Assembly (NCBI GenBank): GCA_027306855.1
Contig: DAHUYZ010000016.1
Location: 1-38,558 of the forward strand
DNA: 38,558 nt
Source: Solirubrobacterales bacterium
GTDB lineage: Bacteria > Actinomycetota > Thermoleophilia > Solirubrobacterales > Solirubrobacteraceae
Direction: 5' to 3'
The notes below the pieces were generated by a model, which worked only from the letters and a program-made list of their open reading frames with translations, searched no databases and had not been told where the DNA came from. The position numbers were made by a program, and so were the translations under genes. Positions 1 to 38,558 of this stretch are shown here, piece by piece; the stretch's first letter is position 1, and every line of letters begins with the position of its first letter.

Positions 1-163
1 CCTTCGTTGAAGCCGGGTCGCCGGTCAGACGGGCCAGCGCCACACCCAAACCCCCGAGGCGCTCGCGTGCTCGCTGCTCGCGCGTCTCGTGCCGGCGACG
101 GTACTCCCGCATCGCGCTCGCTCCGGCGACGCCTGCGTCGATGTCCCCTTCGCTCGCGGCCAT
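1..163 (-). CDS. probable NERD (nuclease-related) domain protein, N-terminal fragment cut by window edge
   Basis: Reading the minus strand from an ATG at 163 gives an open frame of 54 codons that runs off the left edge. It begins MAASEGDIDAG and continues through AGASAMREYRRRHETREQR, then RLGGLGVALARLTGDPAST. The basic helix AGASA..EY.RR...RE.R followed by LGG...AL..DP.ST matches, from memory, the leader that precedes the NERD domain in many actinobacterial proteins of about 200-250 aa. The nuclease-like core itself would lie outside the window, so only the leader can be judged. An upstream in-frame ATG near 260 exists but the sequence between is not convincing as protein. No clear Shine-Dalgarno sequence is seen. 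The family call is recall-based. Confidence 0.45.
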   Translation of the reverse strand, partial: MAASEGDIDAGVAGASAMREYRRRHETREQRARERLGGLGVALARLTGDPASTK

Positions 164-371
164 GTTCGCCTGATCGGCATCTCTCGCGCCTTGCTCAAGC
201 ACGCCTCCACGCTCGCACTGTCGTTGGGCGAGAACCGCCGGCCCAGGACGCGCTCGATGTCCCTCCATTGGGCACAAATGGGCACAAAACGTGCCGGACC
301 TCCGCCGCAAGCGCCCAGGCGGCTGCTGACCGCCATGTCGAAATCCGCCTGTTTGCAGGCGATATTGCGAA

Positions 372-444
372 TGGAGCTAGCGAGACTCGAACTCGCGACC
401 TCCTGGGTGCGATCCAGGCGCTCTCCCAACTGAGCTATAGCCCC
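372..444 (-). tRNA. tRNA-Ala (anticodon CGC)
   Basis: The minus strand folds as a full cloverleaf. The 7-bp acceptor stem starts GGGGCTA at 444 and closes with TAGCTCC at 379-373, with one G-T pair and discriminator A at 372. The D-arm is GCTCAGTTGGGAGAGC. The anticodon arm has stem CCTGG/CCAGG with loop ATCGCAC, giving anticodon CGC, which reads the Ala codon GCG. The T-arm loop is TTCGAGT. No CCA is encoded. The 3' flank resembles the flank of the second tRNA-Ala at 1389-1461. Confidence 0.96.
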
Positions 445-656
445 TTGACCGGCGCCAGTGGCGACGGTGGTTCGGAAAGTGTAGTGGCATCGATCGGAGG
501 CACGGCCCGGTGACGCGGCCTGCCGGCGGGCGACATCGAAGCGAGCTGGGAGCGACTTGCGGTCGCATGCAGGCGCACAGGTCGACGGAGTCCTTCAGGA
601 TGCGAGCAAGGCCACCGAAGAAGGCGGCAGGCCGCCGCAGTATGGTTTGCGGGCGC

Positions 657-1238
657 ATGGGATTGCTCGACGACGCCATCCGCGAGCACTTGGAGCTGAA
701 GCGCCTGCGGGGAGCGGACCCCGGCGAGGTCGCTCGCGACGAGCGAGAGGCTCTGGGACCTGTTCTCGGCGACGAAGACGCCGCGCTTGCCGCCGAGCAC
801 GAGGGCGCTGGGCCCGCCCAACCAGGTCCGGAAGACGACGGCGCGCCGTTCCTCGATGAGGACGAGAGGGGCGCCGGTGCCTATTCGGCCGCGGGCGAGG
901 AGACGGCCGAGATCGACATGCACGCCGTTCTCGGCTCCGAGGCTCGTCCGCTCGGCTCAGGCGGGGCAGCAAGCCGATCAGATCACGATCGGGACCCGTC
1001 GGATCGCTTGGGGTCTTCATCGCGTGCGGTCGCGACCGATGAGGACTCGCTCGAATGGGAGATGCCCGCCGCCAGAGCCGAAGACTTCGATCCGGCCGCC
1101 GACCACACCGAGGACGCTGAGCCTGTCGACGAGGACGACGTGCTCGAGGACACCCCCGACTTCCTGCGCGACACCCCCGATCAAGAGCGCCTCTGGTTCG
1201 AGCAGCGCCCCCCAAGAGACTTCGATTTCAAAGAGTAG
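657..1238 (+). CDS. acidic conserved hypothetical protein
   Basis: The protein has 193 aa and no recognised catalytic domain. The first 35 residues (MGLLDDAIREHLELKRLRGAD, then EVARDEREALGP) form a predicted amphipathic helix. From memory this leader is common at the start of short actinobacterial proteins of unknown function. The rest is very rich in Asp and Glu with small residues and looks disordered, ending DFDFKE. The reading frame is open upstream to 510, but the conserved-looking N-terminus begins at the ATG at 657, so that start was chosen. It stands alone between the two tRNA-Ala genes. A regulatory or scaffold role is possible, but nothing in the sequence proves one. Confidence 0.65.
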   Translation: MGLLDDAIREHLELKRLRGADPGEVARDEREALGPVLGDEDAALAAEHEGAGPAQPGPEDDGAPFLDEDERGAGAYSAAGEETAEIDMHAVLGSEARPLGSGGAASRSDHDRDPSDRLGSSSRAVATDEDSLEWEMPAARAEDFDPAADHTEDAEPVDEDDVLEDTPDFLRDTPDQERLWFEQRPPRDFDFKE

Positions 1239-1388
1239 CCCGAGGCCGTCGTGTGCCGGGTCGTGTGCGCGCAGAGCCACGACCCCGCCGATCGGTCGGT
1301 CGGCCCGCTGCGCTTGGCTCGCTGTGGCCACCGCGGCCACGTACCGCCGACACGTACGACTTGGCTTGTCCTACACTCGGACTGCCAC

Positions 1389-1461
1389 GGGGCCATAGCT
1401 CAGCTGGGAGAGCGCCTGCTTTGCAAGCAGGAGGTCGCCGGTTCGATCCCGGCTGGCTCCA
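1389..1461 (+). tRNA. tRNA-Ala (anticodon TGC)
   Basis: A complete cloverleaf is present. The acceptor stem GGGGCCA (1389-1395) pairs with TGGCTCC (1454-1460), with discriminator A at 1461. The D-arm is GCTCAGCTGGGAGAGC. The anticodon stem CCTGC/GCAGG encloses loop TTTGCAA, giving anticodon TGC for Ala. The T-loop is TTCGATC. No CCA is encoded. The accessory nuclease gene and the truncated recombinase start about 220 bases downstream, which makes this tRNA the natural candidate for the insertion site of that island. Confidence 0.97.
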
Positions 1462-1681
1462 TCGCTTGAATCGCCTGTATTGACGGTGGATTCTAGGCGG
1501 CGACGCTCGGGCGGATCGACGCCAACCGGCACCAAGATCGGGATTTGTGCCCAATCAGGTGGCGTCGGCAACCGAGAGCCGCACCCGTCGAAGACCCGCG
1601 TAGCTGTACAGATCGGCTACGCTCTCATCCACCGCACCAGTCCCAACAGCAAGGTTATTATCGCCATTCGAAGGAGGGCTC

Positions 1682-3673
1682 GTGTCCAGAAAGCTGACGC
1701 TGGACGAAATGCGAAGGCTCGCGGAGGCTCGTGGTGGTCACTGTCTTTCGATCGAGTACATCGACCAAACCCACGCACTCGAATGGCAGTGCGAGCAGGG
1801 ACACGTGTGGTCGGCGCCGGCCGGGCAAGTAAAGGACACCCCCAACAAGCGGGGGACCTGGTGCCCGACATGCGCTCGACTACGACGCGCCAAGCCTCGT
1901 CGCACTGTGGAGGACATGCAACGTCTGGCCGCGAAGCACGGGGGGCAGTTTCGATCTGACCAGTACCTTGGCTCCAGCACCCGGCATCTATGGTCCTGCC
2001 GCGAGTTCCCAGATCACCCGGCTTTCAGCATGCTGCCGAACTCGGTTCAACAGGGGCAATGGTGCCCACGCTGCGCCGGGAACACAAAGCCGACGTTGTC
2101 CGACCTCAATGCGCTAGCGAAGAGGAGAAACCCAACTGCCCAGTGTCTTTCCACGGACTATGTGAACTCCACAACGCCACTTGAATGGGTCTGTGGGGTA
2201 TCCGGCCACCCTCCATTTATGAAGTCGTATCGCAGCGTGAAGTTCGACGGCGGATGGTGCCGCCTATGTCGAAGCCACAAGACCACGTACACCAAGCAGA
2301 TGTTGATCGCGTTGGCTAAGCAAAACGGCGGCGCCCTGTTGACAGACGGTCCTTACCGCAATACCAAGCAGCGACTCAAATGGCGCTGCGCGGACGGCCA
2401 CGAATTTGATCGCACCCTAGACAGCATCCGCTCCTATCACTCGTTCTGCCCCCACTGCTCGCGGACCTGGGGACTTCGCGAGCAATACGTGCGGTCCCTG
2501 TTCTCGCACCTTCTCGGTGTCAACTTTCCTCGACGCAGAGATGTCTCCTGGCTCACGAACGCGGCGGGCGCTCGAATGGAGCTCGACGGCTACAACGAGG
2601 AACTTCGGTTGGCTTTCGAGTATCAGGGCTCGCAGCACTACGGCGTCGACGGCTTCTTCCTAAACGACGACGCAGGATTCGCGAAGCGACGCGAAGACGA
2701 CGCTCTCAAGCTGAAGCTCTGCAAGGCGCACGACGTCACCTTGGTGGTCATCCCGTTCTCGGTCGGCTGGACCCACATGCAGGACTTTGTCTCTGCTCGA
2801 CTCACTGCGGAAGGTGTGACGATCATCGACGACTCTCGCTTTGCGCCGGGCGTTGTCTCCTTCTCTCGCGTTCAGGAATTGCAAGATCGCGCCATCCGCC
2901 TAGGTGGCAAGCTCCTGAGCGCCCGCTACCTCGGCTCTGCTGAGCCCCTACGGTGGAAGTGCTCTAACCCAGAGCACCGTGTCTTCGAAGCCACCCCAAA
3001 CTCTGTCCTCAGTGGTAGGTGGTGTGACAAGTGTGCTGATGCGCAGACGAGCGCGCGATACCGCGTTAGCGTCGAACAAGTGCAGGCATGGGCACGAGCT
3101 GCTGGTGGCGAGCTCCTGCTTTCGGAGCTAAACCCTCGCGCTCAAGACCTCGGCCTACAGCTCCGCGAGTCGGCCGTCTTTGTGTGCTCGCGATGCGGTC
3201 ACGAGCGTCGACGCAGGGTACGAGAGGTGAAGTCCGGCAGCCTCTGCCTCTGCGCGACCAACAAGGTCCGCGTCGACAGGAACAAGGTCGAGGCTGCACT
3301 GGCTGGAAAACCGATTGTGATCGTAGCGCCGACTGAGGTAACTGGCGGTAAGACAGAGCTTGAACTCCGCTGCGAACAATGCGGCAAGGTCTGGACCAAG
3401 CGAGCGTCATCCGTTGTCAACGCCGGGAGCGGACATAAGTCATGCAACCGCGGTGTGACGATGGAGAAGGCGCAAGCCGTTGGACAACGGGCGGGGTTTG
3501 CACTGCTCAGCACAGAGGTCCGCAACGGGACCGAAGTTCTCGAGTGGGAGTGCCTTGAGGCGCGACACCCGATCAGCCTCCCTTATCGCAGCATGCGTAA
3601 CCGGCGTTGCTGCCCCGACTGTGAGGGTCGGCAGGTATTTGCCAAGCTTCTGGGCTCCGCCAAGACGGAATAA
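1682..3673 (+). CDS. multi-zinc-ribbon protein with central PD-(D/E)XK (Vsr/MutH-like) nuclease domain
   Basis: The 663-aa protein starts at a GTG preceded by a strong AAGGAGG at 1671-1677. It is built from eight units of about 60-70 aa with the pattern LxxLAxxxGGxxLSxxYxxxxxLxWxC..GH.W......V..G.WCP.C. Putative zinc ligands are C37/H41/C61/C64, C106/H112/C128/C131, C171/H176/C193/C196, C236/H240/C256/C259, then C427/H432/C448/C451, C502/C505/C522/C524, C564/C567/C588 (degenerate) and C624/H629/C644/C647. Between units 4 and 5 (about 262-392) sits a nuclease-like domain with D302 (ELDGYN), E313-Y-Q315 (EYQGSQHY) and a following RREDD..K..LC.......VVIP helix-strand. This matches the ExQ variant of the PD-(D/E)XK fold found in Vsr-like and phage-associated nucleases. 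The codon use is visibly less GC-rich than its neighbours, suggesting transfer. Likely roles are a DNA-targeting nuclease for defence or mobility; the substrate is unknown. Confidence 0.75.
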   Translation: MSRKLTLDEMRRLAEARGGHCLSIEYIDQTHALEWQCEQGHVWSAPAGQVKDTPNKRGTWCPTCARLRRAKPRRTVEDMQRLAAKHGGQFRSDQYLGSSTRHLWSCREFPDHPAFSMLPNSVQQGQWCPRCAGNTKPTLSDLNALAKRRNPTAQCLSTDYVNSTTPLEWVCGVSGHPPFMKSYRSVKFDGGWCRLCRSHKTTYTKQMLIALAKQNGGALLTDGPYRNTKQRLKWRCADGHEFDRTLDSIRSYHSFCPHCSRTWGLREQYVRSLFSHLLGVNFPRRRDVSWLTNAAGARMELDGYNEELRLAFEYQGSQHYGVDGFFLNDDAGFAKRREDDALKLKLCKAHDVTLVVIPFSVGWTHMQDFVSARLTAEGVTIIDDSRFAPGVVSFSRVQELQDRAIRLGGKLLSARYLGSAEPLRWKCSNPEHRVFEATPNSVLSGRWCDKCADAQTSARYRVSVEQVQAWARAAGGELLLSELNPRAQDLGLQLRESAVFVCSRCGHERRRRVREVKSGSLCLCATNKVRVDRNKVEAALAGKPIVIVAPTEVTGGKTELELRCEQCGKVWTKRASSVVNAGSGHKSCNRGVTMEKAQAVGQRAGFALLSTEVRNGTEVLEWECLEARHPISLPYRSMRNRRCCPDCEGRQVFAKLLGSAKTE

Positions 3674-3747
3674 TTCTCGCGTGGAGCTCCCAGGACGTTC
3701 GCAGAGGTCTGTTATCTGAGAGTTCAGTGACCGTTAAACGCTGACCG

Positions 3748-4440
3748 GTGCGCACATGGCTTGAGCCCGAGCAGGTCAAGCCGTTGCTCGACGCAACCGT
3801 GATCTGGATGCGGGGCGGCAAGACAAAGCCCGACGCAAGGATGGGCACGCTGCTGGCGACCGCGATCTGCTCGGGGCTGCGCATAGGCGAGCTGCTGTCG
3901 CTGCGCTGGCGCGAGGTCAACCTCGCCCAGGGCCGAATCACCGTCGCGCACGCCAAGACCGAGGCCGGCACCGGCCGGGTAATCGACATCTGGCCGGAGC
4001 TTGGCGACGTGCTCGCCGCCCGCAAGATCTCGGCCGAGCATGCTCAGCCGACCGACTACGTATTCGCGACGAGGACCGGCAAGGCGGATACCCGCTCGAA
4101 CGTCGCCAAGCGCCTCAAGCGCGCGCTCGCCCGCGTCAACGAGACGCTCTCCGGACAAGACACCCCACCGATTCCGGCGGGGCTCTCCCCGCACTCGCTA
4201 CGTCGCACGTTCGCCTCGCTGCTCTACCTGCGCGGCGAGAACCCCGTCTACGTGATGCACCAGATGGGCCACGCCGACCCCAAGCTCGCCCTGCGGATCT
4301 ACACGAAGGTGATGGGCGAGCAGCGTCGCCGGCACCTCGGCGCACGGCTCGTCAGCGTGCTCGACGGCGCGCGCTGGACGGAGCCTAGCGCCGAGCCTCG
4401 CCCGGACGATGCTGTCCTGATCTCCGCAGGGAGGATCTGA
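3748..4440 (+). pseudogene. tyrosine recombinase/integrase, catalytic domain only (5'-truncated)
   Basis: The 230-aa frame contains all landmarks of a tyrosine recombinase catalytic domain: R45 (SGLRIGELLSLRW), K70 (AKTEAGTGR), H149-x-x-R152 (LSPHSLRRTF), H175 (MGHADPKLA) and the nucleophile Y185. The core-binding SAM-like N-terminal domain (normally another 100-150 aa) is missing. The frame opens at a GTG exactly where the catalytic domain usually begins (WLEPEQVKPLLDA), and the 74 bases between it and the nuclease gene do not encode the lost domain. It is most simply a remnant left when upstream DNA was replaced. A translated, active single-domain recombinase is possible but less likely. 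It marks the window's left part as a former integrative element. Confidence 0.8.
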
Positions 4441-4492
4441 TCGAGATGGATGACCAATGCCGTCCCCGCTTCGTGCGAGCATGGGGCGTTCG

Positions 4493-5377
4493 ATGAGCGC
4501 TACTCGCGATACGGCCGCCCTCCTCGTTCTCCAGCGTCTGGCCAAGCCGCGCCATGCCGCCGAACTGCTCGAGGAGCACGAAGATCCACTCGCCGCCCTG
4601 CGGGCGCTCGATCGAACGACTCAGCTGAGTCTCGATACGCCTGATCGAGCGAGCCACGAGACCCAGATCGACGGGGTCCTCGCCGAGCTGGAGGGGTTGG
4701 AGGCAGAGGGCATATCGCTGCTCACGGTGCTCGACGAGGCATACCCCAGGAACCTTCGCCTCGTATACGACCGGCCGTTAGTCCTCTGGGTGCGCGGCGC
4801 ACTGAGTGAGCGCGACGACAGATCTGTCGCGGTCGTGGGGACGCGCAAGGCGTCGCCGGCCGGTCTGGAGCGTGCGTGCCAGATCTCCTATCAGCTCGTA
4901 GATGCCGGATACGTCGTCGTCAGCGGCCTGGCTGCCGGCATCGACACGGCGGCGCACGCCGCCGCGCTGGAGGCAGGCGGGCGTACGATCGCGGTCATCG
5001 GTACTGGGTTGCGGCACGCATTCCCGCGGCAGAACGTCGAGCTTCAGCGGCGGCTCGGCGCCGAATCGGCGGTCATCTCGCAGTTCGAGCCGAGCCAGGA
5101 AGCGCGCAAGTGGACCTTTCCGATGCGCAATGCAGTCATGTCGGGAATTGCCCGCGCCACAGTCGTGGTCGAGGCGACCTACACGAGCGGCGCCCGGATG
5201 CAGGCACGCCTCGCGCTCGAGCATGGACGTCCGGTCGTGCTCATGGAGGCGCTGCTTGAGCACGAATGGGCACGACTCTATGCCGAGCGCCCCGGAGTGC
5301 ACGTGGTCGCTGAGGTGACAGAGGTCGTCGATCTTCTTGACCGCCTGTATGCGCCTGACCTGACGCTCACGGCGTAG
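4493..5377 (+). CDS. dprA: DprA/Smf-family DNA-processing protein, short form
   Basis: DprA proteins bind single-stranded DNA and load RecA during natural transformation; short homologues also occur in accessory and defence loci. This 294-aa protein shows the Rossmann-like DprA core: GTRKAS (116-121), SGLAAGID (144-151), the FPRQN segment near 177-181, and FPMRNAVMSG (209-218). A short helical domain precedes it (1-100). The C-terminal winged-helix domain of full-length DprA (about 360-390 aa) is absent. The ATG at 4493 was chosen because the sequence MSATRDTAALLVLQRLAKPR reads as the family-like start; in-frame ATGs at 4457 and 4481 are alternatives. A truncated phosphoribosyltransferase frame begins three bases after its stop codon, so the two were probably one transcription unit. 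Confidence 0.85.
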   Translation: MSATRDTAALLVLQRLAKPRHAAELLEEHEDPLAALRALDRTTQLSLDTPDRASHETQIDGVLAELEGLEAEGISLLTVLDEAYPRNLRLVYDRPLVLWVRGALSERDDRSVAVVGTRKASPAGLERACQISYQLVDAGYVVVSGLAAGIDTAAHAAALEAGGRTIAVIGTGLRHAFPRQNVELQRRLGAESAVISQFEPSQEARKWTFPMRNAVMSGIARATVVVEATYTSGARMQARLALEHGRPVVLMEALLEHEWARLYAERPGVHVVAEVTEVVDLLDRLYAPDLTLTA

Positions 5378-5380
5378 CCC

Positions 5381-5734
5381 GTGAACAAGGCGAGCCTCAC
5401 CGTCGAGGAGGCAAGCGACGCGTACACCAACGCTATGCGCAATCCCGCCGCAGTGCGCCCGGGCGTCTGCCCGATTTGCAGAACCTTCCACGACCCGGCC
5501 TACGAGAGATGCGTCGCGTGCCACAGGCAGCCAAGCAATCTCGATGTCCTAGCGCCGATCACATACAGCGTCCACGCCGGCCAGATGCACGACGCCCTCC
5601 GCAACTACAAGGACGATCCGCGCCGCGATGTTCGCCGCTTCCACGCGGTGCGGCTAACGGCGATCCTCTGGCGGTTCTTGGGGCGCTCCGGTCGATTTGG
5701 GGGTGAAAAGCTCATCGCGGCAGCTCGATCGTGA
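5381..5734 (+). pseudogene. ComF-like phosphoribosyltransferase, C-terminally truncated
   Basis: The 117-aa frame starts with GTG three bases after dprA. Residues 25-50 form a zinc-ribbon with two CxxC pairs (VCPICRTF and ERCVACHRQ). Then comes DVLAPITYSVHAGQMHDALRNYKD and VRLTAILWRFL, the start of the ComF/amidophosphoribosyltransferase-like fold. From memory, intact relatives have about 230-250 aa and carry the PRPP-binding loop in the second half. Here the frame ends soon after LWRFL, and neither the same frame nor the other two frames downstream to 5880 show that half. It therefore looks like a gene that lost its catalytic end by deletion. Pairing with DprA recalls transformation genes or DprA-phosphoribosyltransferase modules. 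Confidence 0.6.
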
Positions 5735-5883
5735 TGCCTGAGCAGCAGAGCGGGGCATCTCACCGAAGGCGTACGCGCCCTGCGCATGGAGATCCTCTAC
5801 TCCGCCCGCAGCGGCAGCGAGTACGTCGAGCGAGGCAGATCTCGACGCCCTGCGGATTGTGGTCTGCATGCAAGGATTTCCCA

Positions 5884-6852
5884 ATGGACGCTGACGAGCG
5901 ATTGCGTGCTGGCCGTCTGGCGGCGCAGCGGCTGACGCCGGCAACGGCGTGCAAGAGCGCCGAGGAAGCGGCGTTGGCTGTGATCGGTGTCCAGGCTCAG
6001 GATCTGCGCGCCGCGGCTCTTGCATTGCGCTCGCGCGTGCCGGGCCTCACCCGAAGCGCCGTCCGGGCCGCGCCGCTCCTGCGTACGTGGACGGTCCGCG
6101 GCACGGTGCACCTGATTGCGGCGTCCGATCGGCCCTGGCTGCACGCGCTATTCGCCAGGCGAAATGCCCGTGTGTTCGGCGCGCGCTTCGAGCGCTTCGG
6201 CATCGTGGAGGAGGTTAACGCGATGTGCGGGGACGTCGCCCAGCTCTGCGGCGAGCGTCCCCGCGACCGGCCGTCGCTGCTGCGCGCGCTCATCGAGCGC
6301 GGCCACCCGTCGCTCGAGCAGGGTCCGATCAACACATTCGTTCCGTGGCTCTCGACGCAGGGGCTCATCGTCACCGACACTACCGGCCTGCTGCACGCTG
6401 CCGATCCGCCCCCGGCGGTCGACCTCGACGAGGCACTCGCGATCCTTGGCGCCCGCTACCGCGCAGGCTACGGCCCCTGCGACGCAACCGACCTCGCGAA
6501 GTGGTCCTCGCTGCCCATCACACAGGCGCGCCGGGCGCTCGAAGCCGCCGGACCGCCGAGCGACATTGACCTGTTGCCCACCGATGACACACCGCTCTGT
6601 CTGCTGCTCGCCGCCTTCGACACGCTCATGCTCGGCTACCGCACTCGCGAGCCATTCGTCGTCGCCGAGCACGACCATCACATCCTGGGGGGCGGTGGGA
6701 TGCTCAAACCCGTCGTACTCAATCGCGGAGCAGCAACGGGTACTTGGTCCATCAAGAAGGGCCGTCCCGAGCCGGCGTGGTTCGGACGGCCCACGCCCGC
6801 TCCGGCGCTCGCCCGCGAGACTGCGGACATCGAACGCTTCCTTGCATCGTAG
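5884..6852 (+). CDS. winged helix DNA-binding domain protein (HTH_42; AlkZ/YcaQ-like DNA glycosylase family)
   Basis: The 322-aa protein matches the family of tandem winged-helix proteins (HTH_42, DUF1006) that includes the DNA glycosylases AlkZ and YcaQ, which unhook alkylated bases or interstrand crosslinks. The N-terminus has MDADERLRAGRLAAQRL and then VIGVQAQD (Q37-A-Q39), which fits the catalytic Q-x-Q/Q-x-D motif of that family. The region LLRTWTVRGTVHLIAASDRPW (about 62-82) and the C-terminal segment AAFDTLMLGYRTRE....V......GGGMLKPVVLNRG are also typical. The frame stays open upstream to 5731 but that part (MMPEQQSG and on) is arginine-rich shadow sequence, so the ATG at 5884 was chosen. 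Glycosylase activity is inferred from the family. Confidence 0.8.
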   Translation: MDADERLRAGRLAAQRLTPATACKSAEEAALAVIGVQAQDLRAAALALRSRVPGLTRSAVRAAPLLRTWTVRGTVHLIAASDRPWLHALFARRNARVFGARFERFGIVEEVNAMCGDVAQLCGERPRDRPSLLRALIERGHPSLEQGPINTFVPWLSTQGLIVTDTTGLLHAADPPPAVDLDEALAILGARYRAGYGPCDATDLAKWSSLPITQARRALEAAGPPSDIDLLPTDDTPLCLLLAAFDTLMLGYRTREPFVVAEHDHHILGGGGMLKPVVLNRGAATGTWSIKKGRPEPAWFGRPTPAPALARETADIERFLAS

Positions 6853-7022
6853 CTGCGGGTAGCTTCACGATCGGCCCGCCCGAGACCTGCCTTCGGGAGC
6901 CAACCGAGCGACTGGCGGCGAGCTCGGCGCTCTCGCTCGTCAGCCTCGCGTTGGTCCGCCGATTGGGGAGCGACTAATGTTGCTGGCTGCAAACGTGCTT
7001 GAGAACGGAAAAAGGGGGCGTG

Positions 7023-7418
7023 ATGGGCGGTTATACCGTGAAGCGGATTGATGAGATGGAGGCGATCTTTCACGGCTCCTTCCGGCGCGCGGGCGCGGAG
7101 CTTGGAGTGGAGTCGTTCGGGCTTCAGGTGTTCGACATGCCTGCCGGCTCCGAGCACTACCCGGAGCACGATCACTCCGAGGATGGCCAGGAGGAGGTCT
7201 TTGTCGTGCTTCGCGGCTCGGGCGAGTTCGAGATCGAAGGTGAGCGCGTCCCAATCGACCCGGAGCGGATCATACGTATCCCCGCCGGCACCAAGCGCAG
7301 GCTGTTCCCCGGTCCCGACGGTGTCCGCATCCTCGCGCTCGGTGGCGTCCCCGGCAAGGTCTACGAGCGTCCCGAGCCCTTCAAGCTCGGTGCCCCCGAC
7401 CCTACTGCCAGCTCTTAG
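7023..7418 (+). CDS. cupin domain-containing protein
   Basis: A 131-aa single-domain cupin. The first cupin motif is seen as HYPEHDHSEDGQEEVFVVLRGSGEFEIEGE (about residues 42-71), with candidate metal ligands His and Glu. The second motif is weaker (IRIPAGTKRRLFPGPDG), lacking the usual His, so metal binding may be altered. The ATG at 7023 follows a purine-rich GGAAAAAGGGGG; a GTG directly before it (7020) is equally possible. The next gene starts 14 bases downstream and is a second cupin, so the pair is probably co-transcribed. The substrate cannot be read from sequence. Confidence 0.8.
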   Translation: MGGYTVKRIDEMEAIFHGSFRRAGAELGVESFGLQVFDMPAGSEHYPEHDHSEDGQEEVFVVLRGSGEFEIEGERVPIDPERIIRIPAGTKRRLFPGPDGVRILALGGVPGKVYERPEPFKLGAPDPTASS

Positions 7419-7431
7419 GAGCATCGGGTCG

Positions 7432-7977
7432 ATGGCAATGGAAGAGGTGGCGCAACCACAGGTGGTCGGGTCGAGCGGCGAAGCGCTGTGGTTTCTGGGC
7501 ACGCTCGCGCGGATCAAGCTCGACGGGCAGCAGACGGGTGGACGTTTCGGCGTGTTTGAGGGTCTGCTCCCGCGGGGCGCCGCGCCGCCGCTTCACTCGC
7601 ATCCCCAGGACGAGACGTTCTACGTGCTCGATGGCGAGATCACGGCGTGGCTCGTCGAGCCCGAGCTCGCCGCCGGCGACTCCGGCGAGCCTCCAGCGTG
7701 GGTAGAGCGGTGCGCGCAGCGCTGCGGCGTCGGCGGGATGGTGTTCGCGCCCGGCGGAACGCCCCACACGTTCCGTGTTGAGTCGGACACCGCGCGGATG
7801 CTGGTGATCAGCACGCCCGCAGGGATCGAGGACTACGTGCGGGCGCTGAGCGAACCGGCGCGCTGGCCCTGGTTGCAGCCGCCTTCCGACGGGCCGCGTG
7901 TCCCACCCGAGCGCATGCAAGCGGTCGAGCGCGAACTGGGCATGGTCCGCCACGGTCCACCACCTCCGCCCGCCTGA
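7432..7977 (+). CDS. cupin domain-containing protein (quercetin dioxygenase-like fold)
   Basis: A 181-aa cupin with a well-formed metal site: LPRGAAPPLHSHPQDETFYVLDGEITAWL (about 45-73) supplies H-x-H and Glu ligands, and VGGMVFAPGGTPHTFRVES (about 100-118) supplies the second-motif His. An insertion of about 30 residues lies between the two motifs. The reading frame is open far upstream across the preceding cupin, but that part is a shadow. The ATG at 7432 lies just after the preceding gene's stop with TTAGGAG upstream. It is probably translated with the preceding cupin. An oxygenase or isomerase role is possible; the substrate is unknown. Confidence 0.82.
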   Translation: MAMEEVAQPQVVGSSGEALWFLGTLARIKLDGQQTGGRFGVFEGLLPRGAAPPLHSHPQDETFYVLDGEITAWLVEPELAAGDSGEPPAWVERCAQRCGVGGMVFAPGGTPHTFRVESDTARMLVISTPAGIEDYVRALSEPARWPWLQPPSDGPRVPPERMQAVERELGMVRHGPPPPPA

Positions 7978-8091
7978 TCGGGTCGAACGCATGACACCGC
8001 GACGCCTTCGCGTCGGACGGCCTCCCGCTCGGCTCACGGCAGCACAGTCTGGCACGTGCCCCGACCCCGAGCTATAACTGCCCTCAACCGC

Positions 8092-10281
8092 ATGACGAGC
8101 GCCGCCTCCCCATCGCCGGGCCGTCTCGCTGCGCTGGCGTCTGCTCATCCCCGGCGGGTCCTGGTCGTGGCCGTCGCGCTGTTCCTGCTCGCCGCTTCGT
8201 TCGGCGCTCCCGTGACGGGGATCCTCGGGTCGAGCGGCAAGGACTTCCAGGACCCCGCGTCCCAGTACGAACGGGCGAACTCTGAGATCGAAGCGGCCAC
8301 CCACCAGAGCCCCTACGACAACGTCGCGCTGCTGTTGCGCGGCCCCCGTCTTATCGCCACCGACCGGGCACAACTGCGGGCGGTCTCGAACGTCGCGGCT
8401 CTGCTCTCCGCCCAACGCGGATTCCAGCGCATCCTCTACTACCCGGCGACGCCGCTGCCGGCGCTGCTCTCGCGCGACGGCCACGAAACGGCGGTGCTTG
8501 CGGCGTTCAGCGACAACGACACCGCCACGTCCGCCCTCGCGCGCGTGCGCTCCGTTCTCTCCGGCTCGGCGGGACGCGCGCGGCTGGATGGCATGAACGT
8601 TTTATACGGCGGATATGCCCTCACCAACAAGGAACTGAACGAACGCACCACCAGCGACCTCGCCCGCGCCGAGCTCCTCGGCCTGCCCTTCCTTCTGCTG
8701 CTCTCGTTCTGGTTCTTCAGGGGTCTCGTCGCGGCGCTGCTGCCGCCGCTCGTCGGCGGCCTTGCGATCCTGCTCACGTTCCTGGCCCTACGCGTCGTCA
8801 ACCAGTTCGACCCGCTCTCTGTCTTCGCGCTGAACCTCGTCTCCGGCATGGGCCTCGGCCTTGGGATCGACTACAGCCTGTTCGTGCTCTACCGCTACCG
8901 CGAGGAGCTCGCCGGCTGCGCCGATGCGCGCGAGGCGATCGCGCGTACGCTGCGCACCGCCGGGCACACCGTCCTGTTCAGCTCGCTGACGGTCGCCGCC
9001 GCGATGATGAGCCTGCTCGTGTTCCCGCTGCGCTTCCTCTACTCGATGGGGATCGGCGGGGCGATCGTCACGCTCTGCGACGGAGCGGTCGCGCTGCTTG
9101 TGCTGCCCTCGCTTCTGATCGTGCTCGGCCCGCGCATCAACGCGCTGTCGCCTGCCTGGCTTGCGCGACGGGCCGCCCGCACCGCAAGGGCCACGCAGGC
9201 GGGAGGGTGGTGGCGGATCGCAAACGGGGTCGTCAGCCGTCCCGCGCCGGTCGCTCTGATCGCGACGGCCGTGCTGCTGCTCGCGGCGACGCCCGCATTG
9301 CGGGTCGCGTTCATCTCCCCCGGAGCGAACCTGCTGCCCGCCGACGCGGAAAGCCACCAGGTCGAAACCCGGCTCGCCCGCAACTTCCCCGCCAACGCGG
9401 GCGAATCGACTGACATCGTCCTGCGCGGCTCGGCCCCCGACGCTCGGCGGCTGGCCTCGAGCGCCGCCGCTACGGCCGGTCCGCTCGCAAGCGCCGCGCC
9501 GCCCTCCTATCTCGGCCGGGGAACGTGGCGGATCACGCTGCTCCCGCACGGATCGCCCTTCTCGTACGCCCAGCAGCGACTGCTGTCGAGGCTGCGCTCG
9601 CTCGCCCGTCCCTACGGTGCGCTCGTCGGCGGGTCGAGCGCCTACTTCGCCGACCAAAAGACCGCGATCGCCTCGCACATCCCGCTCACGCTGCTGATCC
9701 TGCTGCCGTTGACGGCGGCGTTCCTGTTCCTGATGACGGGCTCGATCGTCGTCCCGCTCAAGGCGCTCGTCATGAACGTGCTGAGCGTGAGCGTCGCGGT
9801 CGGCCTCCAGGTCCTGATCTTCCAGGACGGCCACCTCTCCGGCCTGCTCGGCTTCACGCCGCCCGGGGGCCTCGAAGAGTCGAGCCTCGTCCTTATGGTG
9901 GTGCTCGCGTTCGCCCTTGCCACCGACTACGAGGTGTTCGTGCTCGCCCGCATCAAGGAGGCGCACGACAGCGGCCTTTCAAACCGCGATGCGGTCGCGC
10001 TGGGCGTCGAGCGCACGGGGAGGATCGTGACGGCCGCGGCGCTGCTCTTCTGCGTGGCGATCGGCGCGCTTACGACATCCGAGCTGTTCTTCACGAAGCA
10101 GCTCGGCCTCGGCGCCGCGCTCGCCGTGGCGGTCGACGCGAGCATCGTCCGGGCGCTGCTCGTTCCTGCCCTGATGGCGCTGATGGGCGAGGTCAACTGG
10201 TGGGCGCCTCATTCGCTCAAGCGCTTTCACCAGCGCATCGGCCTTGGGAAGGTTTTGCCCGCCGGCGCGGACGCCGGATAG
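8092..10281 (+). CDS. MMPL/RND-superfamily membrane transporter
   Basis: A protein of 729 aa with the layout of MMPL transporters, which move lipids or hydrophobic molecules across the envelope using the proton gradient. One TM helix near residues 25-45 is followed by an extracytoplasmic domain, then a block of five helices (about 190-370). The second half repeats this: a TM, a second soluble domain, and a five-helix block (about 530-720). The segment GMGLGLGIDYSLFVLYRYREE and its counterpart VLAFALATDYEVFVLARIKE carry the Asp-Tyr pairs typical of MMPL proton relay helices TM4 and TM10. The ATG at 8092 is preferred because it places the first TM normally; a GTG at 8056 adds 12 residues. The next gene starts three bases after its stop. 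Confidence 0.9.
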   Translation: MTSAASPSPGRLAALASAHPRRVLVVAVALFLLAASFGAPVTGILGSSGKDFQDPASQYERANSEIEAATHQSPYDNVALLLRGPRLIATDRAQLRAVSNVAALLSAQRGFQRILYYPATPLPALLSRDGHETAVLAAFSDNDTATSALARVRSVLSGSAGRARLDGMNVLYGGYALTNKELNERTTSDLARAELLGLPFLLLLSFWFFRGLVAALLPPLVGGLAILLTFLALRVVNQFDPLSVFALNLVSGMGLGLGIDYSLFVLYRYREELAGCADAREAIARTLRTAGHTVLFSSLTVAAAMMSLLVFPLRFLYSMGIGGAIVTLCDGAVALLVLPSLLIVLGPRINALSPAWLARRAARTARATQAGGWWRIANGVVSRPAPVALIATAVLLLAATPALRVAFISPGANLLPADAESHQVETRLARNFPANAGESTDIVLRGSAPDARRLASSAAATAGPLASAAPPSYLGRGTWRITLLPHGSPFSYAQQRLLSRLRSLARPYGALVGGSSAYFADQKTAIASHIPLTLLILLPLTAAFLFLMTGSIVVPLKALVMNVLSVSVAVGLQVLIFQDGHLSGLLGFTPPGGLEESSLVLMVVLAFALATDYEVFVLARIKEAHDSGLSNRDAVALGVERTGRIVTAAALLFCVAIGALTTSELFFTKQLGLGAALAVAVDASIVRALLVPALMALMGEVNWWAPHSLKRFHQRIGLGKVLPAGADAG

Positions 10282-10284
10282 CGG

Positions 10285-11883
10285 ATGGAGACGGATAGAG
10301 GTGGGCGGATAGCGATGGAGAGCTCGGCCATCTCGCTCGCGCCCCGGCTGCTCGAACGCGGCGCGCCCAGGCAGGCGGTCATCGAGCGCGTCGCTGTCGT
10401 GCTGGCTCTCGGCCTGCTCGGAGCGCTGATGTGCGTAGCGCACATCTCTAAAGGAGGGCTCTACTTCGACGACTGGTCTCTGCTGGAGCTGAGCCGCTTC
10501 CCGCCGCCCGGAGGCCTGTTGCACGGCCTGTGGCTCGACTACGGCCAGCGGCCCGGGCAGGTCCTCTACTACGCCGCCGTAGGTCAAGCACTCGGCGCCG
10601 GCGTCGGCGCGCGCCTTGCGCTCGCCGCGGTTGCGGCTGTGTTCGAGGCGTGCTGTCTGTACGCGCTCCTGCGCGAGTTGCGTCTGGGCGCTCCAGACGC
10701 GTTCGCGATCGCGGCGCTCACGTTGACATTCCCTTTCAGTGACAGCGCCTGGCTGTGGGGGGTCGTCTCGCTCGCGAGCCTCGCCGTCGCGATGGGTCTG
10801 CTCGGCGTGATCTTCGCGCTGCGGGCGTTTCGCGCGCGGGGCATCAGAGCGCTCGCCCTGCACGGAGCCTCGCTCGCGCTCTACCTGGCGAGCGTGCTCA
10901 GCTACGAGGTGTTCGCCCTCGCGGGCTGCTTCGCCGGGCTGCTCTACGTGCGCGCGGCCGGCTTAAGGCGCGCGCGAGGGCGCTGGGCGCTCGACGTCCT
11001 GCTGATCGTGGCGGCGCTGCTCTTCTCGCGCTTGCTGCTGCCGATCGACGTCGCCACTCCCTCGCGCATGCAGTCGCTCACCGGCGCGATCTACCACGCC
11101 GGCCTGCTGCTCGGAGACGGCGCGAGGCTGGCCGGAGGCGCGCTGCTGCCGCTGCGGGGCGTCAGCCCCTGGGTCGGGATCGCACTGCTCACGTCCGTCT
11201 TGGTCGCGGCGCTCGTGCTGCGAGCGCTGCCCTCGACGAGCGCGCCTGCTCGGAGGGCCCTCGGGCGCTGGCTTGGCGTCGCCGGCGCCGGAGTGCTCGT
11301 CGCGATCGCGGCATGGGCGGTGTACGCGCCTGCGTCAGACCACTACTCACCTATGGCGTCCGGCACCGTCAACCGCATCAACGTGCTGGCGGCAATCGGA
11401 GTCGTGATGCTCGTCTACTCGTGCCTCGCGCTGATCGCCGCCATGTTCGACGCTCTCGCGGGTCGCGTCGCAGCGGGGCTCTGCCTCACTGTCTCGATCC
11501 TCGCGCTCGGCGTCGCCTATCTGTCGCGCACTACGTCAGACGCGCGCGCGTGGGACGAGGCGGCGGCAGACCAGCGAGCCTTGCTGGCGACGCTTCATTC
11601 AACGCTCCCCCATCCGGGCGCCGGGGCGACGGTATATGTAATCGGCGCGCCCAAAACGGTCGGCGCCGGCGTGCCCGTGCTCGACACGACGCTCGACCTG
11701 ACGAGCGCGATCCGCGTCTCATACGCGAGCCCTTCGCTTACCGGCATCCCGTTGAGCGGTGCGGCGGCGGTCGTCTGCGGCAGTGCAGACCGACCCACCT
11801 ACCTGGTCGACGTCGGTGCGCGGCGTGCCATACGTCTCGAGGACCGCGCACAGTGTTCGAGGGCGGTGGGGGCGATCGGCTGA
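10285..11883 (+). CDS. polytopic membrane protein, GT-C glycosyltransferase-like
   Basis: A 532-aa protein with about 10-11 predicted TM helices. After the first helix (about 38-57) comes GGLYFDDWSLLELSRFPP, and an acidic pair in the first extracytoplasmic loop (DDW) is characteristic of GT-C enzymes of the ArnT/Pmt type that use polyprenyl-linked sugars. A C-terminal soluble segment (about 425-532) follows the last helix. Sequence similarity beyond this motif cannot be judged by eye, so the assignment stays at fold level. It starts three bases after the MMPL stop and is probably co-transcribed, fitting an envelope lipid or glycan export role. An in-frame ATG at 10315 inside a duplicated start-site sequence is an alternative start. 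Confidence 0.65.
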   Translation: METDRGGRIAMESSAISLAPRLLERGAPRQAVIERVAVVLALGLLGALMCVAHISKGGLYFDDWSLLELSRFPPPGGLLHGLWLDYGQRPGQVLYYAAVGQALGAGVGARLALAAVAAVFEACCLYALLRELRLGAPDAFAIAALTLTFPFSDSAWLWGVVSLASLAVAMGLLGVIFALRAFRARGIRALALHGASLALYLASVLSYEVFALAGCFAGLLYVRAAGLRRARGRWALDVLLIVAALLFSRLLLPIDVATPSRMQSLTGAIYHAGLLLGDGARLAGGALLPLRGVSPWVGIALLTSVLVAALVLRALPSTSAPARRALGRWLGVAGAGVLVAIAAWAVYAPASDHYSPMASGTVNRINVLAAIGVVMLVYSCLALIAAMFDALAGRVAAGLCLTVSILALGVAYLSRTTSDARAWDEAAADQRALLATLHSTLPHPGAGATVYVIGAPKTVGAGVPVLDTTLDLTSAIRVSYASPSLTGIPLSGAAAVVCGSADRPTYLVDVGARRAIRLEDRAQCSRAVGAIG

Positions 11884-11931
11884 TCTTCCCCTTTGTGCGA
11901 TCGGCGCATGCTTCCTGAATATGATCAATCC

Positions 11932-12264
11932 ATGAGCGTCGAGCCCGCTTACCACCTGCTGCTGCGCCCCGAGGAGGCGGAGGTGACGGCGGCGGCGCTG
12001 CGCCTGCTGATCTCAGGCGAGGCGCACCAGCAGGAGATACGCCGCTTTGCGCGCGAAGCGCTGGAGGGAATCGAGGGCGGCGAGCTGGAGCAGGGGCTGC
12101 TGACCCTTGCTTTGAGCGCCGAGCAGATGAAGATCACGCACACCGCGCTGCGGCTTGCGCTCGACGACCTGCAGCGCGATCAGGCCTCCGAGCGCGAGAC
12201 TCTGCGACGCGTGCTCGACAAGCTCCCCGACGAGCACACTATGCGCGCGATCACGATCGAGTAG
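11932..12264 (+). CDS. small hypothetical protein, helical
   Basis: A 110-aa protein starting at ATG 11932. It is predicted almost wholly helical: LLLRPEEAEVTAAALRLLIS, then EIRRFAREALEGIEGGE, then LSAEQMKITHTALRLALDDLQRD and RETLRRVLDKLPDEHTMRAITIE. The two segments with a hydrophobic-charged heptad spacing look like two copies of a helical hairpin. No signal peptide, TM or catalytic motif is seen. Base composition matches the neighbours. I do not recognise the family; the coding call rests on codon bias, length and a clean frame between two real genes. Confidence 0.7.
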   Translation: MSVEPAYHLLLRPEEAEVTAAALRLLISGEAHQQEIRRFAREALEGIEGGELEQGLLTLALSAEQMKITHTALRLALDDLQRDQASERETLRRVLDKLPDEHTMRAITIE

Positions 12265-12325
12265 GCCATCCGTCCGGCGAGCCGGGTACCAATACGCACA
12301 AGGTTCTGCGAGGTCTTCGTGAAAG

Positions 12326-13582
12326 GTGATCGCCGTGCATGAGCGTTCCGTCCGCCTGATCGTCACAGATGACCTCCAGCGCAACCGCCTTACAGTCTTC
12401 TTCCGCCTGCTTCTGGCTCTGCCGCACCTGATCTGGCTCAGCCTGTGGGGGCTCGCGGCGTTCTTCGCGGTGATCGTCAACTGGTTCGCGACGCTCATCA
12501 CGGCCCAGTCTCCGCGCGGCCTGCACGACTTCATAGCGACCTACATCCGCTACGCGATCCACGTCTACGCCTATCTGTTCCTCGCCGCCGACAAGTTCCC
12601 CGGCTTCCTCGGCGAACCCGGATATGCGATCGATGTGGAGATCGATCCGCCGCGCAGGCAGAACCGCTGGACTGTCTTCTTTCGCATCATCCTCGCCATC
12701 CCCGCCGCGATGAGCGCGAGCGCGCTCGTCTCAGGCGGGGCGCGCAACTACGGCGGGGTCAACTACGGGTTCGGCCTGATCGGGATCGCCGCGTTTCTCG
12801 CCTGGTTCGTGGCGCTCGCGCAGGCGCGCATGCCGCGTGGTCTGCGCGACGCGATCGCCTACGGGCTCTCCTATACGGCCCAGCTCGACGCCTACCTGTT
12901 CCTGCTCACCGACCGCTACCCCAACAGCGACCCCCAGACGGCGATCGGCGAGCTGCCCTCGCGCGCCGACCCCATCGACCTGATCGTCGACGACGATCAG
13001 ACGCGCAACCGCCTCACCGTCTTCTTCCGTCTGCTGCTAACGCTGCCGCACCTGATCTGGCTGACGCTGTGGGCGATCGTGGCGATGATCGCGGCGATCG
13101 TCAACTGGGTGGCCACCCTCGTCGGTGGCGCCTCGCCGCAGGCGCTGCACCGCTTCCTCGCCGCCTATGTGCGCTACCGCAACCACGTCCTGGCATACCT
13201 GTTCCTGATCGCCAATCCATTCCCCGGCTTCACCGGAAAGGTCGGGTCCTACCCCGTCGAACCCCGGATCGACCCGCCCGTGGCCCAGAACCGGTGGAAG
13301 GTCTTCTTCAGGGCGATCCTGGCGCTGCCTGCTCTGCTGGTCGCAAGCGCCTACGGCGGACTTCTGCTCATCGTCGCCGTGCTCGGGTGGTTCGCGGCTC
13401 TCGTCACCGGGCGCATGCCGCTAGGGCTGCGAAACGCCGGCGCGCTCGTGTTGCGCTACGGGGCTCAGCTGGAAGGCTATTGGCTGCTGCTCACCGACCA
13501 CTACCCCTACACTGGCCCGATCGCCCCAGTGCCTGTCCCCGCCCCGCCGATGGCGCCCGGGCCTTTCTCGTCCCCGGCGTGA
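12326..13582 (+). CDS. DUF4389 membrane protein with four repeat units
   Basis: A 418-aa membrane protein composed of four related units of about 100 aa. Each has a motif like NR(L/W)TVFFR(L/I)(L/I)LALP followed by a TM pair, W(F/V)A.L, (M/S)P.(G/A)L, (Y/L).RY...(L/V).(A/G)Y..LL.D.(F/Y)P. Units 1 and 3 are closest to each other (PHLIWL(S/T)LW both times) and so are units 2 and 4 (DPP...QNRW(T/K)VFFR), so a two-unit module was duplicated. The GTG at 12326 starts the frame. Its last four bases (GTGA) overlap the start of the M48 protease gene, implying coupled translation. DUF4389 has no established function. Confidence 0.88.
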   Translation: MIAVHERSVRLIVTDDLQRNRLTVFFRLLLALPHLIWLSLWGLAAFFAVIVNWFATLITAQSPRGLHDFIATYIRYAIHVYAYLFLAADKFPGFLGEPGYAIDVEIDPPRRQNRWTVFFRIILAIPAAMSASALVSGGARNYGGVNYGFGLIGIAAFLAWFVALAQARMPRGLRDAIAYGLSYTAQLDAYLFLLTDRYPNSDPQTAIGELPSRADPIDLIVDDDQTRNRLTVFFRLLLTLPHLIWLTLWAIVAMIAAIVNWVATLVGGASPQALHRFLAAYVRYRNHVLAYLFLIANPFPGFTGKVGSYPVEPRIDPPVAQNRWKVFFRAILALPALLVASAYGGLLLIVAVLGWFAALVTGRMPLGLRNAGALVLRYGAQLEGYWLLLTDHYPYTGPIAPVPVPAPPMAPGPFSSPA

Positions 13583-14790
13583 GGTCCCGAACACGTGCGC
13601 TCCTGATCGGGGCCGCGCTCGCCGCGCTCGCCGCCGGCCTCTGGCTCATCGCCGATCGCTGGCTGCTGGGGACGGCAGTTCCCTCGGGTCTACGCCTGCC
13701 GCACCTGGACGCTTCTGGCTACTTCAGTCACGCCTATCTTCAGCGCAGCGCCTCCTCCGAACGGTTCCTGTCGATCGACGCGCTGCTCGCCGACGTCGTT
13801 CTGATCGGCGTCCTCATCCTCTATGCCCTGCGCGGACAGCGCCTCATGGGCCAGTCGGCGGCAGGTCCGATCGGCACGGGCATGATGCTCGGGATGCTCG
13901 GCTTCGCGGTGCTCTGGATCGCGCAGCTGCCGTTCGGGATCGCGGCCGTCTGGTGGGACCGGCGCCATGGGGTCTCCCACCAGGGATATCTAAGTTGGGC
14001 GATCGAAAGCTTCTTCGCGCTCGGCGGACGCTTTCTGTTCGTCTCGCTCGCGCTGCTCGTCGCGATGGGCCTCGCGCGGGCGTTGCGCGGCTTCTGGTGG
14101 ATCGCCGCCGCCCCGGCGTTCGGTGGGATCGCGCTGCTGGCGGCCTTTTTCGGCCCTTATCTGATCCCCTCGGTCCACCCGCTCCACGACCGCACGCTTC
14201 TCGCCGAAGCGAATGCGCTCGCGCGCGTCGAGAAAGTGCCCGGCACGAAGGTCGAAATCCAGGACGTCTCGCGACTGACGACCGCGCCCAATGCCGAGGC
14301 GGTCGGGTTCGGGCCGACACGGAGGGTGATCCTGTGGAGCACGCTGCTCGACGACGGCTTCTCGAGGCCGGAGGAGCGCGCCGTGATCGCCCACGAGCTG
14401 GGGCATGTCTCGCACGAAGACATCATCGATGGGGTCGGCTGGCTTGCGCTGTTCCTGGTGCCCACAACCGCCCTGATCGCGCTCGCGAGTCGACGCTACG
14501 GCGGCATGGCCAAGCCCGAGGCTGTGCCGGTCGCGCTGCTCGTAGCGATCGCCGTGTCGGTCGTGTTGCTGCCCGTGCGCAACGTCATCTCCCGCCGTGT
14601 CGAGGCGGCCGCGGACTGGGCGGCCCTGCAGGCGACCCACGATCCAGCTGCTCAGCGGTCGCTCATGCAGCGCCTGGCGACCCGCAGCCTGACCAACCCC
14701 AACCCGCCCACATGGTCGTATGTGCTGGGCGCTGACCACCCGACGATCATGCAGCGGATCGCGATGACGCGGGCCTTTGAAGGGCGCTAG
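13579..14790 (+). CDS. M48-family membrane zinc metalloprotease
   Basis: A 403-aa protein with an N-terminal TM helix (about 7-26), further TMs (about 70-84, 100-124, 150-168, 172-194), and a cytoplasmic-side M48 protease domain. Zinc site: HELGH at 272-276 and the third ligand E342 in EAAADWAAL. Two TMs (about 284-303 and 316-333) lie between these, as in Ste24/HtpX-type proteases. The fold fits Ste24-like members, known for membrane protein quality control or prenyl-protein processing. The GTG start overlaps the stop of the DUF4389 gene as GTGA, so the two proteins are made together and may act together. The frame is open far upstream but only as a shadow of the DUF4389 gene. Confidence 0.88.
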   Translation: MRSRTRALLIGAALAALAAGLWLIADRWLLGTAVPSGLRLPHLDASGYFSHAYLQRSASSERFLSIDALLADVVLIGVLILYALRGQRLMGQSAAGPIGTGMMLGMLGFAVLWIAQLPFGIAAVWWDRRHGVSHQGYLSWAIESFFALGGRFLFVSLALLVAMGLARALRGFWWIAAAPAFGGIALLAAFFGPYLIPSVHPLHDRTLLAEANALARVEKVPGTKVEIQDVSRLTTAPNAEAVGFGPTRRVILWSTLLDDGFSRPEERAVIAHELGHVSHEDIIDGVGWLALFLVPTTALIALASRRYGGMAKPEAVPVALLVAIAVSVVLLPVRNVISRRVEAAADWAALQATHDPAAQRSLMQRLATRSLTNPNPPTWSYVLGADHPTIMQRIAMTRAFEGR

Positions 14791-14804
14791 CATCCAGGCT
14801 CTAC

Positions 14805-14900
14805 GCGCCCGTAGCTCAGTGGTCAACGGTTCTCTTCGGGGAGCCAAAGAGCAGCGGTCTTTCAAACCGCAGGCCGCGGGTTCGATTCCCGCCGGGCGCA
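14805..14900 (+). tRNA. tRNA-Glu (anticodon TTC) with a hairpin inserted in the D-loop
   Basis: All helices of a normal tRNA are present. The acceptor stem GCGCCCG (14805-14811) pairs with CGGGCGC (14893-14899), discriminator A at 14900. The D-stem is GCTC/GAGC (14814-14817, 14849-14852). The anticodon stem GCGGT/ACCGC has loop CTTTCAA, anticodon TTC at 14861-14863. The variable loop is AGGCC, and the T-arm is GCGGG/CCCGC with loop TTCGATT. After AGTGGT of the D-loop there is an extra stretch of about 24 bases containing a 7-bp stem, GGTTCTC (14828-14834) with GGGAGCC (14839-14845), closed by the tetraloop TTCG in the very stable C(UUCG)G context. Total length is 96 instead of about 72-76. 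C11-G24 and a five-base variable loop are also unlike the Glu identity set known from E. coli. No CCA is encoded. Confidence 0.88.
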
Positions 14901-14968
14901 TTCGCGATTCGCGCGGCGTGAGCAGTGACACGGTCGCGCGCGATCGCACCGGTTGAGCGGGCTGCACA

Positions 14969-15016
14969 GGCTCGCCGTCAGGCGAGCCAGCAGGGCGAGG
15001 CGAGCCAGCAGGGCGG
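14969..15016 (+). repeat. 8-bp hairpin followed by an 18-bp tandem duplication
   Basis: GGCTCGCC (14969-14976) and GGCGAGCC (14981-14988) form a perfect 8-bp stem with loop GTCA. The right arm is the start of a tandem pair of 18-base units, GGCGAGCCAGCAGGGCGA at 14981-14998 and its copy differing at the last base at 14999-15016. No T-run follows, so a classical terminator is doubtful, although the hairpin is positioned where the tRNA transcript would end and also just past the 3' end of the small minus-strand gene. Confidence 0.5.
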
Positions 15017-15043
15017 CGACATCGGCTTCCGACTGGGCGGCCG

Positions 15044-15199
15044 CTACCCCCGGCTGGGCACGCCGCCGGCGCGCGCCAGGTCCAGAGCGACGGCGAGGAT
15101 CAGGGTCGCCGTCCAGGCGTTCACGGGGTGGAACAACAGCGGCTCGCGCCCGCCGGTGTTGTTGGCGATCAGCCAGATCACGAACCACAGCACCGTCAT
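15044..15199 (-). CDS. 51-aa small membrane protein
   Basis: The minus strand carries ATG at 15199 with GGGAGG six bases upstream, and an open frame ending in TAG at 15046-15044. The product starts MTVLWFVIWLIANNTGGREP and continues LLFHPVNAWTATLILAVALDLARA. It has two hydrophobic stretches (about 3-13 and 28-42) separated by a short polar loop, so it is probably a two-helix membrane peptide. The good ribosome binding site and codon choice support it as real. The overlapping plus-strand and other-frame readings have no comparable start signal. I do not recognise a family. Confidence 0.6.
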   Translation of the reverse strand: MTVLWFVIWLIANNTGGREPLLFHPVNAWTATLILAVALDLARAGGVPSRG

Positions 15200-15426
15200 G
15201 ACTGCCTCCCGTCGTCGGATTGCTCCCGTCCGCCTTTCCGCTGCGGCCGGCTGAGTCTTAACTACCCGCCAAGCGGTCCCTGGGCGCGGCGCTGGGTGAT
15301 CCCCTCAGGAGGCATCCGCGACCAGCTTTCCCGAAGCTGCCTGCGCTCAAAACCACGATCGGCTGAGCCGCGGTGTACGGTGTTTCACGGAGCGTTGACC
15401 TCCGCGTCCGGTCGATTCCAATAGTG

Positions 15427-17787
15427 ATGCCGCCTGCCCGCCGTCATCTCTCGCCCATCGCGGCGATAACCATCCTGCTCGCCGGGCTAGCGCTGTCGGT
15501 CGGGGCCGCTCTCTTGTGGCGCGGAAGCGTGCGCTCGCACGAACGCCAATCGTTCTCCGCGACGGCATCGGACGTGACAGCCACGCTTGCCACGGAGCTG
15601 CGGCGCGACACCGATTTCGTCGCGACCTTGCGCGCGCTCGTCACGATGCAGCCGCGCCTGTCGAACACCCAGTTCAACGAGTGGTACTCCCAGCTGGAAG
15701 GCCAGCACCGGCAGGTCGGGAGCCTCGCCACGGCGGTCATCTCGATCGTGCCTGCTGCCGAGCTCGCGGCGTTCCGCGCCCAGCGCATGGCCGATCCTTC
15801 CTATCGCGCGCTCGTAGGGGGCGCCTTCGCAATAATCCCCTCCGGATCGCGCCCTCGCTACTGCCTGCTCTCGGCCGGCCTCTCCCAGCTGGGCCAGAGC
15901 CCGCTCGTCACCATCGCGCTGCACGCCGACTGGTGCACCTCGGCGATCTCCGGGGTCGCGGGCGTACTGCAGTCGGAGACCGACAGCGGACAGTTCGCCG
16001 TCTCGCCGCCGCGCGTCGGCACCGTCTTCATCGGCGCCGCCGTCTACAAGCGCGGCGCCCGCCTCGACAGCATCGCGGCGCGCCGAGCCTCGGTGACGGG
16101 CTGGATCTGGAACTCGGTTGACATGCAGGCCGTAATCAAGGCCGCGCTCGGTGTGCACCGAGGGATCGCGATGACGCTCTCCCATCGCGACGCAAACCGC
16201 GGCGTCGAACCGGTTGGCAGCGCGGGGACGGCAGCGTCCGGGGGCACGCTCACGCACACCGCGACACTCAACATCGACGGCAACTGGATCGTCGTCGTGC
16301 GCGGATCGCCGGCGACAAGCGGGCTCTCGGCGGATGCGCAAAGCATTCTCGTCTTCCTCGCAGGGGCCATCGCAAGCGGCCTCCTGTTCGCGCTCGCATT
16401 CGTCCTGATCCGCTCGCGCTTGCATGCGCTCGGTCTTGTCGACGAACGCACCGGGCAGCTGCGCCACCAGGCTCTGCACGACGCGCTCACCGGCCTTCCC
16501 AATCGCGTGCTCGCGCTCGACCGCGCCGAGCAGATGCTCGCCCGCGCGCGCCGCCGCCACACGCCTGCCGCCGCCCTCTACATCGACCTCGACGGCTTCA
16601 AGCACATCAACGACACGTTCGGCCACGCCGCGGGCGATGAGCTGTTGCGGATCGTTGCCGCGAGACTGAGCGGGATCGTGCGCGAATCTGACACGGCCGC
16701 GCGCCTCGGGGGCGACGAGTTCATCGTGCTTGCGGAGGGATCCACGCTCGACGCCGGCCCCGAGCTCGTCGCCGAGCGCCTGATCGAAGTCCTGCGCGTC
16801 CCCTACGAGCTTGGCGGCGAGGAGGCGCGCCAGGTCTCGGTCACCGCCAGCATCGGCATCGCCGTCGGCATGCGCGAGAGCGCCGACGAGCTGTTGCGCG
16901 ACGCGGACGTCGCGCTGTACGAGGCCAAGGCGGCGGGCAAGAACCGCTACACGATGTTCGAGTCGAGCATGCAGACTGCCGCCAAGGACCGCCTGGAGCT
17001 GGAGATGGACCTCGCGGGCGCGCTCGACCGCAGCGAGCTGATGCTGCTCTACCAGCCCACGTTCGATCTGCAGACCGAAGAGATGGTCGGAGTGGAGGCG
17101 CTGCTTCGCTGGCGCCATCCTTCGCGCGGCATAATCTCTCCCGCCGAGTTCGTGCCGATCGCCGAGGAGAGCGGCCTGATCGTGCCGATCGGGCGCTGGG
17201 CGCTCGACGTCGCCTGCCGGCAAGCGGCCGTATGGCAGCGACACGGACGCAAGCTCGGGATGTCGGTCAACGTGTCCGCGCGCCAGCTCGACAGCGACGC
17301 GCTGATCGATGAGGTCCAAGAGGCGCTGCGCGAGAGCGGCCTGGACCCAAAGATGCTCACGCTCGAGGTGACCGAGACGACGCTGATGCGCGACACCGAG
17401 CAGACGACCAAGCGCCTCGCGTCGCTGAAGGGGCTCGGCGTGAGGATCGACGTCGACGACTTCGGCACCTGCTACAGCTCGCTCGCCTACATGCGCCAGT
17501 TCCCCGTCGATTCGCTCAAGATCGACCAGTCGTTCGTCGGAGGAGTCGCCTCCTCCAGGGAGTCGGCGGCGCTGCTCCACACGCTCGTCCAGCTCGGCAA
17601 GACGCTCAACCTCGAGACCCTCGCCGAGGGCATCGAGGAGCGCTCCCAGTTGAAGGCGCTCCAGCGCGAGCAGTGCGACTATGGCCAAGGCTTCCTCTTC
17701 GCCCGGCCCCTCCAGGCCACCGAAGTCGAGCAGCTGCTCGACTCGGCCGAGCCCGGCCGCGGGCGGGCCGCGGCGCCCAGATCGTAG
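15427..17787 (+). CDS. membrane-bound GGDEF-EAL protein with extracytoplasmic sensor domain
   Basis: A 786-aa protein that probably makes and/or breaks cyclic di-GMP. It has TM1 at about 12-32, then an extracytoplasmic region of about 270 aa that resembles CHASE-type sensors in length and position, and TM2 at about 308-330. The GGDEF domain follows (about 350-510) with the intact motif LGGDEF and [17 protein letters not shown]. The EAL domain (about 525-770) has [38 protein letters not shown] and LAEGIEE, so the catalytic acidic residues are present. The ATG at 15427 was chosen because it gives a positive-inside N-terminus ([10 protein letters not shown]) before TM1; GTG 15373 is an alternative. 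Which activity dominates cannot be read from sequence. Confidence 0.92.
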
Positions 17788-17795
17788 ACCTGCGC

Positions 17796-18557
17796 TCAGG
17801 CCGCCACAAACCCGCCGTCGGCTGCGAAGGGATGACCGGTGACGTACGACGCCTCGTCCGAGCACAGCCATACGGCCGCCTGCGCCATCTCCTCCGGCGT
17901 GCCCATGCGCCCGACCGGCTCCAGCGCCGTGAACTGGGACTCAGCCTCGGCCTCTTCGCCCGTGAGGCGATCGACCATCGGGGTGTGGATCACCCCGGGG
18001 CAGAGCGCGTTGACCCTGATCCCCTGCTGTGCGTACTCGAGCGCGGCAGTCTTGGTCAACTGCACGATCCCGCCCTTCGACGCACAGTAAGCGGGCAGGC
18101 CCGCGAACCCGACGAGCCCCGCGACCGACGCGCAGTTGACGATTGCTCCCCCGCCCTGCTCCAGCATCACAGGGATCTCCGCCTTCATGCACAGCCACAC
18201 ACCCTTCAGGTTGACGGCGATCGTTCTGTCCCAGTTGGCTTCGCTGCACTGAGCCGTCGGTGCCATCTCGCCCTCGATGCCCGCGTTGTTGAAAGCGCAA
18301 TCGATCCGGCCGTATGCGGCAAGCGCCCGCTGCACCATCGCGGCGACCTCCGCCGGGCTCGACACATCCGTATGCGTCGCGATCGCCTCTCCGCCCCGCT
18401 GCTCGATGGTGTTCACCGTCTCCTTTGCCTGCTCGCCTTTTACGTCTGCCACGACCACGCGCGCCCCCCGCTTTGCGAATAGCTGCGCGCTCGCCCTGCC
18501 GATCCCCGATCCCGCGCCCGTGACGAGCACGACCTTGCCGTCGAACGTATCTGTCAT
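17796..18557 (-). CDS. SDR-family NAD(P)-dependent oxidoreductase
   Basis: A classical short-chain dehydrogenase/reductase of 253 aa, the usual length. The cofactor motif TGAGSGIG is at 13-20, D38 in VVADVK suggests NAD(H) preference, and NNAG lies at 90-93. The catalytic set is Ser144 (NCASVAG), Tyr157 and Lys161 (YCASK). The motif CPGVIHTPM and the end VTGHPFAADGGFVAA are typical of glucose/cyclohexanol dehydrogenase-like members. It is convergent with the GGDEF-EAL gene, ending only nine bases from it, and separated by about 56 bases from the second GGDEF-EAL gene end downstream. The substrate is unknown; a lipid or alcohol substrate would suit the catabolic genes to the right. Confidence 0.92.
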   Translation of the reverse strand: MTDTFDGKVVLVTGAGSGIGRASAQLFAKRGARVVVADVKGEQAKETVNTIEQRGGEAIATHTDVSSPAEVAAMVQRALAAYGRIDCAFNNAGIEGEMAPTAQCSEANWDRTIAVNLKGVWLCMKAEIPVMLEQGGGAIVNCASVAGLVGFAGLPAYCASKGGIVQLTKTAALEYAQQGIRVNALCPGVIHTPMVDRLTGEEAEAESQFTALEPVGRMGTPEEMAQAAVWLCSDEASYVTGHPFAADGGFVAA

Positions 18558-18613
18558 GACGCCATGCTCGCGTGCGTGAGCGCCGCAAGCATCGGGGCGC
18601 TCCCTGACCAGGA

Positions 18614-21439
18614 TCAGGGATTTGCCGCAGCGCCCGTCGCGGCAGATCGTCCGTCGGCGATCAAGCTCTTGACGTCCTCATGGGCGAGCGGACGGCTGAA
18701 GAGGTGGCCCTGGACGAGGTCGCAGCCGCCGCGCTCCAGGGCAGCGAGCTGGCTCGGCTGCTCGACGCCCTCGGCGACCGTCACGAGCGAGAGGGCGTGG
18801 CCGATGTCGAGGATCGCCTGCAGCAGCTCGCGACCGCGCTCGTCGCTCTCGCTGCGCTGAAGGAAGCTCTGGTCGACCTTCAAGATGTCCACCGGGATGC
18901 GCTGCAGGTAGGAGATCGACGCATACCCCGTCCCGAAGTCGTCGATCGCAAGGCGCACGCCAAGCTGCTTCAGCTCGTGCAGCACTTCGACCACGCGCGG
19001 CGAGCTGTCGATCAGCGTGCTCTCCGTAATCTCGAGCACCGCCCTTGCCGGGTCGATCCCCGAGCGCGCGAGCGCGTCGCGCACATCGGCGAGGATGCTC
19101 GGAGCGCCGATCTGTACGGCCGACACATTCACCGAGATGCTGAGCGGCGGCCCGCCGTCGCGCGCGCCGTCCCACGAGGCGGCCTCGCACAATGCCTCTT
19201 TGAGCACCCACCGGCCCAGCGGCACGATCAGGCCGGTTTCCTCGGCGAGCGGCAAGAAGCTCTCGGGCTGCAATTCCCCGCGCTTGGGGCTCTGCCAGCG
19301 CACGAGCGCCTCGAAGCCCTCCAGCCGCCGGTCCGCGCCACTGAACACGGGCTGGTAGAGGACCTTCATCTCTCCGCGCTTCAGCCCCTCGCGCAACTCG
19401 GTCTGCATGCGGAAGCGTTCGCGCGCCTGCTCGTGCATGCTCGGCTCATACAGCTGGATCGCGTCGCGCCCGGCGCTCTTGACCGCGTACATCGCGACGT
19501 CCGCGTCAGACAGCAGCTGCTCGAAGTTGCTGTGCGGGGCGTTGTCGAGCGCCACGCCGATGCTGAGCGTGATCGCCTGCTCTTCGCCGCCGAGCTCGAA
19601 AGGAGCGCGCATCGAGTCGTGGACACGCTGAGCCAACGCGAGCGCGTCCTGCGCCTGCTCAACCGAGTCGACCAGCACAACGAACTCGTCGCCGCCGATC
19701 CTTGCGACCGTGTCCTCGGGCCGCACCGCCGCCCGCAGACGCCTGGCGATCGAGCGCAGCAGATGATCGCCCGCCAGATGGCCGAGTCTGTCGTTGACGA
19801 GCTTGAACGAGTCGATGTCGAGGGCCATAACCGCCACGGAGGAGCCCGTACGGCGCGAGCGGGCAAGCGCCTGGGCGGCCCTGTCGCTGAGCAGCGCCCG
19901 GTTGGCGAGCATCGTCAGCGGGTCGTGAAAGGCCTGATGGCGCAGCTGCTCCTGAAGGGCGGCTCTGTACGTGTCGTCGCGCGTGTTGAGGACGAACGCT
20001 CCCACGTTCGGGTCGGCGAGCAGATTGGCGATCGTCGACTCCGCTCGGCGTGCCCGCCCGCTCGGGTCGACCAGCTCCCATTGCACGCGCTTGACCTGTC
20101 CCGGCGTGATCGTGACCTGGTCGAGCGCGTCGCTCAGAGTCTGGCCCGCGCTCTCCCCGAACACGTCGAGCCGGCGACCCACAATCGCCCCCGGCGAGTA
20201 GCCAAAGATCGCGTCGATCGAGTCGCTGACGTAGCGGATCTCGCGATCGGGGCCGACGACCATCACGATGTCCGAGGAGCGCTGCACGAGCGCGCGGAAG
20301 TGGCGCTCGGTGGCGTGCAGCTCGACCGTGCGCTGCTCGACGAGCTCCTCGAGATTGCCCATCAGAGCACGGTTCTCATAGAAGATGATCTGCAGCAGCG
20401 CGACCGCGAGCAACACGACCACACCGAGGATGCTCAGCACCAGGTTCTCCGACTGCAGATCCCCTCGCACGATCCACGTGGCGAGGATCGCCAAGACGCC
20501 GAGCGCCGAAGGCACGGCGGGAAGGATCGGCACGAGCTTGCTGTTCTGCAGGCGGCGGCGCAAACGGTAGGGCGTTCCGCGCTGCATGGCCGCCAATGCG
20601 ATCAGCAAGAAGCCGGCCACCCAGCCCGAGTCGAGCACCGTCGCCCCTGGGATCTCGTTGACGACCGTGCTCAGATACAGAAACCCCGAGTCCGAGACCG
20701 CGACAGCGGCGATGCCCAGGGCCAGCAGACCCAACCCGGCCGGCGGGTCCTTCGAGCGCCTGACAGCCACAAACAGCACAGCGGCGAGAGCGACCGCGTC
20801 GAGCGTCGGATAGGCGAGGTTGACCGTGCGATTGAGCAGCGAGGCGTCGCTCGAGAGGATCGCGTGGCCGATCAGGCTCCAGCTGAGCAGGAACACGCCC
20901 GCAGCGATGAACAGCGCTTCGACCGCTCCCCGCAAATGGGAGATGTGGCCCGCGGGCGTTCGCACCATCGCGAGCAGACCCACCACGATCAACAGCGGCG
21001 AGCTGAGGAACAGAACGTCGAGCTCGGACGGAGAGGGCGGTGTTATGCCGAAGCCGACTTCATAGATCGTCCAGCCGAGCTGTCCGGCGGCCCATGCGCC
21101 GACCCCGATCGACAGCAGCGTCCAGGCGATCCAGGTCTGGCGCTGGAGCGCCACGTCGGCCATGCTCCCCGGGCCATGACGCTGCAGGTCGCGCAGCGAG
21201 CGGTAGAGCGATCGCTCTCTACCTGCCCTCATCCAGCAAGCGCTCGCCCCCGCCACGGCGGCTGCCAGCTCGCCGATGTTGTCGAACGCCGTCCAGCCCG
21301 CCACGTCGCCTTCGAAGATGCTCGTCAGCGCTACGAACAGGATGACCGCGCCGAGCGCAATCCAGGGCAGCGGCCCAAGCTCGCTCGCCGCATGCTCGTC
21401 GCGTGGCTGCTCCGGCGAGCGAGTTCGATGCGCGAGCAT
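18614..21439 (-). CDS. PAS-GGDEF-EAL protein with multi-TM sensor region
   Basis: A 941-aa cyclic di-GMP protein. Residues 25-355 hold about ten predicted TM helices forming a membrane sensor of unrecognised type (MASE-like in position). A PAS domain (about 375-495, ALVQRSSDIVMVVGPDREIRYVSDS) precedes GGDEF (about 505-660, motif IGGDEFVVLVDS, ALDIDSFKLVNDRLGH). The EAL domain (about 675-925) has FEALVRW, SVNVSAVQI, LEITESTL, AIDDFGTGYASI and VAEGVEQ, so both active sites look intact. It has the same catalytic architecture as the GGDEF-EAL gene at 15427 but a different sensor. The ATG at 21439 was chosen because the first TM follows at about 25. Confidence 0.92.
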   Translation of the reverse strand: MLAHRTRSPEQPRDEHAASELGPLPWIALGAVILFVALTSIFEGDVAGWTAFDNIGELAAAVAGASACWMRAGRERSLYRSLRDLQRHGPGSMADVALQRQTWIAWTLLSIGVGAWAAGQLGWTIYEVGFGITPPSPSELDVLFLSSPLLIVVGLLAMVRTPAGHISHLRGAVEALFIAAGVFLLSWSLIGHAILSSDASLLNRTVNLAYPTLDAVALAAVLFVAVRRSKDPPAGLGLLALGIAAVAVSDSGFLYLSTVVNEIPGATVLDSGWVAGFLLIALAAMQRGTPYRLRRRLQNSKLVPILPAVPSALGVLAILATWIVRGDLQSENLVLSILGVVVLLAVALLQIIFYENRALMGNLEELVEQRTVELHATERHFRALVQRSSDIVMVVGPDREIRYVSDSIDAIFGYSPGAIVGRRLDVFGESAGQTLSDALDQVTITPGQVKRVQWELVDPSGRARRAESTIANLLADPNVGAFVLNTRDDTYRAALQEQLRHQAFHDPLTMLANRALLSDRAAQALARSRRTGSSVAVMALDIDSFKLVNDRLGHLAGDHLLRSIARRLRAAVRPEDTVARIGGDEFVVLVDSVEQAQDALALAQRVHDSMRAPFELGGEEQAITLSIGVALDNAPHSNFEQLLSDADVAMYAVKSAGRDAIQLYEPSMHEQARERFRMQTELREGLKRGEMKVLYQPVFSGADRRLEGFEALVRWQSPKRGELQPESFLPLAEETGLIVPLGRWVLKEALCEAASWDGARDGGPPLSISVNVSAVQIGAPSILADVRDALARSGIDPARAVLEITESTLIDSSPRVVEVLHELKQLGVRLAIDDFGTGYASISYLQRIPVDILKVDQSFLQRSESDERGRELLQAILDIGHALSLVTVAEGVEQPSQLAALERGGCDLVQGHLFSRPLAHEDVKSLIADGRSAATGAAANP

Positions 21440-21567
21440 GCTTATCCATCGGCGTTTCCTCCGCGCGGGCGCTCCGTGGTTTTCCCCATAGGACCCGCCA
21501 AAATGTCTGACGGCCTGGATATGGCCGTTCCGCGGCGGGGGCTATGCGCGCGCGAGAGGGTCTCGCC

Positions 21568-22683
21568 CTACCCGCCCGTCCTATCGCGGGGTCCCCGAGG
21601 CCGCCTTCCCTCACGCCTGATGATCCCCAGGCAGCGGCGATCGAGGTAGCGCACCCCCAGCCAGTAGTGGCGAAACGCGCGATTGCGGGTCTGGCGCAGG
21701 TGGTAGCGCTTGTAGATCTGCTGGATGATCGTCGCCAAACGGAACAGGCCGAAGACCTCATAGAAGGTCCAGCCCTCGATCTGTAGGCCGGTGCGAGCGC
21801 TGTAGTGCTCGACCAGCTCATCTCTGGTCAGCATGCCCGGAGCGTCGCTCGGCTGACGGCGCAAGGCGCGCATCAGGCGATCGTCGTCGGCCTGCACCCA
21901 GTAGGCGAGCGCGCCTCCCAGGTCCATCAGCGGATCTCCGATCGTCGCCATCTCCCAGTCGAGCACACCCACGATCCGGCGCGAGTCATCCGGCGCGAGC
22001 ACCAGGTTGTCGAAGCGGAAGTCGTTGTGAAGGACTTTGTGCGGCGCATCGCGCGGCGCCCGCTCGCTCAGCCAGCGCATAACGCGCTCAAAGTTCGGCA
22101 CGTTCCAGGTGTGTGCGGCCCGGTAGCGCTCTGACCAGCCCTCCACCTGCCGGTGCACATAGCCGTCTCCCTTGTCCATGTCCCTCAGCCCGGCCGTCTC
22201 CGGGTCGATCTGGTGCAGCTCGACCAGCCGGTCGATCGCCGACAGACATAGACGCCTCGTCGACTCCTCGTCGAGCCCCAGCTGTGGCGGGATGCGCGAA
22301 CGCAGGATCGTCCCCTCGATGCGCTCCATCACATAGAAGTCGCTGCCGATCACGTCCTCGTCCTCGCACAGAGCGACCATCCTCGGGACGTATGGGTACA
22401 CCGGGGCGAGCGCGCTCTGGATGCGGTACTCGCGCGCCATGTCGTGAGCCGAGACCGCCTTCGTGCCGGTCGGAGGCCTGCGCAGGATCAATTCGCGCTC
22501 GGGGTAGCTCAGCAGGTAGGTCAAGTTCGAAGCCCCTCCCCTGAACTGCTTGACCTCTGGCGTGCCGCTCAGACCCTCGACGCCCGATCCGGGAGCGGCG
22601 TGCTCGCGCAGCCAGTGGTCCAGCGCCGCCACATCGAACGTGTCTTCGGCGCGGACGGCTCTAGCCTCCTCTACGACGACCAC
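21568..22683 (-). CDS. phosphotransferase family protein (APH-like kinase; ACAD10/11 kinase-domain type)
   Basis: A 371-aa kinase-like protein. FRGGASNLTYLL (about residues 46-57) is the nucleotide loop and LILRRPP supplies the ATP-binding region. The catalytic Brenner-type motif is LHNDFRFDNLVL (HxDxxxxN) and the metal-binding Asp is in VGVLDWEMATIGDPLMDLG. These motifs are those of aminoglycoside-phosphotransferase-fold kinases linked to acyl-CoA metabolism (as in LvaA and the kinase half of human ACAD10/11), which phosphorylate 4-hydroxyacyl-CoA. It starts at GTG 22683 inside the end of the acyl-CoA dehydrogenase gene, overlapping it by 13 bases. An open frame continues upstream but is only a shadow. 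A 4-hydroxy acid substrate is inferred from family and context. Confidence 0.85.
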   Translation of the reverse strand: MVVVEEARAVRAEDTFDVAALDHWLREHAAPGSGVEGLSGTPEVKQFRGGASNLTYLLSYPERELILRRPPTGTKAVSAHDMAREYRIQSALAPVYPYVPRMVALCEDEDVIGSDFYVMERIEGTILRSRIPPQLGLDEESTRRLCLSAIDRLVELHQIDPETAGLRDMDKGDGYVHRQVEGWSERYRAAHTWNVPNFERVMRWLSERAPRDAPHKVLHNDFRFDNLVLAPDDSRRIVGVLDWEMATIGDPLMDLGGALAYWVQADDDRLMRALRRQPSDAPGMLTRDELVEHYSARTGLQIEGWTFYEVFGLFRLATIIQQIYKRYHLRQTRNRAFRHYWLGVRYLDRRCLGIIRREGRRPRGPRDRTGG

Positions 22684-23891
22684 TTCCCCTTGCCGTAGCG
22701 AGCCAGCTCCAGGCGTGCCACCACTCCGCGGTGGACCTCGTCGGGCCCGTCGGCGAGACGCAGCGCTCGCGCCGCCGTCCACGCGCCCGCCAGCGGGAAC
22801 TCGTTCGACAGGCCCCCCCCGCCGTGCAGCTGAATCGCCATGTCGACGACGCGTTGAGCCATGTTGGGAGTAGCGACCTTGATCTGGGAGACCGCGCCGA
22901 TCGCCTGCGGAGACTGGGTGTCGAGCAGCCAGGCGGCGTGCAGCACGTGCAGGCGAGCCTGTTCGATCGCGATCCTGGCGTCTGCGATGCGCTCGCGGTT
23001 GCCGCCCAGGTTGGCGAGCGGCTTGCCGAAAGCGACCCGCTCGGTCGCGCGCCTGCACGCCAGCTCGAGCGCCAGCTCCGCCAGCCCGATCAGCCTCATG
23101 CAGTGATGAATACGGCCCGGCCCCAAGCGCGCCTGGGCGATCGCGAACGCCTGTCCCGGGCCGCCGACGATCGCGCTCGCCGGCAGCCTCACGTCCGTGA
23201 AGGAGACTTCGCCGTGACCCGCCGGCGCGTCGAGGAAGCCCATCGCCTGCAGCATCCTCTCCACCTTCACGCCCGGAGCGTCGAGCGGCACGAGCACCAT
23301 CGAATGCTGGCTGTAGCGGTCGGCCGCCGGGTCTGTGAGGCCCATGAAGATCGCGACCTTGCAGTTCGGATGCCCGGCCCCCGTGCTCCACCACTTGCGC
23401 CCGTTGAGCACGACTTCATCGCCGTCGAGGGTCGCGGTCGCCTGCATGTTGGTCGCGTCCGATGAGGCGACGTCAGGCTCTGTCATGCAGAAGGCCGAGC
23501 GAATCTCGCCTTCCAGCAACGGCTCCAGCCAGCGCTCCTTCTGCTCGGCCGAGCCGAAGTGCCACAGCACCTCCATGTTGCCGGTGTCCGGAGCGTTGCA
23601 GTTGCACACCTCCGCGCTTATCAGCGAGCGGCCCATGCGCTCGGCAAGCGGCGCGTACTCGACGTTCGACAGTCCCCCGCCACGCTCTTGGTCAGGCAGG
23701 AAAAGGTTCCAGAGCCCTTCGCTCTTGGCCTTTGCCTTGAGCTCCTCGATCGCCGGCAGCACCACCCACGGGTCCTGCATCGACAGCAGCTCACGATGGT
23801 ATGGCTCCTCCCGCGGCGCCACCTCGTTCTCCTGGAAGGAGATCAATCGATCGAGCAGCTCTCTGGTGCGCTCGGAGTGGGCGAAGTCCAT
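22671..23891 (-). CDS. acyl-CoA dehydrogenase family protein (ACAD10/11-like)
   Basis: An FAD-dependent acyl-CoA dehydrogenase of 406 aa, the standard family length. It has FCMTEPDVASSDATNMQ (FAD/substrate-binding strand), WWSTGAGHPNCKVAIFMG, SFTDVRLPASAIVGG, and the C-terminal QLHGGGGLSNEFPLAGAWTAARALRLADGPDEVH. The last block has the position and pattern of family members that end in R..DGP.EVH. Its 3' end overlaps the APH-type kinase by 13 bases, so kinase and dehydrogenase are translated together. This pair arrangement parallels the fused ACAD10/11 enzymes. Together they would convert 4-hydroxyacyl-CoA into an enoyl-CoA for beta-oxidation. Its start lies 47 bases from the divergent oxidoreductase-alkB-rubredoxin operon. 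Confidence 0.93.
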   Translation of the reverse strand: MDFAHSERTRELLDRLISFQENEVAPREEPYHRELLSMQDPWVVLPAIEELKAKAKSEGLWNLFLPDQERGGGLSNVEYAPLAERMGRSLISAEVCNCNAPDTGNMEVLWHFGSAEQKERWLEPLLEGEIRSAFCMTEPDVASSDATNMQATATLDGDEVVLNGRKWWSTGAGHPNCKVAIFMGLTDPAADRYSQHSMVLVPLDAPGVKVERMLQAMGFLDAPAGHGEVSFTDVRLPASAIVGGPGQAFAIAQARLGPGRIHHCMRLIGLAELALELACRRATERVAFGKPLANLGGNRERIADARIAIEQARLHVLHAAWLLDTQSPQAIGAVSQIKVATPNMAQRVVDMAIQLHGGGGLSNEFPLAGAWTAARALRLADGPDEVHRGVVARLELARYGKGKWSS

Positions 23892-23938
23892 CGCGGCGTA
23901 CAGTAACGCTCCAGAGTCCCAAGCAGAGGAGATCGCCG

Positions 23939-24967
23939 ATGGCCGCGCTCAACCACCAGTTCCGCCTCGCCTCGCGACCCGCCGGCATGGTCGGCCGCGA
24001 GCACTTCGAATACGTCGAGGAGGCCATCCCCGACCTGCGGGATGGGCAGGCGCTCGTCGAGGTGCTCTACATCTCGCTCGACCCCGCGATGCGCGGCTGG
24101 ATGAACGAGGGTCGCTCATACGTGCCGCCTGTCGCGATCGGAGAGGTCATGCGCGCGGGCACGGTCGGGCGCGTGATCGACAGCCGCAGCGACAAGCTCG
24201 CCGTCGGCGCCCACGTCTCGAGCTGGCTCGGCGTACAGGAGTACGCCGTCGCGGATGCCGACGCGCTGATCGAGATCGATCCCGAGCTGGCGCCGCTTCC
24301 CACGTATCTGGGCGCGCTCGGCATGCCCGGCATGACCGCCTACTTCGGTCTGCTCGACGTAGGCGCCGCCAAAGAGGGCGAGACGGTGCTCATCTCGGCG
24401 GCGGCCGGCGCGGTCGGCAGCGTGGCCGGGCAGATCGCCAAGCTGAAGGGCTGCCGCGTGGTCGGCATCGCCGGCGGTCCCGAGAAGTGCGGCTGGATCA
24501 CAGGCGAGCTCGGCTTCGACGCGGCGATCGACTACAAGCACGAGGACGTGGGCAGGGCGCTGCGACAGCACTGTCCGGAGGGGATAAACGTTTATTTCGA
24601 CAACGTTGGGGGAGAGATTCTCGACGCCGCGCTCGCTCGCCTCGCCCGCGGCGCCCGGGTCGTGATCTGCGGGGCGATCTCGCAGTACAACAACATCGAC
24701 TCGATGAGGGGTCCCTCGAACTACATGTCGCTGCTCGTCAACCGTGCGCGCATGCAGGGCTTCGTCGTGATCGACTACCTCAGTCGCTATCCCGAGGCGA
24801 TGCGCGAGATGGCCGGGTGGATCTCGGATGGCCGCCTGATCGCGCGCGAGGACGTCGTCGAGGGCTTCGAGGCCTTCCCTGATGCCCTCGCCAAGCTCTT
24901 TGCGGGTGAGAACACCGGCAAGCTAGTATTGAGGCTCGCGGACGAGGCGGCCGCTGACCAGGCATGA
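23939..24967 (+). CDS. NADP-dependent oxidoreductase (zinc-free MDR family, CurA/prostaglandin reductase type)
   Basis: A 342-aa medium-chain reductase without zinc sites. Typical blocks are LYISLDPAMRGWMNEG (about 41-56), GMPGMTAYFGLLDVGAAKEGETVLISAAAGAVGSVAGQIAKLKG (cofactor domain with AAAGAVGS) and CRVVGIAGGPEKC. Further on are YFDNVGGEILDAAL, CGAISQYNN, QGFVVIDY and NTGKLVLRL. The family reduces activated alkenes such as enals and enones. The ATG at 23939 follows AGAGGAG. Its stop overlaps the alkB start as ATGA. In this operon it could handle oxidised products of alkane attack, which is inference. It is transcribed divergently from the acyl-CoA dehydrogenase gene. Confidence 0.9.
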   Translation: MAALNHQFRLASRPAGMVGREHFEYVEEAIPDLRDGQALVEVLYISLDPAMRGWMNEGRSYVPPVAIGEVMRAGTVGRVIDSRSDKLAVGAHVSSWLGVQEYAVADADALIEIDPELAPLPTYLGALGMPGMTAYFGLLDVGAAKEGETVLISAAAGAVGSVAGQIAKLKGCRVVGIAGGPEKCGWITGELGFDAAIDYKHEDVGRALRQHCPEGINVYFDNVGGEILDAALARLARGARVVICGAISQYNNIDSMRGPSNYMSLLVNRARMQGFVVIDYLSRYPEAMREMAGWISDGRLIAREDVVEGFEAFPDALAKLFAGENTGKLVLRLADEAAADQA

Positions 24968-26166
24968 CCGACAGTGCGGACATAGGCGCGACGGCAGGAC
25001 CGGCGTGGCGCGACAGCAAGCGCTACGCGTGGCTGCTGGGGCTGGTCGTGCCGCTGCTCCCGTTCATCTCGTGGGGGCTCGTCGAAGCGAGCGGTTGGGG
25101 CGCGCTGTGGTTCTACGGGCCGGTGCTGATCTTCGTCGTGTTCCCGATTCTCGACATCGTGCGCGGGACCGACTCCGAGAACCCGCCCGACAGCGTGATC
25201 AAGTGGCTCGAACAAGATCGCTACTACCGCTGGTGTACGTACCTGTTCCTGCCGCTGCAGTACGCGGGGCTCCTCTTCGCCTGCTGGATGTGGTCGCGTG
25301 GCGGGCTCTCGACGCTCGACTCGATCGGGCTCGCGCTGACGGTGTCGATGGTGTCCGGGATCGCGATCAACACCGCGCACGAGCTCGGCCACAAGCGCGC
25401 GAGCTCCGAGCGCTGGCTGAGCCGAGTGGCGCTGGCCCAGAGTGGCTACGGCCACTTCTACATCGAGCACAACCGCGGTCACCACGTGCGTGTGGCCACG
25501 CCCGAGGACCCGGCGTCGGCACGTCTCGGAGAGAGCTTCTACGCGTTCTGGCCCCGAACGGTCAGCGGCAGCCTGCGCAGCGCCTGGGAGCTCGAGAGAA
25601 CGCGGCTTGCGCGCACCGAACGCGGGCCGTGGACCCTTCGCAACGACATCTTGAACGCCTGGGCGATGTCAGTCGTCCTGTTCGCGGGACTAGCCGCCCT
25701 GTTTGGGGCGGTCGTGCTGCCCTACCTGGCGATCCAGGCAGTGATCGGCTTTTCGCTGCTCGAGGTCGTCAACTACCTGGAGCACTACGGGCTGTTGCGC
25801 GGCAAGCGCGAGGACGGCCGCTACGAGCGCACGCGCCCGGAGCACAGCTGGAACTCGAACAACGTCGCCTCCAACGTGCTGCTCTACCACCTGCAGCGCC
25901 ACTCCGATCACCACGCCAACCCGATCCGCCGCTACCAGGCGCTGCGCCACATGGACGAGGCGCCCCAGCTGCCGACCGGCTATGCCGGCATGATCGTGCT
26001 GGCCACGATCCCGCCGCTGTGGCGGCGAGTGATGGACCGCCGCCTGCTCGCCCACTACGGCGGCGACCTCACGCGCGCCAACATCCATCCGCCCGCGCGC
26101 AAGCGAGTGCTGCGACGCTATAGCGGCCTTGCCGCGGCGCCCGCGGCAGGGGATGCCGCGTCGTGA
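24964..26166 (+). CDS. alkB: alkane 1-monooxygenase (membrane di-iron hydroxylase AlkB)
   Basis: A 400-aa integral-membrane non-haem di-iron alkane hydroxylase, the first step of medium-chain n-alkane breakdown: alkane + O2 to 1-alkanol using rubredoxin electrons. The full histidine set is present: HELGH (139-143), EHNRGHH (168-174), LQRHSDHH (310-317), plus the AlkB signature NYLEHYG (270-276). Six hydrophobic segments match the usual topology (about 22-40, 45-65, 92-110, 118-137, 233-252, 257-271). The ATG overlaps the preceding gene's stop (ATGA). Its own stop overlaps the rubredoxin start (GTGA). This gene order is typical of actinobacterial alkane operons. Confidence 0.95.
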   Translation: MTDSADIGATAGPAWRDSKRYAWLLGLVVPLLPFISWGLVEASGWGALWFYGPVLIFVVFPILDIVRGTDSENPPDSVIKWLEQDRYYRWCTYLFLPLQYAGLLFACWMWSRGGLSTLDSIGLALTVSMVSGIAINTAHELGHKRASSERWLSRVALAQSGYGHFYIEHNRGHHVRVATPEDPASARLGESFYAFWPRTVSGSLRSAWELERTRLARTERGPWTLRNDILNAWAMSVVLFAGLAALFGAVVLPYLAIQAVIGFSLLEVVNYLEHYGLLRGKREDGRYERTRPEHSWNSNNVASNVLLYHLQRHSDHHANPIRRYQALRHMDEAPQLPTGYAGMIVLATIPPLWRRVMDRRLLAHYGGDLTRANIHPPARKRVLRRYSGLAAAPAAGDAAS

Positions 26167-26336
26167 GCCGCTGGCGCTGTCCCTCCTGCGGCTACACCTA
26201 CGACGAGCAATCCGGCCATCCCCGCGAGGGCTTCCCGCCCGGGACTCCCTTTTCCGAGATCCCTGACGACTGGGCCTGCCCCGACTGCGGGGTGCGCGAC
26301 AAGGTCGACTTCGAGCCGGCGGACGAGCGCGTCTGA
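26163..26336 (+). CDS. rubredoxin
   Basis: A 57-aa iron protein that donates electrons to AlkB. It starts with GTG overlapping the alkB stop (GTGA at 26163-26166) and ends with TGA at 26334-26336. The sequence runs SRWRCPSCGYTYDEQSGHP, then GTPFSEIPDDWACPDCGV. The two CxxCG(Y/V) pairs that hold the single iron, and the DDW.CP.C element, are textbook rubredoxin. The length is that of the single-domain AlkG2-type proteins. Translational coupling to alkB makes the partner assignment strong. No rubredoxin reductase is visible in the window. Confidence 0.95.
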   Translation: MSRWRCPSCGYTYDEQSGHPREGFPPGTPFSEIPDDWACPDCGVRDKVDFEPADERV

Positions 26337-26356
26337 GCGGCCGCCGCCCTGGCCAC

Positions 26357-26402
26357 AGGCCCGGCCCGACGGGCACAGCGCCCGCGCTGTAGGGCGGGCC
26401 TT
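26357..26402. terminator. large GC-rich inverted repeat between convergent operons
   Basis: AGGCCCG (26357-26363) pairs with CGGGCCT (26395-26401). Inside lies a second inverted repeat, ACAGCGC-CC-GCGCTGT, near 26375-26390. The element sits between the rubredoxin stop and the end of the convergent phosphoesterase gene and would fold in both transcripts. It has only a short TT after it, so a bidirectional, possibly Rho-assisted terminator is the best reading. Confidence 0.5.
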
Positions 26403-26437
26403 GTGCAACGGCTCAGGTCCGCCTGCGAGGCAGGCTC

Positions 26438-28213
26438 TCAGGCCGTCAGCTTGATCGACACCTTCGCGGTGACGGTATCGATCGTCTGCCCCGGCGGTGT
26501 CGCGGTTAGGGTCAGGCGGGCGCTCGCCTTGCGATGAGCCCCAAGCGCACGCATCAGGACCGCCCGCTCAGAGCGTGGGATGCGCAGCCGGAAGCGGCGT
26601 GTCCCGGAGAAGCTGAGCTTGTGAGCCCTGATCGTCAGGTACCTGCCGGCCCGCGGGATCGCGACATACCCAGTCACGGTCAGCCGGCACCTCGTAACGC
26701 AGGTGGCGCCCGCCACGAGAGCGCCGCCGTGCAGTCGCGGATTCTCCCGCGGCGGCATCGCTTCGAGCAGCAGCCTGAACGCGGTCGGGAGCGACCAGGG
26801 CGCGGGATGCGTCGGCAGGATGAACGGCGGCGTCGGCGGCTGGTTGAAGTCGAAGTCTTCGAGCAGGTTGCCCAGGACCGGACTCGCTTCGCGCACGTCC
26901 GGGCGAGGGTCGGGACGGCTGTCGGTCGCCGGGTCGATGCGCTGGCCGCCGAGAAAGTCGTCCTCGATGAACTTCAAGTACGCGTCGTGGCTGAGCGTCT
27001 GATGGTCGATGTAGCCGTGGCGCGCGTAAGGGCTTATCACGAGGCCCGGCACCCGCAGGCCATAGCCGTTTTCGTCGACCCTCGGCGGCACCACATGGTC
27101 GTAGAAGCCTCCCCAGTCGTCCCACGAGAGGAAGATCGCGGTGCTCGACCAGTCGGGGCTTCTCATGATCGCGTTGATCAGGGTCGTGACGTAGGCCTGC
27201 CCCACGCTCACGCGGCCCGGCGGGTGTTCCGAGACGCGCTGGTTGGGCACCACCCAGCTCACCGCGGGCAGCGCGCCTTCGCGGGCGGCGGCGTAGAAGT
27301 TGGTGAGCGACTGGATGTTCGAGAGCTGTCCGTCTTCCCGAACGGTGTCGAAGTAGGGCAGCGGATTCCAGATGCCCGGCGTCTTTGCGCTCTGAGAGAT
27401 GACCGCGCAGCTGATGTCTTCGTCGTTGGCGCAGTCGGGCTCGCCGCCGGCGAACACGTAGTAGCCCCAGCTGACGTGATGTGCGTGCAGCAGGTACGTC
27501 AGGTCGGTCCAGGCGTAGTCGGGGGTGTGCCCCTTCTTGTTGAAGTCGGGCGGCGTTTCCGGCCACTGCGGCGCTCCCACGCAGCTCATCGGGTCCGCGG
27601 TGATCGCGCAGCGCGCCGACCACGCCGACACCTCATACAGATGCGCCGGCAGGCTCCACGAGAGGTCGGGCTCGAACATGTGGTCCTGCAGCACGAAGTT
27701 CTTCGCGTACGCCCAGTAGTTGGGAATGTTTTCACCGTCGTGATAGCCCATCACGTCGGTCGCGCCCGGGATCGTGCAGACGGGGTCGTTGGGATTGGCG
27801 CAGCTCTGGCCCCGACCCTGCTGGGCCATGCCTATGAACCCGTTCATCTGCCCACCGTTGATGTCCGCCAAAGCGGCGTCGCGGCCGTGGGGCCCGCCGT
27901 GGTTGACGTCCGCCGGATCGTGGTAGGGAGCGATGCACTGCCCGCTCATCGGGTCCGGCACGCACACCGCCGGCTGTCCGTTCGCCATCGGGATCCCGTC
28001 GGCGCCCGGGTACGTGCCGAAGTAGCTGTCGAACGAGCGGTTCTCCTGCATGATGACCACGACGTGCTTGATCTTGTGGATGTCCTGGGGGACCGCCTGC
28101 GACGTCTGCGTCTGCGCCGCCGCGTGCGCCGGCCCGCTGTGCAGGGCAAGCGCGGCCAGCATGAGCGTCACGTAGAGCAGTCCCACGGCACCTGAGGGTA
28201 AGGGAGATTTCAC
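26438..28213 (-). CDS. secreted phosphoesterase, phospholipase C/acid phosphatase (PF04185) family
   Basis: A 591-aa exported hydrolase. Residues 1-33 form a signal peptide ([20 protein letters not shown], ending [11 protein letters not shown]). The catalytic region begins with [24 protein letters not shown], the hallmark metal-binding and nucleophile segment of the non-specific phospholipase C/AcpA family. It continues with [29 protein letters not shown] and [17 protein letters not shown], where the acidic and His metal ligands lie, then [29 protein letters not shown]-terminal beta-rich region (about 480-591) may be a wall- or substrate-binding domain. The gene lies 47 bases downstream of the type III polyketide synthase on the same strand and may share its transcript. 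The substrate (phospholipid or phosphomonoester) is not determined. Confidence 0.88.
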
Positions 28214-28260
28214 CTACGCGGCGCCGGCATGCCGCCGCGGGGCGCCGGCATACGCACCGC

Positions 28261-29355
28261 TCACCAGCGCAGCAGCATCAGCCCGACCGTAACTCCGGGC
28301 CCGACGGTCACCATCAGACCGTGCTCGCCCGGCGCCGGGTCTCGCTGCTCGATCGTGCGCTGCATGACATAGAAGATCGAAGGCGTACCTACGTTGCCGT
28401 TGTTGGCGAGCACTTCGCGGCTGACGCGAACCTGCTCGTCGGAGAGCGACAGCGCGACTTGCACGCTGTCGATGATGCGCCGCCCGCCTGGGTGGATCAG
28501 CCAGTGCTCGATCTCCTCCCGACCGACGCCGCCTGCGCTCAGGAGCTCCTCGACGAGCGCCGCCAGCCCGGCGCCCGCAAGATCGGGGAGCTCGCGGGCC
28601 ATGTGCAGGTAGCTGTTGTCTTGCGCGAGCTCCATCCGCACCGCGTCGAGCGTGCCTTCGATCTGGTGGACCTTCGAGGCGAGCACGACCGGTCCCTGCC
28701 GAGCGGCCGAGCCGTCCTCGTCGAGCTCGACGAGCATCGCCCCGCAGCCGTCGCCAAAGATCGCCGATCCGATCGTCTTGCTGCGCTCATCCCCGTCCTG
28801 GGCGCTCATCAGCATGCCCGCCATGCTCTCGGTCGCCACGATCAGCGCCTTCTTGCCCGGATACTCGCTCAGCGCCTGCCCCGCAAGCCGCACGAGCGGC
28901 ACGGCGCTCGCGCAGCCGACGCCGAGCACGTGGTACTTGTCGGTCGCCGGGCTCATCGCGTAGTGCTCGACGAGCCTGTGCGCGAGCGTCGGACCGCCGA
29001 GCGAGAAGAGGCTCGCGCTGATGACCACCCCGATCAACGTCGGATCGACGCCGAGCCTGTCGACCGCTCTCACGGCGTCTTCGAACATGTCCTGCTCGAT
29101 CTGCGGCGTTCGGCCCTGCAGCGTGGTCTGAAGACGCTCCTCGGTCAGTCGCAGTCCCCGGCGCTGCACGCCGCAACGACCGAAGATGCGCTTGGCGAAC
29201 TCGTCGTCTGAGAGCCCGAGCGCCTCGAGCACCTGCTCCTGCGTTAAGGACGTCTCGGGGTCCGCCAGCGCGAGGCCGCCGATGCGGGGCATCGCAACCG
29301 CTCGATCGTCACGCGAGAGCTGGGCGCTTGGGAGGTCGACTGCTATTGCTTTCAA
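28261..29355 (-). CDS. type III polyketide synthase (chalcone/stilbene synthase-like)
   Basis: A 364-aa thiolase-fold enzyme that condenses a CoA starter with malonyl-CoA units to give resorcinols, pyrones or phloroglucinols. The catalytic triad is visible: Cys148 (LGVGCASAVPLVRLA), His288 (HWLIHPGGRRIID) and Asn321 (NNGNVGTPSIF). The GFGPG-equivalent loop near the end is VTVGPGVTVGLMLLRW. Length and triad spacing fit bacterial type III enzymes rather than FabH (about 320 aa). It is divergent from the sulfotransferase gene with 183 bases between them. A phenolic product would be a natural acceptor for the sulfotransferase and arylsulfotransferases nearby. That link is inference. Confidence 0.88.
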   Translation of the reverse strand: MKAIAVDLPSAQLSRDDRAVAMPRIGGLALADPETSLTQEQVLEALGLSDDEFAKRIFGRCGVQRRGLRLTEERLQTTLQGRTPQIEQDMFEDAVRAVDRLGVDPTLIGVVISASLFSLGGPTLAHRLVEHYAMSPATDKYHVLGVGCASAVPLVRLAGQALSEYPGKKALIVATESMAGMLMSAQDGDERSKTIGSAIFGDGCGAMLVELDEDGSAARQGPVVLASKVHQIEGTLDAVRMELAQDNSYLHMARELPDLAGAGLAALVEELLSAGGVGREEIEHWLIHPGGRRIIDSVQVALSLSDEQVRVSREVLANNGNVGTPSIFYVMQRTIEQRDPAPGEHGLMVTVGPGVTVGLMLLRW

Positions 29356-29538
29356 GCCTTGGACCCTTGGGTGTCGAGTGGACAGACAACTGCTCTACAC
29401 CGAGCATACGTGTGCAACCCGTCGGCAGCCGCGAAAGAGCGGCCACACTTCGGATTTTCTTCATAGGGCCGGGGGCCCATAGACTGCCCATCCTATCTAC
29501 ATGCTTCTTCATGAATGTTTGGAGGGACCACTCAAACC
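29356..29538. promoter_or_regulatory. divergent intergenic region (polyketide synthase / sulfotransferase)
   Basis: The 183 bases between the two start codons must hold promoters in both directions. The right half is unusually AT-rich for the window (around 29450-29520) and holds a GC-rich inverted repeat flanked by CATAG direct repeats (about 29463-29482). GGAGGGA at 29521-29527 is the likely ribosome binding site of the sulfotransferase, with a rather long spacing. I could not assign -35/-10 boxes with confidence. Confidence 0.35.
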
Positions 29539-30261
29539 ATGAGCACGCAACCAGCGGGCCTCAGACTCATCGGCGCGGGCCTGCCCCGCACCGGTACGCT
29601 CACCCAGAAGGAGGCCCTCGAGATGCTCGGGTTCGCTCCCTGCTACCACTGGGTCGACGTCCTCGCCGATCTCGACCGCGTCGAGCTGTGGGACAAAGCG
29701 ATGGACGGTGAGGTCTCCTGGCCGGAGATCTTTGGCGCCTCCCAAGCGACCGTCGACTGGCCCGGCGGCTACTTCTGGCGCGAGCTGATGGACGCCTATC
29801 CCGACGCGAAGGTCCTGCTCAGCGTGCGCGACCCCCAAAAATGGGAGCCCAGCTTCAGGGAGACGATCTGGGACATGGGCCACGGCGAGACGCTTCTGAA
29901 CCTGCTCTCCAGCGCCCGTTCGCTCGTCGATCCCCGCTGGAAGCGCTACGTCGAGTTCGTCGAGCGCATGTTCTGGTCGCCGCAGGGCAGTTTCGCGGAC
30001 GGCGGCGAGACGCCCGCGCAGCTGATCGCCCAGTTCGAGCGCCACAACGAGCTCGTCAAGGCGACCGTCCCTTCCGAGCGGCTGCTCGTGTGGGAGGTCA
30101 CCGAAGGCTGGGGTCCGCTGTGCGAGTTCCTGGGAGTCGACGTCCCCTCCGAGCCGATGCCCCACGCCAACGACCGCGAGACGTTCCTCGGGCGCGTTAT
30201 CGACGGGGCGCTCGCCGCGATCGCCGCCTCGCGGGGGCAGAGTCTGGCGCCTTCGGCCTGA
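29539..30261 (+). CDS. P-loop sulfotransferase family protein (Sulfotransfer_4-like)
   Basis: A 240-aa cytoplasmic sulfotransferase-fold protein. The 5'-phosphosulfate binding loop is GAGLPRTGTLTQKEALEMLGF (about 12-32), followed by PCYHW. The 3'-phosphate binding region is VLLSVRDPQKWEPSF (about 96-110), in which the conserved Arg lies. The C-terminal PHANDRETFLGRVI matches the end of this family. The donor would be PAPS, and an APS kinase that makes PAPS is encoded at the right edge of the window. The acceptor is unknown. The ATG at 29539 was chosen because GGAGGG precedes it and the P-loop lies close to the N-terminus. Confidence 0.85.
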   Translation: MSTQPAGLRLIGAGLPRTGTLTQKEALEMLGFAPCYHWVDVLADLDRVELWDKAMDGEVSWPEIFGASQATVDWPGGYFWRELMDAYPDAKVLLSVRDPQKWEPSFRETIWDMGHGETLLNLLSSARSLVDPRWKRYVEFVERMFWSPQGSFADGGETPAQLIAQFERHNELVKATVPSERLLVWEVTEGWGPLCEFLGVDVPSEPMPHANDRETFLGRVIDGALAAIAASRGQSLAPSA

Positions 30262-30342
30262 CCGTCGGCGCCCACCCGCGTCCGCGCGTCGGACGGCCGG
30301 TGGTCGGACCTACGCCGGCGACAGTGTGCCGGCGTCCGGCGG

Positions 30343-30990
30343 CTACATCCTCGCGAGGATCTGCACGTCGTGGGCGATTTCGCTCGGCTGGAACTCCTGG
30401 TCGTACAGCGCGAGCTGCATGCCTTTGGCTGTGATGCCGTAGACCAGCGCCGTGTGGGAGACCTCACGGCCCTGGGGGCTCGCTTCGGATGAGATCTCGT
30501 ACTGCTTCCACACGGGGGCGAGCTGCGCCTTTGAGCCGATCAGGTACTTCATCCGGCCGAGCATCCCGTGCTTGACGAGGAACGCCCTAACCGTCTTCGG
30601 CGTGTCGCCGACCGGATCGACCGAGACGGCCACGACTTCGACCTGCTTGGACTTCGATCCGAGCAGCACGAGCGCTTGGTGCAGCTTCGCGACGATCAGC
30701 GGGCACGTGTCGGGGCAGTGGTCGTAGATGAACGTCAGCAGCACCGCCTTGCCCCTGAACCGCGACAGGCGCACCTCTTCGCCGTCGTAGTTGCGCAGCG
30801 CGATCTCAGGCGCCTTGCGCGGCGGTTCCAGCTCGCCCGGCGCGTCGAGCTTGCCCGGGGCGCCGGCGCCGGTGGCCGCGGCCGGTTTGGCGCTCGTGCT
30901 CCCGCAGCCCGCCACTGCCAATGCCGCGGCCGCGATCAGTGCCGGCGCTATCGCCGCCCGGCCCGACCAAGATGTCTTGAAATGGGGCAT
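30343..30990 (-). CDS. SCO1/SenC-family copper-binding lipoprotein
   Basis: A 215-aa lipoprotein. The signal peptide ends in a lipobox with Cys29 (LAVAGC). A thioredoxin-like SCO domain follows (about 60-212) with the copper-binding motif C92-PDT-C96 (HCPDTCPLIV) and distant His179 (SHTALVYGI). These residues load the CuA site of cytochrome c oxidase in characterised homologues. No oxidase genes are in the window. The gene is divergent from a TlpA-like thioredoxin gene with 83 bases between the starts, and both are extracytoplasmic thiol proteins, so joint regulation is likely. The C-terminus ends about 80 bases after the convergent sulfotransferase gene. Confidence 0.9.
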   Translation of the reverse strand: MPHFKTSWSGRAAIAPALIAAAALAVAGCGSTSAKPAAATGAGAPGKLDAPGELEPPRKAPEIALRNYDGEEVRLSRFRGKAVLLTFIYDHCPDTCPLIVAKLHQALVLLGSKSKQVEVVAVSVDPVGDTPKTVRAFLVKHGMLGRMKYLIGSKAQLAPVWKQYEISSEASPQGREVSHTALVYGITAKGMQLALYDQEFQPSEIAHDVQILARM

Positions 30991-31004
30991 CAGCTACAAA
31001 GACT

Positions 31005-31030
31005 AGTCGTGACCAGACCAGTCGTGACCC
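31005..31030. promoter_or_regulatory. paired direct repeat AGTCGTGACC in divergent promoter region
   Basis: AGTCGTGACC occurs at 31005-31014 and again at 31020-31029. The start-to-start distance of 15 is about one and a half helical turns. The pair sits between the SCO lipoprotein and TlpA-like starts and could be a binding site for a regulator of both. No regulator gene lies next to it. Confidence 0.4.
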
Positions 31031-31073
31031 GACTCCCTACACGCGCCGCAGCACCGACGTGCGCGCCGCTCCC

Positions 31074-31709
31074 ATGACCAAGACCCCGCGCGCTCTCATC
31101 GCAGCACGTCTGTTCGCGTTGTTCGCCGTGCTGGCGGGTGTAATCGCGCTGCTCACAAGCGCCCCGGGCAGGCGCTCCCCCGGCTCTGGCGCGAGCGGTG
31201 CGGCGCTCGGCTCGACGCACGCGCCGGTCGCTCCGCTGAGCGCGGCCGCCGCGCGTAGAGCGCTCGCCGGCTCGCCCGCCCCGTTGCGGGCGCTCCACGA
31301 ACAGGCGGGGACACTGATCGGCCCCCCCTCCACGCTAACGTCGCGGCTGCGGGCATTGCGCGGCTACCCCGTCGTGCTGAACGTCTGGGCCTCCTGGTGT
31401 GGGCCGTGCCGCGAAGAGTTTCCGCTGCTGGCCTCCGCCTCGGCACGCTACGGCCGGCGCGTCGCGTTCCTCGGAGCCGACGCCGAAGACCAGGCGGGCG
31501 ATGCGCGCTCATTCCTCGCCGCCCACCGCGTCAGCTACCCGAGCTACCCGGCGAGCACCGCCGCCCTGAACTCGCTCGCGACGATACCCGGCCTGCCGAC
31601 GACGATCTACATCGGCGCGACCGGCAAGGTCGTGCACGTGCACATCGGCCAGTACGGGGCGCAGACTACGCTCGACGAAGACATCGCCGCCTACGCGCTC
31701 GGCGGCTAG
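31074..31709 (+). CDS. TlpA-like thioredoxin-fold protein, membrane-anchored
   Basis: A 211-aa protein with an N-terminal TM anchor (about 7-28), a linker rich in Ala, Gly, Ser and Pro (about 30-85), and a thioredoxin-like domain with WASWCGPCREEFP (Cys109, Cys112). The TlpA/ResA-type motifs LNVWASWCGPC and IPGLPTTIYIGATGKV (cis-Pro) are clear. Such proteins reduce or maintain thiols in extracytoplasmic proteins, including SCO and cytochrome c maturation partners. The neighbouring SCO gene supports that role. The ATG at 31074 was preferred over GTG 31059 because the positively charged MTKTPRALIAARL precedes the TM. Confidence 0.88.
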   Translation: MTKTPRALIAARLFALFAVLAGVIALLTSAPGRRSPGSGASGAALGSTHAPVAPLSAAAARRALAGSPAPLRALHEQAGTLIGPPSTLTSRLRALRGYPVVLNVWASWCGPCREEFPLLASASARYGRRVAFLGADAEDQAGDARSFLAAHRVSYPSYPASTAALNSLATIPGLPTTIYIGATGKVVHVHIGQYGAQTTLDEDIAAYALGG

Positions 31710-31748
31710 AAGCTGGGGGGGCCCGGCGGTTGGGAGGCCGACGGTGGC

Positions 31749-32144
31749 CTAGTAGAAGCCGCTTTCTTTCGAGCTCGACGTTTTCGTCGGTTCCGGCGCT
31801 TTCGAGGCTTTTTCTTCCGGTTTGCTCTGCGGTTGAGGCGCGGCTTTCGTCGCTTCGACCGGTTTGCTCTGCGCTTCCGGCGCGGGCGCCGGTTTTTCTT
31901 CTGGCGCCTGCCTGCTCGGTTCAGGCGCCGCCGGCTGCGGGGCGGGGGAGGAGTGGACCGTGTAGGTGTGATGGACGGTCGCCTTTTTCGCGGTCTTGTG
32001 GGCGGCCTGCGTAGCGGCGGTGCTCGGCGGCGTCTTCTTGGCGGCCGTCGAGGTCGACGTCGTGCCGGCGTTCGTGGCTTTGCCGCTCCCGCAACCCGCC
32101 AGCGCGATTGCGGCCGCGATCGCGGTCGGCAGCGCTCTTCTCAT
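31749..32144 (-). CDS. Pro/Ala/Lys-rich lipoprotein of unknown function
   Basis: A 131-aa protein beginning MRRALPTAIAAAIALAGCGSG, with a lipobox Cys at about residue 18. The remainder has no predicted fold: Thr/Ser/Ala-rich, then alternating Pro, Ala, Glu and Lys with repeated PAPEAQSKPVEATK- and PQPQSKPEEKASK-like stretches, ending KTSSSKESGFY. Such sequences span the wall as stalks or linkers. The ATG at 32144 was chosen because GAGGAG lies about ten bases upstream; ATG 32162 would add six residues. It is divergent from the exporter-arylsulfotransferase fusion gene. Function is not assignable. Confidence 0.7.
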   Translation of the reverse strand: MRRALPTAIAAAIALAGCGSGKATNAGTTSTSTAAKKTPPSTAATQAAHKTAKKATVHHTYTVHSSPAPQPAAPEPSRQAPEEKPAPAPEAQSKPVEATKAAPQPQSKPEEKASKAPEPTKTSSSKESGFY

Positions 32145-32296
32145 CGTTCTTACTCTCCTCATCGCTTGCAAGCCAGGCCTCTCTGTCAGACTACAGGTCG
32201 TTGATCTAGGACACCTACGGCACCGGATCGTTGCGGCCAAATGCTCGTCGCGTCCACCACGATCGCGCGCCGACCTTGAAGGAGGCATCCTCGCGG

Positions 32297-35272
32297 ATGG
32301 AGGCAACTCTGAGCTTGCGCCGCCGAAAGGCGCCGACGCGCCAACCGGCCGCGCCGGGAGAGCCCGTGCTCAGGGAGCGCTGGCTGCTCGCCGTGTGCTG
32401 CGTCGCGCAGTTCATGGTCATCCTCGACGTCAGCATCGTCAACGTCGCGCTGCCCCACATCCAGCTCGGCCTCGGCTTCTCTTCAGCCAACCTGCCGTGG
32501 GTCGTCGACGCGTATGCGATCACGTTCGCCGGCTTTTTGATGCTGGGCGGCCGGGCGGCCGACTACTTCGGCCAGCGCCGCACATTCGTGGCCGGGCTTG
32601 CGTCGTTCGCGATCGCATCGCTCGTCGGCGGGCTCGCTTCGAGCAGCGGGATGCTCGTGGGGGCGCGCGCCGCCCAGGGGCTCGCCGGGGCGTTCATGGC
32701 CGCGTGCTCCTTGGCCATCATCACGGCCTCCTTCGAGCCCGGCGCGAAGCTCAACCGCGCGATCGGGATCTGGGCGGCGACGAACGGCGTCGCCGGCGCC
32801 GCTGGAGTCCTGCTCGGCGGTGTCATCACTGAATTCCTCTCCTGGCGTTGGGTCCTTTTGATCAACCCGCCGATCGGGCTTGCGGCCGCAATCGCGGCCT
32901 ACGCCGTCGTGCATGAGCGCCGCCGCGCGCAGGGCGCCCACAACTTCGATCTCGCCGGCGCGGTCACGTTGACGGTCGGCCAGATGGTGCTCGTGTACGG
33001 CATCGTCGAAGGCGACATCGCGGGGTGGGGCTCGTTGGCCGCGCTCGGTCCGATCGTCGCGGGCGTGGCGCTGCTCGCGCTGTTCAGCGTGATCGAGGAC
33101 CGCTTCGCCTCGCTGCCCTTGATCCCGTTCAAAGAGCTGACGCTCGGTCTGCGCGTGGCCAACACGATCGTGCTGCTGTTCAGCGCGGCGCTGTTTCCGA
33201 TGTGGTTCGTCAGCTCGCTCTATCTCCAGCAGGTGCTCGGGCTCTCACCGCTTCACACCGGGCTGATCTTCTTGCCGATGTCGCTGATGGTCGCGGTCGG
33301 CGCCTCACGCGCCGGCAGGCTCGTCAACCGCTTCGGCGTGCGTTCGGTGCTCGGCGGAGGTCTCGTGATGCTAGCCGTCGGCATGGCGTTGCTCGCGCGG
33401 ATCGGGCCCGGCGGCTCGGCGATCGTCTACGTGATGATCCCCGGGCTCATCACCGCCGCGGGGATCGGCATGTCGATCGTGCCCTCTACGATCGCGGCGA
33501 CCCAGGGCGCCAAGGAGGGACAGGCGGGCCTGGCGTCGGGCCTCGTGAACACTTCGCGTCAGGTCGGCGCGGGGCTCGGGCTCGCGATCCTCGTGACGCT
33601 CGCCACCCAGCACTCGACCGACCTGATCGGCTCCGGCAGCGCGGTGCCGCAGGCGCTCACCGACGGCTTTCGCCTCGCCTTCCAGATCGGCGCGGGGCTG
33701 GCGGCGACGGCGGCGCTGCTCACGTTCACGGCGCTGCCCAGACCAGCTCACGTTCAGGCGCGGGCGGGGCGGCGTCTGGGCCTTGCGTTTGGGGTGGTCG
33801 TCGCGGCGTTTGTCGCGACGAGCCTGTTCGTTCGCACGCATGGGGCCCCGATCGGCGCCTACACGAGGAGCGACACGTACCGCTACTCCTCGGCGCCCGC
33901 GCTTCATCCGCCCGTCATCCGCACCGACGTACCGACGGTCAAGGGCAAGCTCGCCCCCGGCTACATCTTCTTGGGCAGCTTCTACGAACTGAACGAACCG
34001 CCGATGGTCGGCCAGAGCGGGCCGCTGATCCTCGACAACGAGCTGCAGCCCGTCTGGTTTGCGCCGGTGCCCGAAAAGCAGGTCGCCGCCAACCTCAACC
34101 TGCAGAGCTATCACGGCAGGCCCTCGCTCGCCTGGTGGCAGGGCAACATCACCAAGAACGGCGACACGCTCTCAGGCGAAGACGTGCTGGTCGACCAGCA
34201 CTACCGGACGCTTGCGAGGCTGAGGGGCGCAGGCGGCTGGATCATCACGCTGCACGAGCTGCAGATCGAAGGCGACCACGCGTGGGTGACCGCCAACAGG
34301 AACATCCCGCGCAACCTCTCGGCTTACGGCGGCGCCTACAACGGCGTCCTGATCGACTCCGCCGTGCAGGAGTACGACCTGAAGACGGGCAGGCTGCTGT
34401 ACACCTGGGACGCGCTGAAGCACATCCCGCTCGGCGATTCGCGCGCGTCGCTGCCGACGAACGGCTACCCGTGGGACGCCTACCACGTCAACTCGATCGA
34501 CGTGCCCGGCGACGGCACCTTCGTCGTCTCGATGCGAAACACGTGGGCGGCGTATGACGTCGACATCAACACCGGCAGGATCCAGTGGACGCTCGGCGGC
34601 AGGCATTCGAGCTTTACGCTCGGCCTCCGGGCGGCGTTCCAGTGGCAGCACGACGTGAGGGTGTACGCGGGCTCGCCGCTGATCAGCATGTTCGACGACC
34701 ACTGCTGCCAGCTCACGGGGGGCGGCACGCGTGTGCCGGCAACAGGCCCATCGCGCGGTCTGCTGCTGCGCCTGGACAGGGCCACCCACACCGCGACGCT
34801 CGCCGGTCAGTTCACGCGCGGCGCCGGGTTCGACACCGACTACATGGGCAGCGTCGAGCCGCTACCCGGCGGCAACGAGTTTGTCGGCTGGGGCTCGGAA
34901 CCGTACTTCTCCGAGTACGACTCCTCGGGGAGGCTGCTGCTCGACGCGGTGCTGCCGCGTCCGGATCTCAGCTACCGGGCGCGCCTGGAGCCGTGGGTCG
35001 GCCTGCCGCTCTACCCGCCATCGGGGGCGGCGCGTGTCCAGGGTGGGGCGAGCACCGTGTACGCGAGCTGGAACGGCGCGACCGAGGTCGCCTCCTGGAG
35101 GGTGCTCGCCGGGTCGGGCCCAAACGCGCTGAGAGCTGTGGCGAGCGCGAAGAGATCGGGCTTCGAGACGAGCATTCCTCTGAGGCGCGGCTACTCGACG
35201 TACAGTGTGCAGGCGCTCGACGCAGGCGGACGGGTGATAGGGACCTCACAGCCCTTCGGCACTGCGGGGTAA
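32297..35272 (+). CDS. MFS (DHA2, 14-TM) exporter fused to an extracytoplasmic arylsulfotransferase (ASST) domain
   Basis: A 991-aa fusion. Residues 28-480 form a 14-TM drug:H+ antiporter-type MFS permease with LDVSIVNVALPHI (about 43-55), GGRAADYFGQRRTF (motif A, 84-97) and QGLAGAFMAACSLAII. An extra hydrophobic helix (about 493-512) follows the 14th, which would carry the C-terminus outside. Residues about 530-905 are an arylsulfotransferase (Arylsulfotran_2-like) beta-propeller with LHELQ (H653), YHVNSID (H730), TWAAYDVD..TG.I.W.LGG..S.F and WQHD (H785), then SVEPLPGGNEFVGWGSEPYFSEY. A C-terminal beta-sandwich (about 910-991) is shared with the secreted paralogue at 36022-37950. AAGGAGG lies 11 bases before ATG 32297. 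Inferred role: export of a phenolic compound and sulfuryl transfer at the outer face. Confidence 0.88.
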   Translation: MEATLSLRRRKAPTRQPAAPGEPVLRERWLLAVCCVAQFMVILDVSIVNVALPHIQLGLGFSSANLPWVVDAYAITFAGFLMLGGRAADYFGQRRTFVAGLASFAIASLVGGLASSSGMLVGARAAQGLAGAFMAACSLAIITASFEPGAKLNRAIGIWAATNGVAGAAGVLLGGVITEFLSWRWVLLINPPIGLAAAIAAYAVVHERRRAQGAHNFDLAGAVTLTVGQMVLVYGIVEGDIAGWGSLAALGPIVAGVALLALFSVIEDRFASLPLIPFKELTLGLRVANTIVLLFSAALFPMWFVSSLYLQQVLGLSPLHTGLIFLPMSLMVAVGASRAGRLVNRFGVRSVLGGGLVMLAVGMALLARIGPGGSAIVYVMIPGLITAAGIGMSIVPSTIAATQGAKEGQAGLASGLVNTSRQVGAGLGLAILVTLATQHSTDLIGSGSAVPQALTDGFRLAFQIGAGLAATAALLTFTALPRPAHVQARAGRRLGLAFGVVVAAFVATSLFVRTHGAPIGAYTRSDTYRYSSAPALHPPVIRTDVPTVKGKLAPGYIFLGSFYELNEPPMVGQSGPLILDNELQPVWFAPVPEKQVAANLNLQSYHGRPSLAWWQGNITKNGDTLSGEDVLVDQHYRTLARLRGAGGWIITLHELQIEGDHAWVTANRNIPRNLSAYGGAYNGVLIDSAVQEYDLKTGRLLYTWDALKHIPLGDSRASLPTNGYPWDAYHVNSIDVPGDGTFVVSMRNTWAAYDVDINTGRIQWTLGGRHSSFTLGLRAAFQWQHDVRVYAGSPLISMFDDHCCQLTGGGTRVPATGPSRGLLLRLDRATHTATLAGQFTRGAGFDTDYMGSVEPLPGGNEFVGWGSEPYFSEYDSSGRLLLDAVLPRPDLSYRARLEPWVGLPLYPPSGAARVQGGASTVYASWNGATEVASWRVLAGSGPNALRAVASAKRSGFETSIPLRRGYSTYSVQALDAGGRVIGTSQPFGTAG

Positions 35273-35275
35273 GCG

Positions 35276-35938
35276 TCACGCCCGCGGCAGCACGGCGAAG
35301 GCGATCACGGCGTAGTGCAGGGTGGCGGCCGCGATCACGAGCGCGTGAAAGACCTCGTGGTAGCCGAACACTGAAGGCGCCGGGTTGGGCCGCTCGCGCG
35401 CATAGACGAGCGCCCCGGCGCTGTAGAGGATGCCGCCGAGCGCAAGGCCGGCGACGCCGAGCCAGCCGATCGTTCCCGGCAGCTGCCCGAACACGGTCGC
35501 CGACACCCAGCCGAGCGCCAGATAGACGGCGGCGAACAACCACTTCGGCGCGTCGATCCACGCCAGCTTGAAGATCACGCCTAGGGCGGCGCCGCCCCAT
35601 ACAACCCACAGCACGACCCGCGAGAGCGTTCCGGACAGCGCGATGAGCGCCACCGGCGTGTAGGTGCCGGCGATCAGCACGAAGATCATCGTGTGGTCGA
35701 GCCGGCGCATCCAGCGCCGCGCCCTCGGACGCCAGGTGATGCGGTGGTAGAGGGCGCTCGTGCCGAACAGCGCGCATACGGCCGCCGCGTATATGGCGGC
35801 AGCGATTCTCGCCCTGCCCGCCGAGGCCGTGAGGATCAGCGCCACGCCGCAGCCGGCGAAGGCGAAGAACGCGTACTGATGAGAGACCCCGCGAAGGCGG
35901 GGCCTCGAGAGCGTCACGCTCGCCTGGATGTGAGACAC
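35276..35938 (-). CDS. PAQR/hemolysin III family membrane protein
   Basis: A 220-aa seven-TM protein. Family landmarks are RLRGVSHQYAFFAFAGCGVAL (TM1), GTSALYHRITWRPRARRWMRRLDHTMIFVLIAGTYTPVAL (S..YH and LDH..I..LIAGTYTP) and GYHEVFHALVIAAATLHY (H..FH....A...H) near the end. The three conserved sites (Ser/His, Asp/His, His-x3-His) form the predicted zinc site of the PAQR superfamily. Despite the name, haemolytic activity is not established for most members. It is convergent with the exporter-arylsulfotransferase gene, with three bases between the two stops, and a lipid-related role is possible but unproven. Confidence 0.9.
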   Translation of the reverse strand: MSHIQASVTLSRPRLRGVSHQYAFFAFAGCGVALILTASAGRARIAAAIYAAAVCALFGTSALYHRITWRPRARRWMRRLDHTMIFVLIAGTYTPVALIALSGTLSRVVLWVVWGGAALGVIFKLAWIDAPKWLFAAVYLALGWVSATVFGQLPGTIGWLGVAGLALGGILYSAGALVYARERPNPAPSVFGYHEVFHALVIAAATLHYAVIAFAVLPRA

Positions 35939-36021
35939 CGACTTCGTCGGTACATCCTACGTCTTTCGCAGCTCGCGCCCCGCAGGGCCCAGGTCGGTCC
36001 GCGCGTGGCGCGCCATGTCGG

Positions 36022-37950
36022 TCAGGCGGCGCGTGTCCCGGGCGGCGCCGAGGATGACGGGGCGGCGGAGGACGCGGGCGCTTGCTTGCCGCTTGCCCCG
36101 GTCACGCCAACGGTCTTCGAGGTGCTGAGCACCCCTCCGGAGGCGTCGAGCGCTTGGACGGCGAACGAAGCTTCTTTGCTGGCGAGCGAAATCGCGGTCT
36201 CAAAGCCCGTGCTGGGGACGGTCGTGGCGGCTGAGAGGGTGGCCGGGGTGGGCCCGGCCAGCACGCGCCAGCTGGCCACCTGCGTCGCTCCGTTCCAGCT
36301 CGCATAGACCGTGACATGTCCCGCCGCCGGCCCGCTCTTGACGGCGATCGCGGGCGGGTAGGAGGGCGTGGCGCTCCAGGGGAAACGGTAGGCGCGGTAG
36401 GACTGGCCTGGGTAGGGGATGTGCCCGTCGAAGACGACCTGCCCTGACGGGTTGAACTCGGTGAAGTACGGTTCGGAGCCCCACCCCACGAACCAGTCCC
36501 CGTTCGGCAGCAACTGCATGTCGCCCTGGCTGCCTGCCAGCAGCGAAGGGCTGTGGACGTAGCGGTTTACGAGCGTGACGGTGCGGCGCTTCCAGTCGAT
36601 GTTCAGGCGGATCGCCCTGGACTGGGAGTGCACCTTGGGGACGGCGCCGTCGTCGAACGCGGTGATCGTCCCGTCGGGCTGCCAGCGCATGTCGTGCTGC
36701 CAAGCCATGCCCGTCCCGGGCCCCCCCTTGAAGCTCGATTTCTTGCCCCCCAGGCGCCACAGCACCTGACCGGTGCTCGCGTTCACGTCGTAGGCAGCCC
36801 ACGTGTTGCGCCCCGACACGAGCAGGTCGCCGTTCGGCCCCGGGCTGATCGAGTTGATGTGGAAGTAGTCCCACGGTTCGCTCGTCGAGCTCGGCAGCTT
36901 CCAGAACGAGTCCGACAGGGCGACATGGCCCCAGGCGTGCCACTCGAACATGACCAGCCCAGTCTTGACGTCGATCTCCTGGAGGACCGAGTCGAGCAGC
37001 ACGCCGCTGCGCGACCCCCCGGCGGAGGAGAGGTCGGCGTCGACGGCGGTGTAGGCGGTCGTAAAGGCCGCCCCGGAGGGCGTGAGCTGGACCTCGTGTA
37101 GATCTGCGCGGTAGCCGTTGCCGCCCGTGACCTGGGCGATCTGGCGATAGCTGGAGTCATAGATCTCGTCTTCGCCGAAGCCGACCCCCAGACCCGAGAT
37201 GTGGCCCTGCCACCACACGAGCGCCGGGTGTCCCTGATAGGGCTGGACGTGGAGGTCCATCGAGATGTCGTCCTTGGGCGCCGCCTTGAACCAGACGAGC
37301 CGTCCCGTCTGATCGGCGATCATCGCTCCCGGCTGCCCGTAGCCGTGGTTGAACGTGAGGAAGACGTCGCCGGCTTCGGCCTTCGGCGAGCTGAGCGTCA
37401 CGCTGACCGTGCTCGGGTAGATGGATGGTTCGGAGGCGAAGCGCTGCACCGTCCCCGGCTTGGGCGCGCTCGCGGATGCGTGCGCTCGCGCCCCCTGGGC
37501 GCGCAGGCCAGTGTTGCTCTTGGTCGCGACCGAAAAGGAGCCCTGCGCCGCCGCGGCCGACCCGCTCGGCCCCAGCGAGATGTTCGCGAGTCTCGCGATC
37601 GTGAAGCTGCTCGTTACGCGGCGCGCGCCCGAGGAGGGGCCGACGAGCGCGCTGACGAGCACCTGCTCGCCCTGGATGAAGGGCTTGCTCGGCAGGAAGC
37701 TGGCGCCGGTCGCGCTCGCGTAGGACTGAAGGCGCCCCGTGTGCGATCCGCTGCGCGACCCGCGCACCGATATGTCGCGGATCTCGTTCAAAGGCACGCC
37801 CAGGAAGCTGATCTGGGTCTGCGGCGAGGCGTCGTGGGTGCCCGACAGCGGCGAGATCGCGACGCTCGGCGGGGCGCTCGCCGCGGTGTCGCCGGCGAGC
37901 GGGAGCATGGCGACAAGGACGACCCCCGCCGCCGGCGCGAGGCGTTTCAT
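36022..37950 (-). CDS. secreted arylsulfotransferase (ASST) family protein
   Basis: A 642-aa exported protein with a signal peptide (about 1-25, MKRLAPAAGVVLVAMLPLAG), an Ig-like N-terminal region (about 28-120), a linker and an arylsulfotransferase beta-propeller (about 180-545). The propeller carries HEVQLTPSG, FHINSISPGPNGDLLVSGRNTWAAYDV, TGQVLWRLGGKKSSF, MAWQHDMRW and LPNGDWFVGWGSEPYFTEF. The His residues in LHE, HINSI and WQHD are shared with the exporter fusion at 32297. ASST enzymes move sulfuryl groups between phenolic donors and acceptors without PAPS. Its ATG (37950-37948) overlaps the stop of the APS kinase gene as ATGA, so the two are translationally coupled. A C-terminal FN3-like beta-sandwich and a Ser/Ala/Pro-rich tail finish the protein. 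Substrates are unknown. Confidence 0.87.
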   Translation of the reverse strand: MKRLAPAAGVVLVAMLPLAGDTAASAPPSVAISPLSGTHDASPQTQISFLGVPLNEIRDISVRGSRSGSHTGRLQSYASATGASFLPSKPFIQGEQVLVSALVGPSSGARRVTSSFTIARLANISLGPSGSAAAAQGSFSVATKSNTGLRAQGARAHASASAPKPGTVQRFASEPSIYPSTVSVTLSSPKAEAGDVFLTFNHGYGQPGAMIADQTGRLVWFKAAPKDDISMDLHVQPYQGHPALVWWQGHISGLGVGFGEDEIYDSSYRQIAQVTGGNGYRADLHEVQLTPSGAAFTTAYTAVDADLSSAGGSRSGVLLDSVLQEIDVKTGLVMFEWHAWGHVALSDSFWKLPSSTSEPWDYFHINSISPGPNGDLLVSGRNTWAAYDVNASTGQVLWRLGGKKSSFKGGPGTGMAWQHDMRWQPDGTITAFDDGAVPKVHSQSRAIRLNIDWKRRTVTLVNRYVHSPSLLAGSQGDMQLLPNGDWFVGWGSEPYFTEFNPSGQVVFDGHIPYPGQSYRAYRFPWSATPSYPPAIAVKSGPAAGHVTVYASWNGATQVASWRVLAGPTPATLSAATTVPSTGFETAISLASKEASFAVQALDASGGVLSTSKTVGVTGASGKQAPASSAAPSSSAPPGTRAA

Positions 37951-38558
37951 AGCGCGCTCGGCGCAGATACGCCCGCGGGCGCTGCCGCGGCGACCACAAG
38001 ATCGAGCACGGCCTGTACGGCTGCGCGCACGTCGAGGTTGGGGGTCAGCTCCAGATCGGGGCGCGCAGGTGGCTCGTATGGGTCGTCGACGCCCGTCAGG
38101 CCCTGCAGCTCACCGGCGGACGCGCGCGCGTACAGGCCCTTGGGGTCGCGCTGTGCGCACAGCTCGACGGGGGTGTTGACGAAGACTTCGAAGAAGGGCA
38201 GGCCGTCGCGCTCGTGGCGCTCGCGCACCTCCCGGCGGATCGCCTCGTGGGGGGACACGAGGGCGACGATCGCGACCGAGCCGGAGTCGGCGAACAGGCG
38301 GGCGAGCTCGCCGACGCGCCGCACGTTCGCCTCGCGATCGGCCCTCGAGAAGCCGAGGTCGCCGCAGATGCCGTGGCGCAGGTTGTCGCCGTCTAGCAGG
38401 TACGCGGCCAGGCCTTGCGCGATCAGGTGCTCCTCGACCGCCGCGCCGATCGTCGACTTGCCCGAGGAGGGCAGGCCCGTCAGCCAGACCGTCGCCCCGC
38501 GCGCCTTCAGCGCCCGCCAGCGCTGCTCGCGCGAAAGCGCGCCATCCTGCCAGGTGAC
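37947..38558 (-). CDS. cysC: adenylyl-sulfate (APS) kinase, CysC or C-terminal part of CysNC; 5' end outside window
   Basis: A 203-codon partial frame entering from the right edge. It phosphorylates adenosine 5'-phosphosulfate to PAPS. The Walker A is GLPSSGKST (about 16 codons into the conserved domain), followed by LLDGDNLRHGICGDLGFSRADREANVRRVGELARLF. Then comes VSPHEAIRREVRERH, and the lid region FFEVFVNTPVELCAQRDPKGLYARASAGELQGLTGVDDPYEPP. The N-terminal residues visible (VTWQDGALSREQRWRALKARGATVWLTG) are the linker that precedes the kinase in both CysC and fused CysNC, so the window cannot tell them apart. Its TGA overlaps the start codon of the secreted arylsulfotransferase (ATGA), tying PAPS supply to sulfation. 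Confidence 0.93.
   Translation of the reverse strand, partial: VTWQDGALSREQRWRALKARGATVWLTGLPSSGKSTIGAAVEEHLIAQGLAAYLLDGDNLRHGICGDLGFSRADREANVRRVGELARLFADSGSVAIVALVSPHEAIRREVRERHERDGLPFFEVFVNTPVELCAQRDPKGLYARASAGELQGLTGVDDPYEPPARPDLELTPNLDVRAAVQAVLDLVVAAAAPAGVSAPSAL

Follow-up and report, generated by a model that had tools for sequence, protein, structure and literature searches.

The locus at 14805-14900 of the window, by which we mean the whole 38,558-nt stretch of Solirubrobacterales DNA that was analysed, raises the question of what a hairpin lodged in the D-loop makes of a tRNA, and whether such a tRNA could be the one on which a cell relies to read a codon. Few parts of a tRNA are as restricted in size as the D-loop, since it builds the elbow, and a covarying arm at this very place, in the apparent sole decoder of GAA in whole genera of uncultured bacteria, probes what the ribosome, EF-Tu and GluRS will tolerate. 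The presence of the hairpin tRNA in uncultured phages as well suggests that a basic component of translation has been swapped between viruses and bacteria, a core part that was seemingly exchanged and then fixed.

A tRNA gene with a hairpin in its D-loop

A complete tRNA(UUC) gene of 96 nt lies on the + strand at 14805-14900, ending in A73 with CCA not encoded. The Rfam tRNA model (RF00005) spans all of it with a score of 68.3 bits (cut-off 29) and matches all four helices (acceptor, D, anticodon and T), in agreement with the initial annotation, which had called these helices intact and whose sequence, coordinates and placement of an additional stem around TTCG were likewise borne out. In the D-stem, GCTC at 14814-14817 (invariant in 18/18 rows of an alignment of relatives) pairs with GAGC at 14849-14852 (Rfam match and the same alignment), enclosing a D-loop of 31 nt; 25 D-loop bases stand here against one in the Rfam model. 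The first part of the loop (AGTGGTCAAC, 14818-14827) keeps A14, G15, G18 and G19, AGTGGT.AA being invariant in the 18 rows. It is followed at 14828-14845 by GGTTCTC-TTCG-GGGAGCC, a hairpin supported by covariation, with a 7-bp stem (14828-14834 with 14839-14845) and a UUCG loop (14835-14838), and then by AAA at 14846-14848, the last A of which is position 21; the equivalent (A/G)AA is present in 30/30 inserts compared. The stem had been described as perfect, and all seven positions do pair if wobbles are allowed, but two of the seven are U-G and five are Watson-Crick.

Further downstream, the anticodon TTC (14861-14863) lies in the loop CTTTCAA (14859-14865), which is matched by Rfam and invariant in the 18 rows, and the variable loop AGGCC (14871-14875, Rfam match) has five bases. 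The E. coli tRNA-Glu identity set includes U11-A24 and no base 47, giving a four-base variable loop. The window gene carries one of the two anticodons of a canonical tRNA-Glu (UUC or CUC) and departs from that set at both other points, with C11-G24 in 18/18 rows and the five-base AGGCC, as had been correctly noted from the outset. ARAGORN also detects the gene, but reads its anticodon, as 'ggag', from within the insert. A sigma-70 scan found no promoter near the tRNA gene.

The D-loop hairpin is conserved beyond chance

Distinct hairpin tRNA sequences number 31, of which 19 are from hosts and 12 are viral, and 30 were laid out for comparison of the insert. Their layout is GUGGU-(C/A/U)AA-(C/A)-[7 bp]-loop-[7 bp]-(A/G)AA-GAGC, in which the hairpin sequence is highly variable while its pairing is maintained; the loops are mostly UNCG (UUCG, UACG, UCCG) or CUCG, with UUAC, UAAC and others also present. 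Standard pairs occupy stem positions 1 to 7 in 30, 29, 29, 28, 23, 30 and 29 of the 30 sequences, counts that are lowered by L319 and L328, whose unlike loops were probably mis-registered by the fixed split. Pairs 1 to 4 each occur as three to six standard pair types, and pair 5 is lost in seven sequences, in six of them to A-G, a mismatch found there in 5/18 rows of the smaller alignment.

Conservation of the D-loop hairpin exceeds chance. In the 18-row alignment the insert stem scores 0.921 for covariation, compared with 0.294 in shuffles, none of which (0/500) reached 0.921, and the scores obtained on sliding ranged from 0.04 to 0.31. Six insert pairs show double changes, a measure that is weakly informative alone, as 72/500 shuffles reach the same number. 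Across the whole tRNA, 98.6% of the cells in the 18 rows are paired and 18/28 pairs show double changes, so that the stems are preserved among relatives through the compensatory change expected of a tRNA, the D-stem itself and the first three acceptor pairs being invariant. Folded singly, the window RNA prefers a rearranged pairing of the D-arm (-46.6 kcal/mol), and in the consensus fold of the 18 relatives the D-loop hairpin is formed.

Three genera in two families

We refer to the genus of the window as g1, in family f1, and to two genera of another family, f3, as g41 and g43. A similarity search of 41 genomes found full-length homologues in 21 of the 24 from g1 and in 0/17 others, the three g1 genomes lacking a match being 58-74% complete. 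A pattern consisting of the D-stem TAGCTCAGNGG...GAGC with a long D-loop, and hence restricted to tRNAs with this D-stem, detected the hairpin tRNA in 35/232 genomes of the order (g1 21/24, g41 11/12, g43 3/3) and did not find it in the 51 other genera of the order, leaving 3/54 genera positive. The survey of the class for an insert with a covarying stem, which the initial annotation had proposed, returned 28/399 positive genomes from an evenly drawn sample and the same three genera, now of 128. The possibility raised there that the insert might be peculiar to this assembly did not materialise; nearly all of the genomes compared are drafts, and an assembly artefact is ruled out by the occurrence of the hairpin tRNA in many independent MAGs. 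Within a subgroup of g1 the local gene order around it is held in common. One genome, G205, has two different hairpin tRNA copies on separate contigs (L140 and L149).

In a named collection in which each of 84,980 species is represented by a single genome, 38 stretches contain the hairpin tRNA, with the gene readable throughout in 37 of them. The titles of 25 are those of Solirubrobacterales or Solirubrobacteraceae MAGs, and the remaining 13 are titled Actinomycetota (4), Actinobacteria (3), Actinomycetes, Thermoleophilia, Acidimicrobiaceae, Chlamydiae, Alphaproteobacteria or plain bacterium. The Chlamydiae (L156) and Alphaproteobacteria (L159) titles are doubtful because the same sequences occur in other records of the set; the sequence of the Acidimicrobiaceae-titled L151 is unique within it.

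Partial copies of the 3' part of the gene

Several related genomes contain copies of the 3' part of the gene alone. Of 13 loci inspected, eight have such a copy by the search applied, preceded by unrelated sequence. Three copies in g41, joined to chance flanks, barely exceed the Rfam cut-off (29.3, 29.9 and 33.8 bits), and ARAGORN annotates two 3' copies, whose acceptor stems are broken, as tRNA-Glu(UUC). We rejected them as complete tRNAs on account of their low scores (at most 33.8 bits) and truncated look, and take them as remnants. The copied portion (14859-14900 on the + strand of the window) looks like an integration (att) core, and may function as one. The interval from the hairpin gene to a 3' copy in G194 encodes a DUF4143 protein and a GmrSD-type protein, G195 has a GmrSD-type protein flanked by two 3' copies, and a Mutator transposase is close to one such copy in G011; ten ORFs tested at 3' copies included no integrase. 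Since the stretches that separate the gene from a 3' copy, or one 3' copy from another (L394 and L395), code for GmrSD-type restriction proteins and DUF4143 proteins, the hairpin tRNA gene may be a hotspot of defence islands.

Which tRNA reads GAA?

The initial annotation had asked for a second, normal tRNA-Glu(TTC), and no convincing one was found in the insert genomes. In the window genome (G000, 92% complete) a full tRNA scan gave 45 hits with no second Glu(UUC), the sole other Glu tRNA being Glu(CUC). Across the g1, g41 and g43 genomes an ordinary tRNA-Glu(UUC) was found neither by similarity nor by a pattern built on the CTTTCA loop, which UUC tRNAs with other loop sequences would escape; in g1 this pattern matched only the hairpin gene, its 3' copies and sequences unlike tRNA-Glu. 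Of the 17 relatives outside g1 in the 41-genome search, 12 were shown to possess an ordinary Glu(UUC), 72-75 nt long.

The picture is less strict in G199, a g41 genome listed as 100% complete and 5% contaminated, which has 48 tRNA hits including Glu(CUC). Its hairpin gene is called Pro by ARAGORN, and, since annotation programs can misread hairpin tRNAs (as with the anticodon taken from the window insert), more of them may be hidden. A second UUC tRNA-like gene in this genome (L449:101-191, 49.6 bits) has a different D-loop hairpin and, by eye, a mismatch in the anticodon stem; a DDE transposase lies ~240 bases downstream, and no viral relative of this gene was found. The hairpin tRNA is thus the sole candidate for reading GAA in G000 and not strictly so in G199. 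The window genome also contains, beside an ordinary tRNA-Val(GAC), an extra tRNA-Val(GAC)-like gene (L068, G000:C193:28536-28608) with an anticodon-stem mismatch by eye.

GAA has kept its meaning. In a comparison based on six-frame ORFs, not all of which were checked, GAA codons of insert genomes stand opposite a conserved E of relatives in 124/132 columns, and we reject codon reassignment on this basis. Over 105 gene pairs, GAA makes up 246/1160 of the shared Glu codons in insert genomes (21.2%) and 244/1160 in relatives (21.0%), while AAA (12.1 vs 5.2%) and CAA (7.2 vs 2.0%) are raised in insert genomes, and this flat GAA beside rising AAA and CAA might reflect a mild shortage of GAA. The GluRS genes alone contain fewer GAA codons in insert genomes (27/631) than in relatives (40/493), which would hint at a general GAA shortage were it not offset by the equal shares in the 105 gene pairs. 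As GAA is used, means Glu and has no other convincing UUC tRNA, the hairpin gene should be a working GAA decoder. In G000 it is the only convincing GAA-reading gene found and, judged by its sequence, the tRNA would be both expressed and charged.

Copies in viral contigs

A Glu-pattern scan of viral contigs gave nine positives, and wider scans brought the number of confirmed viral contigs to 14, of which ten carry Glu(UUC), two carry Arg(CCU), and the remaining two are Ala(UGC) and Lys(UUU). The 19 distinct copies from hosts are without exception UUC, the host scans having been partly aimed at UUC. Phage genes accompany the hairpin tRNA in several cases, with ribonucleotide reductase and helicase genes nearby in L317 and L315, tail genes in L337 and, weakly, in L320, and head genes in L363; the phage nature of the remaining viral contigs rests mainly on IMG/VR sorting. 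ARAGORN counts 14, 29 and 28 tRNA genes in the stretches examined of L317, L318 and L376, and in L318, L320 and L376 an ordinary Glu(CUC) adjoins the hairpin Glu(UUC). When the window gene and the L318 copy were compared with cultured phages, no record matched either of them along 80% or more of its length. The 31 ORFs selected from 12 viral stretches yielded no integrase.

Ancestry of the tRNA and its synthetase

On a tree of 71-nt tRNA cores, host and viral copies are intermixed. The core of the hairpin tRNA is closest to the resident tRNA-Arg(CCG), tRNA-Arg(UCU) and tRNA-Lys(UUU), and distant from the resident Glu(CUC). A search of 17 insert genomes gave a strong GluRS match in 16, G003 being the exception, and a weaker second match in G013 only. 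In a GluRS tree of 30 rows, g1 falls within f1, and g41 together with g43 within f3, with moderate support; the only GluRS signature of insert genomes is one weak column, 117. That the tRNA alone crosses family lines whereas GluRS follows them makes horizontal transfer the simplest reading.

What the hairpin tRNA may be

We consider it likely that the gene encodes a five-stem tRNA-Glu(UUC) which keeps its arm and has replaced the ordinary tRNA in three genera, probably through exchange between phage and host. This reading is built on the architecture of the gene, the covariation, the distribution, the lack of another convincing UUC tRNA, the meaning of GAA as Glu and the phage copies, all of which are established at the level of sequence. 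The hairpin would be transcribed and would most likely persist through maturation, forming a short additional arm between positions 20 and 21, and with G18, G19 and A21 staying in place a normal elbow could form. The ordinary 72-75-nt tRNA-Glu(UUC) would have been replaced in g1 of f1 and in g41 and g43 of f3, where GAA would be read by the five-stem tRNA, and this in turn would require its charging by each lineage's own GluRS. The gene would have moved horizontally, phages that carry sets of tRNAs being the likely vehicle, although the direction of that movement can be argued either way. There is an appreciable, if less than even, chance that the same five-stem tRNA was born in a host lineage such as g1 or g41 and only later captured by phages infecting these hosts, its presence in two families then reflecting host-to-host transfer: phage tRNA genes are commonly thought to be host-derived, host and viral cores are intermixed on the tree, the gene occurs throughout whole genera, and a g1 subgroup has a common local order around it. 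Against a host origin, the viral copies vary both in insert and in anticodon (Glu, Arg, Ala, Lys), whereas the distinct host copies are 19/19 UUC, in scans partly aimed at UUC, and resident tRNA-Arg and tRNA-Lys, not resident tRNA-Glu(CUC), come closest to the core. It is tempting to go further and speculate, tentatively, that phages possess a class of five-armed tRNAs with several anticodons, that its Glu(UUC) member has become indispensable in at least three genera, and that the arm serves as a functional module, perhaps a block on the wrong synthetase or a shield from tRNA-cutting defence enzymes, the last of these being conjecture.

Other readings dispense with a five-stem translational tRNA altogether, and we regard each of them as improbable. 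Of the options put forward in the initial annotation, the covarying stem, the conserved flanks, the retention of A21 and the lack of another convincing UUC tRNA favour the stable extra domain that would alter the elbow. Splicing fared worse. An intron-like insert excised to leave an ordinary D-loop would fit its discreteness and its conserved flanks, CAA and AAA; intron-bearing tRNAs, which likewise have extra sequence within the tRNA gene, are of the archaeal bulge-helix-bulge type or contain bacterial group I or II introns. The window insert differs from both, being a hairpin of the D-loop itself with no splice motif seen and no ribozyme: inspection by eye, with no motif program, shows no bulge-helix-bulge with the D-stem at the junctions, ~24 nt is much too short for a group I or II intron, and cmscan at the gathering cut-off reports a tRNA only. 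We know of no bacterial splicing of this kind, and excision seems very unlikely. We would give equally little weight to a main role beyond translation, such as glutamyl donor for tetrapyrroles or signalling RNA, a version of the specialised role suggested at the outset; the departure from the E. coli Glu identity set and the coexistence of an ordinary Glu(CUC) in G000 speak for it, but there is no other Glu(UUC) in G000, nor by pattern in g1, and GAA is used there and means Glu, so that a purely non-translational tRNA is disfavoured. Least credible of all is a decaying passenger or functionless remnant of an att site: 3' copies of the gene do lie elsewhere in related genomes, as at integration sites, yet all helices are intact with compensatory changes, the gene is conserved across whole genera, and no convincing replacement for it was found.

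Relation to known tRNAs

With the ordinary bacterial tRNA-Glu(UUC), the probable five-stem tRNA shares its anticodon, the loop CUUUCAA, A73 and the cloverleaf, and it differs in the additional 7-bp D-loop hairpin, in a D-stem of GCUC/GAGC with C11-G24, in a five-base variable loop and in a core that more closely resembles the tRNA-Arg and tRNA-Lys of its own genome. The phage tRNA arrays described above contain the same hairpin tRNA; unlike phage-encoded tRNAs, it is here also chromosomal and genus-wide. Plasmid tRNA arrays of Mycobacterium avium hold tRNAs that are unlike the chromosomal ones, including in the D-arm, and that are regarded as redundant and likely non-essential (PMC12803027); the available portion of that paper mentions no D-loop hairpin in the array units, in contrast to the window tRNA. 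In tRNA-dependent lysogeny a phage tRNA substitutes for an essential single-copy host tRNA (PMC10865867), and such substitution would offer an available route for replacement of a host tRNA. The isotype of the viral hairpin Glu(UUC) matches that of the host, isotype alone having been compared; the published system, in the portion available, involves a prophage with an integrase and names no D-loop feature, whereas the ORFs tested here yielded no integrase. Evasion of tRNA-cutting defences by phage tRNAs has been described (PMC10264068, PMC11555353), and neither 'D-loop' nor 'D-arm' occurs in the text of either paper. In alloacceptor tRNA remolding the tRNA of one isotype comes to resemble that of another, as described for mitochondria (PMC4783518); the window tRNA adds to this a D-loop arm and, probably, horizontal transfer. 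Among the matches listed from the open-access literature, in the portions of text that were available, we found no D-loop hairpin described for a tRNA of bacteria or phages.

Other RNA genes in the viral contigs

Two contigs recovered in the viral scans, L402 and L403, proved to be chance matches spanning two neighbouring elements and were excluded from the viral set. These contigs, of 279 kb and 129 kb, each contain a sequence that matches bacterial RNase P RNA over its full length (L402:1111-1452 and L403:1571-1912; 268.5 bits), which sits amid many tRNA genes. The phage tRNA array of L376 includes a tmRNA match that barely exceeds its cut-off (6699-7089; 48 bits, cut-off 47) and a selenocysteine-tRNA match (5452-5539; 54.3 bits, cut-off 47). 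Alanyl-tRNA synthetase usually requires G3-U70, and the UGC hairpin tRNA of phage contig L352 (2235-2329) has G3-C70 instead, which makes alanine doubtful as its amino acid. Many viral contigs (within L323-L393, for example L331:2199-2266) carry an unrelated type of tRNA-like gene (GGTATT...) with a different hairpin-like insert in its D-loop, so that D-loop insertions may recur in phage tRNAs.
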